A stretch of 64,000 bases of DNA, from assembly GCF_007858435.1 (NCBI RefSeq), contig NZ_VIGW01000011.1, positions 37,901-101,900 of the forward strand. The letters run 5' to 3'. A model generated the notes under the pieces. That model was not told where the DNA came from and searched no databases. It saw nothing but the letters and a program-made list of their open reading frames with translations. The translations under genes and the position numbers were made by a program. Origin of the DNA: Tsukamurella asaccharolytica (lineage in GTDB: Bacteria > Actinomycetota > Actinomycetes > Mycobacteriales > Mycobacteriaceae). Within the stretch, counting starts at the first letter, position 1. Every line of letters starts with the position of its first letter. Positions 1-64,000 of the stretch are shown piece after piece.

Positions 1-1004
1 CGAGCTTCGGCCTCGGGATCGGCCCGAACGACACCGTGCTGCCGATCGTGCCGATGTTCCACGCCATGAGCTGGGGCACGCCGTTCGGGGCGCTCATGTC
101 GGGCGCCTCGCTGATCCTGCCGGACCGCTACCTGCAGCCGGAGCCGATGACCCGCCTCCTCGCCGAGGAGAAGCCGACCATCTCCGCGGCGGTGCCCGCG
201 GTGTGGATTGGCATCGTCAACCACCTCGACAAGAACCCGCAGGACATCACCCACTTGCGGCACATCGCGTGCGGCGGGTCGGCGGTTCCGCTCAGCCTCG
301 CCAAGGCGCTCGACCGGCACGGCGTGCAGATCGTGCAGGCCTGGGGCATGACGGAGACGTCCCCGCTCGCCAGCATCGCGTGGCCGCCGCGCGGCGTGAC
401 GGGCGAGGAAGCGTGGGCCTACCGGAACACTCAGGGCAGGTTCCTGCCCGGCGTGGAGGGGCGCCTCGTCGACGATCTGGGCCAGGTGGTGCCCGCGGAC
501 GGCACCTCGCAGGGTGAGGTGCAGGTGCGCGGCCCGTGGATCACGGGCAGTTACTACAGCCCCGCCGGCGCCGAGCCGGTGGGCGCCGACAAGTTCGAGG
601 GCGGCTGGCTGCGCACCGGTGACATCGGCAAGCTCACCGCCGACGGCTACGTGACCCTCGTCGACCGCTCGAAGGACGTGATCAAATCCGGCGGCGAGTG
701 GATCAGCTCCGTCGAACTCGAGAACGAGGTCATGGCGCACCCGGCGGTGCTCGAGGCGGTCGCCATCGGTGTGCCCGACCCGAAGTGGGACGAGCGGCCG
801 CTGGTGGCGGTCGTGCTGCAGCCGGGCGTCGAGGTGACCATCGCTGAGCTGCAGGAACACCTCGCCGGGAAGTTCGCGAAGTGGCAGATCCCCGACAATT
901 GGGCGTTCATCGCGGAGGTGCCGAAGACCTCCGTGGGCAAATTCGACAAGAAGGTGCTCCGTGCCCAGCACGCCGCGGGCGGCCTCCCCGTCGTCCATGA
1001 ATAG
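1..1004 (+). CDS. Fatty-acid/acyl-CoA synthetase (FadD-type), 5' end cut by window
   Basis: This is the C-terminal two thirds of an ANL-superfamily adenylating enzyme that activates a fatty acid or other carboxylate to acyl-AMP and then acyl-CoA. The frame is open from base 3, so the start lies outside the window. Visible motifs are the PMFHAMSWG segment, the adenine-binding AWGMTETSP core, the hinge-region GWLRTGDIG and [15 protein letters not shown], and the C-terminal catalytic lysine context SVGKFDKK. The large PMFHAMSWG loop is typical of medium/long-chain FadD proteins. Substrate cannot be read from the sequence. A second, frameshifted member of the family lies at 57369-58888. Confidence 0.93.
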
Positions 1005-1061
1005 GACGCGACGGGCGTGTCTGAACACCTGAGGTTGACACGATGATGCATTCTGAAAGGC

Positions 1062-2249
1062 GTGCCCGAGCAGTCTCACGATCCGCGCTGGGTCGCCGCT
1101 GCTAACTGGGCGGCGGCTGGCGGCTTCGGTGTCGGCGCGATCGCCCAGCGCGAAGGCGTCACCCGGATCGACGCGCTCCTGGCCGTCGCCGACGAGTGGG
1201 CCCGGTACCCGCACTTGTTCACCACGCCGCCGGCCGCGGTGCCGCCCGTCGGCGTGGACCAGTGCCCCGAGTGCGGGATCTGGTTCGCGGACGTCGAAGC
1301 GCACCGTGTGGTGCACCGCCGCGGACGCCAGCGACCCACCGCGGCACGTGCGCGGCGCGTGAGCCGACCGCGGACCGTCGAACCGGCGCGGCGCGCCGAC
1401 GGCGGCCGCGCCTCCCTGGGCAACACTCTGGACACCCCGCCGCCGCGCCGGGGTGTCCCGCTGACCGAACTGCCGCCCGACGGGCCCTGGAGCAGCTGGG
1501 CCGAGGCGGCCAACTGGGCGGCGGCGAACGGGCTGGGGCCGAGCCGCCTCGCCGATCGGGTGGGCACCGACGCCGCCTCGGTGACAGTGGCGATCATCGA
1601 CGCGTGGAGCCGGGACCCCACCGCGTTCACCGTGCCGGCCGCCGTCGACGCCCCCGGCGGGGCGCTCAAGCAGTGCCCGGCGTGCGGCCTCTGGTTCGCC
1701 AGCGTCGACAACCACGTCGCCGCGCACGGCAGGATCAGCGGGCAGCGGCGCGGCGCGACGCGCACACCTGCGCGGTGGGGCGCGCGGCCCGAGCACGACG
1801 GCCATGCGGCCCCCCGCACCGCCTTCGAGCACGCGATGGAACGAGACGGGATGCTCGACCAGTACCTCGAGCTGCGCCGATGCGCCCTCGAGCACCTGAG
1901 CCCGCCGCAGTTCCGCGTGCGCATCGACGCGACGGACGAACGGGTCGCCCAGGTCCTGGGACACGTAGCGGCGCACGCGGAGTACGCCGCGGCGCTCGGG
2001 GATCTGTTGCGTTCGCGCCAGGGCGTCCTGGACGACGACGGCGACCGGGTGCAGTGCCACCTGTGCGGGCTGTGGATGGCGGCGCTCGGGCCGCACCTGG
2101 CGGTGCACCGGATCGATGCGGAACGCTACCGCCGCCGCTTCGGCCTCGCCGACGACCACGCCCTGGTCGCGCGCAGCATGGTCGCGCAACGCCCCCGGGC
2201 GCCCCGCCGCGGCGAGGCAACCGCCCGCCTCCCGAGGGGACGGCAGTGA
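1062..2249 (+). CDS. Triplicated zinc-finger protein with a MucR/Ros-like C-terminus
   Basis: This 395-residue protein of unknown function has three Cys2His2-type fingers: QCPECGIWF...H...H (about residues 67-90), QCPACGLWF...H...H (about 205-228) and QCHLCGLWM...HLAVHR (about 328-350). The last is followed by AERYRRRFGL, which strongly resembles the end of the ROS/MucR zinc-finger regulators (HLRTHY..TPEEYRAKWGL). The first two fingers each end a repeated module of about 85 residues, with WVAAANWAAAGG in copy 1, WAEAANWAAANG in copy 2, and RDP/FT.P segments before the finger. A DNA-binding role is inferred. The GTG start has the purine-rich GAAAGG only 1 nt upstream, so the exact start is uncertain; CTG at 1053 is an alternative. 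Confidence 0.72.
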   Translation: MPEQSHDPRWVAAANWAAAGGFGVGAIAQREGVTRIDALLAVADEWARYPHLFTTPPAAVPPVGVDQCPECGIWFADVEAHRVVHRRGRQRPTAARARRVSRPRTVEPARRADGGRASLGNTLDTPPPRRGVPLTELPPDGPWSSWAEAANWAAANGLGPSRLADRVGTDAASVTVAIIDAWSRDPTAFTVPAAVDAPGGALKQCPACGLWFASVDNHVAAHGRISGQRRGATRTPARWGARPEHDGHAAPRTAFEHAMERDGMLDQYLELRRCALEHLSPPQFRVRIDATDERVAQVLGHVAAHAEYAAALGDLLRSRQGVLDDDGDRVQCHLCGLWMAALGPHLAVHRIDAERYRRRFGLADDHALVARSMVAQRPRAPRRGEATARLPRGRQ

Positions 2250-2323
2250 CCGCGTGACCGTCCCCAGCGAACCCCCAGGGCGCACCATGCCCGCCCGCAG
2301 GTCGGGCCGTCAGGCTTGCTGAC

Positions 2324-2668
2324 ATGACGACGATGAAGAAAATGATCGGATCCGCACTCCTCGGCGCGACCGCGGTCGGCGGCCTGGCCGCCGTCGGCGC
2401 CGGCACCGCCGCGGCGGCGCCGAACCCGGCTCCGCCCGGCGCACCGGGCGCCGGCCAGGGCGCCGCCACGAACCCCGCCCCGCGGCCCGCCGCCCGGCCC
2501 GCGCCGAACCAGGTGCCGCGGCAGGTCGCTCCCCAGTCGAACGGGCAGAACCCGAACTGGCGGCCCGGGCCGGTGTACCGGCAGGGCGCGTGGCACACGC
2601 CGGTCTGGGACCAGGGGCGCAACCATTGGGGCTTCTGGCTCGGGCCGATCTGGATCCCTGTCGGCTGA
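2324..2668 (+). CDS. Small secreted Pro/Ala-rich protein
   Basis: This 114-residue protein has a clear Sec signal peptide: MKK, then a hydrophobic alanine/glycine stretch, with probable cleavage after TAAAA near residue 31. A low-complexity Pro/Ala/Asn region follows (about 32-80), and then a tryptophan-rich tail with NWRPGP, GAWHTPVWDQG and HWGFWLGPIWIPVG. No known domain is recognised. Similar small exported proteins with a short Trp-rich C-terminus are common in mycolate actinobacteria. The gene stands alone between the zinc-finger gene and uvrC and has no strong Shine-Dalgarno sequence. Function is unknown. Confidence 0.7.
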   Translation: MTTMKKMIGSALLGATAVGGLAAVGAGTAAAAPNPAPPGAPGAGQGAATNPAPRPAARPAPNQVPRQVAPQSNGQNPNWRPGPVYRQGAWHTPVWDQGRNHWGFWLGPIWIPVG

Positions 2669-2696
2669 CCCCCGATCCTGCCCGCACCCGAACATG

Positions 2697-2730
2697 TCGG
2701 CCACCCGTCCTAATCTGGACGGGTGGCCGA
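2697..2730. repeat. 14-bp inverted repeat enclosing the uvrC -10 hexamer
   Basis: The arms TCGGCCACCCGTCC (2697-2710) and GGACGGGTGGCCGA (2717-2730) are exact reverse complements. They are separated by exactly six bases, TAATCT, which read as a canonical -10 box for uvrC. The uvrC GTG start (2723-2725) lies in the right arm. The repeat could be a repressor operator covering the promoter, or a terminator-like hairpin for the gene ending at 2668. Confidence 0.85.
2711..2716 (+). promoter_or_regulatory. -10 box of uvrC (leaderless)
   Basis: TAATCT matches the actinobacterial TANNNT -10 consensus and ends 6 nt before the GTG start. Transcription would therefore begin at the first base of the start codon, giving a leaderless mRNA. 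There is no Shine-Dalgarno sequence. Confidence 0.65.
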
Positions 2731-4732
2731 TCCGCAGAGTTACCGTCCCGCATCGGGAAGCATCCCCACGCAGCCCGGCGTGTACAAGTTCCGGGACAAG
2801 CACGGCCGCGTCGTCTACGTCGGCAAGGCGAAGTCCCTGCGCAGCCGTCTGAACTCCTACTTCGCCGATGTCTACGGCCTACACCCGCGCACATATCAGA
2901 TGGTCACGACCGCCGCGTCCGTCGAGTGGACCGTCGTGGGCACCGAGGTGGAGGCGCTGCAGCTCGAGTACAACTGGATCAAGGAGTTCGACCCGCAGTT
3001 CAACGTCCGCTACCGGGACGACAAGACCTATCCGATGCTCGCGGTCACCCTGAACGAGGAGTTCCCGCGCCTGTACGTCTACCGCGGGCCGCGCCGCAAG
3101 GGCGTGCGCTACTTCGGCCCGTACAGCCACGCCTGGGCCATCCGCGAGACGCTGGATCTGCTGCTGCGGGTCTTCCCGGCCCGCACCTGCTCGGCCGGGG
3201 TCTTCAAGCGGCACAACCAGATGGGCCGCCCCTGCCTGCTGGGCTACATCGACAAGTGCTCCGCGCCGTGCGTCGGTCGGGTCACCGCGGCGGAGCACCG
3301 GCAGATCGTCGAGGACTTCTGCGACTTCCTCGCCGGCAGGACCGACAACCTCATCAAGCAACTCGAGAACGACATGCTCGGCGCCAGCGAGGACCTCGAC
3401 TTCGAGCGCGCGGCGCGCCTGCGGGACGATGTCGCGGCGCTGCGCAAGGCCGTCGAGAAGCAGGCCGTGGTGCTCGGCGACGGCACCGATGCGGACGTGA
3501 TCGCGTTTTCCGCCGACGACCTCGAGGCGGCGGTGCAGATCTTCCACGTGCGCGGCGGGCGCGTGCGCGGGCAGCGCGGCTGGGTGGTCGAGAAGCCGGG
3601 CGACGCGGAGCAGAACGAACACGCCGAGCTCCTGGAGCAGTTCGTCACGCAGTTCTACGGCGAGGAGGCCGAGCGCGCGAAGCAGTCGGGCGACGGTGCC
3701 GCCAACCCTGTGCCGCGCGAGGTCCTCGTCCCCGTGCTGCCCGACGATGCCGACGAGCTGCAGGACTGGCTCACCGGACTGCGCGGCGCGCGCGTCTCCT
3801 TGCGGATTCCGCAGCGCGGCGACAAGCGCACCCTCATGGAGACGGTGGAGCGCAACGCCGTCGAGGCGCTGCACCAGCACAAGCTCAAACGCTCCGGCGA
3901 CCTCACCGCGCGTTCGGCGGCCCTGCAGGGGCTGCAGGACGCGCTCGACCTCGACGAGGCACCGCTGCGCATCGAGTGCGTCGACATCAGCCACATCCAG
4001 GGGTCCGACGTGGTGGCCTCGCTCGTGGTCTTCGAGGACGGTCTCGCGAAGAAGTCCGACTACCGGCACTACGGGATCAAGGAGGCCGCCGGCGACGGTC
4101 GCAGCGACGACGTGGCGTCGATCGCCGAGATCACCCGCCGCCGATTCCTCCGGCACCGGGCCGACGGCCGGCAGCCTGAGAGCGCGGACGCCCGGCAGCC
4201 CGAGGGTGTGGAAGCATCCGACGACAACGGGGGAGACCTCGCGCCCGAGGCCGCGCTCGACCCGCAGACGGGGCGCCCGCGCCGATTCGCGTACCCGCCC
4301 AACCTCTTCGTGGTCGACGGTGGGGCGCCGCAGGCGGCCGCCGCGCAGGAGGTCCTCGACGAGCTCGGCGTGACCGACGTGGCCGTCGTCGGCCTCGCGA
4401 AACGCCTGGAGGAGGTGTGGGTGCCCGAGGATGAGGACCCGGTGATCCTGCCGCGCAGTTCGGACGCGCTGTTCCTGCTGCAGCGGGTGCGCGACGAGGC
4501 GCACCGTTTCGCCATCTCCTTCCACCGCAGCAAACGGTCCAAGCGGATGACCGCGAGCGCGCTCGACGCGATCCCCGGGCTCGGTGATACCCGCAAGACC
4601 GCGCTGCTGCAGCACTTCGGCTCGGTCACCAAGCTCCGCGAGGCCAGCCTCGAGGAGATCGTCGAGGTGCCCGGGATCGGGATGACCACGGCCCGCACCG
4701 TGCTCGACGGCCTGCGTACCGACGGCGCGTGA
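2723..4732 (+). CDS. uvrC: UvrABC excinuclease subunit C
   Basis: UvrC makes both incisions around a lesion in nucleotide excision repair. The protein has 669 residues. The N-terminal GIY-YIG nuclease domain begins with [19 protein letters not shown] (about 17-35). The UVR domain that contacts UvrB is near 205-240, the RNase H-like C-terminal nuclease contains [10 protein letters not shown] and FVVDGGAPQ, and two helix-hairpin-helix motifs close the protein ([18 protein letters not shown]). An acidic low-complexity insert with a repeated ARQPE/GRQPE unit sits near residues 478-515, where the M. tuberculosis protein, as I recall it, has a shorter linker. The GTG start is supported by the -10 box exactly 6 nt upstream. 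The stop overlaps the next gene (GTGA). Confidence 0.98.
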
Positions 4733-5796
4733 ACTCGGCCGACGTGGTGGCGCAGGTCGCGCCCGTTCTCGTCTTCCTCCTCGCCATCACCGTGGTCGCC
4801 GAGATCGCCCAGCTCGCCGGCGTCTTCGACGCCCTCGGCGTGCTCGCCGCCCGGCTCGGCCGGGGCCGGGTGCCGCTCATGTGGCTCTGCGTCGTGGCGG
4901 CGGCCTGCGCGGCGACGATCGTCCTGAGCCTCGACACGACGGCGGTGCTGCTGACGCCCGTCGTGTTGGCGGCGGCGGCGCGACTCGGGCTGCCGCCGCT
5001 GCCCTTCGCGATGACCACGGTCTGGCTCGCCAACACCGCCTCGCTGCTGCTGCCGGTCTCGAATCTCACCAACCTGCTCGCGGTCTACCACCTCGAGGGC
5101 GGCGTGCGGGCCTACCTCGCGCTCTCCTGGCGGCCCGCGCTGGCGGCGATCGCGGTCACGGTCATCGTGCTGTGGTTGCTGCACCGCCGCGACCTGCGCG
5201 GCCGGTATGCGATCCCCGCGTTCGAACCGCCCGCCGACCGAGCGCTGTTCGGCATCGCGGCGGCCGTCTGCCTCGCCCTGGGGCCGGCCTTCGCGCTCGG
5301 GGTGCCGCCCGCCGCGGCGTCGACGGTGGCCGCGATCGTGTTGCTGGGAGCGGTCGCCCTGCGGTCGCCCGGGCGCCTGCGCGAGATCGTGGTGCCGTGG
5401 CGCATGGTGCTGATCCTGGCGGCGGTCTTCGCCGGGGTGCAGGTACTCCTCGCGGTCGGGCTGGAGGACGTCTTGCGGGGCGTCGCGGGGGCGGGCACGG
5501 CACCGTCGGACCTGCTGCGGGTGGCGGGCATCGGGGCCCTCGCCGCGAACGGGGTCAACAACCTGCCCGCCTACCTGGCGCTCGAGCCCGTCGCCGTCGG
5601 CGACCCCCTGCGACTGATGGCGCTGCTCATCGGCGTCGGCGTGGCACCGATCGTCACCCTGTGGGCCTCGCTGGCGACGCTGCTCTGGCGGGAGCGGTGC
5701 GGCCGCGCCGGGGTGCGGATCTCCGCCGGCCGGTTCGCCGCGCACGGCCTGCTCCTCGCCGTCCCGGCGACGGTCGCCGCGGTGCTGGTCCTCTGA
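4729..5796 (+). CDS. ArsB/NhaD-type (ion transporter superfamily) membrane permease
   Basis: This 355-residue protein of about ten hydrophobic segments starts at a GTG overlapping the uvrC stop (GTGA), so it is probably translationally coupled. The diagnostic half-repeats of the ion transporter superfamily are visible: [15 protein letters not shown] and [16 protein letters not shown] in the first half, and [14 protein letters not shown] in the second. These resemble ArsB and NhaD family anion or Na+/H+ carriers. It is shorter than typical ArsB (about 430 residues), and no ars genes are nearby. The ion carried is therefore open; arsenite, dicarboxylate or sodium are all possible. The link to uvrC is probably only positional. 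Confidence 0.8.
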
Positions 5797-5835
5797 GGCC
5801 TCAGGTGCACCCGGTTGTTCCCCGCTGCGGAGCAC

Positions 5836-5854
5836 TTAGTGTAGCGTCGCCTTA
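5836..5854. promoter_or_regulatory. IdeR/DtxR-like iron box before the iron importer
   Basis: The 19 bases read TTAGTGTAGCGTCGCCTTA and match the IdeR/DtxR consensus (TTAGGTTAGGCTAACCTAA) at 12 of 19 positions. A -10-like TAGTGT (5837-5842) lies inside it, so bound repressor would block the promoter. A perfect hairpin (TCACCCG, ATG loop, CGGGTGA; 5858-5874) and a T-rich run follow before the ribosome binding site AGAAGGA near 5889. Confidence 0.6.
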
Positions 5855-5902
5855 CTCTCACCCGATGCGGGTGATTTCGTTGCTTTAGAGAAGGATTCGA
5901 CG

Positions 5903-6949
5903 ATGTCGTTGCGCACGCGTTCCACTGTGGCCGCCGCTCTGGTGGCGGTGGCCTCCCTCACGATCACGGCCTGCGGGTCGAGCGGCGACGGCGCGGCACC
6001 GTCGAGCTCCGGCGCGGCTGGGGGAGACCTGACCCTCTACAACGCCCAGCACGACACCCTCGCCAAGGAGTGGGTGGAGAAGTTCACCGCGGAGACCGGC
6101 ATCAAGGTGACCATCCGGCAGGGCAAGGATTCCGAACTGGCGCAGCAGATCATCGCCGAGGGCGACCGCTCGCCGGCCGACGTCTTCCTGACGGAGAACT
6201 CGCCCGCCATGACCCAGGTCGAGAACAAGGGCCTGTTCGCCGACGTCGACCCGGCGACGCTCGCGCAGGTGGGCAACGGACTCAAGCCGTCGACCGCGAA
6301 GTGGACGGGCATCGCGGCCCGCTCGACGGTGCTGGTCTACGACAAGCGCAAGGTGACGCCGGAGCAGCTGCCGAAGTCGATGGCCGACCTGGCCGCCCCG
6401 GAGTGGAAGGGCCGCTGGAGTGCCTCGCCGTCGGGCGCGGACTTCCAAGCGATCGTGTCCGCGTACCTGCAGCTCAAGGGCGAGCAGGCCACGAAGGACT
6501 GGCTGAAGGCGATGAAGGAGAACGCCAAGGAGTACAAGGGCAACGGCGCCGCGATGAAGGCCGTCAACGCCGGCGAGGTCGACACCGCCCTCATCTACCA
6601 CTATTACTTCTACGGCGACCAGGCCAAGACCGGCGAGAACTCCGGCAACGTGGGCACCCACTACTTCAAGAACCAGGACCCGGGCGCCTTCGTCTCGATC
6701 TCCGGCGGCGGCGTGCTGAAGTCGTCGAAGAAGCAGGCGCAGGCCCAGCAGCTCCTCAAGTTCATCACCTCCAAGGCCGGCCAGGAGGTGCTCGAGAAGG
6801 GCACGTCCTTCGAGTACCCGGTGGCCTCCGGCGTTCCCGCCAACGCCAAGCTCGTCCCGATGGCCGACCTGCAGGCACCGACCGTCGACCCGGCCAAGCT
6901 CAACGGTCCGCAGGTCGTGACCCTGATGACCGAGGCGGGCCTGCTCTGA
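5903..6949 (+). CDS. Ferric-iron ABC transporter substrate-binding lipoprotein
   Basis: This is a 348-residue extracytoplasmic iron(III)-binding protein of the FbpA/SfuA/FutA family. It begins with a lipoprotein signal peptide whose lipobox is TITAC (Cys near residue 24), so it is anchored to the outer face of the membrane. The mature part starts LTLYNAQHDTLAKEWVEKF, the usual opening of this family, and later shows DVFLTENSPAM and the tyrosine-rich IYHYYFYGD (the family binds Fe3+ through tyrosines). A good Shine-Dalgarno (AGAAGGA) precedes the ATG. It is the first gene of a three-gene importer operon and is probably derepressed by iron starvation through the box at 5836-5854. Confidence 0.93.
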   Translation: MSLRTRSTVAAALVAVASLTITACGSSGDGAAPSSSGAAGGDLTLYNAQHDTLAKEWVEKFTAETGIKVTIRQGKDSELAQQIIAEGDRSPADVFLTENSPAMTQVENKGLFADVDPATLAQVGNGLKPSTAKWTGIAARSTVLVYDKRKVTPEQLPKSMADLAAPEWKGRWSASPSGADFQAIVSAYLQLKGEQATKDWLKAMKENAKEYKGNGAAMKAVNAGEVDTALIYHYYFYGDQAKTGENSGNVGTHYFKNQDPGAFVSISGGGVLKSSKKQAQAQQLLKFITSKAGQEVLEKGTSFEYPVASGVPANAKLVPMADLQAPTVDPAKLNGPQVVTLMTEAGLL

Positions 6950-8475
6950 GACTGCTCACTCTCGCGGCCGCCGCCCTCGCGGCGGTCGCGGCGGTGCCGC
7001 TGGGATTCGTCGTCTACACGACGATCGACACGGGCTGGGCGGAGTCCGCCCGGCTCGTCTTCCGGCCGCGCGTCGCCGAGCTCCTCACCAACACGGTGCT
7101 GCTCACCGTGATCGCGGTGCCGCTCACCGTGATCATCGGCGTCGGCGGCGCCTGGCTGGTCGAGCGGACCACGCTGTGGGGTCGCCGCGTGTGGTCGCTG
7201 CTGCTGGCCGCGCCGCTGGCGATCCCCGCGTTCGTGGGCAGCTACGGCTGGGTCTCGGCGATCCCGTCGCTCGGCGGACTCTGGTCGGGCGTGCTCATCG
7301 CGGTGCTGTTCTACTACCCGCTCGTCTACATCCCGGTTGCGGCGGCGCTGAGCCGCCTCGACCCCGCGCTCGAGGAGTCCGCCGCGGCGCTCGGCCTCGG
7401 GCGGTGGGCCGTCTTCGTCCGGGTCGTCCTCCCGCAACTGCGGCTCGCCGCGCTCGGCGGTGCCGTGCTGGTGGCGCTGCACCTGCTCGCCGAGTACGGG
7501 GCCTTCGCCATGATCCGGTTCGACACCTTCACCACCGCGATCATGGTGCAGTACCAGTCGACCTTCAACGGCACCGCCGGGTCGATGCTGGCCGGGGTGC
7601 TGGCGCTGCTCTGCCTGTTCCTGCTCGTCGCCGAGGTCGCCGCGCGGGGCCGCGCCCGGTACGCCCGCGTCGGCTCGGGCGCCGTCGCGACGCCGGAGCG
7701 GATCCCGCTGGGCGGGTATCAGGCCGGTGCGCAGCTCGCGCTCCTCGCGCTCGTGGGCGCCGCGCTCGGCCTCCCGCTGTGGTTCGTCGTCCGGTGGACC
7801 GTGCGCGGCGCGGCGCAGACGGTGCCGGCCGATCTCATCGAGGCGCTCGGCACGTCGCTCGGGTACGGCGCGGTCGCCTCCGTGCTCACCGTCGCCGCCG
7901 CCTTCCCGCTGGCCTACCTCGCCGTGCGCCGGCCGAATCGGATCACCCGGACGCTGGAGGCATCGACCTACGTGAGCAGTGCGATGCCCGGCATCGTGAT
8001 CGGGCTCGCGCTGGTCACCGTCTCGATCCGCGCGCTGCCGGAGCTGTACCAGAGTGCGACGGTCCTGATCCTCGCCTACGTGCTGCTGTTCCTCCCGCGC
8101 GCGGCCGTGGGCCTGCGGGCGGGGCTCGCGCAGGCCCCGGTCTCGCTGGAGGAGGCGGCTCGCGCCCTCGGGGCGCCGCCGCCGATCGCTTTCGCGCGCA
8201 TCACTCTCCGCCTCACCGCCCCCGCCTCGGCGGCCGGCGCGGCCCTCGTCTTCCTCGCGGTCACCAACGAGCTGACCGCGACACTGATCCTCGCGCCCAA
8301 CGGCACGCGCACCCTCGCGACGGAGTTCTGGGCCAAGAGCAGCGAGATCGACTACGCGGGCGCGGCGCCCTACGCCCTGGCGATGGTGCTGCTCTCCCTG
8401 CCCACCACGTACCTGCTGTTCCGCCAGTCGCGACAGGCCGCGGGACGCACGAGCCTGACGAGAGGATCCGCATGA
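6946..8475 (+). CDS. Ferric-iron ABC transporter permease (two fused halves), probable CTG start
   Basis: This inner-membrane permease of the FbpB/SfuB family has two fused homologous halves in about 509 residues. Each half carries the EAA loop that docks the ATPase: EESAAALGLGRWAVFVRVVLP in the first and EEAARALGAPPPIAFARITL in the second. No ATG or GTG is available in frame near the expected start. The first GTG (6994) would cut off most of the first membrane segment. CTG at 6946 overlaps the preceding stop (CTGA) and has GAGGCGGG 6 nt upstream, so I chose it; CTG at 6952 is an alternative. The stop overlaps the ATPase start (ATGA). Confidence 0.9.
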   Translation: MRLLTLAAAALAAVAAVPLGFVVYTTIDTGWAESARLVFRPRVAELLTNTVLLTVIAVPLTVIIGVGGAWLVERTTLWGRRVWSLLLAAPLAIPAFVGSYGWVSAIPSLGGLWSGVLIAVLFYYPLVYIPVAAALSRLDPALEESAAALGLGRWAVFVRVVLPQLRLAALGGAVLVALHLLAEYGAFAMIRFDTFTTAIMVQYQSTFNGTAGSMLAGVLALLCLFLLVAEVAARGRARYARVGSGAVATPERIPLGGYQAGAQLALLALVGAALGLPLWFVVRWTVRGAAQTVPADLIEALGTSLGYGAVASVLTVAAAFPLAYLAVRRPNRITRTLEASTYVSSAMPGIVIGLALVTVSIRALPELYQSATVLILAYVLLFLPRAAVGLRAGLAQAPVSLEEAARALGAPPPIAFARITLRLTAPASAAGAALVFLAVTNELTATLILAPNGTRTLATEFWAKSSEIDYAGAAPYALAMVLLSLPTTYLLFRQSRQAAGRTSLTRGSA

Positions 8476-9533
8476 GCACCGAACTCGTCCTGCGCGGACT
8501 CACCAAGCGTTACGGAGCCGACACCGTGCTGCGGGACGTCGACCTGACGGTTCCGGCGGGTTCGATCACCGCCGTCGTCGGGCCGTCCGGGTCGGGCAAG
8601 ACCACGCTGCTCCGGCTGGTCGCCGGATTCGCGCGGCCCGACGCCGGGAGTGTCCGGCTCGGCGACCGCGACCTCGCCTCCGGCGCAACCTGGGTCGCCG
8701 CGCATCGGCGCGGCGTCGGGTACGTCGCGCAGGACGGCGCGCTGTTCCCGCACCTCTCGGTCGCGCGCAACATCGCCTTCGGCATGGGCGCCTCGCTGCC
8801 GGTGCGCCGGCGAGCCGCGTCCGCACGGGTCGGCGAGCTCCTGGCGATGGTCTCGCTCGATCCCGCTCTGGCGCGGCGCTATCCGCACGAGCTGTCCGGC
8901 GGCCAGCAGCAACGCGTCGCGCTCGCGCGGGCCCTCGCGGGCAGCCCCCGGATCATGCTCCTGGACGAGTCCTTCTCCGCGCTCGACGCGGGCCTGCGGG
9001 TGGCGACCCGCGCCGCTGTCGCCGAGGTCCTCGGCGACGCGGGCATCACGACGGTGCTCGTCACCCACGACCAGGCGGAGGCCCTCTCCTTCGCCGATCA
9101 GGTCGCGGTGCTGCGCGGCGGTGTGCTGGAGCAAGTCGGTCCGCCGGCCGGGGTCTACGCGCGGCCCGCGTCCGAATCGGTCGCCCGGTTCCTCGGTGAC
9201 GTCGTCATGGTCGACGGCGCGCTCGACGGCGCCGCCGCCGAGACGGTGCTGGGGCGGATCCCCGTCGCCGGGACCGACGGTGCCACCCCGCCCGGCCCGG
9301 TGCCGCTGCTGCTGCGCCCCGAGCAGATCCGGATCGCGGGGGACGGCGTGCCCGCCACCGTCACCCGGGTCGAGTTCTTCGGGCCGGACGCCACCGTCGG
9401 CCTGCGACTCGCCGACGGGACGAGCATCGAGATCCGGCATCCCAGCACCGAACTGCCCGCGCACGGCGACGAGGTGCGGCTGCAGGTCGCGGGGGAGGCC
9501 GTGATCCTCGATCCGACTGCCGCTCAGTGGTAG
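8472..9533 (+). CDS. Ferric-iron ABC transporter ATP-binding protein
   Basis: This 353-residue ATPase powers the iron importer. Walker A is GPSGSGKTT (about residues 38-46), the Q-loop is in [13 protein letters not shown], the signature is [15 protein letters not shown], Walker B is [12 protein letters not shown], and the switch histidine is in [11 protein letters not shown]. The C-terminal extension (about 240-353) resembles the regulatory TOBE-like domain of FbpC/PotA ATPases. The ATG overlaps the permease stop (ATGA). The last ten bases overlap the 3' end of the convergent gene at 9524-10114. Confidence 0.95.
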
Positions 9534-10114
9534 ACGAGGAGCTGCACCGTCGCCGGATCGAGGTCGTTCGGGTAGTAGATGCCCTCGTAACAGAATCCGA
9601 GGCGATCGCGGATCGCGAGCTCGGTGATCGACTCGAAGTTAATGTCCTCGCCGTCGTGGTCGCGCTCGAACGGGAGTCGATCGCCGTCCTCGTCGATCAG
9701 ACCGTCGTCGGCGGAGCCGCTCAAGGTCCGGACGAGCGAGCCATCGCGCCACCGGGCGAATCCGCCCAGACCGACGACCGAGTGGAGGAGGAAGGCGTCG
9801 ACGTCGTGGGTGCCGATGAGGTTCCATCCCCAGTCGTCGATCGCCTCGCTGATCCAGCCGATCGCGTCGTCGAATGCTGCGATGATCAGGTCTCCGTACA
9901 CGCCGACCGCGATCTCGCCGTCCCGCGAGTAGACGTCGTGCCCGAGGTCGCCGGTGCGATGCGACCGCCGTCGCCGTCCCCACGAGCGCTTGCCGAGGAT
10001 CTCCGTCGCCAGCGCGTCGGATGCGGCCACGTCCAGCGGCGGCAGGTCCCGCAGCAGCGCCGCCGGGTCGGTCGCCGGAGGGCAGGCCACGATGAAATTG
10101 CACTTCATTCCCAT
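9524..10114 (-). CDS. Conserved hypothetical protein
   Basis: This 196-residue soluble protein is not recognised with confidence. It has a composed, non-repetitive sequence with MKCNFIVACPPATDP at the start, IIAAFDDAIGWISEA in the middle, an acidic DGLIDEDGDRLPFE stretch, and a terminal [17 protein letters not shown]. It reads like an intact cytoplasmic protein, and codon use matches its neighbours. The ATG at 10114 is preceded at 7 nt by TACCTT, a TANNNT -10 box, so it looks leaderless and monocistronic. It converges on and overlaps the iron ATPase by 10 bp. Confidence 0.72.
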   Translation of the reverse strand: MGMKCNFIVACPPATDPAALLRDLPPLDVAASDALATEILGKRSWGRRRRSHRTGDLGHDVYSRDGEIAVGVYGDLIIAAFDDAIGWISEAIDDWGWNLIGTHDVDAFLLHSVVGLGGFARWRDGSLVRTLSGSADDGLIDEDGDRLPFERDHDGEDINFESITELAIRDRLGFCYEGIYYPNDLDPATVQLLVYH

Positions 10115-10121
10115 GGCGGCG

Positions 10122-10127
10122 AAGGTA
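10122..10127 (-). promoter_or_regulatory. -10 box of the gene at 9524-10114 (leaderless)
   Basis: TACCTT on the minus strand ends 7 nt before the ATG at 10114 and fits the TANNNT leaderless pattern seen repeatedly in this window. Confidence 0.5.
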
Positions 10128-10181
10128 TCGGCGCGACCTTGCGAGCGGCTTGGCGGATGCCAGCGGCGCCGTGTTCCGGAG

Positions 10182-12155
10182 TCAGCTGCCGCCGAGCACG
10201 ACGCCCTCGCGGCGCGGATCCGCGCCGCCGGCGTAGACGTCGCCCTGCTTGACGATCGCCGAGAGTCCCGACACCTGCGGCGCGAGGTCGAGCGTGTGCC
10301 CGAGGGTGCGCAGCTGCTCGACGACCTTGCGGCCCTCGTCGGTGTTCAGCGTCGGATGCGCGCTGTCCACGTTCGTCTTCGGGCTGTTCGCCGCGCCGAA
10401 GTTCGCCAGCCCGACGGCCTGCTGCGGGTTCAGCTTCCAGTCGGTCAGGCCGATGATCGTCTTGATCACGTACTGGATGATGACGGCGCCGCCGGGGGAG
10501 CCCAGCGCGCCGATCGCGTCGCCGCGGGCCCCGTCCGTGCCGCGGCCGAAGAGGATCGTCGGCGACATCGAGCTGCGCGGACGCTTGTTCGGTTGCACCC
10601 GGTTCGCTACCGGCTGCCCGGCCGAATCGATGGGCTCCGCGGAGAAGTCGGTGAGCTGATTGTTGAGCAGGAAACCGTCGACCATGTGGTACGAGCCGAA
10701 GGCCGACTCGACGGTGGTGGTCATCGACGCGACGTTGCCCGCCTTGTCGAGCACCGTGATGTGGCTGGTGCCGTGCTCGGGCGTGGTCGTCACGCCCGGT
10801 GTGGCGGTGGGGAACTCGCCCGGCTTCGCGGTGCCCATCGTCTTGGTCCGGTCGATCAGCTTGGCGCGCCCCTCGAGGTAGGCGGGATCCACCAGGGCGG
10901 CGGGGGAGCCGCCGGGCAACGGGATGAAGTCGGGGTCGGCGATGTACTTGTCGCGGTCGGCGTAGGCGAGGCGCTCGGCCTCGGAGATCAGGTGGATCGC
11001 CTCCGCGGTGGGGATGCCGCCGTCGGGGCCGGGGTCGCCGCCGTGCACCGCATCCGGCCCGAGCTTCGACAGGTCGAAGGAGTTGAGGATGCCGAGCGCC
11101 TGCGCCACGGTGATCCCGCCGGAGGAGGGAGCGGGCATGCCGCACAGCTCACGATCGCGGTACGGCGTGCACACGGCCTCTCGCGTCTTCACCGCGTACC
11201 GGGCTAGGTCCTCCACGGTCATCGTGCCCGCCGTGCGGCCGCCGGTGGTATCACGCACCGAGGCGACGATCGCCTCGGCGATCGGACCCGTGTAGAAGGC
11301 CTTGGCGCCCTCGGAAGCGATGGCGCCCAGGGTCTTCGCGTACGCGGGGTTGGTGAGCTTGACGCCCGCCTTCTTCGGCGCGCCGTCGGGCTCGAGGAAG
11401 TAGCCCCGCAGCTCCGCGTCGTTGGCGAAGTTCTTCGCCTCGTCGGCGATGGCGCCGGCCAGGCGTGGGCTGATCTCGAAGCCGTCGTCGGCGATCCGCA
11501 CGGCGGGATCGAACAGCTCGCGCCAGGTCTTGCTGCCGTGCTCGCCGTGGACCGCCTCCAGGAGGCGCAGCGCGCCGGGCACGCCGATCGCGCGGCCGGA
11601 GGAGCGGGCGTCGGGCTGGGGCACCGTCCGGTCGGTCGGGGAGATCCAGCGGAGGTAGTTCTCGTCGGCGCTCGCGGGCGCCGTCTCGCGGCCGTCGTAC
11701 GCCTGCACCTTCTTCGACTTCGCGTCGTAGTACAGCAGGAAGGCGCCGCCGGCGATGCCCGAGGACTGCGGTTCGACGAGCCCGAGCACCGTCTGCGCCG
11801 CGACGAGCGCGTCGGCCGCGCTGCCGCCCTGTTCGAGCACCTCGCACGCCGCTTTCGTGGCGATCGGGTTCGCGGTGGCGACGCCGTAGTCCTTGGTGTG
11901 TGTCACGGGCAGACCGGACCGGTAGCCGGACGCCCCTTCCGGATTGGTGCTGATGTCCCTGGGGCCGCCGGGCACCGCGGTTTCGGACGGCCGGTACATG
12001 GTGCCGGTGGGCCCGGTCGCGTCGCAGCCTCCCGCCGCGATCGTCACCGACGACGGTCCGCCGGACGCCCCGCCGTCGGAGCCGGAGGTGCCGCACGCGG
12101 TGAGCGCGAGAGGAATGACGACTGCGGCGACGGCCGCCGACCTGAGACGGTGCAT
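10182..12155 (-). CDS. ggt: Gamma-glutamyltransferase (lipoprotein)
   Basis: This N-terminal nucleophile hydrolase cleaves the gamma-glutamyl bond of glutathione-like compounds or transfers it to acceptors. The 657-residue precursor starts with a lipoprotein signal (ALTACG, Cys near residue 21), so it acts outside the membrane. Typical segments are NPIATKAACEVLEQGGSAADA, the autoprocessing/catalytic threonine in EHGTSHITVLD (about residue 462), NNQLTDFS and the oxyanion-region GSPGGAVIIQYV. The ATG at 12155 is chosen because GGAGG lies 5 nt upstream. Its mycolate-family substrate may be another gamma-glutamyl compound, because most of these bacteria make mycothiol instead of glutathione. Confidence 0.94.
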   Translation of the reverse strand: MHRLRSAAVAAVVIPLALTACGTSGSDGGASGGPSSVTIAAGGCDATGPTGTMYRPSETAVPGGPRDISTNPEGASGYRSGLPVTHTKDYGVATANPIATKAACEVLEQGGSAADALVAAQTVLGLVEPQSSGIAGGAFLLYYDAKSKKVQAYDGRETAPASADENYLRWISPTDRTVPQPDARSSGRAIGVPGALRLLEAVHGEHGSKTWRELFDPAVRIADDGFEISPRLAGAIADEAKNFANDAELRGYFLEPDGAPKKAGVKLTNPAYAKTLGAIASEGAKAFYTGPIAEAIVASVRDTTGGRTAGTMTVEDLARYAVKTREAVCTPYRDRELCGMPAPSSGGITVAQALGILNSFDLSKLGPDAVHGGDPGPDGGIPTAEAIHLISEAERLAYADRDKYIADPDFIPLPGGSPAALVDPAYLEGRAKLIDRTKTMGTAKPGEFPTATPGVTTTPEHGTSHITVLDKAGNVASMTTTVESAFGSYHMVDGFLLNNQLTDFSAEPIDSAGQPVANRVQPNKRPRSSMSPTILFGRGTDGARGDAIGALGSPGGAVIIQYVIKTIIGLTDWKLNPQQAVGLANFGAANSPKTNVDSAHPTLNTDEGRKVVEQLRTLGHTLDLAPQVSGLSAIVKQGDVYAGGADPRREGVVLGGS

Positions 12156-12230
12156 AGCGGCCTCCACGAGAATCGGATCACCCGGAACGTAACACCGGTC
12201 GGTGACGCCGCGCGAAGGATTCGCGGGACG

Positions 12231-12704
12231 TCAGCGGAACGAGGCGTCCGGCACCGTCGGCGGGCACACGCCGCCCGCGGGGGCGGCGAGTTCGAAGTGC
12301 CACCACTCGTTGTCGAAGGTGCGGCACAGGCCCCAGCGGTTCCCGTTGGCCTGCAACCAGGCGGCGCTCTGCCACGGCCCGACATCGATCGCCTGGCCGC
12401 TGACGTGCGTGGACTCGGCGGGTGGGAGCACCCAGCGCCGGGCCGCCGCGGGGGAGCCGTACCGGGCGAGACCGTCCTCCCACAGCCACTGCTGCTGGCC
12501 CCACGAGCGCGTGCCCGACGTGATGCTGAGCACCACGCCGTTCGCCGCGGCGGCACGGTGGGCCGCCGAGTAGGCCTCCGCGAGGGCGGGATCGAGTCCC
12601 GCGGTGCCGGGCACGGTGTCGGCCGAGGCCGCCGGGGCCACCAGCGCCGTCGCCGCCACGGCGAGGGCGGCGGCGATAACGGCGGCGGTACGGGGGATCG
12701 GCAT
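12231..12704 (-). CDS. Secreted M15-family D-alanyl-D-alanine carboxypeptidase
   Basis: This 157-residue exported protein has a signal peptide (MPIPRTAAV then an alanine-rich core ending ASADT) and an M15/VanY zinc peptidase domain. The zinc motif SxHxxGxAxD is STHVSGQAIDVG and the catalytic/zinc end is NEWWHFEL. Such enzymes trim the terminal D-alanine of peptidoglycan stems. The start is set at ATG 12704, not at upstream in-frame codons, because the signal peptide begins there and a -10 box (TAGAGT) lies 7 nt upstream. The protein is short for the family but has all metal ligands. Confidence 0.88.
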   Translation of the reverse strand: MPIPRTAAVIAAALAVAATALVAPAASADTVPGTAGLDPALAEAYSAAHRAAAANGVVLSITSGTRSWGQQQWLWEDGLARYGSPAAARRWVLPPAESTHVSGQAIDVGPWQSAAWLQANGNRWGLCRTFDNEWWHFELAAPAGGVCPPTVPDASFR

Positions 12705-12711
12705 GACGGCC

Positions 12712-12717
12712 ACTCTA
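12712..12717 (-). promoter_or_regulatory. -10 box of the M15 peptidase gene (leaderless)
   Basis: TAGAGT on the minus strand ends 7 nt before the ATG at 12704. It supports that start and a leaderless transcript. Confidence 0.6.
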
Positions 12718-12779
12718 TGCGGTAGCCGATACCCCACGGACGGCCTCCCGAGACCACCGCGCGAAACGGGCACGATGGC

Positions 12780-12785
12780 TAGTCT
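12780..12785 (+). promoter_or_regulatory. -10 box of the rapZ-yvcK operon
   Basis: TAGTCT fits TANNNT. Transcription would start near 12792, giving a leader of about 26 nt that carries the strong Shine-Dalgarno AGGAGGAG (12805-12812) before the rapZ GTG. Confidence 0.5.
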
Positions 12786-12817
12786 GGAGCGGTACCGACG
12801 AGCCAGGAGGAGGGCCC

Positions 12818-13747
12818 GTGCGCCCGACGGGGAATCCGGACGACCGCGCCGAGGAGCGGACCGTCGGCGAACACCGCAGCGATGGCCCCATGGACGTGCT
12901 CCTGGTGACCGGCCTGTCCGGTGCCGGCCGCGGCACCGCGGCCAAGGTGCTCGAGGACCTCGGCTGGTACGTCGCCGACAACCTGCCGCCCGCCTTGATC
13001 AGCAGCATGGTCGACATCTCGCTGGCCGACGAGTCCCGGATCCACCGCTTGTGCATCGTGACCGACGTGCGCAGCCGCACCTTCACCGGCGATTTCGCGA
13101 ACATCCGACGGGAGTTGGCGGAGAAGGACATCGAACCCCGCGTGCTCTTCCTCGACGCCTCCGACGAGACGCTGATCCGGCGGTTCGAGCAGGTGCGCCG
13201 CAAGCACCCGCTGCAGGGCAGCGGCACCCTCGCCGAGGGCATCGCCGCCGAGCGCCGCATTCTGCAGCCGATCCGCTCGACCGCCGACCTCGTGCTCGAA
13301 ACCTCGACCCTGTCGGTGGCGCGGCTGCGCGAGACGATCGAGAACTCCTTCCGCACCCTGCGCACCGGCACGATCACCGTCACCGTCGAATCGTTCGGTT
13401 TCAAGAACGGGATCCTGCTGGACGCCGACATGGTGCTCGACGTGCGGTTCCTCCCGAACCCGTTCTGGGTGCCCGAGCTGCGCCCGCTCAACGGCCTTAC
13501 CGACGAGGTCTCGGGGTACGTCCTGGGGCAGCCCGGCGCGTCCGACTTCCTCGACACCTACGCGCAGCTACTGGACCCGCTGCTCGCCGGTTACCGCCGC
13601 GAGGGCAAGACCTACCTCACCGTGGGCATCGGGTGCACCGGCGGCAAGCATCGCAGCGTCGCGATGGCCGAGGAGCTGGTGCGGCGGCTCGACGGCCGGC
13701 CGGGCATCGAAGTCCGTGCCGCGCATCGGGATCTGGGGCTCGAATGA
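12818..13747 (+). CDS. rapZ: RapZ family nucleotide-binding protein
   Basis: The product is a 309-residue P-loop protein of the RapZ/YvcJ family. In Escherichia coli RapZ is an RNase adaptor controlling glucosamine-6-phosphate synthase; the actinobacterial role is less clear. The loop VTGLSGAGRGTA replaces the usual Walker lysine by arginine, as I recall it also does in M. tuberculosis Rv1421. The family hallmarks DNLPPALI, SFGFKNG, DVRFLPNPFW and the C-terminal IGCTGGKHRSVAMAE are all present. GTG start with an excellent Shine-Dalgarno. The stop overlaps yvcK (ATGA), which is the conserved rapZ-yvcK-whiA order. Confidence 0.97.
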   Translation: MRPTGNPDDRAEERTVGEHRSDGPMDVLLVTGLSGAGRGTAAKVLEDLGWYVADNLPPALISSMVDISLADESRIHRLCIVTDVRSRTFTGDFANIRRELAEKDIEPRVLFLDASDETLIRRFEQVRRKHPLQGSGTLAEGIAAERRILQPIRSTADLVLETSTLSVARLRETIENSFRTLRTGTITVTVESFGFKNGILLDADMVLDVRFLPNPFWVPELRPLNGLTDEVSGYVLGQPGASDFLDTYAQLLDPLLAGYRREGKTYLTVGIGCTGGKHRSVAMAEELVRRLDGRPGIEVRAAHRDLGLE

Positions 13748-14706
13748 CGGCGCTGAAGCTGGCCTCCCTCGGCGGCGGCCACGGACTGTTCGCGACGCTG
13801 CGCGCGGGCCGCGCGTTGAGCGCGGAGATCACGGCCATCGTGACGGTCGCCGACGACGGCGGGTCCTCGGGCCGGCTGCGCAGCGAGCTCGGCATCATCC
13901 CGCCCGGCGACCTGCGCATGGCGCTGGCGGCGCTCATGCCCGACGACGACCGCGGCGAGTTCTGGGCGGGCATCCTGCAGCACCGTTTCGGCGGCGGCGG
14001 CGCGATGGCCGGGCATCCCGTCGGGAACCTGCTTCTGGCCGGCCTGTGCGAGGTCCTGGGCGACCCCGTCGACGCGCTCGACGCGATCGTCGACCGGTTC
14101 GGGGTCCAGGGGCGCGTCCTGCCGATGGTGCCGGGGCCCCTGCGGATCGAGGCCGACGTGACGGGGCTCGAGGACGACCCGCGCCTGTCGCGCGTGATCC
14201 GCGGGCAGGTCGCCGTGGCGGTGACCCCCGGGAAGGTGCGCCGGGTCCGGCTGCAGCCCGCGAACCCCGAGGCGTGCGTCGAGGCGGTGGAGGCGATCAT
14301 GGCGGCCGACGTGGTCACGCTCGGCCCGGGCTCCTGGTTCAGCTCCGTCATCCCGCACGTGCTGGTGCCCGAGCAATTGGACGCGCTGCGGCGCACGAGC
14401 GCCCGGCGGGTGCTGATCCTGAACCTGGCGCCCGAGCCCGAGGAGACCGGCGGCTATTCCCCGGAGCGGCACCTGCACGTGCTGGCCGCCCATGCCGACG
14501 GTCTGCGCTTCGACGACGTCCTCGTCGACGCCCGGACGGTGCCCCCGGGCGCGGAGCGCGAGCACCTCATCCGAGCCACCGCGCTCCTGGGTGCGACGCC
14601 GCACTTCGTGGACGTCGGGGTGCCCGGGACGCACCAGCACGACCCCGAGGCGCTGGCAGCCGCGATCGCCGAAGTGACCTACAGTGAACTCTTGGACCGC
14701 GAATAG
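13744..14706 (+). CDS. yvcK: YvcK/CuvA-like UDP-sugar-binding protein
   Basis: This 320-residue protein of the YvcK/CofD-like family (CuvA in mycobacteria) binds UDP-N-acetylglucosamine and links carbon metabolism to cell-wall synthesis. Recognisable segments are the N-terminal GGGHGLFATLRAGR, VTVADDGGSSGRLR, PPGDLRMALAAL, GHPVGNLLLAGL and GPGSWFSSVIPHVLV. The ATG overlaps the rapZ stop. It ends 57 nt before whiA. It is followed by a T-rich stretch (14709-14755) with no convincing terminator, so read-through into whiA is likely. Confidence 0.96.
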   Translation: MTALKLASLGGGHGLFATLRAGRALSAEITAIVTVADDGGSSGRLRSELGIIPPGDLRMALAALMPDDDRGEFWAGILQHRFGGGGAMAGHPVGNLLLAGLCEVLGDPVDALDAIVDRFGVQGRVLPMVPGPLRIEADVTGLEDDPRLSRVIRGQVAVAVTPGKVRRVRLQPANPEACVEAVEAIMAADVVTLGPGSWFSSVIPHVLVPEQLDALRRTSARRVLILNLAPEPEETGGYSPERHLHVLAAHADGLRFDDVLVDARTVPPGAEREHLIRATALLGATPHFVDVGVPGTHQHDPEALAAAIAEVTYSELLDRE

Positions 14707-14763
14707 TCAACCTTTTCCTTTCCCGCCCGATGTAGTCGACATTTTCCCTAGGAGGGTCCAGCT

Positions 14764-16879
<2,116 letters not shown>

Positions 16880-16880
<1 letters not shown>

Positions 16881-18118
16881 TGACCGTTTCCACTCTTTCC
16901 GACCTGCTGGCCGAGGGCGTCGAGGGACGCACCGTCCTGGTCCGCAGCGACCTGAACGTGCCGCTCGACGACGACGGCACCATCACCGACGCCGGTCGCA
17001 TCATCGCTTCGGTCCCCACGCTGAAGGCCCTCGCCGAGGCCGGGGCGAAGGTGATCGTCGCCGCGCACCTGGGCCGCCCGAAGGGCGCGCCCGACCCGAA
17101 GTTCTCCCTCGCGCCGGTCGCGAAGGAACTGGGGGAGCGCCTGGGCCGCAACGTCCAGCTCGCCGGCGACGTCGTGGGTCAGGATGCGCTCGCGCGCGCC
17201 GAGGGTCTCACCGACGGTGACGTCCTCCTCCTCGAGAACGTGCGCTTCGACCCGCGCGAGACCAGCAAGGACGACGCCGAGCGCCAGGCGCTCGCCCGCG
17301 ACCTCGCGGAGCTCATCGACGTCTCATCCCACGCCGGTGAGGGAGCCTTCGTCTCCGACGGCTTCGGCGTCGTGCACCGCAAGCAGGCCTCCGTCTTCGA
17401 TGTCGCCACGCTGCTCCCGGCCTACGCCGGCGGCCTCGTCGACGCCGAGGTGCGGGTCCTCGCGCAGCTGACGGAGAACCCGTCGCGGCCCTACGCCGTG
17501 GTCCTCGGCGGCTCCAAGGTCTCCGACAAGCTCGGCGTCATCCGTGCGCTCGCCCCCAAGGTCGACACCCTGGTCATCGGCGGCGGCATGGCGTTCACCT
17601 TCCTCGCCGCGCAGGGCTACTCCGTGGGCGCCTCGCTGCTGCAGGAGGACCAGATCGGGACCTGCAAGCAGCTGCTCGAGGAGTTCGGCGACGTGCTGCA
17701 CCTGCCGATCGACGTGGTGGTCGCGGACGCCTTCGCCGCCGACGCCGCACACAAGACCGTCGCCGCGGACGCCATCGAGGACGGTTGGATGGGCCTCGAC
17801 ATCGGCCCCGAGTCCGCGCAGCGCTTCGGCTCCGTGCTCGCGCAGGCCAAGACGGTCTTCTGGAACGGCCCCATGGGCGTCTTCGAGTTCCCGGCCTTCG
17901 CGGCCGGCACGAAGGCCGTGGCCGAGTCGGTCATCACGGCGACGCGCAACGGCGCGTTCACCGTGGTGGGCGGCGGCGACTCGGCCGCGGCCGTGCGCAC
18001 GCTCGGTCTCGATGAGGACGGCTTCAGCCACATCTCCACCGGCGGCGGCGCGTCGCTGGAGTACCTCGAGGGCAAGGAGCTTCCGGGCCTGAAGGTGCTG
18101 GACAGGGGTGACGCATGA
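16880..18118 (+). CDS. pgk: Phosphoglycerate kinase
   Basis: The enzyme transfers phosphate from 1,3-bisphosphoglycerate to ADP. The 412-residue protein shows the substrate-binding start [12 protein letters not shown], the arginine/lysine region [32 protein letters not shown], and the C-terminal nucleotide-site segments [12 protein letters not shown] and [12 protein letters not shown] overlaps the gap stop by one base, and its own stop overlaps tpiA (ATGA). Length is normal for the family. Confidence 0.99.
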
Positions 18119-18897
18119 GTCGTAAGCCGCTCATCGCCGGCAACTGGAAGATGAACCTCAACCACCTCGAGGCGATCGCGGTGGTGCAGAAGTTGGCCTT
18201 CGCGCTGCCGGACAAGTACTTCGCGCACGTCGACGTGACGGTGATCCCGCCGTTCACAGACCTGCGCTCGGTGCAGACGGCCGTCGACGGCGACGACCTG
18301 AAGATCACGTACGGCGCCCAGGACCTCTCGCCGCACGACTCCGGCGCGTACACCGGCGACATCTCCGGAGCCTTCCTCGCCAAGCTCGGCTGCACCTACG
18401 TGATCGTCGGGCACAGCGAGCGCCGCACGATCCACGGCGAGACGAACGAGATCGTGCTGGCCAAGACCAAGGCGGCGCTGCGGCACGGCCTGACGCCGAT
18501 CGTGTGCATCGGCGAGGGGCTCGATATCCGCGAGCAGGGCACCCACGTCGAGTACAACGTGGAGCAGCTCCGCGGCTCGCTCGCCGGGCTCACCGCCGAA
18601 GAGCTCTCCGCGACGGTCATCGCGTACGAGCCCGTCTGGGCGATCGGCACCGGCAAGGTGGCGACCCCGCAGGACGCGCAGGAGGTGTGCGCCGCGGTGC
18701 GTGGGACCATCGCCGAGCTCGGCGGCGCTGACGTGGCCGCGGGGATCCGCGTGCTCTACGGCGGTTCGGTGTCCAGCAAGAACGTGGGCGAGCTCGTCGC
18801 GCAGCCCGACGTGGACGGCGGTCTCGTGGGCGGGGCATCGCTCAAGCCCGACGAGTTCGCCGCGCTCAGCGCGATCGCGGCCGGCGGGCCGCTGTAG
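18115..18897 (+). CDS. tpiA: Triosephosphate isomerase
   Basis: TpiA interconverts dihydroxyacetone phosphate and glyceraldehyde 3-phosphate. The 260-residue TIM barrel starts with the catalytic lysine in [10 protein letters not shown]. It has the catalytic histidine in VGHSERR, the glutamate in [12 protein letters not shown] (loop 6), and ends with the phosphate-binding [10 protein letters not shown] and VGGASL. It is the last gene of the gap-pgk-tpiA unit. In M. tuberculosis, as I recall, ppc can follow in this region; here tpiA is followed directly by secG. Confidence 0.99.
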
Positions 18898-18940
18898 CCC
18901 GACGCGCGCACGCCCTGAACGACCGACGCCGACCGGAAGG

Positions 18941-18946
18941 TACACT
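18941..18946 (+). promoter_or_regulatory. -10 box of secG (leaderless)
   Basis: TACACT ends 8 nt before the secG GTG, with no Shine-Dalgarno sequence between them. This suggests an independent leaderless promoter downstream of tpiA. Confidence 0.55.
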
Positions 18947-18954
18947 GGATCCTC

Positions 18955-19200
18955 GTGGAAACATTGCAGCTGGTGCTGAAGATCGCCATCCTCGTGCTGA
19001 GCCTCGTGCTGGTGGTGCTCGTCCTGCTCCACCGCGGTAAGGGCGGCGGCCTGTCGTCGCTGTTCGGCGGCGGCGTGCAGTCGTCGTTGTCGGGCTCGTC
19101 GGTGGTGGAGAAGAACCTCGACCGGGTGACGATCTTCGTCGGGATCATCTGGACTGTGTGCATCGTCGGCGTCACCCTGAGCATCAAGCTCACGACCTGA
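18955..19200 (+). CDS. secG: Preprotein translocase subunit SecG
   Basis: This 81-residue accessory subunit of the SecYEG channel has two membrane segments (about residues 4-24 and 58-78). They are joined by a cytoplasmic loop with the family-typical glycine/serine stretch HRGKGGGLSSLFGGG and NLDRVTIFVG. GTG start, probably leaderless. A strong hairpin terminator follows 19 nt after the stop, closing this gene group. Confidence 0.95.
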   Translation: METLQLVLKIAILVLSLVLVVLVLLHRGKGGGLSSLFGGGVQSSLSGSSVVEKNLDRVTIFVGIIWTVCIVGVTLSIKLTT

Positions 19201-19219
19201 CGCGGTCGACCGTGCACGA

Positions 19220-19255
19220 ACGGCGCCTCGAACCCCCAGGGGTTCGGGGCGCCGT
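19220..19255 (+). terminator. Hairpin terminator after secG
   Basis: Two stacked perfect stems, ACGGCGCC/GGCGCCGT and CGAACCCC/GGGGTTCG, are separated by single bulged bases and a 2-nt tip. There is no U-tract, as is common for actinobacterial terminators. Confidence 0.75.
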
Positions 19256-19321
19256 CGTCGTTCCCGGGACCGGTGCCGGATCTCCGACCTCGGACGGACG
19301 ACGCGGACGATTCGGCGGCGG

Positions 19322-19327
19322 TACTGT
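19322..19327 (+). promoter_or_regulatory. -10 box of the gene at 19335 (leaderless)
   Basis: TACTGT ends 7 nt before the ATG at 19335, which has no Shine-Dalgarno sequence. This pins the start inside a longer open frame. Confidence 0.6.
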
Positions 19328-19334
19328 CGGGGCC

Positions 19335-19778
19335 ATGACGGAGGCGGTTGTGCTCGACGAGAAGGCGACGGTGCTGGCGTTCCTCGCGAACATGGCGGAC
19401 GGACGGGCGGAGGACGCCGTCGCCGCGTTCGCGGACGACGTGGTCTACACGAACGTGGGCCTAGCCACCCTGCGCGGGCGGGAGCGCGCGGCGCGCGTGA
19501 TCCGGCTGCTCGCGCACCCCGCCCTCGGCTTCGGCGTCGAGGTCACGTCCATCGCGTCCGACGGTGCCGTCGTGCTCACCGAGCGCATCGACGAGCTGCG
19601 GGTGGGTCCCTTGGCCGTCCGGTTCTGGGTGTGCGGCCGGTTCGACGTCCGGGACGGCAAGATCGCGCTGTGGCGGGACTACTTCGATAACCTGGACATC
19701 GCCAAGGGTGTCGTGCGAGGTGTGCTGGCGCTGGCGTTCCCCGGCGCGCAGCGCACGATGACGCCGCTGCAGCGCTGA
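19335..19778 (+). CDS. Limonene-1,2-epoxide hydrolase family protein (EphG-like)
   Basis: This 147-residue SnoaL/NTF2-fold protein resembles limonene-1,2-epoxide hydrolase and mycobacterial EphG. The Asp-Arg-Asp catalytic set of that family is visible: Arg-x-Asp in VLTERIDEL and the second aspartate in WRDYFDNLD. A steroid, lipid or terpene epoxide is a plausible substrate but is not determined by sequence. The ATG is set by the leaderless -10 box. It converges on the kinase operon, with 13 nt between the stops. Confidence 0.87.
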   Translation: MTEAVVLDEKATVLAFLANMADGRAEDAVAAFADDVVYTNVGLATLRGRERAARVIRLLAHPALGFGVEVTSIASDGAVVLTERIDELRVGPLAVRFWVCGRFDVRDGKIALWRDYFDNLDIAKGVVRGVLALAFPGAQRTMTPLQR

Positions 19779-19791
19779 GCCGTCTCGAGGA

Positions 19792-21429
19792 TCAGGGATA
19801 GGCAGTGGTTCCGGTGGGGCCCGAAGTGTTCGACAGCAGCTTGGCCGCGCAGCGGTTCCGGTCCAGGCCGTTCTGGCGGCACCACGCCACTGCGGGAGCG
19901 GAATCGGTGAAGGCGTAGGCGGCGAGGATCGGCACCCAGGAGGTCCGGCCATCGAACACGGGCCAGTCACCGCTGTAGAGCACCTTGACCGCGCCGTACT
20001 TGCCCTCGAAGTAGCCGATTTCGCTCAGGATGTCGGCTTCGAACCACTGCTTGCCGTCGTCCGTCACGCCTGCGTACTTCGAGGCCAGCTGGATGACCCA
20101 GCGGTTGTTCATGGTCGCCAGGACGGACGGCCTGTCGGCGGCCGCCCGCGTCTGGAGCGCGACGAGCGGATCCGCGGGCGCGGTGGTCGTGGGCGGCGCC
20201 GTGGTCGCCAGTGCGCCGGTCGGGACGTGCGACGGGGCGGTCGCGGTGGCGGTGACCCGCACAGTGGAGGCGGGTACGGTCTTGCGGTCGGTCAGGGCGA
20301 CGTAGCCCAGTACCGCCGTCGCGCCGACGAGGATCGCCGCGACCGTGGCGAGGATCGGCACCGTGCGGCTCCTCGCGGGCGGCGGCTGCTGCTGGTAGGC
20401 CGGGGCGACCGGGTAGGACGGCGCCTGCGGATACGACGCCCGCGGGTACGAGACCTGCTGCTGCGCCGGTCGATACGACGGCGCGACGGGGTACGAGGTC
20501 GGCGGCACCGGCCGCGAGATCACCGTGGGGTCCGACAGCGCCGCGACGGGACGGATCACCGTCCGGTCGTCGTCCGGGCCGGGTAGCGGCACGTCGACGC
20601 TGTGGCCGGCGAGCGCCTGCCGGGCGGCCGCGGCGAGCTCACCGCACGAGGCGAAGCGCTCGGCCGGCTCCTTCGCCATGCCCCGGGCGACGACGGCGTC
20701 CATCGCGGCGGGCACCTGTACCTCGGCGCCGGGGCGGGGGATCGGCGAGGTGAGGTGCTGCCTGAGCATCGCACCCAGCGACTCACCCCGGTACGGCGCG
20801 TGACCGGTCAGGGCCTCGAACAGGACGCAGGCCAGGGAGTACACGTCGCTCGCGACGGTGGCCGCGTCGCCCTCGAACCGTTCGGGGGCCGCATAGGCCT
20901 GCGATCCGACGAACAGCCCCGCCGACGTCATCCGGGACTGCGTATCGGATACCGCGAGGCCGAAGTCGAGAAGGTACGGGAACCCCGACTCGGTGAGTTC
21001 GATATTGGCGGGCTTGACGTCCCGGTGCACGAGGCCCTTCGCGTGCGCGGCGTCGAGCGCGCCCGCAACCTGCTCGACGAGCGCGACGGCCCGGGACGGC
21101 GGCAGCGGACCGTCGTGCAGGATCTCCGCGAGATTGCGGCCCTCGACCAGGCGCATGTCGATGAACAGCACCCCGTCGACCTCGCCGAAGTCGTGGATGG
21201 GGATGACGTGCGGGTCGGCGAGCCGCGCCACCGTCTGCGATTCGCGGGTGAATCGCTCGCGGAACTGCGGATCCTCCGCTGCGGAGGCGTGCAGGAGCTT
21301 GAGTGCCACCTCGCGATCGCGCCGCTCGTCGTGCGCGCGGTAGACCTCGCCCATCCCCCCGCGGCCGAGCAATGTGCCGATCGCGTACGGGCCCAGCCTG
21401 GTGCCGGTCCGTGTTCCCTCGCCGCTCAT
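19792..21429 (-). CDS. Membrane Ser/Thr protein kinase with extracellular sensor domain
   Basis: This is a 545-residue PknH/PknD-style eukaryotic-like kinase. The kinase domain (about 13-270) has the glycine loop LLGRGGMGEVYRAHD, catalytic HRDVKPANIEL, DFGLAV and the APE motif in AAPERF. A Pro/Tyr/Gln-rich juxtamembrane region (about 300-350) and one membrane helix (about 355-378) lead to an extracellular domain (about 423-545). That domain has NNRWVIQLASK, SGDWPVF, WCRQNGLDRNRC and AKLLSN, and is closely similar to the C-terminus of the upstream gene's product. ATG 21429 is chosen because GGAGGGGG lies just upstream. Confidence 0.94.
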   Translation of the reverse strand: MSGEGTRTGTRLGPYAIGTLLGRGGMGEVYRAHDERRDREVALKLLHASAAEDPQFRERFTRESQTVARLADPHVIPIHDFGEVDGVLFIDMRLVEGRNLAEILHDGPLPPSRAVALVEQVAGALDAAHAKGLVHRDVKPANIELTESGFPYLLDFGLAVSDTQSRMTSAGLFVGSQAYAAPERFEGDAATVASDVYSLACVLFEALTGHAPYRGESLGAMLRQHLTSPIPRPGAEVQVPAAMDAVVARGMAKEPAERFASCGELAAAARQALAGHSVDVPLPGPDDDRTVIRPVAALSDPTVISRPVPPTSYPVAPSYRPAQQQVSYPRASYPQAPSYPVAPAYQQQPPPARSRTVPILATVAAILVGATAVLGYVALTDRKTVPASTVRVTATATAPSHVPTGALATTAPPTTTAPADPLVALQTRAAADRPSVLATMNNRWVIQLASKYAGVTDDGKQWFEADILSEIGYFEGKYGAVKVLYSGDWPVFDGRTSWVPILAAYAFTDSAPAVAWCRQNGLDRNRCAAKLLSNTSGPTGTTAYP

Positions 21430-21488
21430 GATCCCCCTCCGGTCGGTCGATTCGCTGATCGTAGTTGCAGGCACTGACACGGTGGTTG

Positions 21489-23807
21489 TCACCAGTACCG
21501 CGTCGATCCCTGGGGGCTCGCAGTGCTCGAGACCAGTTTTGCGAAGCAATGGTCGCGGTCGAATCCGTTACTGCGGCACCATTGGTTCGCCTCGTCGGGC
21601 CCGGGGAAGGTCGCGGCCGCGACGCTCACCCACCAGCCCTGGTAGTTGAAGACCGGCCACTCGTCGGAGTACAGCAGGCGCACGTCCGCGAACCGCAGGC
21701 GCAGTGCGAGGAACTCGTCGAGGATGGACTTCTCGTCCCACGTGCGTCCGTCGGCCACCAGTCCGACCCGCTTGCTCGAGAGCTGCGCGACCCAGCGGTT
21801 GTTGAGGCTCCCCAGTATGAAGGACTTGTCGCTATCGGCCTGGATGCGCAGCGCACTGAGCCCCGACATCGGGTTCAGGCCGGTCTGCGGTCCGGGACCG
21901 GATGCCGCGATCGGGGGGTCAGACGGTGCCGGGACCTTCGCTCTGCCCGCCCCCTCCGGCTGCACGCAGTCGACGAGGTAGCTGTGCCCGCCGCTGCCGC
22001 TCGCACCTGATCCGCCGCTCGAGGGTCCGGGGAGTGTGTCCGGGGTGCGGAAGAACTGGCCGTGCTTGAACAGCAGGTCGACGGTAGTGCCGGACGTGCC
22101 CTCCTCGGAGCCGGAGCCGGTGCCGGGCTTGGGGACGCCGACGGGGTTCGCGGCGAAGTCGAAGGAGCCGCTCGCGATGGGGCCTGTGGAGTCGGAGATC
22201 GTCACCGTCGTGCCCGACGAGGTCAGGGCGTCGCCGCCTGGGCAGGTGGCGGTCACCTTCATGGTGACTACCAGGCCTCCCGATTCCGTGCGGAACTTCT
22301 GCGGTGTGAACACCGGTTTGCTGCCGCAGCGGGTGTAGTACGAGTCGTCACTCGAGTTCTTGGCGGCGGTACCGGTGTTGCGGCTGCCCGGTGCACTCGC
22401 GGCGCCGCCCGTCGCCGTGTAGCCGATGATCCCGTCGTTCGTTTGGAAGACGAGAGTGCCACCCGCCGCCGCCAGTGTGCCGCCCTTCGTGTCCATCGGG
22501 ACCGGTGCCCGCCACTGCTCCCGGCCGGTGTGCAGATCGACGGCGACGATCGACCCGTTGGTGATGTACATGACGTGACGTCCGTCGGTCACGGGGTCGC
22601 GGAAGCCGCCCGGGTCGGCGGCCCGCAGCTCTCGCCCCGACTCTGTGTCCATGCCGCGTAGTCGACCGTCGTGGGTCACGACGGTGACGTCGTCGGCGAC
22701 GATGTGTACCTGGGGAGAGTTGCTGAGCGCGGAGCTCCACCGTGCCTGATCGCCGATGTACAGCTTGCCGTCGACCAGGAACGGCGCGGCGATATCGGGA
22801 CCGACGACCTCGGGGACTTCCACAGAGCTGGCGGGGAACGTGCGTTGCGTGCCGGACGGCGCCGTGTGGACGACGTCCCGCGACGTTACCGATGTCAGGT
22901 CTTTGCCGGTCGTCGTCGAGGTGACGAGTCCACCGTCGGGCAGTGGTTCGCGCCCGTAACCGGCTCTGGTGAAGAGCATCTCGCCAGTGTCGGCACGAAA
23001 ATGGGTGATAGCTCCACCGCTCTGCAGGGCGACGAGCGAATCGGTCACGGTGAGTCCCCACGCGTCGCCGCTGCCGAACCCCTCCGCGGGGTCGAACGTG
23101 TTCCGGAAGAGGACCTTTCCGGAGAGGTCGTACCGAATGAGAGCCCGTTGCTGCCCCGACCCGCCGCGCGAGCCGGCGAAGACGGCCAGTCGACCGATGC
23201 CGATGATTTGGCTGCTGGAGTCCAACGACGCGATCGAGCGACGTTCGCCGGTGTTCGTGTCGACGATGACCACCTCCGGGCTCGTCTGCGGCGAGGAGAT
23301 GCAGGCGATCGCGCCTGCGACGATGCGCTCCGAGCAGGTACCGAAGGTCCCCGGCACGGTGCGCGTCTGTCCGGTCACCGTATCGACGAGGACCAGCCGC
23401 GACGAGTCGCCGGCGCCGACGAAGACCGCCATGATCGAGCCGTTCTCGTTCAGGGCACGATTCGCGACCATGTAGGTCTTGTCCTGCCCCGCGACACCGA
23501 CGATCTGCTGCGCGTCGTGCCCGGTCGCCGCTGCGGTCACCTTCCAGGAAACGGACGGGGCGGTCGGGAATTCCGACGTGAGCTGTCCCGGGACCGGGCC
23601 GGAGGCATCGTCGGCCGCATGGGAGGTGAACCACCAGATCCCGCCGGCCACGAGGGCCAGCACGCACGCGACCGACACCCCGGCGAGGATCCAAGTGAGG
23701 GCGGACCGTCGGGCACGGGCGGGCGGAGGGGGTGGCGTCCGGCCGTACCCGTATTGCGGATTCTGCTGCGGGCCGTACGGGAACCGTTGGCCTCCGGGCA
23801 AAGTCAT
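21489..23807 (-). CDS. Membrane-anchored PQQ-like beta-propeller protein sharing the kinase sensor domain
   Basis: This 772-residue protein has a short Pro/Gln/Tyr-rich cytoplasmic tail and one membrane helix (about 36-60). A propeller of PQQ-like repeats follows (about 90-460, e.g. VLVDTVTGQTRTV, VVIVDTNTGERRSI, VAVDLHTGREQWRAPV), then a small Cys-containing domain (about 475-590) and a Ser/Gly linker. The C-terminal domain (about 652-772) has NNRWVAQLSSK, YSDEWPVF and WCRSNGFDRDHCFAKL. That domain is a paralogue of the kinase's extracellular domain. The kinase gene starts 59 nt downstream on the same strand, so the two are very likely co-expressed. The substrate or ligand is unknown. Confidence 0.85.
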   Translation of the reverse strand: MTLPGGQRFPYGPQQNPQYGYGRTPPPPPARARRSALTWILAGVSVACVLALVAGGIWWFTSHAADDASGPVPGQLTSEFPTAPSVSWKVTAAATGHDAQQIVGVAGQDKTYMVANRALNENGSIMAVFVGAGDSSRLVLVDTVTGQTRTVPGTFGTCSERIVAGAIACISSPQTSPEVVIVDTNTGERRSIASLDSSSQIIGIGRLAVFAGSRGGSGQQRALIRYDLSGKVLFRNTFDPAEGFGSGDAWGLTVTDSLVALQSGGAITHFRADTGEMLFTRAGYGREPLPDGGLVTSTTTGKDLTSVTSRDVVHTAPSGTQRTFPASSVEVPEVVGPDIAAPFLVDGKLYIGDQARWSSALSNSPQVHIVADDVTVVTHDGRLRGMDTESGRELRAADPGGFRDPVTDGRHVMYITNGSIVAVDLHTGREQWRAPVPMDTKGGTLAAAGGTLVFQTNDGIIGYTATGGAASAPGSRNTGTAAKNSSDDSYYTRCGSKPVFTPQKFRTESGGLVVTMKVTATCPGGDALTSSGTTVTISDSTGPIASGSFDFAANPVGVPKPGTGSGSEEGTSGTTVDLLFKHGQFFRTPDTLPGPSSGGSGASGSGGHSYLVDCVQPEGAGRAKVPAPSDPPIAASGPGPQTGLNPMSGLSALRIQADSDKSFILGSLNNRWVAQLSSKRVGLVADGRTWDEKSILDEFLALRLRFADVRLLYSDEWPVFNYQGWWVSVAAATFPGPDEANQWCRSNGFDRDHCFAKLVSSTASPQGSTRYW

Positions 23808-23828
23808 GCCTCCACCCGATCAAGAAAA

Positions 23829-23871
23829 CGGCGCCCGGACAATCATCCGATCGGATGACAGCCGGGCGCCG
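23829..23871 (-). terminator. Intrinsic terminator after fadE with nested palindrome
   Basis: On the minus strand the stem CGGCGCCCGG/CCGGGCGCCG is followed immediately by TTTTCTT, a proper U-tract. The loop contains a second perfect 16-bp palindrome (TCATCCGA/TCGGATGA, 23843-23858). It lies 20 bp after the fadE stop and 21 bp before the propeller gene. Confidence 0.85.
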
Positions 23872-23891
23872 CCTGAGGAACCGCGTCGCGT

Positions 23892-25040
23892 TTACAGGGT
23901 GCGCGCGATGATCTCCTTCATGATCTCATTGGTGCCGGCGTAGATCATCTGGACGCGGTTGTCGACCCAGAAGCGCGCCGCCGGGTACTCGGCCATGTAG
24001 CCGTAGCCGCCGAACAACTGCAGGCACTCGGACGCGACCTCCTGGGCGCGGTCCGAGGTCCACCACTTCGCCATGGCGACGGTCGGGATGTCGAGCTCGC
24101 CCTTGACGTGCTTCTCGATGCAGTCGTCCACGAAGACGCGCGCGATGGTGGCCTCGGTGAGCGCCTCGGCGAGCTTGAACTTGGTGTTCTGGAAGCCGAA
24201 GATGGGGCGGCCGAAGGCCTCGCGCTCCTTGGTGTAGCGCAGGGTCTCCTCGAAGATGACCTCCATGCCGGCGACGCAGGCCTGGCCGATGATCAGGCGC
24301 TCCTGCGGCAACTGCTGCATGAGCTGGTAGAAGCCCTGGCCCTCCTGGGTGCCGAGGAGGTTCTCGACGGGCACGTGCACGTCGTCGAAGAACAACTCGG
24401 AGGTGTCCTGACCCTTCTGACCGATCTTGTTGAGGATGTTGCCCTTGCGGAAGCCCTCGCGGTCGGCCTCGACGAGGACCAGCGAGATGCCGGCGGCGCC
24501 CTGATCGGGGTCGGTCTTGCAGACGAGGACGACGATGTCGGCCTGCTGGCCGTTCGTGATGAAGGTCTTGCTGCCGTTGATGACGTACTCGCCGCCGGTC
24601 TTGATGGCGCGGGTCTTCACGTTCTGCAGGTCCGAGCCGGTGCCGGGCTCCGTCATCGCGATGGCGCCGACGGCCTCGCCCGAGGCCATCTTCGGAAGCC
24701 AGGTCTGCTTCTGCTCCTCCGTGCCGTACGCGAGGATGTAGTGCGCGACGATGCCGTTGTGCAGGGAGACGCCCCAGCTGGTGTCGAACGCCTGCGCCTG
24801 CGCGGCGATGAGCACGGACTCGTGGCGGAAGTCGCCGCCCCCGCCGCCGTACTCCTCGGGGATCGACAGGCACAGCAGGCCCAGCTGGCCGGCCTTGTTC
24901 CAGAGGTCGCGGTCCACATGGTGCTGCTCGGCGAACTTCTCGATGTTGGGGACGAGTTCCTTCGCCAGGAACTTGTCCGCGAGGTCGCGAAGGGCGTCGA
25001 GCTCCTCGTTCATCCAACTCGAGCGGCGGCGTGCGGCCAT
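23892..25040 (-). CDS. Acyl-CoA dehydrogenase
   Basis: This 382-residue FAD enzyme of the acyl-CoA dehydrogenase family carries out the first oxidation of beta-oxidation or of branched-chain acyl-CoA breakdown. Signatures include AMTEPGTGSDLQNVKT, the flavin-contact KTFITNGQQADI, QERLIIGQACVAGME, FQNTKFKLAE and the C-terminal LQLFGGYGYMAEYPAARFW with IYAGTNEIMKEII. The likely catalytic base is not certain from eye. The ATG at 25040 has AGAAAGGTGG upstream and gives the usual length; upstream in-frame codons are ignored. It is monocistronic, ended by the terminator at 23829-23871. Confidence 0.96.
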   Translation of the reverse strand: MAARRRSSWMNEELDALRDLADKFLAKELVPNIEKFAEQHHVDRDLWNKAGQLGLLCLSIPEEYGGGGGDFRHESVLIAAQAQAFDTSWGVSLHNGIVAHYILAYGTEEQKQTWLPKMASGEAVGAIAMTEPGTGSDLQNVKTRAIKTGGEYVINGSKTFITNGQQADIVVLVCKTDPDQGAAGISLVLVEADREGFRKGNILNKIGQKGQDTSELFFDDVHVPVENLLGTQEGQGFYQLMQQLPQERLIIGQACVAGMEVIFEETLRYTKEREAFGRPIFGFQNTKFKLAEALTEATIARVFVDDCIEKHVKGELDIPTVAMAKWWTSDRAQEVASECLQLFGGYGYMAEYPAARFWVDNRVQMIYAGTNEIMKEIIARTL

Positions 25041-25187
25041 CAGTGACCACCTTTCTGCAGGGGAGTCTGCGGGCTTGTTGAACATCACTTAATCAGAACC
25101 GCATCGACGAAAACAAGCACGGATGACTGATTCGCGGTTAATCTCCTGGTCAGCGCCTGCCACCGGCGTGGTGCCGTGCTGCGCTCC

Positions 25188-25193
25188 TAGGAT
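25188..25193 (+). promoter_or_regulatory. -10 box of the gene at 25200 (leaderless)
   Basis: TAGGAT ends 6 nt before the GTG at 25200. No Shine-Dalgarno sequence is present. Confidence 0.55.
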
Positions 25194-25199
25194 CGTCAC

Positions 25200-25955
25200 G
25201 TGCAGACGGTCGCGGGTGCCGGTGGCACCCTGCGCGGGGTGCTCCACTGGGAGCAGAGAGCGCTCAGGCGTATCGGCGTGGGCCTGCTCTTCAACCTCGC
25301 GCTCGCCTTCGGGTGGCTCCTCTTCGACCCCCTTGAGTACACCGCGCACACGGAGATCCCGGTCATCGTCGTGTACTTCGTCACCTTCGTCCTCGCCGAC
25401 TCGGCGACCACCAACATGCTCGCGGACCAGGCCGCGGTGAGGTCCGGGAGGTCGACGGGGTTCGGCGCGAGCCTCGGGGTCGTCGTCGCCCGGAACGTGA
25501 CCCTCTTCCTGGCGCTCGGCGTGCCGCTCGTCGCGGCGACGGTGACCCTGGTCGCGCTCACGGGGCACGGCGGCGCCACGCCCATCGCGGTCTCGTCCGT
25601 GCTGATGCAGGTGTTCGTGTGGCTCGGGATCTGCTCGATCCTGGCCGCGCTGTTCCCCGTGACCGCGGCGAGCCCGCTCGCCTGGTGGCGCGATCGCCGG
25701 AACCCACGGGTGACGGCCTGGCGCGCCTTCGCCGCGCTCGCGCCCTACGCGCTGCTCTGGGTGCTCGTGCCGGCCGATGGGCGGCGGCGGCTCCCCGGCA
25801 TGGGTGCGGTGCATCGCAGAACGACCGGTGCCCAGCCACTGGATCACGTGCATCAGGCCGTCACCGCGGTACTCGTGGGACTGCTGCTGTGGGGTGTGGG
25901 CATCGGGATCGGCGCCGGCATCGTGCGGATCCGGAACTGGCGGCCGCGGGCGTGA
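25200..25955 (+). CDS. Polytopic membrane protein of unknown function
   Basis: This 251-residue protein has about six membrane segments, such as IGVGLLFNLALAFGWLLF, IPVIVVYFVTFVLA, VTLFLALGVPLVAATVTLVAL and AVLVGLLLWGVGIGIGAGI. The layout loosely recalls ABC-2 type permeases, but no ATPase is adjacent and no family motif is seen. The GTG start is supported by the leaderless -10 box. It is divergent from fadE (159 bp between starts) and is followed by the type VII substrate cassette after about 95 bp. Confidence 0.72.
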   Translation: MQTVAGAGGTLRGVLHWEQRALRRIGVGLLFNLALAFGWLLFDPLEYTAHTEIPVIVVYFVTFVLADSATTNMLADQAAVRSGRSTGFGASLGVVVARNVTLFLALGVPLVAATVTLVALTGHGGATPIAVSSVLMQVFVWLGICSILAALFPVTAASPLAWWRDRRNPRVTAWRAFAALAPYALLWVLVPADGRRRLPGMGAVHRRTTGAQPLDHVHQAVTAVLVGLLLWGVGIGIGAGIVRIRNWRPRA

Positions 25956-26050
25956 GCCGTCCACCTGCGGCGATGCGAGTTCGGAACCGTTCGCCGCGCC
26001 GGTGCGTCTAATTGATGCGGAGGAAAAACCAACGAGATCGGGGGAACGAG

Positions 26051-26386
26051 TTGGGCACCACACCGCAGTTCTGGTCGGACGCCGCTGATGCGGAGAGGAC
26101 GTCCGAGCAGGCGCACGAGGTTCGTGAGCGATTGGCCCGCGTTTCGGGCACCGGGACGGCCGCACGGGGGGACGTGCGGGTCACCGTCGGAATGGGGGGA
26201 CGGCTCACGGGCGTGGTGATCGCGGGACGCGCGACGGAGTATTCGGGGGAGGCTCTGAGCGCGGAGATCATGACGGCGGCCTCCCTGGCTGCGAAAGCGG
26301 CGGCCAGGGAGGTCCACTCGATCGCCACCGAGTTCTATCCGGGACTCGACTTCTGGGATCACTACCCGAGGGAGGCGGAGCGATGA
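26051..26386 (+). CDS. YbaB/EbfC-like protein of a type VII secretion cassette
   Basis: This small protein (111 residues from TTG 26051) has the YbaB/EbfC fold pattern: an N-terminal helix, the strands DVRVTVGMGGRLTGVVIAG, then a long C-terminal alanine-rich helix. In mycolate actinobacteria such proteins often precede ESX-associated genes, like EspL in ESX-1. TTG 26051 is preferred because GGGGGAACGAG precedes it and because a -10-like TAATTG at 26009-26014 would put the transcript start beyond the alternative ATG at 26015. The stop overlaps the next gene (ATGA). Confidence 0.75.
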   Translation: MGTTPQFWSDAADAERTSEQAHEVRERLARVSGTGTAARGDVRVTVGMGGRLTGVVIAGRATEYSGEALSAEIMTAASLAAKAAAREVHSIATEFYPGLDFWDHYPREAER

Positions 26387-26691
26387 CGGACTGTGTGATC
26401 TCACCCGACACCGCCGATTCGCATGAGCGCGCACTGACCACGATCGCGGCGACCGTGAGCTCGGCCGGGACGACGTCGTCGTCCCATCGCGTCGGTGAGG
26501 GTGACTACGGCGCCCTGTTCGGGTGGCTGGCGACCCGGGTGAATCAAGCCCTCGAGGACCTCACGGAAGCGGTCTCCAGGCACAGTGGCGAGCTGGAGAC
26601 ACATCGCACCGAGTTCCGACGGAACATCACGGTGAACCAGGAGACGGACCGGGGCGGCGCGGCCGCGTTGACGGAAACAGGGCGACGGTGA
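26383..26691 (+). CDS. EspC-like type VII secretion target (DUF2580-type)
   Basis: This 102-residue helical protein has the look of the EspC/DUF2580 family of ESX-associated secreted proteins: HERALTTIAATVSSAG near the start, a central DYGALFGWLATRVNQALEDLTEAV helix pair, then a polar tail. It is the same size class as WXG100 proteins but lacks a clear WxG turn. It is coupled to the preceding YbaB-like gene (ATGA) and to the next gene (GTGA), so the three are made together and probably form a secretion unit or complex. Confidence 0.72.
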   Translation: MTDCVISPDTADSHERALTTIAATVSSAGTTSSSHRVGEGDYGALFGWLATRVNQALEDLTEAVSRHSGELETHRTEFRRNITVNQETDRGGAAALTETGRR

Positions 26692-27629
26692 GCGGCGACG
26701 GCGTGCTCGGCACCGTCGGCGACGCCGTCGCCGGGGTACCGCTCGCCGAGGCCGTGGTCGATGCCGCGGAAGCGGTGGTCGAGGATCAGAGCGCGATGGG
26801 GCTGCTCGCGGCGGTCGTGAGTATCGGCTCCGAAGTGAGCAGCGCAGTGCAGGATCCCATAGGCACCTTCTTCTCCTCGGGCGTGGGCTGGGTCATCGAG
26901 GCGATCCCGGCGCTCAGGTCGTCTCTGGACGCGGTCTCCGGAAATCCGGACACGATCGAGGACCTGCGCGAACTCTGGACCGAGGAGGTCGCCACTCCGC
27001 TCGCCGGTGTCGCCGACGCGGTGCGGGCCGCCTCGTCCGCTACGGCGTCCGGCTGGACGGGCGCCGATGCCGATGCCTACCGCACCGCCACGACCGCTCT
27101 CGCCGAGCACAGCGCGGCCCTCGGCACTGCGGCGAGAGCCACCGCGACGGGCGTGAGCATCGCGGGGGCTCTCGTCGTCGAGGTCCGCAACTTCATCAGA
27201 GACGAGCTCGCGTCCCTCGCGGTGTGGGCCGCCGCGAATTATGCGGCCGCCGCTGCGTCGTCGGTGCCGACCGGCGGTGCGTCCGTGGTGGCGGCGACGA
27301 ACTCGATCCTCCTGCGCGGCGCTACGCTCGCGCAGAAGTTCGCCGGGGTGCTGCGCACGCTCACGACCAAGTTGGAGGCCCTCGCCGCCAAGTTCTCTGC
27401 CCTCGGCACGGCCGCGCGGGCCCTGCGGCGCGCCGGTACTGGCATCGACGGCGTCGCTGCGGCGACGACCCGCGCGGTCAACGACGGCGTGGTCGCCCGA
27501 ACCGCCCTAGAGCTCGCCGGGGGAAGCCCTGTGTCCTCGCTCGGCGAGGTCGGCGCGTCAGCGGGGACCAGTGGGATCAAAGTCCTGGGCGACGGGTGGT
27601 CGGCGTGGTCCGGCACAGCGCCCACCTAG
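26688..27629 (+). CDS. Large helical WXG-containing type VII secretion substrate candidate
   Basis: This 313-residue, almost wholly helical, alanine-rich protein has a WxG turn in SATASGWTGADADAYRTAT (about residues 120-138), as in WXG100 and EspB-like proteins. Before it lies a hydrophobic/amphipathic region with VGWVIEAIPALRSSL. After it come long helices and a glycine/serine-rich end. No toxin domain is recognised at the C-terminus. GTG start overlaps the preceding stop. ESX core components (EccB, EccC, EccD, MycP) are absent here, so export would depend on an ESX system elsewhere. Confidence 0.72.
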   Translation: MSGDGVLGTVGDAVAGVPLAEAVVDAAEAVVEDQSAMGLLAAVVSIGSEVSSAVQDPIGTFFSSGVGWVIEAIPALRSSLDAVSGNPDTIEDLRELWTEEVATPLAGVADAVRAASSATASGWTGADADAYRTATTALAEHSAALGTAARATATGVSIAGALVVEVRNFIRDELASLAVWAAANYAAAAASSVPTGGASVVAATNSILLRGATLAQKFAGVLRTLTTKLEALAAKFSALGTAARALRRAGTGIDGVAAATTRAVNDGVVARTALELAGGSPVSSLGEVGASAGTSGIKVLGDGWSAWSGTAPT

Positions 27630-27650
27630 TACCTGCGGCAGGATGACGGG

Positions 27651-28343
27651 GTGACCATCGCAGCTGCGCGTGACCTGGTGATCCTGGACGTCCCGGAGGA
27701 GGCGCGGGCCGCGCACGCGCGGCTGCTCGGCGCCGATCCAGCGGAGCGCTACTCCGCGGGCGGGATCGACGTCGCGGTCGGCGCACCGTCGTGGGCGCGC
27801 GGGTCGGGCCTGCTCGTCGCTACCGATGCCGTCGCCCCAGCGGTGCAGCTCGCCGAGCGACGCGGGCTTCGACTGACGGACGTCGGGATCGGATTCGCCG
27901 GTGCGGCAGACGGTCTCGTGCTCGGCCTCGTCGGCCCGTCGGAGCCGGCAGCCGAGCCCGGCGCGGAGATCACGGGCGTCGACCACATCGTGCTGACGTC
28001 ACCGAACCGCGACCGGATCATCGCCGCGCTGTGCGGTCGGCTCGATTTCGACCTGCGCCTGGACCGGGTGCAGTCCTGGGGCGTGCACCAGCTGTTCCTC
28101 CGCCGCGGCGACCTCCTGATCGAGGTCGTCCTGCAGGAGGGCGAGAACGTCGATCCGGCCGGCCCGGACGGCCTGTGGGGCGTGGCCTGGCGCACTGCGG
28201 ACGCGGACGCGACCCACGCCCGCTTGACCGGGCAGGGCATCACCGTGAGCGACGTGCGGCGCGGCGCCAAGCCCGGCACGCGCGTCGCGACCGTGAAGGA
28301 CCCCGGGCTGGGGATCCCGACGATCGTGCTGGAGCAGTCCTAG
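27651..28343 (+). CDS. VOC/glyoxalase-like protein
   Basis: This 230-residue protein has two vicinal-oxygen-chelate modules. The second is clear, with ITGVDHIVLTSPNRDRIIAAL, LFLRRGDLLIEVVLQEG and the terminal VKDPGLGIPTIVLEQ. The first (residues 1-110) is degenerate and lacks obvious metal ligands. In the second half, candidate ligands are His in GVDHIVL and Glu in LLIEVV, with Glu near VLEQ. The reaction is unknown. CAGGAT lies 6 nt before the GTG, a weak leaderless -10. It converges on pgl with 6 nt between stops. Confidence 0.8.
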   Translation: MTIAAARDLVILDVPEEARAAHARLLGADPAERYSAGGIDVAVGAPSWARGSGLLVATDAVAPAVQLAERRGLRLTDVGIGFAGAADGLVLGLVGPSEPAAEPGAEITGVDHIVLTSPNRDRIIAALCGRLDFDLRLDRVQSWGVHQLFLRRGDLLIEVVLQEGENVDPAGPDGLWGVAWRTADADATHARLTGQGITVSDVRRGAKPGTRVATVKDPGLGIPTIVLEQS

Positions 28344-28349
28344 CCGGTC

Positions 28350-29108
28350 TCAGCCGAGATCGGAGGCGGCGGCACCGTCGAGGTACCAGACCGTCTCCTC
28401 GGAACCGTGCGCGCCGGCGCAGGGCCAGTCCTCAGGCGACGCCCCGCCGACCCCCGCCGCCACCGCCTCGGCCTTCTCGGCGCCGGAGACGAGCAGCCAC
28501 ACGCGGCGCGCGGCACCGACGGCCGGCAGCGTCAGCGTGAGGCGCCGCGGCGGCGGCTTCGGGGACTCGCGCACCGAGACCACCACCGCCTCGGTCTCGC
28601 GCACCGCATCGGTGTCGGGGAAGAGCGAGTTGATGTGGCCCTCGCCGCCCATGCCGAGCAGGTGCACGTCGAACCGCGGCACCGTGCCCTCGCCGGCGGT
28701 GACGGCGTTGTTGCGCGCGGCCGCGTTGTCCGCCAGGCGCTTCGCGTACACGCGGGCGGCCAGCGCGCCATCACCGCTGAACTCGTCGGCGGCGGGCATG
28801 CGGTAGACGTTCGCGTCTGGGATCGGCACGTGCGCGAGCAGGGCGTCCTCGGCCTGCAGCACGTTGCGGTCGGGGTCGTCGCCCGCGACGAAGCGCTCGT
28901 CGCCGAAGAAGATATCGATCCGCGACCAGTCGATCACCCTGTCGCGCAGCGCCGCCGAGAGGGCGTTGCCGTTGGTGCCGCCGGTCAGGACGATCGACGC
29001 GAAGCCGCGGTCGGCCTGCGCCTGTTCGATCACCGCGACCAGGTCGTCGGCGGCCGCCGCCACGAGGGCGTCGGCGTCGTCGAACGTGCGGACGGTGGGC
29101 TCGGTCAT
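28350..29108 (-). CDS. pgl: 6-phosphogluconolactonase
   Basis: Pgl (DevB) hydrolyses 6-phosphoglucono-lactone, the second step of the oxidative pentose-phosphate pathway. The 252-residue protein shows the family features LTGGTNGNALSAAL, DIFFGDERFVAGDDPDRN, DVHLLGMGGEGHINSLFPDT and the C-terminal RRLTLTLPAVGAARRVWLLVSG. The ATG shares one base with the opcA stop (TGATG). It is the last gene of the tkt-tal-zwf-opcA-pgl operon. Confidence 0.96.
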   Translation of the reverse strand: MTEPTVRTFDDADALVAAAADDLVAVIEQAQADRGFASIVLTGGTNGNALSAALRDRVIDWSRIDIFFGDERFVAGDDPDRNVLQAEDALLAHVPIPDANVYRMPAADEFSGDGALAARVYAKRLADNAAARNNAVTAGEGTVPRFDVHLLGMGGEGHINSLFPDTDAVRETEAVVVSVRESPKPPPRRLTLTLPAVGAARRVWLLVSGAEKAEAVAAGVGGASPEDWPCAGAHGSEETVWYLDGAAASDLG

Positions 29109-30022
29109 CAGGGCATCTCCGATCGGTCCACGTCGGACACGCCGCCCAACGCCGTGTAGTAGATGTCGTCGTCGTCGAGCCGGCGCAGCTCCTCCGCGAG
29201 GCAGTCCGCCACGTCCCGCCGCCGGATCGCAACCCGGCCGTCGGGCTGGCCGGGCCGCACCAGCACCGCGGTGGAGTTCTGGTCGAACTCGAGGCGCAGC
29301 GGTCCGCCCGCGCGGTCGAGCTGCACCTCGAAGCTGCCGGCCCGGCGGCGCACGGGGACGTCGAGCTGCGCCCGCAGCCAGCCCGCGAGCAGGTCGATGC
29401 CGGGGCTGTTCGACGGTCCCGTGACCACCGCGGAGGTGATCGGCTCGAACGGCGGCTGGTCCAGCGCCGACGCCAGGAGCGCGCGCCACGGGGTGATCCG
29501 CGACCACGCGAGGTCCGAGTCGCCGGGGGCGAATCCGTCGCGGCGTCCGGCCAGGACGGCCACGGAATCGTCGGAGGCGGTGGCGTCAGTGATGCGGCGC
29601 GTGGCGAGTGCGCCCACCTTGTCGGCGGAGGGCACCGCGGGGGCCGCGCCGGGCCACCAGGCGACGACGGGCGTGTCCGGGAGCAGGAATGGCACCACGA
29701 CGGAGGCGCCGTGGTCGGCGAGCTCACCGAACAGGCGCAGCACCACGACCTCCGAGGCGCCGGCATCGCCGCCGACGCGGATCTGCGCGTCGAGACGGGT
29801 CCGCTCGGCACGCGGGCCGCGGGCGACCACGATCACGCGGCACGGGTGCTCGCGCGACGCGGCGTTCGTCGCCTCGATGGCGCTCTCGGTGGGCTCGCCC
29901 TCCTCGGCGGAGATGATGAGCGTCAGCACGCGGCCCAGGGTGACCGCGCCGCCGGACTCGCGCAGGCGCACGAGCTGTTTGGAGACGTCCTGGGTGGAGG
30001 TGTCCGGAAGGTCGAGAATCAT
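29108..30022 (-). CDS. opcA: Glucose-6-phosphate dehydrogenase assembly protein OpcA
   Basis: OpcA activates or assembles glucose-6-phosphate dehydrogenase; in cyanobacteria it is a redox-linked effector, and actinobacteria keep it next to zwf. This 304-residue protein begins MILDLPDTSTQDVSKQL, with CRVIVVARGPRAE, VVPFLLPDTPVVAWWPG and GIDLLAGWLRAQLDVPV typical of the family. The ATG overlaps the zwf stop (ATGA), and its own stop overlaps pgl by one base, which fits production in fixed ratio with its partner enzyme. Confidence 0.96.
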   Translation of the reverse strand: MILDLPDTSTQDVSKQLVRLRESGGAVTLGRVLTLIISAEEGEPTESAIEATNAASREHPCRVIVVARGPRAERTRLDAQIRVGGDAGASEVVVLRLFGELADHGASVVVPFLLPDTPVVAWWPGAAPAVPSADKVGALATRRITDATASDDSVAVLAGRRDGFAPGDSDLAWSRITPWRALLASALDQPPFEPITSAVVTGPSNSPGIDLLAGWLRAQLDVPVRRRAGSFEVQLDRAGGPLRLEFDQNSTAVLVRPGQPDGRVAIRRRDVADCLAEELRRLDDDDIYYTALGGVSDVDRSEMP

Positions 30023-31539
30023 GGGCGCCGCCACGTCCTTCCGGTCCGGGCCAGCATCGCGTCGGCCGACTCCGGGCCCCACGACCCGGACTCGTACTCC
30101 TCGGGCCGGCCGCCCTCGGCCCACAGTGCGAGCACGGGATCGAGGATCTTCCACGACAGCTCGACCTCGGCGTTCACCGGGAACAGCGAGGGTTCGCCGA
30201 GCAGCACGTCCAGGATCAGCCGCTCGTAGGCCTCGGGCGAGCTCTCGGTGAAGGCTTCGCCGTAGCTGAAGTCCATGTTGACGTCGCGGACCTCCATCGA
30301 GCTGCCCGGCACCTTCGAACCGAAGCGGAGCGTGACGCCCTCGTCGGGCTGCACGCGGATGACGAGCGCGTTCTGGCCCAGCTCCTCGGTCATGGTGTCG
30401 TCGAAAGGCAGGTGCGGGGCGCGCTTGAACATCAGCGCGATCTCGGTGACGCGGCGCCCCAGCCGCTTGCCCGTGCGGAGGTAGAAGGGCACGCCCGCCC
30501 AGCGGCGCGAGGCGATCTCGACGGTGATCGCGGCGTAGGTCTCCGTGGTCGAGGTCTCGCTGAAGCCCTCCTCCTCGAGCAGGCCCACGACCTTCTCGCT
30601 CCCCTGCCAGCCGGGCCCGTACTGGCCGCGCGCGGAGGTCTCGGCGAGCGGCACGACGGGCGAGCTCGCCGAGAGCACCTTGATCTTCTCCGCCTGCAGC
30701 TCCGCCGGGTGGAAGCTGGTCGGTTCCTCCATCGCGACCAGCGCCATGAGCTGCAGCAGATGGTTCTGGATGACGTCCCGGGCGGCGCCGATGCCGTCGT
30801 AGTAGCCGGCGCGGCCGCCGAGGCCGATGTCCTCGGCCATGGTGATCTGGACGCTGTCTACGTAGTGGCTGTTCCACGTCGGCTCGAACAACTGGTTCGC
30901 GAAGCGCAGCGCCAGGATGTTCTGCACCGTCTCCTTGCCGAGGTAGTGGTCGATCCGGAAGACCGAATGCTCGTCGAAGACGTCGTTGACCACGGCGTTG
31001 AGCTTCTGGGCGGACTCGAGATCGTGCCCGAAGGGCTTCTCGATCACCACGCGCCGCCAGCCCTCCGACTGGTCGGCCAGGCCCGAGCGCTTGAGCTGCT
31101 CACAGACCGTGGGGAAGGCGTCCGGCGGGATGGAGAGGTAGAACGCGGTGTTGCCGCCGGTGCCCCGCTCGGCGTCCAGGTCGGCCAGCGTCGCCGAGAG
31201 CCGGTCGAAGGCGTCGTCGTCGTCGAACTCGCCCTGGACGAACCGGATGCCCTCGGCCAGTCGCTCCCAGACGTCCTCGCGGAACTCGGTGCGTGAGTGC
31301 GCCTTCGCGGCCTCCCGCACCGTCGCGGCGAAATCCTCGTCGGTCCACGGGCGGCGGCCGAAGCCCACCAGTGAGAAGCCGGGCGGGAGCAGGCCGCGGT
31401 TGGCCAGGTCGTACACCGCGGGCATCAGTTTGCGCCGGGACAGGTCGCCGGTGACACCGAAGATCACCAGGGACGAGGGCCCCGCGATCCTCGGTAGTCG
31501 TCGATCGCGGGGGTCCCTGAGCGGGTTCGTCCAGGTCAC
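30019..31539 (-). CDS. zwf: Glucose-6-phosphate 1-dehydrogenase
   Basis: Zwf oxidises glucose 6-phosphate with NADP+, the entry step and main NADPH source of the pentose-phosphate pathway. The 506-residue enzyme has the nucleotide-binding IFGVTGDLSRRKLMPAVY, the substrate/catalytic site RIDHYLGKE, and GVPFYLRTGKRL in the C-terminal beta domain. It follows tal by 7 nt and overlaps opcA. Length and motifs are complete. Confidence 0.98.
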   Translation of the reverse strand: MTWTNPLRDPRDRRLPRIAGPSSLVIFGVTGDLSRRKLMPAVYDLANRGLLPPGFSLVGFGRRPWTDEDFAATVREAAKAHSRTEFREDVWERLAEGIRFVQGEFDDDDAFDRLSATLADLDAERGTGGNTAFYLSIPPDAFPTVCEQLKRSGLADQSEGWRRVVIEKPFGHDLESAQKLNAVVNDVFDEHSVFRIDHYLGKETVQNILALRFANQLFEPTWNSHYVDSVQITMAEDIGLGGRAGYYDGIGAARDVIQNHLLQLMALVAMEEPTSFHPAELQAEKIKVLSASSPVVPLAETSARGQYGPGWQGSEKVVGLLEEEGFSETSTTETYAAITVEIASRRWAGVPFYLRTGKRLGRRVTEIALMFKRAPHLPFDDTMTEELGQNALVIRVQPDEGVTLRFGSKVPGSSMEVRDVNMDFSYGEAFTESSPEAYERLILDVLLGEPSLFPVNAEVELSWKILDPVLALWAEGGRPEEYESGSWGPESADAMLARTGRTWRRP

Positions 31540-31546
31540 CGGTGTG

Positions 31547-32653
31547 TCAGGCCTTGGCCTCGAGCTGCTCGGCGGTCGCGTCGAGCAACTGCTGCCAGGC
31601 CTGCTCGAACTTCTGCACGCCCTCGGTCTCGAGGAGCTCGAAGACGGCGGACAGATCGACTCCCGCGCCCTGCAGGTCGGCGAAGACCTGCTCCGAATCC
31701 TCGGCGCGGCCGATGATCGTGCCGTCGGTCACGGTGCCGTGGTCGGCGAAGGCCGCCATCGTGGCGCCGGGCATGGTGTTGACGGTGTTCGGCGCGATCA
31801 GCTCTGCAACGTACAGGGTGTCGGGGTAGGCCGGGTTCTTCACGCCCGTCGAGGCCCACAGTGGGCGCTGCACGTTCGCGCCCTCGATCGCGGCGAACCT
31901 GGCGGCGCCGAAGATCTCCTCGTAGGCCGCGTAGGCCAGGCGGGCGTTGGCGAGGCCCGCCTTGCCGCGCAGGTCGAGCGCCGCATCCGTGCCGATCGCG
32001 TCGAGTCGCTTGTCGATCTCGGTGTCCACGCGGGAGACGAAGAACGAAGCGACCGAGTAGATCTCGGCCACGTTCCGCCCGGCCGCGGCCGCCGCTTCGA
32101 GGCCGTCGAGGTAGGCGTCCATGACCTGCCGGTGCCGCTCCACCGAGAAGATGAGCGTCACGTTCACCGAGATGCCCTCGGCGATGACGCGGGTGATGGC
32201 GGGCAGGCCGGCGAGGGTGGCGGGGATCTTGATGAGCACGTTCGGCCGGTCGACGATCTTGTGCAACTCGATCGCCTGGGCGATGGTGCCCTCGGTGTCG
32301 TGCGCGAGGCGCGGGTCCACCTCGATCGACACGCGGCCGTCGACGCCGCCGGTCCGCTCGAAGACGGGGGCCAGCACGTCGCACGCAGCGCGCACGTCGT
32401 CGGTGGTCACGGTGCGGATCGTCTGGTCCACACCGGCGCCGCGGGCGGCGAGCTCGGCGACCTGGCCGTCGTATTCGGTGCCCTTGGACAGCGCCGACTG
32501 GAAGATCGCCGGATTCGTGGTGACGCCGGTGACCGAGTTCGTGTCCAGGAGCTCCGCGAGCTTCCCGGACTGGATGAGGCTCCGCGAGAGATCGTCGAGC
32601 CAGACGGAGACGCCGGCCTCGTAGAGCGCGGCGAGATTCGGGTTCTGAGCCAT
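31547..32653 (-). CDS. tal: Transaldolase
   Basis: Tal transfers dihydroxyacetone units between sedoheptulose 7-phosphate and glyceraldehyde 3-phosphate. The 368-residue TIM-barrel protein begins with [17 protein letters not shown] and [13 protein letters not shown]. It has the Schiff-base lysine in [16 protein letters not shown] and continues with [15 protein letters not shown]. It is of the long actinobacterial type. It starts 7 nt after the tkt stop, preceded by AAGGGATAA as ribosome binding site, and is part of the pentose-phosphate operon. Confidence 0.97.
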
Positions 32654-32660
32654 GGTGTGG

Positions 32661-34760
<2,100 letters not shown>

Positions 34761-35065
34761 GGCTGGCGGGCTCTCCTGGTCGTGGGGGCGTACGTACTCA
34801 AGTGTGAACCCTACTCGGCGGCGACGCACGGTCTGCGGAAACGAGCCCGTAGGACGACGGGGCGCCGCTGCGCCGGTTCGCGGCGGCGATCCCGATTCGG
34901 CGACGCGGGACCGGAGGACTACCATGGCGTGTAGTAGATAGGGTCGGCGCCGGTCGCGGACCCGCGGCGGGGCAGCGGTCCCACCGCCCGCGGTCGGTCA
35001 GCCCCGGCCGGGGAGGAACGTCAGTCCGGCTGCGTCCGGACCCGACAGAAGAGAGTGCGGCACAG
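34761..35065. promoter_or_regulatory. Divergent tkt / ctaB promoter region without genes
   Basis: No gene is seen in these 305 bases. The TANNNT hexamer TAGGGT occurs once per direction: on the minus strand at 34808-34813 for tkt (leader about 40 nt), and on the plus strand at 34939-34944 for ctaB (leader about 115 nt). The ctaB leader is very GC-rich and contains the palindrome CCCCGGCCGGGG (35002-35013), so it may fold. Otherwise I see no operator or riboswitch. Confidence 0.5.
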
Positions 35066-36046
35066 ATGGTTTTCAAGGGCGGGCACGGGACGAACGCCCC
35101 AGACGCTCGCTCGGCGGCCGCGCCGGTCCCCGCGTCCTTCGCCGGTCGCGCCGGGCAGACGGTGCTCGCCTACATCGCGCTGACCAAGCCGAAGGTGATC
35201 GAGCTGCTGCTCGTCGCCACCATCCCGGTGATGCTGCTCGCGGACCGCGGCCACGTGAACCTGCCGCTCATCCTGTCGACGCTGTTCGGCGGCTGGCTGG
35301 GCGCCGCGTCGGCGAACACGCTGAACATGGTCGCGGACGCCGACATCGACCAGAAGATGAAGCGCACCGAGCGTCGCCCACTCGCGCGGCACGCGGTGCC
35401 GGTCCGGCACGCGCTCATCTTCGGCCTGGTGCTGGCGGCGGCCTCCTTCGCGTGGCTCTCGGTGATGACGAACCTGCTGGCCGCGGTGCTGGTGCTGGTG
35501 ACCATCGCGTTCTACCTGTTCGTGTACACGATGCTGCTCAAGCGCCGGACCTCGCAGAACGTGGTCTGGGGCGGCGCGGCCGGGTGCATGCCGACCCTCG
35601 TCGGCTGGGCCGCCGCGACCGGCACCATCGCGTGGCCGGCGATCGTGCTGTTCCTGGTGATCTTCTTCTGGACGCCGCCGCACACCTGGGCGCTCGCCAT
35701 GCGCTACAAGGAGGACTACAAGGCCGCCGGCGTGCCGATGCTGCCCGTCGTGGCGCCGGAGACCACCGTCGCGCGACAGATGGTCTGGTACACCTGGGCC
35801 ACTGTCATCACCACCCTCGTGCTGATCCCCGCCGCCGGCCTGGTCTACGCGATCGCCGCGGTGCTGTGCGGCGGCTGGTTCCTCTACGCCGTGCACAAGC
35901 TGTACTCGCAGACCAAGGCCGGCCAGGAGATCAAGCCGCTGAAGGTCTTCCTGCAGTCGAACAACTACCTGGCCGTGCTGTTCTGCGCGCTCTCGGTCGA
36001 CTCGATCCTCAACTACAGCACCGTCTGGCAGTTACTCGGTCACTGA
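35066..36046 (+). CDS. ctaB: Protoheme IX farnesyltransferase (heme O synthase)
   Basis: CtaB attaches a farnesyl tail to heme b to make heme O, the precursor of heme A for cytochrome aa3 oxidase. The 326-residue membrane protein has about nine helices and the two Asp-rich prenyl-diphosphate sites: [21 protein letters not shown] (near 95-115) and the later [16 protein letters not shown]. The start is ATG with AGAAGAGAG upstream. It works with CtaA at 38012-38992. The last 7 bp overlap the 3' end of the convergent tetR gene. Confidence 0.97.
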
Positions 36047-36615
36047 GAGTCGATGTGCAGCGCGGCGGTGACCGTCGCGCGGACGCGACGGTGCACCTCC
36101 TCCGGCGACGAAGCGTCGAACTTGCCGTCGAGGTGCAGGAACGCCAGCCCGTGCACCAGCGCCCACACCGCCGTGGCGGTGTCCTCGGACTCGGCGGCGC
36201 CCTGCAGCGTCTGCTGAATGAGGCCCGTCAGGTACCCCTTCATCGCCTCCACGGCCTCGACGCGGTCGGGATCGGCGCCGCAGGGCTCGGCGAACATCGC
36301 GCGGAAGAGCCCGGTGCGCTGCAGCGCGAAGTCGACGTAGGCGATCGCGATGTCGGCCAGGTCGTCCGGTCCCGACGGTGCTGGGCACGCCGCGGTGAGC
36401 GCGGCCGCCAGCTCGCGGTAGCCGACGGCCGCGACGGCGGAGATCAGCGCGCCGCGGTCGGGGAAGTGCCGGTAGGGCGCGGCCGTGGACACCCCGGCCC
36501 GCCGGGCCACGGCGCGCAGCGAGAGGTCGGTCGCTCCGCCCTCCTCGTCGAGGATCTCGACGGCGGCGCTGACCAGGGCGCCGGGCAGGTCGCCGTGGTG
36601 ATAGGTCGTGGGCAC
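36040..36615 (-). CDS. TetR-family transcriptional regulator
   Basis: This 191-residue one-component repressor has an N-terminal TetR helix-turn-helix ([31 protein letters not shown]) and a helical ligand domain of the WHG type ([15 protein letters not shown]). It lies directly downstream of the quinone oxidoreductase gene on the same strand. Its GTG is preceded at 6 nt by the -10 TAGAGT, and the inverted repeat at 36628-36640 overlaps that promoter, suggesting autoregulation. The ligand is unknown. Confidence 0.92.
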
Positions 36616-36621
36616 GGGTTG

Positions 36622-36627
36622 ACTCTA
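36622..36627 (-). promoter_or_regulatory. -10 box of tetR (leaderless)
   Basis: TAGAGT on the minus strand ends 6 nt before the GTG at 36615. This gives tetR a promoter separate from the upstream oxidoreductase gene. Confidence 0.55.
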
Positions 36628-36640
36628 CAACACCGTGTTG
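36628..36640. promoter_or_regulatory. Candidate TetR operator
   Basis: CAACAC, one base, GTGTTG is a perfect 6-bp inverted repeat abutting the -10 box of tetR. It sits 19 bp beyond the stop of the oxidoreductase gene, so it is best placed to control tetR itself. Confidence 0.5.
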
Positions 36641-36659
36641 ACACCGCTTACATACTGCG

Positions 36660-37625
36660 TCAGGGCAGTAGCGCCACCGAACCGGTCGTGCGGCGGGCCT
36701 GCAGGTCGGTGTGCGCGCGGCCGGCTTCGGCGAGCGGGTACGTCGCGCCGACGGTGAACCGCAGTGAGCCGTCGCGCAGGCCGTCGAGCACCGCGCCGCT
36801 GCGCCGGGCGAAGTCCTCGGCGGTCGCGACGTGGTGCGCCAGCGTGGGCCGCTGCACGAACAGTGAGCCCAGCGGGTTGAGGCGCTGCAGGTCGAAGGGC
36901 GGCACTGGACCCGACGCCGCGCCGAACAGCACGACGATGCCTTTGTGCCGCGTCGCGAGCAGCGATTCCTCGAAGGTGTCCTTGCCCACGCCGTCGTACA
37001 CCGCGGCCACGCCCGCGCCGTCGGTCAGCTCCCGCACGCGGGCCGCGACGTCCTCGTCGTAGCGCAGCACCTGCCAGGCGCCCGCCTCGCGCGAAAGCCG
37101 CTCCTTCTCGTCGGTCGAGACGGTCGTGATCACGCGGGCGCCCAGCGCCGTCGCCATCTGGGTCACCAGGAGGCCCGTGCCGCCCGCGCCGGCGTGCACG
37201 AGCACGGTGTCGCCCGGCCGGACCGGGTGCGAATCGTGGGTGAGGTAGTGGGCCGTCATGCCCTGCAGGAGGACGGATGCCGCGACCTCGGGCGCCACCC
37301 CGTCGGGCACCAGGACGGTGCGGTCCGCCTGCACGGTCACCAGCTCGGCGTACGAGCCCGGGCCGTCGCACCAGGCGACCACGTCGCCCACGGCGCGGCT
37401 CGTGACGCCCTCGCCGAGCGCGACGACGGTGCCGGAGCCCTCGCTGCCCGGGATGTACGGCAGCGCGGTGGGGTACATGCCCTCGCGGAAGTACGTGTCG
37501 ATGAAGTTGACGCCGATGGCGCTGGTGCGGACCAGCACCTGGCCCGGTCCGGGCACCGGATCAGGCGCCTCGCCGTAGGTCAGGACTTCCGGGCCGCCGT
37601 GTTCTGTCACCGTGATCGCGCGCAT
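36660..37625 (-). CDS. qor: NADPH:quinone oxidoreductase (zeta-crystallin type)
   Basis: This is a 321-residue medium-chain dehydrogenase/reductase of the QOR family that reduces quinones or enones with NADPH. It begins MRAITVTEHGGPEVL, typical of Qor, and has GVNFIDTYFREGMY, IPGSEGSGTVVALGEGV and the cofactor loop VLVHAGAGGTGLLVTQMA. No zinc-binding cysteines are present, as expected for this subfamily. ATG 37625 is chosen over the upstream in-frame codon because it matches the family start. M. tuberculosis has qor (Rv1454c) in the same neighbourhood. Confidence 0.93.
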   Translation of the reverse strand: MRAITVTEHGGPEVLTYGEAPDPVPGPGQVLVRTSAIGVNFIDTYFREGMYPTALPYIPGSEGSGTVVALGEGVTSRAVGDVVAWCDGPGSYAELVTVQADRTVLVPDGVAPEVAASVLLQGMTAHYLTHDSHPVRPGDTVLVHAGAGGTGLLVTQMATALGARVITTVSTDEKERLSREAGAWQVLRYDEDVAARVRELTDGAGVAAVYDGVGKDTFEESLLATRHKGIVVLFGAASGPVPPFDLQRLNPLGSLFVQRPTLAHHVATAEDFARRSGAVLDGLRDGSLRFTVGATYPLAEAGRAHTDLQARRTTGSVALLP

Positions 37626-37721
37626 GTGACGTTCCAACCGACGAGGCGCTGGGCTATTCCCGCCGTGTCCGTACGGTGGGACGCCGGCGTTCGCTCGCCG
37701 CAGGCCTCGCGCCAGCGAGTT

Positions 37722-38015
37722 CTAGCGCGACTTGGCCCGGTAGCCGGCCATCCGCTCGTGGTGACCGGGCTCCGCGGTGGCCTTGCTGACCAGGTCGCGG
37801 TCCCACTCGGAGGTGTCGAGGCCGGCCTTCTCGGCGGCGTCCTTCGCCTGGGTGGGGTTGGCGACGATCTGGTCGCCCATGATCCCGTCGCCGCCGACGA
37901 GGGTGATCCGCACGCCCTCGTTGCCCATGTTCTGCAGCACGGCGGTCGCACCGTCGTGCTGGGCGGCGAAGCGCTGCAGGCGGGAGACGACGTTGCCGGG
38001 TGCCTGATCAGTCAT
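37722..38015 (-). CDS. Small conserved hypothetical protein coupled to ctaA
   Basis: This 97-residue soluble, charged protein begins MTDQAPGNVVSRLQRFAAQHDGA and contains ITLVGGDGIMGDQIVANPTQAKDAAEKAG and SEWDRDLVSKATAEPGHHERM. No domain is recognised. Its ATG overlaps the ctaA stop (ATGA), so it is translated with heme A synthase. It has no cysteines and no membrane segment. A role linked to heme or oxidase assembly is only suggested by position. Confidence 0.75.
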   Translation of the reverse strand: MTDQAPGNVVSRLQRFAAQHDGATAVLQNMGNEGVRITLVGGDGIMGDQIVANPTQAKDAAEKAGLDTSEWDRDLVSKATAEPGHHERMAGYRAKSR

Positions 38016-38992
38016 GCCGCCAGCTTATCGGGCGTGCCGTCCGAGCCGCGCAGCACCCGCTCGCGCATCAGACGGTAGAGGATCGCGGTCTCGGCGATCA
38101 CGGACATCGCGCCCGCCACGTGCAGCACGACGAGCAGCGCGGGGACGCCGGTGAAGTACTGGACCACGCCGATGAGCGACTGCGCCGCGACCACCGCGAA
38201 GACGATCTTCAGTCGCCGGCGCACGGCCTCGCTCGACGGTCCGCGCGCGACGAGCACGGCCACCCAGATCAGGATCCCGACGTACACCGCCACCAGCAGG
38301 CCGTGGATCAGCGACAGCGCGGGGATGGACACGTCCAGCCGGTCGATCGCCTTCGGGTTGGTGCGGTCGCCCGCGTGCGGCCCGGCGGCGGTGACCACGA
38401 CGCCCGCGACGAGGACGAAGGCCACGACGACCACGGAGAGCGCGACCATGCGCCGCGCGCCCGCGGGCGCGGCCTCGATCTCGACGCCGTCGTCGGGCTC
38501 GCGGACTTTGGCGTACAGCGTCGCGGCGATCCACACCATCGCGCAGGAGACCAACATGTGCGCGCCGACGACCCACCAGCGCAGCCCGGTGAGCACCGTG
38601 ACGCCGCCGAGTATGCCCTGGGCGAAGGTCGAGAAGGGCAGGATCCAGGCGTAGACCAGGATCTCCCGGCGGCGGCGCGCACGGGTCACGACCAGGACGA
38701 TCGCGATCGCTGTGGTGACCACGATCCACACCGCGATCTGCCGGTTGCCGAACTCGATGGCCTGATGCCACCACGGGACCTCGTCCTGCGGAATCGGCAG
38801 CAGGGAATCGTCGAAGCACTTCGGCCAGGTGGGGCAACCCAGCCCCGACCCGGTCACCCGCACCACCGATCCGGTGACGGCGATGAGCGCCTGGGAGAGC
38901 AGCGCGGCGAGCGCGAACCCTCGCTGCGCCTTCACGCTGGGGAACGGCAAGCGATCGACGAGGCGCAGGAACAGCTGATACACGCCGATCAT
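38012..38992 (-). CDS. ctaA: Heme A synthase
   Basis: CtaA (COX15 family) oxidises the heme O methyl group to a formyl group, yielding heme A. The 326-residue membrane protein has about eight helices and the conserved heme-ligand histidines in WWHQAIEFGNRQ, VVGAHMLVS, LIHGLLVAVY and VLHVAGAM. The cysteine pair CPTWPKC on the first outer loop is typical of the Bacillus/actinobacterial class. It starts 39 nt after the ABC permease gene on the same strand and overlaps the small gene downstream. Confidence 0.97.
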   Translation of the reverse strand: MIGVYQLFLRLVDRLPFPSVKAQRGFALAALLSQALIAVTGSVVRVTGSGLGCPTWPKCFDDSLLPIPQDEVPWWHQAIEFGNRQIAVWIVVTTAIAIVLVVTRARRRREILVYAWILPFSTFAQGILGGVTVLTGLRWWVVGAHMLVSCAMVWIAATLYAKVREPDDGVEIEAAPAGARRMVALSVVVVAFVLVAGVVVTAAGPHAGDRTNPKAIDRLDVSIPALSLIHGLLVAVYVGILIWVAVLVARGPSSEAVRRRLKIVFAVVAAQSLIGVVQYFTGVPALLVVLHVAGAMSVIAETAILYRLMRERVLRGSDGTPDKLAA

Positions 38993-39031
38993 CGTACGTG
39001 GGTGCCTCGCGGCTACTACCGCCTGTAGTGG

Positions 39032-39817
39032 TTAATCCGTGAAGCGGAAGAGCCGAACGGCCGCCGCGGAGCCGGCGACGCCCCAGGCGACGAGCACCGC
39101 GAGGCCCGCCCAGTCGACCGCGCCGAGGCTCGCGGCGCGGGTCAGCGCCTCGGTCAGCGCGCCCGACGGGGACAGCCGCGCGAGGAGCAGCACGCCGCCC
39201 GGCACGTGCTCGCGCACGACGACGAGCGAGGCGACCGCGCCCATGACGAACCACAGCAGGTTCGCCAGCGCGAGCACGATCTCGGCCTTGAGCGTGCCGC
39301 CCAGCAGTAGGCCCAGCGAGGCGAAGGCGAAGACTCCCAGCGCGAGGATCGGCACCCACAGCAGCAGCCCGACGGGTTCCGGTCGCCAGCCGAGCGCGAG
39401 CCCGATCCCGCCGAGGACCACCGCCTGCAGGATCACGACGAGCACCACGGCCAAGGTCTTGCCGCCGATGACCCCCCAGCGCGGCAGCGGCGTGGCTCCC
39501 AGGCGTTTGAGCGCGCCGTAGCGCCGGTCGAAGCCGACGGCGATGGCCTGGCCGGTGAACGCCGTCGACATCACCGCCACCGCCATCACGGCGGGGACCA
39601 GGGAGTCGATCCGGGTGGCGTCGCCGCCGATGGGCAGCACCGCGAAGCCGACCAGCAGCGCGATCGGGATGAACATGGTGAGCAGCAGCTGTTCGCCGTT
39701 GCGCAGCAGGAGCGTGAGCTCCATCCGGGTCTGCGCGGCGAGCATCGCCGCGGGGCGCGCCGCCTCGGGGTTCGGCAGGAAGGTGCCGGAGGCGAATCGG
39801 GGCTCGGTTCGGGTCAC
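39032..39817 (-). CDS. ABC-2 type transporter permease
   Basis: This 261-residue membrane subunit of an exporter has about six helices and the ABC-2 pattern: LLLRNGEQLLLTMFIPIALLVGFAVL, then VMAVAVMSTAFTGQAIAVGFDRRYGALKRLGATPLPRW, a typical coupling-helix region. GTG start one base after the ATPase stop. The pair corresponds in position to Rv1457c-Rv1456c/Rv1458c of M. tuberculosis, between ctaA and mptB. The exported substrate is unknown. Confidence 0.92.
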   Translation of the reverse strand: MTRTEPRFASGTFLPNPEAARPAAMLAAQTRMELTLLLRNGEQLLLTMFIPIALLVGFAVLPIGGDATRIDSLVPAVMAVAVMSTAFTGQAIAVGFDRRYGALKRLGATPLPRWGVIGGKTLAVVLVVILQAVVLGGIGLALGWRPEPVGLLLWVPILALGVFAFASLGLLLGGTLKAEIVLALANLLWFVMGAVASLVVVREHVPGGVLLLARLSPSGALTEALTRAASLGAVDWAGLAVLVAWGVAGSAAAVRLFRFTD

Positions 39818-39818
39818 G

Positions 39819-40751
39819 TCATCCCCTCAGGTCGCGGCCGGTCAGGTCGAGGAAGACGTCCTGCAGGGTCCGCGTGCCCACCCGCAGGTCCGTCAGTAGC
39901 GCGCCCTCCGCGGCGAAGTGCGCGGCCGCGCTGGCGATCACCGCGGGCGTCACCTCGCCGCCGCGGATGACGTACACGGCGTCCGGCGCGTCGGTCGCGT
40001 CGACCGTCGCGGTGAAGCCGGTGCCCAGCTGGGCGGCCAGGGCGGCCGGATCCAGGCCCGACGGTGCCGTCACCCGCAGCTCGTCCTCCGCGCCGCGGCG
40101 CGTGAGCTCCTCGGGAGTCCCGTCGGCCACCGCACGGCCGCGGTCGATGATGACCACGCGGTCGGCGAGGGCCTCCGCCTCGTCGAGCAGGTGGGTGGTG
40201 AGCAGCACGGTGACGCCGTCGCGGCGCAGCGCGGCGACGAGATCCCAGACCAGCAGGCGTGCTTGCGCATCGAGGCCGGCGGTCGGCTCGTCGAGGAAGA
40301 CCAGCTCAGGACGCCCGACGAGCGCGCAGGCCAGCGACAGTCGCTGCTGCTGACCGCCGGAGAGGCGGCGGTAGCTGACGTCCACCACGTCGGTGAGGCC
40401 CAGCGTGGTGAGTAGCCAGTCGGGGTCGAGCGGGTTCGCGGCGTACGCGGCCACCAGTCGCAGCATCTCGCCCGTCTTCGCGCCGGGGTAGGCGCCACCG
40501 CCCTGCAGCATCACGCCGACCCGGGGCTTGAGGCGGGCGGCGTCGGCCACCGGGTCGAGGCCCAGGACCTCGATGGTGCCGGAGTCGGGGGAGCCGAAGC
40601 CCTCGCACAGCTCGACGGTGGTGGTCTTGCCGGCGCCGTTGGGCCCGAGCAGGGCGAGCACGCTGCCGCGCTCCACGGTCAGGTCGAGTCCGTCGACGGC
40701 GACGACGTCGCCGAATCGCTTGGTGACGGAGGTCGCGGACAGTGCGGGCAC
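39819..40751 (-). CDS. ABC exporter ATP-binding protein
   Basis: This 310-residue ATPase of the DrrA/CcmA type partners the adjacent ABC-2 permease. Walker A is GPNGAGKTTTVE, the Q-loop is in VGVMLQGGGAYPG, the signature is [15 protein letters not shown], Walker B is LVFLDEPTAGLD, and the switch His is in LLTTHLLDEAEAL. The C-terminal part (about 220-310) is the accessory domain common to DrrA-like proteins. GTG start 6 nt after the mptB stop. Substrate unknown. Confidence 0.95.
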   Translation of the reverse strand: MPALSATSVTKRFGDVVAVDGLDLTVERGSVLALLGPNGAGKTTTVELCEGFGSPDSGTIEVLGLDPVADAARLKPRVGVMLQGGGAYPGAKTGEMLRLVAAYAANPLDPDWLLTTLGLTDVVDVSYRRLSGGQQQRLSLACALVGRPELVFLDEPTAGLDAQARLLVWDLVAALRRDGVTVLLTTHLLDEAEALADRVVIIDRGRAVADGTPEELTRRGAEDELRVTAPSGLDPAALAAQLGTGFTATVDATDAPDAVYVIRGGEVTPAVIASAAAHFAAEGALLTDLRVGTRTLQDVFLDLTGRDLRG

Positions 40752-40757
40752 GGGAAG

Positions 40758-42554
40758 TCAGACTACTCGGCCGCGGCGGCGGCGCCGTTCGCGGTGGCGC
40801 GGCAGCTCGAAGGCCAGGTAGATGGCGAGCGCGACGAGGACGACGGTCGACATGCCCGCTTTGGCGATCACGTACGGCTCGATCTCCCCGCCGTTCGGCA
40901 TGAGCACCACCGAGATCACGCCGGAGACGATGACGGCGGCCAGGCGGAAGCCGGGTGCGGTGGCCCACGCGGCCAGCGGCACGATCGCCCACAGCAGGTA
41001 CCAGGGCTGCACGACCGGGAACAGCAGGACCAGTGCCGCCATCGAGATGCCGAGCGCGCCGACGGGGTGGATGCGGCCCGACAGCGTGGCGAGGAGCATG
41101 CGCAGCACGATCACGGCCGCGAGTGCGGCGGCGATCGGACGGGTGATGCCGAGGATCGCCGTGGTGTGGTCGCCGAGGCCCAACAACACCCCGACCTGCC
41201 CGGTCCCGAGGCCCAGCACGGTCGGGATGGAGAGCCAGGAGCGGACCTTGTTCGCCGTGCCGAGAGTGCCGGCGTCGAGCCAGCCGTAGCCGAGGCCCGT
41301 CGTCTGGCAGACCGCCACGACCACCACGACCAGCACGATCACGAGGAAGCCCGCCGACGCCGCGAGCGCGACGAGGGTGCGCACCGCGTTCGGTCTCCAC
41401 TCGGCCAGGGCCGTGCGCCAGTCGCGCAGCCGCCCGCCGATGTTGGGGAAGCTCCCGCCGAGGCGCCGCGCGAGAGCCATGCCGATGAAGCCGAGCGCGA
41501 GCACCGAGGTGATCTTGATCAGGCCGGACAGGGCGATCATCGCGGCGCCCGCGGTCAGCAGTGCGCCCGCTCTGGTGGGGGCGAGGCCGTCGAGGAAGGG
41601 CCGCCCCGAGTCGATCGCGCGCAGCGACCACTCGATCCCGACGAGCATCATGCCGAGCATGAGCGCCTCGTTGTGGATGCCCGCGATGAGATGGAAGATG
41701 ACCAGCGGGTTCGCGGCGCCCAGCCACAGAGCGGCGACCTCGTTGACGCCGCAGCGGCGGGCGATCCGGGGGAGCGCCCACACGATCATCGCCATGCCGG
41801 CCAGGGCCAGGACGCGGTGCAGCACCACCCCGGCGACGACGTTCTCGCCGGTCAGCCACGTGATGCCGCGGCCGAGGTAGAGGAAGAGCGGGCCGTACGG
41901 GGCGGGGGTGTCGCGCCAGATGTTGGGCACCGAGCGCGTGAAGACGTGGTCGATGCCGAGCGCCGCGGCGGGCCCTATCTCGTACGGGTCCAGGCCGCGC
42001 GCGGTGATCTCCGACTGCGCAAGGTAGGAGTAGACGTCCTTGCTGAACATCGGCGGCGCGAACAGGAAGGGCAGCACCCACAGGGCGAGGATCCGGTCGA
42101 AGCCGCGGCGGGTCAGCCGGCGCGGCGGCGCGGGCTCGGCGTGCGCGCTCGGGTTGAGGTAGCCGATGGTGTACCGGCGCAGCAGCACCCACGCGATCAT
42201 GAGCATCGCCGTGCCGACCATGGTCACCGTCAGCGCCGTCGACTGCATGCGGAACATGAGCCCGATCAGCCGCCGCCCGGCGATGGGGTTCTGCACGACC
42301 GGGAACGAGCCCACGCCCAGCGCACCGAAGGCGATGAGCACGGCGCCGACGCCACCGAAGGTCGCGATCGTGCGGACCGTGCGCTTCTCCTGGGCGTTGA
42401 GGTCCGGGTACTGCTGCTCGTCGGAGTGCAGGCGGTTCACCGTGCCGCCGGGGCTGTCCGCTGCGCTGCCCGACGGTGCCCCTCCGGGCTTGGTCAGGCC
42501 GAGGTAGTTCGCCAGGGTGCGCACGGGGGCGGGGAGGGAGGGGGCAGCGCGCAC
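40758..42554 (-). CDS. mptB: Alpha-(1->6)-mannosyltransferase MptB
   Basis: This GT-C fold membrane glycosyltransferase uses polyprenyl-phosphate mannose to start the alpha-1,6-mannan core of lipomannan/lipoarabinomannan. The 598-residue protein has about 13 helices. The acidic catalytic region of GT-C enzymes lies in FSKDVYSYLAQSEITARGLDPYE, followed by WRDTPAPYGPLFLYL and AGIHNEALMLGMMLVGIEWS. Its position divergent from sufR is the same as Rv1459c beside Rv1460 in M. tuberculosis. GTG 42554 is chosen because TACTCT (minus strand) lies 7 nt upstream; GTG 42524 is an alternative. Confidence 0.92.
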   Translation of the reverse strand: MRAAPSLPAPVRTLANYLGLTKPGGAPSGSAADSPGGTVNRLHSDEQQYPDLNAQEKRTVRTIATFGGVGAVLIAFGALGVGSFPVVQNPIAGRRLIGLMFRMQSTALTVTMVGTAMLMIAWVLLRRYTIGYLNPSAHAEPAPPRRLTRRGFDRILALWVLPFLFAPPMFSKDVYSYLAQSEITARGLDPYEIGPAAALGIDHVFTRSVPNIWRDTPAPYGPLFLYLGRGITWLTGENVVAGVVLHRVLALAGMAMIVWALPRIARRCGVNEVAALWLGAANPLVIFHLIAGIHNEALMLGMMLVGIEWSLRAIDSGRPFLDGLAPTRAGALLTAGAAMIALSGLIKITSVLALGFIGMALARRLGGSFPNIGGRLRDWRTALAEWRPNAVRTLVALAASAGFLVIVLVVVVVAVCQTTGLGYGWLDAGTLGTANKVRSWLSIPTVLGLGTGQVGVLLGLGDHTTAILGITRPIAAALAAVIVLRMLLATLSGRIHPVGALGISMAALVLLFPVVQPWYLLWAIVPLAAWATAPGFRLAAVIVSGVISVVLMPNGGEIEPYVIAKAGMSTVVLVALAIYLAFELPRHRERRRRRGRVV

Positions 42555-42561
42555 GTCCGCA

Positions 42562-42567
42562 AGAGTA
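42562..42567 (-). promoter_or_regulatory. -10 box of mptB (leaderless)
   Basis: TACTCT on the minus strand ends 7 nt before the GTG at 42554. It supports that start codon and a leaderless mRNA. Confidence 0.55.
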
Positions 42568-42602
42568 GACGGTGCGCGGAGCGTTCCGCGGCGGGCCGCC
42601 GC

Positions 42603-42621
42603 TGAGCTTAGCCTGACCTTG
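42603..42621. promoter_or_regulatory. IdeR/DtxR-like site between mptB and sufR
   Basis: TGAGCTTAGCCTGACCTTG matches the 19-bp IdeR/DtxR consensus at 13 of 19 positions. It ends 36 bp before the sufR GTG, upstream of a weak leaderless -10 (AACAAT, 42646-42651). The position suits activation better than simple blocking. It may be a chance match. Confidence 0.4.
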
Positions 42622-42657
42622 CTGGAAGTGCCGGGCGAATTAAGAAACAATCGTGTT

Positions 42658-43359
42658 GTGAAATACGAGCAGCACGAGGCGCACGCCTCGACGGCCCAGC
42701 GTGACGGGGACACCCGTGACGCGGTGGTCGGGCTGCTCATGAACCGGGGCCAGGCCACCGCGGCCGATATCGGCGAGGCCCTGGGGATCACGACGACCGC
42801 TGTGCGCCGTCACCTCGACAATCTGCTCGAGGCGGGCGACGTGACGGTCGCGCCACCGTCGGGCCTGGGCGGCCGGGGGCGGGGACGGCCCGCGAAGGAG
42901 TTCCTGCTCACGCCCTCCGGGCGGCGGCGCCTGGGTCAGGGCTACGACGCCCTGGCGGTCGACGCCCTCCGCGCGCTGCGCGAATTCGGCGGCGACGGGG
43001 CGGTGCGCACCTTCGCGCGGCGCCGGGCCGAGCAGGCCATCGGCAGCGTCAGCCCCACCGAGTCCGCGGACCCGGTGGACGGTGCCCATAGGATCGCGGC
43101 GTCGCTCTCGGACGCTGGATTCTCCGCCGATGCCCGAGAAGTGGGCAACGGCGTCCAGATCTGCCAACACCACTGCCCGGTGTCGGAGGTCGCAGCCGAG
43201 TTCCCTGAACTGTGCGAGGCCGAAATTTCGGCGATCGAACAGGCGTTGGGGACTCATGTACAGCGTTTGGCCACCATTGCCAATGGTGACCGCGCCTGCA
43301 CCACCCACGTGCCCCTCGAGCGCGTGGTCCGCGAGCAACCCGCTAAGGAGCTTCGATGA
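42658..43359 (+). CDS. sufR: SufR, Fe-S-sensing regulator of the suf operon
   Basis: SufR is a winged-helix repressor that senses Fe-S cluster status and controls its own operon. The 233-residue protein has the HTH in [32 protein letters not shown] and the wing in [12 protein letters not shown]. The C-terminal cysteines for the cluster are C-x3-C-x12-C (CQHHC, then ELC) plus a fourth near the end (RACTT). GTG 42658 is chosen because it matches the usual start and has AACAAT 6 nt upstream; longer extensions run into the mptB promoter. The stop overlaps sufB (ATGA). Confidence 0.95.
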
Positions 43360-44786
43360 CAACGGTCGACAACGGCCCGCTGTCCCAGGAGGAGACCATC
43401 GCCTCCCTGGGCACCTACGGCTACGGCTGGCACGATTCCGACGCCGCCGGCGCGTCGGCGCAGCGCGGACTCTCCGAGGCCGTGGTCGCGGACATCTCTG
43501 CGAAGAAGAACGAGTCCGAGTGGATGCTGCAGCAGCGACTCAAGGCGCTCAGCATCTTCGAGAAGAAGCCGATGCCCACCTGGGGCAGCGACCTCGACGG
43601 CATCGACTTCGACAACATCAAGTACTTCGTGCGCTCCTCCGAGAAGCAGGCCGAGTCCTGGGAGGACCTGCCCGAGGACATCAAGAACACCTACGACAAG
43701 CTCGGCATCCCCGAGGCGGAGAAGCAGCGCCTCGTCGCCGGCGTCGCCGCGCAGTACGAGTCCGAGGTCGTCTACCACTCGATCCGCGAGGACCTGGAGG
43801 AGAAGGGTGTCATCTTCATGGACACCGACACCGGTCTGCGTGAGCACCCGGAGCTCTTCGAGGAGTACTTCGGCTCGGTGATCCCCGCGGGCGACAACAA
43901 GTTCTCCGCGCTGAACACCGCCGTGTGGTCGGGCGGCTCGTTCATCTACGTGCCCAAGGGCGTCCACGTGGACATCCCGCTGCAGGCCTACTTCCGGATC
44001 AACACCGAGAACATGGGCCAGTTCGAGCGCACGCTGATCATCGTCGACGAGGACGCCTACGTGCACTACGTCGAGGGCTGCACCGCGCCGATCTACAAGT
44101 CGGACTCGCTGCACTCCGCGGTCGTCGAGATCATCGTCAAGAAGGGCGGGCGCTGCCGCTACACGACCATCCAGAACTGGTCGAACAACGTCTACAACCT
44201 GGTCACCAAGCGCGCCAAGGCCGAGGCCGGCGCGACCATGGAGTGGATCGACGGCAACATCGGCTCCAAGGTCACCATGAAGTACCCGGCCGTGTGGATG
44301 ATGGGCGAGTACGCCAAGGGCGAGGTGCTCTCCGTGGCCTTCGCCGGCGAGGGCCAGCACCAGGACACCGGATCGAAGATGGTGCACTTCGCGCCGAACA
44401 CGTCGAGCAACATCGTCAGCAAGTCGGTCGCCCGCGGCGGCGGCCGGGCGAGCTACCGCGGCCTGATCCAGGTCAACAAGGGCGCGCACGGCAGCAAGTC
44501 CACCGTGAAGTGCGACGCGCTACTGGTCGACACGATCTCCCGCTCGGACACCTACCCGTACGTCGACATCCGCGAGGACGACGTGACGATGGGCCACGAG
44601 GCCACCGTCTCGAAGGTCTCCGACGATCAGCTCTTCTACCTGATGAGCCGCGGCCTCACCGAGGACGAGGCCATGGCCATGGTGGTGCGCGGCTTCGTCG
44701 AGCCCATCGCCAAGGAACTGCCGATGGAGTACGCGCTCGAGCTGAACCGCCTGATCGAACTGCAGATGGAAGGGTCCGTGGGCTAG
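43356..44786 (+). CDS. sufB: Fe-S cluster assembly protein SufB
   Basis: SufB is the scaffold core of the SufBCD complex, on which nascent Fe-S clusters form. The 476-residue protein shows [24 protein letters not shown], the SufB-specific [45 protein letters not shown] with the conserved cysteine, and the C-terminal [29 protein letters not shown] helix pair that binds SufC. No intein is present, unlike the M. tuberculosis gene. Coupled to sufR and sufD by overlaps. Confidence 0.98.
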
Positions 44787-45973
44787 TGACGAACGCAGCA
44801 GCCAACTCAGTCTCCGAAGCTCTGGAGGCCCACCCCGTCGCCAACAAGGGCGAGCTGTTCACGTCCTTCGACGTGGCCGCCTTCGAGATCCCCAGCCACC
44901 GCGACGAGGCCTGGCGGTTCACCCCGCTGCGCCGGCTCAAGGGCCTGCACGACGGGTCCGTCCAGGCCGACGGTGCCGTGACCGCCACCGTCGACGCGAC
45001 GCCCGAGGGCGTCTCCTTCGAGACCGTCGCCAAGGGCGACGAACGTCTCGGCCAGGGCGGCGTCCCGTTCGACCGCGTCGCCGCGCAGGCCTTCACCTCG
45101 ACGACGGAGGCCTTCGTGCTGACCGTCGGCAAGGAGGTCGAGGTCGCGGAGCCCGTCTTCGTCCGTATCGCCGGCCCCGGCGAGGGGAAGACCGCGTTCA
45201 CTCACGTCCAGGTGCGGCTCGAGCGCCACGCCCGTGCGGTGGTCGTGCTCGACCACACCGGCTCGGGCTCGGTCGCCGAGAACGTCGAGGTCATCCTGGG
45301 CGACGGTGCCTCGGTGCAGATCATCGACGCGCAGGACTTCGCGGACGACGCCGTCTGGGTCACCCAGCACCATGTGCGCGTGGGCCGCGACGCCCACGTC
45401 CGGCATTTCGCGGTGCAGCTCGGCGGCGAGCTCGTCCGCATGACGCTGCGCGTGCAGTTCGACGCGCCCGGCGGCAACGCCGAGCTGTTCGGCCTGTACT
45501 TCGCCGACGACGGGCAGCACCTCGAGCAGCGGTTGCTGGTCGACCACGCGGTGCCGCACTGCAGGTCGAACGTCGTCTACAAGGGTGCGTTGCAGGGCGA
45601 TCCGTCCTCGAAGCTGCCCGACGCGCACACCGTGTGGGTCGGCGACGTGCTCATTCGCGCCGAGGCCGAGGGCACCGACACCTTCGAGCTCAACCGCAAC
45701 CTGATTCTCACCGACGGTGCCCGCGCCGATTCGGTGCCGAACCTGGAGATCGAGACCGGCGAGATCGAGGGAGCGGGCCACGCCAGCGCGACCGGCCGCT
45801 TCGACGACGAGCAGCTGTTCTACCTGCGCTCGCGCGGTATCCCCGAGGACGAGGCCCGCCGCCTGGTCGTGCGCGGATTCTTCCAGGAGCTGATCGACCG
45901 GATCTCCGTCCCCGAGCTGCGCGAGCGGCTCGCCGCGGCCATCGAACACGAACTCGCCACCGCCGGCGTCTGA
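44786..45973 (+). CDS. sufD: Fe-S cluster assembly protein SufD
   Basis: SufD pairs with SufB through a shared beta-helix fold and helps load iron. The 395-residue protein has the family N-terminus ending EAWRFTPLRRLKGL, a central beta-helix, and SNVVYKGALQGD near the interface. The C-terminal SufC-binding helices DEQLFYLRSRGIPEDEARRLVVRGFFQELIDRI are present, and the conserved interface histidine region is in LVDHAVPHC. GTG start shares a base with the sufB stop (TAGTG). It is followed 20 nt later by sufC. Confidence 0.97.
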   Translation: MTNAAANSVSEALEAHPVANKGELFTSFDVAAFEIPSHRDEAWRFTPLRRLKGLHDGSVQADGAVTATVDATPEGVSFETVAKGDERLGQGGVPFDRVAAQAFTSTTEAFVLTVGKEVEVAEPVFVRIAGPGEGKTAFTHVQVRLERHARAVVVLDHTGSGSVAENVEVILGDGASVQIIDAQDFADDAVWVTQHHVRVGRDAHVRHFAVQLGGELVRMTLRVQFDAPGGNAELFGLYFADDGQHLEQRLLVDHAVPHCRSNVVYKGALQGDPSSKLPDAHTVWVGDVLIRAEAEGTDTFELNRNLILTDGARADSVPNLEIETGEIEGAGHASATGRFDDEQLFYLRSRGIPEDEARRLVVRGFFQELIDRISVPELRERLAAAIEHELATAGV

Positions 45974-45993
45974 CCCGTAAGAAGGAACTGAAG

Positions 45994-48058
<2,065 letters not shown>

Positions 48059-48059
<1 letters not shown>

Positions 48060-48517
48060 TGCGCATGGAGCAGATGTATCAGGACGTGATCCTGGACCAT
48101 TACAAGCACCCGCACGGCCGCGGGCTGCGCGAGCCCTTCGAGGCCGAGGTCCACCACGTCAACCCCACCTGCGGCGACGAGGTGACCCTCCGGGTGCACC
48201 TGTCCGACGATCACGAGACCGTCGTCGACGTCTCGTACGACGGCCAGGGCTGCTCGATCTCGCAGGCGTCCACCTCGGTCCTCACCGACCAGGTGATCGG
48301 CGTGCCCGTCGGCGAGGCCCTGAAGATGCTGCAGTCCTACACGGAGATGCTGCAGTCCCGGGGCCAGGTCGAGGGCGACGAGGACCTCATCGGCGACGGC
48401 ATCGCCTTCGCCGGCGTCGCGAAGTACCCCGCGCGCGTCAAGTGCGCACTGCTCGGCTGGATGGCGTTCAAGGACGCGCTGTCCCAGATCATCGACTCGG
48501 AGGAGAAGACGGCATGA
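48059..48517 (+). CDS. sufU: SufU, zinc-dependent sulfurtransferase partner of SufS
   Basis: SufU accepts persulfide sulfur from SufS in Gram-positive bacteria. The 152-residue IscU-like protein has the three zinc/cluster cysteines in NPTCGDEVTL (with the adjacent Asp), YDGQGCSISQAS, and ARVKCALLGW, and the Gram-positive insert between them. It begins MRMEQMYQDVILDHYKHP; ATG 48059 is used, though ATG 48065 is nearly as likely. Overlaps sufS upstream and the next gene downstream. Confidence 0.97.
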
Positions 48518-48900
48518 GCGAGAACGCTGCTGAGGCCGCCGGCGCCGCGGCCGACCCGGCGCAGGCCGGCGACAACCCGCTGAACCTGCCCACGCTGTTC
48601 GACGTCGAGGAGGCCATGCGCGACGTGGTCGACCCCGAGCTGGGCATCAACGTGGTCGACCTGGGCCTCGTCTACGACCTCAAGGTCGACGACGATGCCG
48701 CGGTCCTCATCGACATGACCCTCACCTCGGCGGCCTGCCCCCTGCAGGACGTCATCGAGGATCAGACCCGCGCCGCGCTGGTCTCGTCGGGCCTGGCGAC
48801 CGACGCCAAGATCAACTGGGTCTGGCTCCCGCCGTGGGGTCCCGACAAGATCACCGACGACGGCCGCGAGCAGCTGCGCGCCCTCGGCTTCACCGTCTAA
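48514..48900 (+). CDS. sufT: SufT-like MIP18/DUF59 Fe-S maturation protein
   Basis: This 128-residue protein of the MIP18/DUF59 family helps deliver Fe-S clusters to client proteins. An acidic, alanine-rich leader (1-25) precedes the domain, which has VEEAMRDVVDPELGINVVDLGLVYDL, MTLTSAACPLQDVIE with the conserved cysteine, and the C-terminal WVWLPPWGPDKITDDGREQLRALGF. It corresponds to Rv1466, the last gene of the M. tuberculosis suf operon. The ATG overlaps the sufU stop. Confidence 0.95.
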   Translation: MSENAAEAAGAAADPAQAGDNPLNLPTLFDVEEAMRDVVDPELGINVVDLGLVYDLKVDDDAAVLIDMTLTSAACPLQDVIEDQTRAALVSSGLATDAKINWVWLPPWGPDKITDDGREQLRALGFTV

Positions 48901-48908
48901 GACTGGCA

Positions 48909-49499
48909 ATGCCGCTGCGCAATCGAGTGGACCCGTGGGGCCGGATCGTCGCCGATCCGGCCCGCGGCGCTCTCCTGGGCAATCGCGGGATTCTCCACGA
49001 CGAGAGTGGGACGGTCGTGCGCGAACACGCGAACGCGATGTGGATCGCGTGCCGGCTCGACTTCAACGGCCGCTACCGGTCGCCCAGGCAGCCGGACCCG
49101 CGACGCTACACGCAGCTGTTCCTGTTTGATGAAGCCACCGCCTTCGCCGCGGGCCACCGGCCGTGCGGCGAGTGCCGGCGTGCCGACTACCGCGAGTTCA
49201 AGCGGCTGTGGGCCGTCGCGAACCCGGACGTCGAGAACACGCCGAAGGCGATGGATCGCGCCCTGCGCGCGGAGCGTCGGGCCGGAAACCCACCCGTGAC
49301 TGTGACTCCGCCCGAAGGAGCCGTGGTCACCGACGGCACGGACGCCTATCTCCGCTGGAACGACGCCTGGCTGCGGTGGAGCTTCGAGGGCTACACCCCG
49401 GCCGCACCGGCGGGGGAGCTGCGGTTGCTCACCCCGCCGTCAATCGTTCGCATGCTGGAGATCGGCCTCCTGGTCGCTGCGCACCCGTCGGCCGGCTGA
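48909..49499 (+). CDS. Conserved hypothetical protein with GHRPCGECRR motif
   Basis: This 196-residue soluble protein starts MPLRNRVDPWGRIV and contains AMWIACRLDFNGRYR, QLFLFDEATAFAAGHRPCGECRRADYREFK and YLRWNDAWLRWSFEGY. The two cysteines in PCGEC recall the metal-binding N-terminal domain of Ada-like proteins, but no catalytic domain is seen. It follows the suf operon by only 8 nt, so it may be read through from it. Its 3' 71 bp overlap the 3' end of the convergent flavoprotein gene, an unusually long tail-to-tail overlap. Function unknown. Confidence 0.75.
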   Translation: MPLRNRVDPWGRIVADPARGALLGNRGILHDESGTVVREHANAMWIACRLDFNGRYRSPRQPDPRRYTQLFLFDEATAFAAGHRPCGECRRADYREFKRLWAVANPDVENTPKAMDRALRAERRAGNPPVTVTPPEGAVVTDGTDAYLRWNDAWLRWSFEGYTPAAPAGELRLLTPPSIVRMLEIGLLVAAHPSAG

Positions 49500-52191
49500 T
49501 CGCGGGTCGTGACCCCGCGGCAAGCGCCAGTCGCGCGTGGGCGCGGACATCGGCGTCGGAGTCCTCCAGCGCAGCGGTGAGCGCATCGGCGACCGCGGGA
49601 ACCTCCGGCCACGTCCGCAGTGCCACGACCGCCGCCTTCCGCACGTCGAGATGCGGGTCGCCGAGGGCGGATCCGAGGGCCGCGACGGCGCCGTCGGGCC
49701 CGAGGGCCACCGCACCTCGCGCCGCGCCCTGCCGAACCTGCCACGCGCGATCGGCGAGGCCGGCGCCGAGTAGGTCGAGGTCGGTGGCGTCGCCGAGCGC
49801 GCCCAGGGCCTCGAGCGCCGCGGCCCGCACGAGCGGGTCGTGGTCGGCGGCGAGCGCACGCACGGCGTCGACGCCGCCGCGCCCGACGGTGGCCAGGCCG
49901 GCCGCCGCGGCGATCCGCACCTCCCGGTTGCCATCGGCGGTCGCGGGAACGAGCGCGGCCCAGTCGTCGTGCGAGACCAGCCCGCTCACGCCCACGACCC
50001 GCACCCGGTGATCGGCATCGCCCACCAGAGCCGCGAACTGCTCCGGCGATCCGGCCTTGAGCGAACGCAGCAGATTGCCGACGGCTGCGCGCACCACGGG
50101 ATCGGGGGAGCCCAGGAAGGCCGCGAGCCCGTCGGCGGACGGCAGCACCTCGACCAGCTCGATCAGCCCGGCGGCGGCCGCGCGCCGGACCGGGGCGTCC
50201 GCGTCGCCGAGCGCGGCGACCAGAGGAGTGAGGAACCCGTCGGGCGCGCCCTCCACGAGGAACGTGACGGCGGTGCGCCGGACCGTCGCGTCCGGATCGG
50301 ACAGGAATCGGGCGAGTTCCTCGACGGCAGGCCCGTCCAGGGCCAGGAGCTCCCGCAACCGCGGCGAGACCGCGGGTACCGCAGTCGCACGTGAGGCCGC
50401 CGCGGGGATCGCGCCGATCGGTGCCACCGCCAGCGGCCCCAGCACCTCGACGGAATCCGACGAGCTGGGAATGTGGTCGAACTCGTCCACCGCCACCAGG
50501 TACGGGGCCACCGGCCGGGTCAGGAACTCCAGCTCGCCGTCGGCACTCAGGCGCAGGTTCAGGTGCCGGCCCCATCGCTCGTCGTCGCGCTCGGGCAGGT
50601 CCGGGCGATCGTGGTACAGGCCCCATCGGGATTCGGTGCGCGCGAGTGAGGCCTTCGCCGCCATCTCCGCGCAGTCCCGGATGAACGAGACCTCCACGCA
50701 GCGCATCAGCTCGTGCGGCGTCCGCGCGCCCAATCCGTCGACCTCCCCGCGCATCCGCTCGAAGGTCTCGATGGCGATGGTCAGCTTCGGCGCGGTCTTC
50801 GGCGGCGCGATGTAGTCGTTCACGAAGCGGCGCAGCTTGTACTCGACCTGGGGTTGCGGCGGACCGTCGGGCCTGCGGGCCGGGCCGTAGATCAGCTCGT
50901 GCGCCGCCGCGATCTGCGACTCCAGCCCGTCGGACGCGACCGGTACCGTCCGCGCGTGCCGCACCGCGTCCGCGCCGGCCAGCTCGCCGAAGACGAACGC
51001 GCCGATCATGTAGTTGTGCGGCACGCAGGCCAGGTCGCCGGCCGCGTACAGGCCGGGCACCGTGGTGCGGGCGTTCTCGTCGACCCACACCCCGGACGCG
51101 GAATGCCCGCCGCACAGGCCGATCTCGGAGACGTGCATCTCGATGTCGTGCGTGCGGTAGTCGTGGCTGCGGTTCGCGTGGAAGGTGCCGCGCGTCGGGC
51201 GTTCCGTGGTGTGCAGGATCGACTCCAGCTCGCCGAGCGTCTCCTCGGGCAGGTGCGAGACCTTGAGGTAGATCGGCCCGCGGGCGGAATCGATCTCGGA
51301 GCGCACCTCGGCGATCATCTGCCCCGACCAGTAGTCGGAGTCGACGAACCGCTCGCCGAGCGCGTTCACCTGGTAGCCGCCGAAGGGATTCGCCACGTAG
51401 GCGCAGGCGGGGCCGTTGTAGTCCTTGATCAGCGGGTTGATCTGGAAGCACTCGATGCCGCTGAGCTCGGCGCCCGCGTGGTACGCCATCGCGTAGCCGT
51501 CGCCGGCGTTCGCCGGGTTCTCGTAGGTGCCGTAGAGGTACCCGGACGCGGGCAGCCCGAGGCGGCCGCACGGCCCGGTCGCCAGGACGACGGCGCCGGC
51601 CGAGATCTCGACGAATTCCCCGGTCCGCGTGTTGAAGGCGACAGCGCCGACGGCCCGTCGGTCCTCCCCGGGACCGGTCGTGAGCACGCGCACCGGCATC
51701 ACCCGGTTCTCGATGCGGATCCGCTCCCGCATCTTCTTCTGCCGCAGGACCCGGTACAGCGCCTTCTTCACGTCCTTGCCCTCGGGCATCGGCAGCACGT
51801 ACGAGCCGGAGCGGTGCACGCGGCGTACGGCGTACTCGCCGTACTCGTCCTTCTCGAACTTCACGCCGTACCGCTCGAGGCGCTGGATCATCGCGAAGCC
51901 CCGCGTCGCCGTCTGGTACACGGTCTGCTGGTTCACGATGCCGTCGTTGGCGCGGGTGATCTCGGCGACGTAGTCCTCGGGCTCGGCCTTGCCGGGGATG
52001 ACGGCGTTGTTCACGCCGTCCATGCCCATCGCCAGCGCGCCCGAGTGGCGCACGTGCGACTTGTCGAGCAGGAGCACGTCGGCGCCCGCCTCGGCCGCGG
52101 TGAGCGCCGCCATCGTGCCGGCGGTGCCGCCGCCGATCACGAGCACGTCGCAGGTCAGGCGGGTGCGGTCGGCGATCTCGGGGATGTCCAT
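49429..52191 (-). CDS. AprA/fumarate-reductase-type flavoprotein fused to HEAT repeats
   Basis: This 920-residue protein has two parts. Residues about 1-560 form a flavoprotein of the succinate dehydrogenase/fumarate reductase/APS-reductase superfamily. It has the FAD site DVLVIGGGTAGTMAALTAAEAG, DKSHVRHSGALAMGMDGVNN, ARGPIYLK, GGHSASGVWVDE and the C-terminal FAD contact GLYAAGDLACVPHNYMIGA; several of these resemble AprA more than SdhA. Residues about 605-880 form eight or nine HEAT-like repeats (DPDATVRRTAVTFL, DADAPVRRAAAAGL, DPLVRAAALEALGAL, DPHLDVRKAAVVAL). It is the last gene of the GntR-ferredoxin-ABC operon. Substrate unknown; a sulfur compound is inferred from the importer type. Confidence 0.88.
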   Translation of the reverse strand: MDIPEIADRTRLTCDVLVIGGGTAGTMAALTAAEAGADVLLLDKSHVRHSGALAMGMDGVNNAVIPGKAEPEDYVAEITRANDGIVNQQTVYQTATRGFAMIQRLERYGVKFEKDEYGEYAVRRVHRSGSYVLPMPEGKDVKKALYRVLRQKKMRERIRIENRVMPVRVLTTGPGEDRRAVGAVAFNTRTGEFVEISAGAVVLATGPCGRLGLPASGYLYGTYENPANAGDGYAMAYHAGAELSGIECFQINPLIKDYNGPACAYVANPFGGYQVNALGERFVDSDYWSGQMIAEVRSEIDSARGPIYLKVSHLPEETLGELESILHTTERPTRGTFHANRSHDYRTHDIEMHVSEIGLCGGHSASGVWVDENARTTVPGLYAAGDLACVPHNYMIGAFVFGELAGADAVRHARTVPVASDGLESQIAAAHELIYGPARRPDGPPQPQVEYKLRRFVNDYIAPPKTAPKLTIAIETFERMRGEVDGLGARTPHELMRCVEVSFIRDCAEMAAKASLARTESRWGLYHDRPDLPERDDERWGRHLNLRLSADGELEFLTRPVAPYLVAVDEFDHIPSSSDSVEVLGPLAVAPIGAIPAAASRATAVPAVSPRLRELLALDGPAVEELARFLSDPDATVRRTAVTFLVEGAPDGFLTPLVAALGDADAPVRRAAAAGLIELVEVLPSADGLAAFLGSPDPVVRAAVGNLLRSLKAGSPEQFAALVGDADHRVRVVGVSGLVSHDDWAALVPATADGNREVRIAAAAGLATVGRGGVDAVRALAADHDPLVRAAALEALGALGDATDLDLLGAGLADRAWQVRQGAARGAVALGPDGAVAALGSALGDPHLDVRKAAVVALRTWPEVPAVADALTAALEDSDADVRAHARLALAAGSRPAISRPTGAQRPGGRSPACERLTAG

Positions 52192-52208
52192 GGAACTCCT
52201 GATGCTGG

Positions 52209-52957
<749 letters not shown>

Positions 52958-52961
<4 letters not shown>

Positions 52962-53797
52962 CGGTCGCCCCGCGGCAGCCAGCGGGTGACACGGCGGCCG
53001 GCCAGCTCGATGACGGCCGAGGTCAGGAAGCCGAGCACGCCGATCGTCAGCATGCCGACGAAGACCGCGGGGTAGTCGACGAGCGTGTACGACTGCCACG
53101 TGCGGTAACCCACGCCGAGGCGCCCCGAGATCATCTCCGCGGAGACGAGGCAGATCCACGCGACGCCGACGCCCACGGAGAGCCCGGAGAAGACGCCGGG
53201 CAGCGAGCCGGGGAGCACGACCCGCCACAGCACCGCGAAGTCGCCGCCGCCCTGGGTGCGCACGGAGTCCTCCCACACGGTCGGGAGGGCGCGGACGGCG
53301 TGCCGCACACTCACCGCGATGGGGAAGAACGCGGCCGTCGCGGTGATCGCGACCATGCCCGCCTCGGACGACGGGAGCAGCAGGATCATCACCGGGACCA
53401 GGGCGATCGCGGGGATGGGCCGGACGAGCTCGATGAGGGTGCCGAAGGTCAGCTCCGCGGCGCGGGAGCGGCCCAGCGCGACGCCCGCGGCGATCCCGAG
53501 CGCCGCGGCGAGAGCGAAGCCGGTGCCGATCCGGATCAGCGACTGCGCGAGGTCCAGCCAGTACTCGCCGGTGCGGACCGACTGCGCGAACCGCTCGGCG
53601 ACGGCGCTCGCCGAGGGCAGCGTGTCGAACCGGATCCAGCTGAGCGCGACGTGCTGCGTGGTGAGCAGCTGCCAGACGCCGATCGCGGCGGCGACCACCG
53701 CGATCCGGACCGGCCAGGCAGGGAGAACGGCCCGGCGGGCGGGGGCCGCGGCCTGCCGCCGGAGCGCTGCGGCGGGGAGCGAGTCGAGGGCGGTCAC
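52958..53797 (-). CDS. ABC importer permease (SsuC/TauC type)
   Basis: This 279-residue membrane permease has about six helices and the EAA-loop pattern of binding-protein-dependent importers: EDSVRTQGGGDFAVLWRVVLPGSLPGVFSGL. It is preceded by ELVRPIPAIALVPVMILLLPSSE and followed by SAEMISGRLGVGYRTW, typical of the SsuC/TauC/NrtB group. GTG start overlaps the binding-protein stop (GTGA). Confidence 0.94.
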
Positions 53798-55137
53798 CGT
53801 CGGGCCTCCTCGAGGAGGGCGCGGTACTCGACGGGGACGGCGCCCGGGTGGTCGGCGCGGTACCGGTCACGGGCGTCGGGGCCGGCGAAGGGCACGAGCG
53901 TCGCGTCGTCGCGCAGCCACAGTGATTGGTCGGCGTACCAGCGGGTCCCGGTGAGCGCGTCCGAGACGTAGGCGGCGCGGACCTTCCGGTCGGTCGTTGC
54001 GAGCGTGCGGATCAGCGCGGTCGCGTCGGGGACGGTCTCGGTGGCGTCGGCGCCGTCGAACCAGATCTCCGCGGTGGGCTTCGGCGCGGGAGTGCCTGCA
54101 TCGTAACGGAATCCGCCGCGCGCCTCCTGTGCTGCGGCGAGGGGCCTCGGGTCGACGAACCGGTCGACGTCGAGCGGCGTGCCGAACTGGCCGATCGACT
54201 GCAAGTACCCGATGTCGCCCTTGAGCGCTCCGAGGAGTGGGGCGGTGAGCGTCGGGTTGGGGTCGGTGCCGCCCGGGCCGTTGTACTGGTAGACGACCTC
54301 GGAGGGCAGGCCGCTGGCCTGCGCGACGTCCTGCGCGGCCTGCAGGGGGTGCTCCCGCTGGAAGTCGGTGGCGTCGAGCTGCGCCTGGAGGAAGGCGCGC
54401 ACCACGTCCGGGTGGGACGCCGCGTACTTCCGGTTGGCGACGACGCCGTGCAGCGTGGGCGTGTTCAGCTCGCCGCCGTCGTAGAGGAGGCGGGCCTTGC
54501 CCTGGCGAACGAGGAGCCCGGGCCAGGCGACGAACTGCGCCAGCGCCTGGACCTGGCCGGACTCGAGCGCGCTCGCCCCGACCTGCGGCTGCTGGTTCAC
54601 GACGGTAACGTCGCCGACGGCGATGCCCGCGCGGCTCAGCGCGGCGACGAGGGTGCCGTGCCCGGCGGAGCCGACCGACGCGGAGACCTGCTTACCCCGC
54701 AGGTCCGCGAGCGAGCGCAGCGGCGAGCCGGGGGAGACCACCACCGAGTTGAGGGCGCCCCGCGCGCTCGACCCGGTCACCGAGAGCATCGCGGTCTCGG
54801 TGTCGGGGCTCGACTGCGCGCGGGATCCGTTGATCAGCAGCGGGTAGTCGCCCATGGAGCCGATCTGGATCTTGCCGGCGAGCATCCCGCTCGTGATCGG
54901 GGCGCCGGTGTCGAAGTCCTGCCAATCCACGCGGAACCTCCCGATCCCGGAGAGGCGCTTCTCGAGGAAGCCCTTGGCACGCAGCAGGGTTCCCGCGGTC
55001 ACGGTGTTGATGGTCTTGGACTGATAGCCCACCACGAGGGTCTGGGTGGACTCGTCGGCCGCGGGCTCGAGGGAGCAGGACGCGAGGGCGGCGGAGGTGG
55101 CGGCGACGACGGCGATCGCGCGCAGGGTGGATGTCAT
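53794..55137 (-). CDS. ABC importer substrate-binding lipoprotein with C-terminal extension
   Basis: This 447-residue lipoprotein has the lipobox LASC (Cys near residue 21). Residues about 35-330 form an SsuA/TauA/NMT1-like binding domain: VVGYQSKTINTVTAGTLL, IQIGSMGDYPLLING, SLADLRGKQVSASVGSAGHGTLV, SHPDVVRAFLQAQLDA. The final 110 residues (about 335-447) are extra compared with ordinary members. They contain EIWFDGADATETVPDATAL, AYVSDALTGTRWYADQSLW and YRADHPGA, which look faintly like a NosL-type domain. The ligand is unknown. Second structural gene after the ferredoxin, in the GntR operon. Confidence 0.88.
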   Translation of the reverse strand: MTSTLRAIAVVAATSAALASCSLEPAADESTQTLVVGYQSKTINTVTAGTLLRAKGFLEKRLSGIGRFRVDWQDFDTGAPITSGMLAGKIQIGSMGDYPLLINGSRAQSSPDTETAMLSVTGSSARGALNSVVVSPGSPLRSLADLRGKQVSASVGSAGHGTLVAALSRAGIAVGDVTVVNQQPQVGASALESGQVQALAQFVAWPGLLVRQGKARLLYDGGELNTPTLHGVVANRKYAASHPDVVRAFLQAQLDATDFQREHPLQAAQDVAQASGLPSEVVYQYNGPGGTDPNPTLTAPLLGALKGDIGYLQSIGQFGTPLDVDRFVDPRPLAAAQEARGGFRYDAGTPAPKPTAEIWFDGADATETVPDATALIRTLATTDRKVRAAYVSDALTGTRWYADQSLWLRDDATLVPFAGPDARDRYRADHPGAVPVEYRALLEEARR

Positions 55138-55163
55138 GGCTGGGTTCTCCGGGCTGGGACGGG

Positions 55164-55391
55164 CTATCGCAGGAGGTAGGGCATGTTGACGGTGACGGCG
55201 CCGGTCGGGCAGCGCGCGGCGCAGGGCCCGCAGTACCAGCACTCGTCGACGTACATGTGGGCGCGGTTGGTGCTCGGGTCGAGGGCGAGCGAGTCGAGGG
55301 GGCAGGCCTCGATGCAGATGTTGCAGCCCTCGATGCAGAGGGATGCGTCGATGGTGACGGGGACGTCGACGCGCTGTTCGACCTGTGCCAT
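55164..55391 (-). CDS. AprB-like two-cluster ferredoxin
   Basis: This 75-residue ferredoxin should carry two [4Fe-4S] clusters. The first motif is C-x3-C-x2-C-x3-CP (CIEGCNICIEACP), and the second is CWYCGPCAARCPTGAVTV, very like the CWECYSCVKMCP segment of APS-reductase beta subunit AprB. It is therefore the probable electron partner of the AprA-like flavoprotein encoded at the far end of the same operon. It lies 27 nt after gntR. Confidence 0.93.
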   Translation of the reverse strand: MAQVEQRVDVPVTIDASLCIEGCNICIEACPLDSLALDPSTNRAHMYVDECWYCGPCAARCPTGAVTVNMPYLLR

Positions 55392-55418
55392 GGGTATGTT
55401 CCTCCGTGTCGGGAGCGG

Positions 55419-56144
55419 TCAGTCGCGGTGCAGGGTGCCGCGCAGGGTGATCCGGTCGGATCGGATGCGGATGTACTCGAGGTCGACGGGGCGACCGCAC
55501 TCGAGGTGGGTGAGGCGCTCGTACAGCAGGAGCGGCGAGCCGGTGGCGATCTCCAGGTTCGCGGCGGTGTGCGGATCGGCCGCCGCAGCGGTCAGGCAGT
55601 AGTCGCTGGTGCCGAGGCGATGACCCGTGACGGCCTCGATCAGTGGGAAGACGTCCTCGTTTTCGAGGTCCTGCTCCAGGAGCAGGTCGCCGACGTCGGA
55701 GACCAGGTACGTGAGGTCCAGGCTGATGGGCTCGTCGTCGAGGTAGCGCAGCCGCTCCAGGTACACGGCCTCCTCGCGGCGCGGGATGCCGAGCTTCTCG
55801 GCGACGATCGGGGGCGGCACGAGCCGGGTGGCGGTGCGTACACGATTACGGACCTCGCCGTGGAGCGAGAGGGTCTCGCGGAGCCCGCGAAGGCTGTCGA
55901 GCCCGTGGTCGAAGGTGCGGGCGATCACCTCGGTGCCCACGCGCGGGCCGCGGCGGATCCAACCCTCGTCGCGCAGGATCGACAGGGCCTCGCGGACGGT
56001 GCCCCGGGAGACGGAGAACTGGACGCCGAGGTCGTCCTCGCCGGGCAGGGACCCGCGATAGGTGCCGTCGTGGATCGCCTGGCGCAGGACGTCGGCGACG
56101 ATGCGCGCGGAATCGGCGCGGATCGGGCGTTCGGTCGCTGGCAT
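55419..56144 (-). CDS. GntR-family regulator (HutC/UTRA subfamily)
   Basis: This 241-residue regulator has an N-terminal winged helix (GSLPGEDDLGVQFSVSRGTVREALSILRDEGWI) and a C-terminal UTRA ligand domain ending SPLLLYERLTHLECGRPVDLEYIRIRSDR, typical of HutC-type repressors. It heads the minus-strand operon that continues through ferredoxin, importer and flavoprotein, so it is the probable local repressor responding to the imported compound or a product. The -10 TATCGT lies 6 nt before its ATG. Confidence 0.94.
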   Translation of the reverse strand: MPATERPIRADSARIVADVLRQAIHDGTYRGSLPGEDDLGVQFSVSRGTVREALSILRDEGWIRRGPRVGTEVIARTFDHGLDSLRGLRETLSLHGEVRNRVRTATRLVPPPIVAEKLGIPRREEAVYLERLRYLDDEPISLDLTYLVSDVGDLLLEQDLENEDVFPLIEAVTGHRLGTSDYCLTAAAADPHTAANLEIATGSPLLLYERLTHLECGRPVDLEYIRIRSDRITLRGTLHRD

Positions 56145-56150
56145 GCGGCA

Positions 56151-56156
56151 ACGATA
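56151..56156 (-). promoter_or_regulatory. -10 box of the gntR operon (leaderless)
   Basis: TATCGT on the minus strand ends 6 nt before the gntR ATG at 56144. The 231-bp region up to 56375 shows no further gene and no operator that I can defend. Confidence 0.55.
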
Positions 56157-56375
56157 GGAACAGGTCGGCCGGGTCCGGCCGCGCCCGGAAGGGTGCCTCG
56201 GCGAAGGAACCGCGTCGGCGCTGGATTCCGCCGGTCGGAGCGCGCCAGCGGCCCCTCCGAGCTGGGACTTCCCGGTCGCGACCTGCTATTGCGCCACCCG
56301 CCGGAGGGCGCCGCGGATTTGAATCTTGGTGATCGACTGGTTTCCCGGACGGTCCTCCACAGGCGCCCGCCGCGG

Positions 56376-57260
56376 TCACAGGTCCTTGGCGAACCAGTGG
56401 TGCGCGTAGGGGTTGTCGTTGTATTGCTCGACCTCGCGGTACCCGAGCTTTCGGTACAGCCCGATGGCCTCGGTGAGGTCGCCGTTGGTGTCCAGTCGCA
56501 CGGTCCGCACGCCCGCGGCGCGGGCCCGGTCCTCCAGGTCGTCCATGATCCGCCGGCCGAGTCCGAGGCCGCGTACCGACGGTGCCGCCCACACCCGCTT
56601 GACCTCGGCGAACCCGCCGTCCTGGAAGGCGAGGGCCCCGCAGCCGACGGTCTTCTCGCGCAGCGTCGCGATCAGGAGCAGCCCCGCGGGCGGCGTGATC
56701 GCCGCGTCACGGATCGCGCCGCCGACATCGGGATCGAAGCCGTCCTGCAGGCGCGCGCCGAGCTCGCCGTAGTACGCCCGGGCAGCGAATCGTGCCGCGG
56801 GGGAGCCGGCGTCGGCCTCTTCGACGCGCACCAGCGAGGCGACGAGCAGCCGTTCGACCTCCTCCATCGCCGCGACGAGCCGCGCGCGTTGCTCCGTTGA
56901 GAGCGGTTCGAGGAGTGCCTGCGCGGCGTCATGGGACCGGGATTCGAGCTCGTCGTACTCCGCCGCGCCGGCGGAGGTGACGCGGGCGGTCCGGACCCGG
57001 CCGTCACCGTCGTCTTGCCCGACGGTGACCAGCCCGTCGGCCTCGAGCGCGCGCAGGAGCCGGCTGAGGTATCCCGAGTCGAGGTCGAGGCGGGCGCGCA
57101 GGTCGCGGACGTCGACGCCGCCGTCGGTGCGGCCGATCTCCCAGAGCAGCCGCGCCTGCCCCAGCGGCCGGTCCCGCGCGAGGTAGCGGTCCTGCAGCAC
57201 ACCGAGCCGTTGCGTGACCGCGCGGTTGAATCGCCGGACGCCGTCCACTTGTTCGTCCAT
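56376..57260 (-). CDS. MarR-GNAT fusion protein
   Basis: This 294-residue protein fuses a MarR winged-helix domain (about 1-145; LRARLDLDSGYLSRLLRALEADGLV and the wing DDGDGRVRTARVTSAG) to a GNAT acetyltransferase (about 150-294; VKRVWAAPSVRGLGLGRRIMDDLEDRAR, which is the acetyl-CoA loop, and LDTNGDLTEAIGLYRKLGY). Such fusions are known but their substrates are not. ATG 57260 lies 7 nt after the -10 TACAGT, which sits in the centre of a perfect 20-bp palindrome, so autoregulation is very likely. Divergent from the frameshifted acyl-CoA synthetase gene. Confidence 0.93.
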   Translation of the reverse strand: MDEQVDGVRRFNRAVTQRLGVLQDRYLARDRPLGQARLLWEIGRTDGGVDVRDLRARLDLDSGYLSRLLRALEADGLVTVGQDDGDGRVRTARVTSAGAAEYDELESRSHDAAQALLEPLSTEQRARLVAAMEEVERLLVASLVRVEEADAGSPAARFAARAYYGELGARLQDGFDPDVGGAIRDAAITPPAGLLLIATLREKTVGCGALAFQDGGFAEVKRVWAAPSVRGLGLGRRIMDDLEDRARAAGVRTVRLDTNGDLTEAIGLYRKLGYREVEQYNDNPYAHHWFAKDL

Positions 57261-57261
57261 A

Positions 57262-57281
57262 TATCTGACTGTAGTCAGATA
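57262..57281. promoter_or_regulatory. MarR-type operator over the MarR-GNAT promoter
   Basis: TATCTGAC, TGTA, GTCAGATA is a perfect 8-bp-arm palindrome. It begins one base from the MarR-GNAT start codon and covers the minus-strand -10 box TACAGT (57268-57273). Binding would shut off that promoter directly. Confidence 0.75.
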
Positions 57282-57304
57282 AGCAGAGTGTCGACAACGG
57301 GGTT

Positions 57305-57323
57305 GCAAACCACGCGCGTTTGC
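57305..57323. promoter_or_regulatory. Interrupted palindrome upstream of the frameshifted fadD
   Basis: GCAAAC and GTTTGC are separated by 7 bases and centred about 42 bp upstream of the -10 box TAGCCT at 57356-57361. It may be an operator for the fadD-like gene or for its divergent neighbour. Confidence 0.4.
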
Positions 57324-57355
57324 CCGACTGGCCGCGCGGACCCGCGGGACGGCAA

Positions 57356-57361
57356 TAGCCT
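57356..57361 (+). promoter_or_regulatory. -10 box of the fadD-like pseudogene (leaderless)
   Basis: TAGCCT ends 7 nt before the ATG at 57369. The promoter looks intact even though the gene behind it is frameshifted. Confidence 0.5.
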
Positions 57362-57368
57362 GAGCCGC

Positions 57369-58888
57369 ATGTTCGTGAATCTGGGCGTACGCGACTTCCT
57401 CGACCGTGCGGAGATCGTCTATCCCGACCGCATCGGCATGGTCGACGAGCCGAACCAGCCGGCACCGTCGTGGGGCGAGAAGACCTACGCCGAGATGGCG
57501 GCCCTCGCGCGAGGGCAGGCCGCGCGGCTCGACGAGCTGGGTGTGCCCGTCGGCGGGCGCGTCGCGATCGTCTCGCAGAACGCGGCGCGGCTGCTGACGT
57601 CGTTCTTCGGCGTCTCCGGCTGGGGCCGGATCCTGGTGCCGGTCAACTTCCGGCTCGCGCCCGCCGAGGTCGAGTACATCGTCGAGGACTCCGGCGCCGA
57701 GGTGCTCCTGTTGGACCCGGAGGTCGAGCACCTCGCCGAGACGGTGACGGCGAAGCACGTCTTCGTGCTCGGGCGCGACGACGAGGCGATCTTCGGCGGC
57801 ACGACCGAGCCCGCGCCCTGGCCGGGCGACGAGCTCGCCACCGCCACCATCAACTACACCTCCGGGACCACTGCCCGGCCCAAGGGCGTGCAGCTCACGC
57901 ATCGCAACCTGTGGCTCAACGCAACGGTATTCGGGCTGCACGTCGCGCTCACCGACAACGACGTCCTCCTGCACACCCTGCCGATGTTCCACGCCAACGG
58001 CTGGGGCATGCCCTTCGCCGCGACCGGAGTGGGGATCAAGCACGTGGTCCTCCGCAAGGTCGACGGTGCCGAGATCCTCCGCCGCGTCCGCGACCAGGGC
58101 GTCACGGTCATGTGCGCCGCGCCCGCCGTGGTGACCGCGGCGCTCGACGCCGCCGCCGAGTGGGACGGCCCGATCCCGGGTGCTGGCACCGTGCGCGTCA
58201 TCTGCGCGGGCGCGCCGCCGCCCACGCGCGTGATCCACCGGGTCCGGTTCGAGCTCGGCTGGGAGTTCATCCAGATCTACGGCCTCACGGAGACCTCACC
58301 GCTCATCACGGTGAACCGCGAGCGCGCGGAGTGGGCGGGCGACGATCCGATGGAGGTGGCCCGCAGGCTCGGTCGCGCCGGCGCCCCTGCACTGGGTGTC
58401 ACCCTGAAGATCGAGAGGACGGCGAGATCCTCACCCGCACCAATCACGCGCTCACCGCGTACTGGAACAAGCCCGCCGAGACCGCCGCGGCGCTCGAGGA
58501 CGACTGGTTCCACACGGGGGACCGGGGCACGTTCGAGGGCGGCTACCTGACGATCGCGGACCGGAAGAAGGACGTGATCATCTCCGGTGGCGAGAACGTC
58601 ACGTCGATCGAGGTCGAGGACGCGCTCGCGCTGCACCCGGCGGTGCGCGAGGTCGCCGTGATCGGCATTCCGGACGAGAAGTGGGGCGAGCTGGTCACCG
58701 CCATCGTCGTCGCGGACGGTGTGACGGCCGAGGAGCTCATCGCGCACACCCGGGAACACCTGGCGGGCTACAAGTGTCCCAAACGCATCGACTTCGTCGA
58801 CGCGCTGCCGCGGACCGCGACGGGAAAGATCCAGAAGTTCGTCCTCCGCGCTCCGTTCTGGGACGCGTTGGAGCGCAAGGTCAACTGA
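57369..58888 (+). pseudogene. Acyl-CoA synthetase (FadD-type), broken by a -1 frameshift
   Basis: This is a full-length ANL adenylating enzyme (506 residues if repaired) in two frames. The first frame runs from ATG 57369 through NYTSGTTARPKGVQLTHRN, PMFHANGWG, IYGLTETSPLI and LGVTLKIE. After about 58414 homology continues in the -1 frame with EDGEILTRTNHALTAYWNKPAETAAAL, GDRGTFEGG, DRKKDVIISGGENVTSIEVE and the catalytic lysine region PRTATGKIQKF. One missing base between 58414 and 58415 (most simply a C, restoring Asp-Glu-Asp) explains it. No other damage is visible, so it is either a very recent mutation or a sequencing error. Confidence 0.9.
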
Positions 58889-59338
58889 CTACGCGTGCCA
58901 CGCGGCGTCGCCGATGTTGTCGATCATCCGCTGCAGAGTGCGGATCGTGGTGATGAATTCGTCGTCCGTGACGCCCGCGCGGATCCGCGCGAGCGCGGCG
59001 CGGATGTCGGGCCAGGTCTCGTCGCGCCGCCGCTGACCGGCCGGGCTGACGGTGAGCGCACCGTCGACCTCCGTCAGAAGGCCGGTGGCGACGAGTGCGG
59101 CGATGTCGGGGCGCAGCGCGTCGTCGGTGTCCACGAAGCCGCGGTGGAACTCGACGACTTCGTCGAGCTCGACCCCGTCGGGCCGGGCGGCGATGTAGTT
59201 GAGCGCCCACCACTGCGGTTGGGTCAGGCCGTGCTGCTCGAGCGTGGCGCGGATGAACGTCACGGCCGAGCGGCCGGTCATGCTGGCCCAGTAGCCGATG
59301 GGTTGGGTGAGGATGCGGTCGTCCGAGTAGGTCTCCAT
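58889..59338 (-). CDS. MarR-like transcriptional regulator
   Basis: This 149-residue winged-helix protein of MarR type starts METYSDDRILTQPIGYWASMTGRSAV. It has a recognition region around HGLTQPQWWALNYIAARPDGVELDEVVEFHRG and DIAALVATGLLTEVDGALTVSPAG. Its stop abuts the stop of the fadD-like gene with no gap. ATG 59338 is preceded at 7 nt by TAGCGT. It is divergent from a fadE gene and may control that gene or itself; an imperfect inverted repeat around AAAGCTTT (about 59363) lies between them. Confidence 0.87.
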   Translation of the reverse strand: METYSDDRILTQPIGYWASMTGRSAVTFIRATLEQHGLTQPQWWALNYIAARPDGVELDEVVEFHRGFVDTDDALRPDIAALVATGLLTEVDGALTVSPAGQRRRDETWPDIRAALARIRAGVTDDEFITTIRTLQRMIDNIGDAAWHA

Positions 59339-59345
59339 GCCGACG

Positions 59346-59351
59346 ACGCTA
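59346..59351 (-). promoter_or_regulatory. -10 box of the MarR-like gene (leaderless)
   Basis: TAGCGT on the minus strand ends 7 nt before the ATG at 59338. Confidence 0.5.
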
Positions 59352-59436
59352 TTTCCTCAACAAAGCTTTAGGTCAAGGCTCTATCCGGGAGTTCGCGCAC
59401 CGTCGGGCCGGCGTGGTGGAATGATGGGCCCAGAGA

Positions 59437-59450
59437 TAGAACACGTTCTA
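59437..59450. promoter_or_regulatory. KstR-type operator before fadE
   Basis: TAGAACACGTTCTA is a palindrome that fits the KstR consensus TNNAACNNGTTNNA at every fixed position. KstR represses cholesterol-catabolism genes in mycobacteria and rhodococci. It lies 3 bp before the AGGAGG ribosome binding site of the downstream fadE. Confidence 0.65.
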
Positions 59451-59465
59451 CATAGGAGGATGCCC

Positions 59466-60698
59466 GTGTTCGAGTGGTCCGACGAAGACCTGATGGTGCG
59501 CGACGCCTTGCGGGCGTTCATCGACAAGGAGGTCCGGCCGCACGTCGACGCACTGGAGACCGGCGCCCTGCCGCCATACGACATCATCCGGAAGATGCTG
59601 CGGACCTTCGGCATCGACCAGGACAATCGCGAGAACCTCGAGGCCGAGCTGGCCGCCGAGGAGGCGGGAGAGAAGGCTCAGAAGCCCGGAGGCGGAGGAT
59701 CCTCAACGCTCAGCTCCTCGATGTTCCTCATCCTCAACGTGGAGATGGCGGGCGTGAGCCTCGGCCTGATCGGCTCGATGGGCGTCAGCATGGGGCTGAC
59801 GGTGTCCACCATCAAGTCGCGCGGCACCCTCGCGCAGAAGAAGCGCTGGCTCCCCGAGCTGGTCACCATGGAGAAGGTCGGCGCGTGGGCGATCACCGAG
59901 CCCGACAGTGGCTCCGACGCGCTCGGCGGCATGAAGACGACGGTCCGCCGCGACGGCTCCGGCGGCTACATCCTCAAGGGGCAGAAGACCTTCATCACCA
60001 ACGGCCCGCACGCCGACACGATCGTGGTCTTCGCCAAGCTCGACGAGGGCGACGGGACGCCGCTGCGCGACCGGAAGGTGCTCACGTTCGTGCTGGACAC
60101 GGGCATGGAGGGTCTCACGCAGGGCAAGGCCTTCAAGAAGATGGGCATGATGAGCTCGCCCACCGGCGAGCTGTTCTTCGACGACGTTCGCCTCGGCCCC
60201 GACCGGCTGCTCGGCGAGACCGAGGAGACGCCCGGCGGCGGCGGGGCCTCGGCGAAGGCCGGCTTCACCGCCGAGCGGATCGGCATCGCGGCGCTGAGCC
60301 TGGGCATCATCAACGAGGCGCAGCGGCTGTCGATCGACTACGCGCGCTCGCGGACGCTCTGGGGTCAGGAGATCGGCAAGTTCCAGCTCATCCAGCTCAA
60401 GCTGGCGGAGATGGAGATCGCGCGGATCAACGTGCAGAACATGCTGTTCACCGCGATCGAGGCGTCGCGGGCCGGCAAGCCGCCGACGCTGGCGCAGGCC
60501 TCGGCCATGAAGCTCTACAGCTCGCGGGCCGCCACCGAGGTGGCGATGGAGGCCGTGCAGCTGTTCGGCGGCAACGGGTACATGGCCGAGTACCGCGTCG
60601 AGCAGCTCGCGCGCGACGCCAAGTCGCTCATGATCTACGCGGGGAGCAACGAGATCCAGGTGACCCACGTGGCTAAGGGTCTGCTGCGCGGCGAGTAA
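59466..60698 (+). CDS. Acyl-CoA dehydrogenase, probable KstR regulon member
   Basis: This 410-residue flavoenzyme of the acyl-CoA dehydrogenase family starts MFEWSDEDLMVRDALRAFIDKEVRPH. It has AWAITEPDSGSDALGGMKTT, GQKTFITNGPHADTI, TAERIGIAALSLGIINEAQ, FQLIQLKLAEMEIARINVQNM and LFGGNGYMAEYRVEQLARDAKSLMIYAGSNEIQ. GTG 59466 is preferred because AGGAGG (59454-59459) lies 6 nt before it; the in-frame ATG at 59460 touches the Shine-Dalgarno. The KstR-type box upstream suggests a role in steroid side-chain or ring breakdown. Confidence 0.94.
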   Translation: MFEWSDEDLMVRDALRAFIDKEVRPHVDALETGALPPYDIIRKMLRTFGIDQDNRENLEAELAAEEAGEKAQKPGGGGSSTLSSSMFLILNVEMAGVSLGLIGSMGVSMGLTVSTIKSRGTLAQKKRWLPELVTMEKVGAWAITEPDSGSDALGGMKTTVRRDGSGGYILKGQKTFITNGPHADTIVVFAKLDEGDGTPLRDRKVLTFVLDTGMEGLTQGKAFKKMGMMSSPTGELFFDDVRLGPDRLLGETEETPGGGGASAKAGFTAERIGIAALSLGIINEAQRLSIDYARSRTLWGQEIGKFQLIQLKLAEMEIARINVQNMLFTAIEASRAGKPPTLAQASAMKLYSSRAATEVAMEAVQLFGGNGYMAEYRVEQLARDAKSLMIYAGSNEIQVTHVAKGLLRGE

Positions 60699-60710
60699 CC
60701 CCGGAAAGCG

Positions 60711-60743
60711 ACCGGCCGGCCCTCGGGGTGAGGGCCGGCCGGT
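60711..60743. terminator. Bidirectional hairpin between fadE and the lectin gene
   Basis: A perfect 14-bp stem (ACCGGCCGGCCCTC / GAGGGCCGGCCGGT) with a 5-nt loop lies between the two convergent stops. It has no clear U-tract on either side but could end transcription both ways. Confidence 0.8.
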
Positions 60744-60767
60744 GCTGTGATGCCTGTCGGAGGCAGA

Positions 60768-61346
60768 TCAGGGGATGGTGATGACCTGGCCGACGTTGAT
60801 CAGATCCGGGTTCGCGATGCCGTTGATCTGCGCGATCTCGGTGTAGCGGTTGCCGTCACCCAGGTACTGCTCGGCGATGGCCCACAGGGTGTCGCCGGAG
60901 GCGACGGTGTGGGTGCGCGGCGCCGGAGCGGCCGGCGCGGGAGCGGCGGGCGCCTCAGCCGCGACGGGCTCGGGCTCGGGGGCGGCCTCACGAGCCGGGG
61001 CGGGCTGGTCGGTGGCCGTGTTGGAGGCCCACTTGTCCTCGTCACCGGCGTAGACGACGAGGTTGCGGTCGTCCTGCAGGACGATCCGGTCGGCGCCGGA
61101 GCCGTCGGTCTGGGTGGACCAGATGCCCTCGCCCGCGCCGTTGTAGAGCACGAAGTTGCCGTCGGTCTGGAAGGTGGCCCGCTCGACGCCCTTGCCGTCG
61201 GTCGCGCTGGCCCACACCACGGTGCCGGTGCCCTCGGTGAGCACGAGGTTGCCGTCGCTCTGCAGGGTCAGCGTGTAGCCGCCGTTGAGGGAGTCCAGGG
61301 TCTCCCCGAGGCCGAGCTGGTTACCTGCGCGAAGCACGTCGGTCAT
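60768..61346 (-). CDS. Mannose-binding B-lectin with C-terminal LysM domain
   Basis: This 192-residue protein joins a bulb-type (monocot) lectin domain (about 5-110) to an Ala/Pro/Glu-rich linker (about 113-145) and one LysM domain (about 146-192: TVASGDTLWAIAEQYLG, INGIANPDLINVGQVITIP). The three mannose-site motifs QxDxNxVxY read QSDGNLVLT (degenerate), QTDGNFVLY and QDDRNLVVY. LysM binds peptidoglycan, yet no signal peptide precedes MTDVLRAGNQL. ATG 61346 has AAGGGG upstream. A similar lectin is known from Mycobacterium smegmatis. Confidence 0.92.
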   Translation of the reverse strand: MTDVLRAGNQLGLGETLDSLNGGYTLTLQSDGNLVLTEGTGTVVWASATDGKGVERATFQTDGNFVLYNGAGEGIWSTQTDGSGADRIVLQDDRNLVVYAGDEDKWASNTATDQPAPAREAAPEPEPVAAEAPAAPAPAAPAPRTHTVASGDTLWAIAEQYLGDGNRYTEIAQINGIANPDLINVGQVITIP

Positions 61347-61476
61347 GTGTATCCCCTTTATCGAAGTCCTCGATGTACATGCGGCACGCGAGTGCGCGCC
61401 CGAGTCGACAATAGCGACCCTGTGCGACATTTTGGCGAATGGGAATCATGGAGTCGGCAAAATCGTTAGACGAGGT

Positions 61477-61845
61477 ATGGCGACAGTTGATTTGACCGCA
61501 GACAAGTTCGATCAGACCGTGACCGGCAACGATATCGTGCTGGTCGACTTCTGGGCGTCGTGGTGCGGCCCCTGCCGCGCGTTCGCGCCCACGTTTGAGA
61601 AGGCATCCGAGACCCATCCTGACGTGGTTTTCGCCAAGGTGGACACCGAGGCCGAGCAGAGCCTCGCGGCCGCGGCGAACATCCGCTCGATCCCCACGCT
61701 GATGGTCTTCAAGAAGGGCAACCTCGTCTACAACGAGGCCGGCGCCCTCCCGCCCACCGCCCTGGAGGACCTGATCGGCCAGGCCCGCGCACTCGACATC
61801 GAGCAGGCGGAGTTCAACGCCGCCGGCGAGAAGCCCGCGGAGTAA
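61477..61845 (+). CDS. Thioredoxin
   Basis: This 122-residue cytoplasmic thioredoxin has the active site DFWASWCGPCRAFAPTFEKA and the cis-proline in IRSIPTLMVFKKG. The C-terminus is extended by about 12 residues (EQAEFNAAGEKPAE). It is divergent from the lectin-LysM gene, with 130 bp between starts. Its last 32 bp overlap the 3' end of the convergent lycopene cyclase gene. It could serve as a general disulfide reductant; no specific partner is evident. Confidence 0.95.
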   Translation: MATVDLTADKFDQTVTGNDIVLVDFWASWCGPCRAFAPTFEKASETHPDVVFAKVDTEAEQSLAAAANIRSIPTLMVFKKGNLVYNEAGALPPTALEDLIGQARALDIEQAEFNAAGEKPAE

Positions 61846-62881
61846 CTGCCCGCGCGAGGCGCCGGCGCAGCCCCCACGGCGCCGCAGCGAACGCCGCAGC
61901 CATCGCTGCGGCGTTCGCCGTTGCCGCGGAGCGGGATGCCAGGAACGCCCGCACGTGCCGGTCCGGAAGCCCGAAGAAGACCTCGAAGAACTCTCGCTGC
62001 TCCTCCGCGGTCATTCCCAGCAGTGCGTGCAGCCCAGCCGTCCGGAGACGGTGCGCGGCCAGCGCGTTCCGGCTGACCGGATTCCGACCGTCCCGGAGCG
62101 CCGCGACCGTGACATCGGCGAAGCCCAGCGAGCCCGCCACCGAGTAGCCCGTCGCCGGGTGCAGCGTGGTGCCGCGCACCCCGACGCCGCACCAGCCCCG
62201 TCCGCGCCGCGGCCCGGTCGCGAGCAGCGGGAAGTCGACCCGCTCGGACAGCGCGCCCGCCGCGACGCCGCGCGCCGCGAGCCGGGCCCGCAGCCGCGCC
62301 TCCAGCTCGTCGACGGTGAGCGCGGGCGCGCCCGCGAGGCAGGTCTCCTCCAGGAGCACCGCGTCCCGGGATACCCGCACCGCGTAGAGGAAGGACGCCG
62401 CGGCGTCCTCGCCCACGCCCGGCGCCGGCCGCCAGTCCATCCATAGCTCCTCGTGCGCGCCCGCGGGCACCAGCACTCCGGCCGCGGTCTGCCGGGGCAC
62501 GGCGATCGAGTCCGACGGTGCCGGCCCCCGCGCGTCGATGACGAACGCCGTCCCGTGGCCGTCGCGGCCGGCCCGCTCGGCGCGGACCTGCACACCGTCG
62601 AGCGACAACGCGTCCTGCAGTGCGTTCACATCGAGCACCGCGTACTCGCGCCGCAGGTCGTGCCTGGTCCGCGCGACGACCTTCGGCGTTGAGACCGCCG
62701 CGACCGTCGACTGCGGGAGCCACCCGGGCAGCTCGTCCGACCACGCCCCGAACGTGCGCCGCCAGCGCGCATCCGGCGCCGGATCGAAGGCCCGCACCCG
62801 CAGTCCCGCGGTCGCGGCGCGGTGGGCGACCGCGCGTCCCGCCGGGCCGAGGCCCAGCACCACCAGGTCGGGCGCCGTCAC
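61814..62881 (-). CDS. Lycopene cyclase family protein (CrtL/CrtY type)
   Basis: This 355-residue flavoprotein of the lycopene cyclase family forms ionone rings on linear carotenes. The FAD site is LVVLGLGPAGRAVAHRAATAG, followed by the characteristic FGAWSDELPGWLP, the glutamate-containing LLEETCLAG, GTTLHPATGYSVAGSLGFADV and the C-terminal EFFEVFFGLPDRHVRAFLA. GTG start overlaps the response-regulator stop (GTGA), an uncommon partner. No other carotenoid gene lies in the window. Confidence 0.88.
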   Translation of the reverse strand: MTAPDLVVLGLGPAGRAVAHRAATAGLRVRAFDPAPDARWRRTFGAWSDELPGWLPQSTVAAVSTPKVVARTRHDLRREYAVLDVNALQDALSLDGVQVRAERAGRDGHGTAFVIDARGPAPSDSIAVPRQTAAGVLVPAGAHEELWMDWRPAPGVGEDAAASFLYAVRVSRDAVLLEETCLAGAPALTVDELEARLRARLAARGVAAGALSERVDFPLLATGPRRGRGWCGVGVRGTTLHPATGYSVAGSLGFADVTVAALRDGRNPVSRNALAAHRLRTAGLHALLGMTAEEQREFFEVFFGLPDRHVRAFLASRSAATANAAAMAAAFAAAPWGLRRRLARAVTPRASRRRR

Positions 62882-63504
62882 AGCGCCGCCCCGAGCAGCG
62901 CGAGCTGCGTGCGGTTCGCACAGTCCAGGCGCGACATCAGCGCGGAGACGTAGCCCTTCACCGTGGACTCGGCCAGGAAGAGGCGCGCCGCGATCTCCGC
63001 GTTCGACGCCCCCGTCGCCAGCTCGCGCAGGACGTCGCGGTCCCGCTCGCCCAGCGCGTCGACGCGCGGGTCGCGACGCGGCCGGTCGCCGGCGAGCCGG
63101 AGGAGGCGGGCCAGTGCGTCGGGAGAGAGCAGCGAGCCGCCGGCCGCCGCGGTGCGCACCGCGGACGCCAGCAACGCCGGTTCGGCGGTCTTCACCACGA
63201 AACCCACCGCGCCCGCGGCCAGCCCGTCGACCAGCACGGCGTCGGTGTCGAGGGTGGTGATGAGTACGACGGCCACCGGGGGATCGAGGCCGCGCAGGGC
63301 CCGGGTCGCGACGATCCCGTCGACGCCGGGCATCCGCACGTCGAGCAGCGCGACCTGCGGCGCGTGCGCGATGCCGGCTTCGACCGCCGCGGCCCCGTCG
63401 GCGGCCGTCGCCACCACGTCAAGGTCCGCCTCCGCCGACAGCACCGACCGCAGGTACTCCCGCACGAGGGGGTCGTCGTCGGCCACCAGCACGCGCACAG
63501 TCAT
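62878..63504 (-). CDS. NarL/LuxR-family response regulator
   Basis: This 208-residue response regulator has a receiver domain with the acidic pocket VADDDPLVREYL, the phospho-acceptor Asp in ALLDVRMPGVDG and the conserved Lys in FVVKTAEP. A LuxR-type helix-turn-helix follows (ALGERDRDVLRELATGASNAEIAARLFLAESTVKGYVSALMSRL). The ATG overlaps the stop of the sensor kinase gene (ATGA), and its stop overlaps lycopene cyclase, so the three may be one operon. Confidence 0.96.
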   Translation of the reverse strand: MTVRVLVADDDPLVREYLRSVLSAEADLDVVATAADGAAAVEAGIAHAPQVALLDVRMPGVDGIVATRALRGLDPPVAVVLITTLDTDAVLVDGLAAGAVGFVVKTAEPALLASAVRTAAAGGSLLSPDALARLLRLAGDRPRRDPRVDALGERDRDVLRELATGASNAEIAARLFLAESTVKGYVSALMSRLDCANRTQLALLGAAL

Positions 63505-64000
63505 CGGGCGGCCGCCGGGAACTCGGCCTGCAGGGTCCAGCCGCCGTCGGGCGCCGGGCCGTGCCGGAGCGTGCCCCCGACCAGCGCGGTGCGGGCGGCC
63601 AGGCCGCGCAGGCCCGTGCCGCTGCCGGTCGCGGCGAGCGCCGGATCGGGCGCCGCCGGGAAGTTGTGCACGCGGACGCCCCGGTCGGTGACCTCCACCT
63701 CGACCGGCGCCCCCGTGGCATGCTTGCGCGCGTTCGCGAGTCCCTCCTCGAGCACGCGGGCCAGGCAGTCGGCGGTCGCGCGGGGGAGCGGCGCGGCGAC
63801 GCCGCCTGCCAGCTCGACGTGCTGGCCCGCGTCGCGGGCACGGCCCACCGCCTCGGCGATCGTCTCGTCGATCTGCACGGAGGTCACGAGCCCGCCGATG
63901 GCGAGCGGCACCGGCGGCGCCTCCGCCGTCCGCAGCCCGAGCACCACGCGCCGCAGGTCCGCGAGCGCGGCCTGCGCGTCGTCCTCGATGCCGGGCTGCT
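63501..64000 (-). CDS. Two-component sensor histidine kinase, N-terminus beyond the window
   Basis: This is the C-terminal part of a NarX/DesK-type (HisKA_3) histidine kinase. The open frame continues to the window edge, and the upstream residues ALADLRRVVLGLR are the usual end of the dimerisation helix. The HATPase domain shows the N-box ARVLEEGLANARKHA and the G-box GSGTGLRGLAARTALVGGTL. It phosphorylates the overlapping response regulator. The sensed signal is not visible because the input domain is missing. Confidence 0.93.
   Translation of the reverse strand, partial: QPGIEDDAQAALADLRRVVLGLRTAEAPPVPLAIGGLVTSVQIDETIAEAVGRARDAGQHVELAGGVAAPLPRATADCLARVLEEGLANARKHATGAPVEVEVTDRGVRVHNFPAAPDPALAATGSGTGLRGLAARTALVGGTLRHGPAPDGGWTLQAEFPAAAR

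Follow-up and report, generated by a model that had tools for sequence, protein, structure and literature searches.

A HEAT-fused, AprA-like flavoprotein encoded with an SsuA/TauA-related importer in Tsukamurella asaccharolytica, and its possible role in sulfur compound reduction

What might an operon do that places a relative of APS reductase beside an ABC importer and a GntR regulator, and why does its flavoprotein end in HEAT repeats? We addressed this question for a locus in a 64,000-nucleotide stretch of Tsukamurella asaccharolytica DNA, hereafter the window. An earlier note had described six same-strand operon genes at 49429-56144, and we confirmed all six on the minus strand with their coordinates unchanged. 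The first encodes a GntR/UTRA regulator of 241 aa (55419-56144; Pfam GntR 1.6e-13, UTRA 7.6e-31), followed by a 75-aa ferredoxin with two [4Fe-4S] clusters and a CWYC motif (55164-55391; Fer4_7 4e-9), a 447-aa binding lipoprotein with an NMT1/SsuA-like domain and a C-terminal domain whose counterparts in relatives resemble NosL (53794-55137; NMT1 7.4e-16), an ABC permease of 279 aa (52958-53797; BPD_transp_1 1.5e-18), an ABC ATPase of 250 aa (52209-52961; ABC_tran 6.3e-32), and a flavoprotein of 920 aa (49429-52191; FAD_binding_2 1.4e-35, Succ_DH_flav_C 3e-13). From gntR to the flavoprotein gene the successive spacings are 27 nt, 26 nt, two overlaps of 4 nt each, and 17 nt, and the six genes are probably co-transcribed. 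The flavoprotein consists of an AprA-like catalytic part (residues ~1-570), a HEAT tail (~620-891; Pfam HEAT_2 9.2e-30 in four stretches), which bears out the fusion described before, and a 27-aa terminal extension. Two motifs cited previously were also found, GGHSASGVWV at flavoprotein residues 361-370 and CWYCGPCAARCP.

The terminal extension lies at window 49429-49512, where a TCA stands in place of the TGA stop of close relatives, and these last 27 residues are peculiar to the window copy. Through the TGA to TCA change the reading frame gains 27 aa and shares 71 nt with a conserved gene that runs towards it. Window 42658-48900 holds a cluster for SUF iron-sulfur assembly (a regulator, SufB, D, C, S, U and a SufT-like gene, named by eye), which adjoins the operon in convergent orientation; it is retained beside the operon in several relatives within the genus, not in all. 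At the other end, the GntR and UTRA domains agree with the proposed GntR control, and the best NCBIfam match of the regulator was PhnF at 83 bits, under the cut-off of 156.8. A promoter and terminator scan of the operon returned 0 sigma-70 promoter-like sites and 1 terminator-like site, the latter on the other strand, and an operator search across loci found palindromes in some loci, with none common to all. Of 10 loci aligned within the genus, 8 share without any change the block CCTATCGTTGCCGCATG at the gntR start (window 56142-56158), which is perhaps the -10 box of a leaderless transcript.

To which family does the flavoprotein belong? It scored 1571.2 bits against NF010374/PRK13800 (cut-off 1196) over residues 1-891, HEAT tail included, and its catalytic part scored 845 bits against the unfused family NF006131/PRK08275 (cut-off 587). 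The operon had been called uncharacterised, which is right insofar as no functional study of PRK13800 was found in the open-access literature searched, but the family is already catalogued and an unfused plasmid version has carried a functional prediction since 2025. In the accessible part of a sulfur proteomics paper on R. qingshengii, the terms "flavoprotein" and "fumarate reductase" occur 0 times (PMC8557817). The nearest solved relative is the PAPS reductase alpha subunit of Methanothermococcus thermolithotrophicus (8a8o, 8.9e-58), followed by the APS reductase AprA (4e-29) and SdhA (2e-21), and a ten-sequence flavoprotein profile gave 283, 205 and 136 bits for PAPS reductase, APS reductase and SdhA, respectively. 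Scores against the AprAB families lay below their cut-offs (TIGR02061, 126.9 bits against 641.75; TIGR02060, 25.8 against 135.65). Pfam, NCBIfam and solved-structure matches together upheld the proposal of an AprAB-like flavoprotein and ferredoxin. The catalytic core of the window protein is ~60% identical to that of Cupriavidus or Pseudanabaena over ~530 residues, and the nearest named copy, from Tsukamurella tyrosinosolvens, is 92.8% identical over 920 residues and has the same six genes.

With PAPS and APS reductases as its nearest solved relatives, the enzyme could be an assimilatory APS or PAPS reductase that provides an extra sulfate route. In alignments with solved relatives, AprA Trp234 corresponds to Tyr223 and AprA Arg265 to Leu254 (window numbering); we take Trp234, Arg265 and His398 of AprA to be substrate or active-site positions. 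Leu254 and Tyr223 are invariant in 27/27 aligned members, whereas a PAPS-reductase-like protein of Ilyobacter keeps Arg and Trp at these positions. His363, the histidine of GGHS, is invariant in 102 rows and aligns with the histidine of PAPS-reductase-like proteins; the printed AprA alignments skip this stretch, and we presume that His363 is equivalent to AprA His398. The absence of AprA-type active-site residues had been named as a result that would speak against the AprAB-like reading, and what we found is mixed, with the substrate Arg changed to Leu and the His of GGHS kept. The reported PAPS-binding residues of the M. thermolithotrophicus enzyme (MtPAPSR), Lys120/Arg121/Ser122 (PMC10322725), face His126/Arg127/Ser128 in one alignment, while the loop aligns otherwise in another; at those positions in the one alignment, Arg occurs in 15/27 members and Ser in 13/27.

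The gene neighbourhoods also bear on a sulfate role. One operon remnant (locus L050) lies beside cysD/cysN-like genes. On an Ilyobacter plasmid (L271:3303-6782), cysC, an AprA-like gene, a ferredoxin gene and cysD form a bacterial PAPS-reductase-like sulfate set, and the search recovered cysC and cysD in this control. In contrast, six queries from the Cys pathway run against 106 loci, a set that did not include L050, gave only two short domain matches. The genome, moreover, already has CysH/CysD-family genes. The earlier statement that sulfate-reduction genes are absent is therefore true of the neighbourhood and not of the genome, which elsewhere has four PF01507 (CysH/CysD family) matches and, at L268, a run of CysN-, CysD-, CysH- and sulfite-reductase-like genes (named by eye). 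Because ordinary sulfate assimilation genes exist elsewhere, the operon would not be the sole sulfur route and could use them downstream. With the substrate Arg replaced by Leu in every member aligned, we rejected identity with APS or PAPS reductase, and an assimilatory role of this kind seems very improbable.

A second possibility is suggested by the database name, fumarate reductase/succinate dehydrogenase, according to which the enzyme would act on a carbon acid as a reductase or dehydrogenase. Membership of the superfamily is compatible with this, and amide hydrolases by the cluster (asparaginase-like and M20 genes in L037, M20 in L062, an amidase in L052 and L055) give a hint that the substrate is organic and may contain an amide link. 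In L037 (10851-17298), the same operon carries an inserted second ABC importer together with the asparaginase-like gene and the M20 peptidase gene. However, the histidine of the SdhA FHPTG motif is replaced by Asn252 (in QINPL) when the window protein is aligned to the SdhA-like protein of its own genome, and on this residue identity with succinate dehydrogenase or fumarate reductase was rejected. The operon partner of the flavoprotein is the 75-aa dicluster ferredoxin rather than an SdhB-type subunit, no membrane anchor is encoded in the operon, and the kin of the importer are sulfonate and taurine proteins. We therefore regard a carbon acid as a doubtful substrate, with a low probability. 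Taken together, and as far as sequence can tell, the flavoprotein is AprA-like, yet its examined pocket residues match neither APS reductase nor succinate dehydrogenase/fumarate reductase.

The family also has conserved residues of its own. Four cysteines, Cys248, Cys263, Cys360 and Cys507, are invariant in 102/102 aligned rows, which represent 97 loci with five loci entered twice, and the three outgroup proteins aligned lack all four. Cys360 lies three residues ahead of His363, and the four cysteines may have a part in the function of the enzyme. The window ferredoxin has eight Cys and a Trp in common with the ferredoxin of the Ilyobacter PAPS-reductase-like system, and a Trp in the ferredoxin subunit has been proposed to take part in electron transfer in MtPAPSR (PMC10322725).

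The HEAT tail had been read as a possible docking surface that APS and fumarate reductases lack. It is not a unique add-on, since other phyla conserve the HEAT part as a gene of its own. Flavoproteins of Proteobacteria and Cyanobacteria have ~570-590 aa, and their clusters include a separate HEAT gene. Such a gene was present in 9/9 annotated loci (L051-L057, L059 and L062) and in 78/80 named genome loci, the latter being the best 80 of 588 relatives; the two exceptions in that set (L075 and L087) are short stretches of 13,048 and 11,011 bases. A profile built from 28 separate HEAT proteins matched 7/7 fused tails at 82.8-95.5 bits, and the window tail is collinear with the separate proteins over profile positions 41-317 of 324. 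Reversed or shuffled tails were reported in 3 of 14 control runs, all below 0 bits. Scores of the Cupriavidus HEAT protein were 75 bits against NF010374 and 62 against NblB, so HEAT sequence is by itself only moderately specific and gene order carries the argument for a third subunit. In the flavoprotein tree, 13/13 fused rows fell on one side of a branch with 100/100 support (midpoint root), and with an Ilyobacter outgroup the fused rows formed one group at 99/100. The separate in-cluster gene, the collinear profile and the single fused group lead us to conclude, from comparison of sequences and gene order, that the tail represents a third subunit joined by fusion. We rejected the idea that the HEAT part is a mere oddity, given the separate gene in the clusters of relatives and the profile match to the tails.

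We then asked how the gene set is distributed. A search of 61 genomes placed the fused family above its cut-off in 14, among them 8 of 16 Tsukamurella genomes (own genome included), and of 396 Actinomycetota genomes 12 had it, again with its own; this patchy presence in the genus marks the six-gene set as accessory. Of 60 genomes chosen around a Cupriavidus, 14 had the unfused family above cut-off, and the core occurs in 55 plasmid-collection records and many genomes. Ten of 15 relative loci have the six genes uninterrupted and the flavoprotein in one ORF; in the other five, extra genes are inserted (L037), the importer is missing (L041 and L042), the flavoprotein is in pieces (L049) or a remnant is left (L050). 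A second set of relative loci showed the six-gene order in 11/11. By eye, broken copies comprise L049, with its flavoprotein in pieces, L167, whose permease gene contains a transposase-like ORF, and the remnants L050 and L179.

For neighbouring genes we surveyed the best 80 of 588 relatives plus 26 actinobacterial loci, with L049 and L050 left out and the window not counted. Among the best 80 of 588 relatives, a three-part core was conserved with the regulator: flavoprotein and ferredoxin in 80 each, GntR in 79 and HEAT in 78. DUF971 was present in 66 of these 80, and the importer was not constant (ATPase 57, permease 54, binding protein 53, hence not found in 27). DmoA/NtaA occurred in 5 of the 80, an SfnB-like gene in 1 and LysR (query from L059) in 1; FdxA, FNR, Mrp, TauE, YeiH and amidase occurred in 0/80. 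The 26 actinobacterial loci had GntR, flavoprotein and ferredoxin in 26/26, the importer genes in 24/26 (no binding protein was found in the other two) and an FdxA-like match in 2/26, with 0/26 for each of DUF971, FNR, Mrp, TauE, YeiH, DmoA/NtaA, SfnB, LysR and amidase. The HEAT count of 12/26 in these loci covers only fused tails passing the threshold.

Single loci added further neighbours. TauE lies in L053 and L059, YeiH in L053, and NtaA/DmoA neighbours likewise in single loci. The distant clusters L058, L062 and L178 contain FNR and FdxA, and L057 contains FdxA and a 1153-aa oxidoreductase with 606 bits to NF005128, below the cut-off of 1072. One of the two actinobacterial loci with an FdxA-like match is L263, where a protein of 557 aa encoded just past the flavoprotein gene (10658-12331) begins like FdxA (43% to the FdxA query) and is a possible electron donor. 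Two cyanobacterial loci, L052 and L053, carry Mrp. DUF971 and Mrp together are parts of the HCF101-type Fe-S factor, and their presence in clusters suggests dedicated Fe-S cluster maturation.

The importer had been proposed from the start to be of sulfonate/nitrate type, and a relationship to SsuA and TauA was supported. The binding protein matched SsuA and TauA in the PDB at about 7e-20 and reached 148 bits with SsuA_fam, under the cut-off of 163.5; the permease scored 107.1 bits with SaoP and 106.5 with SsuC, both under cut-off (347 for SsuC), and the ATPase 209.5 bits with TauB, under 357. With all three proteins under NCBIfam cut-offs, the ligand class is not fixed by these matches. Another oxyanion or a metal-bound ligand would be a further option, prompted by the NosL-like domain, DUF971, Mrp and HEAT, which suggest that metals or Fe-S clusters are handled. 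NosL (PF05573) matched an extra C-terminal domain of ~130 residues in 12/14 aligned binding proteins, at E values up to 5 and 1.9e-5 at best, and the DUF971 and Mrp genes and the four invariant cysteines fit the same idea. However, NosL was not detected in scans of the window binding protein or of three further actinobacterial copies (L037, L258 and L264). Against it stand also the inconstant importer, the lack of Mrp among the best 80 of 588 relatives and the lack of DUF971 in the 26 actinobacterial loci. We consider an oxyanion or metal ligand quite unlikely.

The flavoprotein and ferredoxin might instead serve only as electron donors for a desulfonating monooxygenase whose gene lies elsewhere, as has been said of asfRABC in Pseudomonas putida S-313. 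That cluster, reported to be needed for aromatic sulfonates, has the same kit of reductase, ferredoxin, binding protein and ABC transporter, with a LysR regulator (PMC4267179), and asfA has been reported from Rhodococcus and Williamsia (PMC4267179, PMC9694294). The 24 luciferase-type matches in the genome are possible partners, and in the Pseudanabaena locus L053 a LysR gene adjoins the flavoprotein gene. As a general feature of the loci, however, the regulator is of the other type (LysR in 1/80 and 0/26, GntR in 79/80 and 26/26, the 80 being the best of 588 relatives), and no oxygenase was a constant neighbour in the same 80 and 26 loci.

Comparison with an AsfA copy points the same way. We took genome G096 to be that of C. 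metallidurans CH34, and NF006131 had no match there at 1e-60. In C. metallidurans, Rmet_4334/5 are given as AsfA/AsfB, and four citrate synthase genes, matched in order to tags from the same source (PMC2864759), lie at 719, 859, 1611 and 2106 kb. At ~1.11-1.14 kb per tag, Rmet_4334/5 should be near 932 kb, and a flavoprotein-ferredoxin pair was found at 927.9-929.9 kb, with no LysR beside it in the gene calls. Owing to this fit in position without an adjoining LysR, we regard the assignment as good but not certain. The inferred AsfA is distant from the family studied here (56 bits with NF006131, cut-off 587, and 44 with NF010374; its best match was TfrA at 108, cut-off 718), and its ferredoxin is without the Trp. 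We rejected AsfA orthology on this inferred copy, and an electron-feeding role like that of AsfAB appears unlikely, though still credible.

What, then, would the operon do? We tentatively propose, with somewhat less than an even chance of being right, that its products take up a small sulfur compound resembling a sulfonate and reduce it. That the flavoprotein would be a reductase is the best-supported reading, from its PAPS reductase kinship, the ferredoxin Trp and the reductase and ferredoxin helpers in a few distant clusters; with FNR at 0/80 and 0/26 and FdxA at 0/80 and 2/26 (80 being the best of 588), it is these few loci that suggest the electron source. The importer type, the scattered sulfur neighbours and the organosulfonate assimilation predicted in 2025 for the F. 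caldus plasmid version (PMC12375680) favour an organosulfur substrate. This reading is weakened because no sulfur neighbour is constant among the best 80 of 588 relatives, and the amide hydrolases in a few clusters have no obvious fit with a simple sulfonate.

In the proposed route, the lipoprotein, permease and ATPase would import the sulfonate-like compound, and the three-part enzyme would act on it in the cytosol. NADPH would be the electron source, and a ferredoxin-NADP reductase or a ferredoxin would relay the electrons to both [4Fe-4S] clusters of the small ferredoxin, from which they would reach FAD and finally the substrate. The product, sulfite or something similar, would then be used by the normal sulfite reductase. 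The HEAT part would probably be a docking or cluster-delivery surface. The GntR/UTRA protein would repress the operon until its ligand binds. More speculatively, and in our view rather unlikely, the family could be a third APS-reductase-type branch, common in aerobic bacteria, that carries out reductive, O2-free C-S (or N-S) cleavage with FAD, low-potential clusters, invariant cysteines beside the pocket and a HEAT subunit delivering clusters or substrate in the manner of MMS19-type HEAT adaptors.

The family was already catalogued, and what we add is the pocket-residue test, the invariant cysteines, the argument for HEAT as a third subunit and the separation from the inferred AsfA. A conserved and widespread core is named "fumarate reductase" in databases, and its examined active-site residues say otherwise. 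If the enzyme were a reductive desulfonase, bacteria would have a new, oxygenase-free way to draw sulfur from organic matter; failing that, it would still be a well-defined target for which clear predictions can be made.

How does the operon compare with known systems? The window flavoprotein is a member of NF010374/PRK13800, whose full name, fumarate reductase/succinate dehydrogenase flavoprotein, is unsupported by the examined active-site residues. With dissimilatory AprAB the window pair has sequence kinship in both subunits; it differs in the change of Arg265 to Leu and in a ferredoxin without the long tail (75 aa against chains of 150-166 aa). The 8a8o PAPS reductase, as described in PMC10322725, likewise combines a flavoprotein with a 2x[4Fe-4S] ferredoxin, whereas the window system has the substrate Arg replaced, four extra invariant Cys, a HEAT part, a ferredoxin of 75 instead of 104 aa and no sulfate-activation genes nearby. 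The asfRABC genes of P. putida S-313 have in common with it the logic of reductase, ferredoxin, binding protein and importer (PMC4267179), but the window family is distant from the inferred CH34 AsfA, is accompanied by GntR rather than LysR at almost every locus, and includes the HEAT part. In the L057 cluster, the HEAT gene is separate, the cluster is on a plasmid, and the importer is not directly adjacent, with an ABC ATPase further on and on the other strand; if this cluster, on pTcM1, is the plasmid module described as "ferredoxin/APS reductase/GntR" (PMC12375680), that module is an unfused version of the core.
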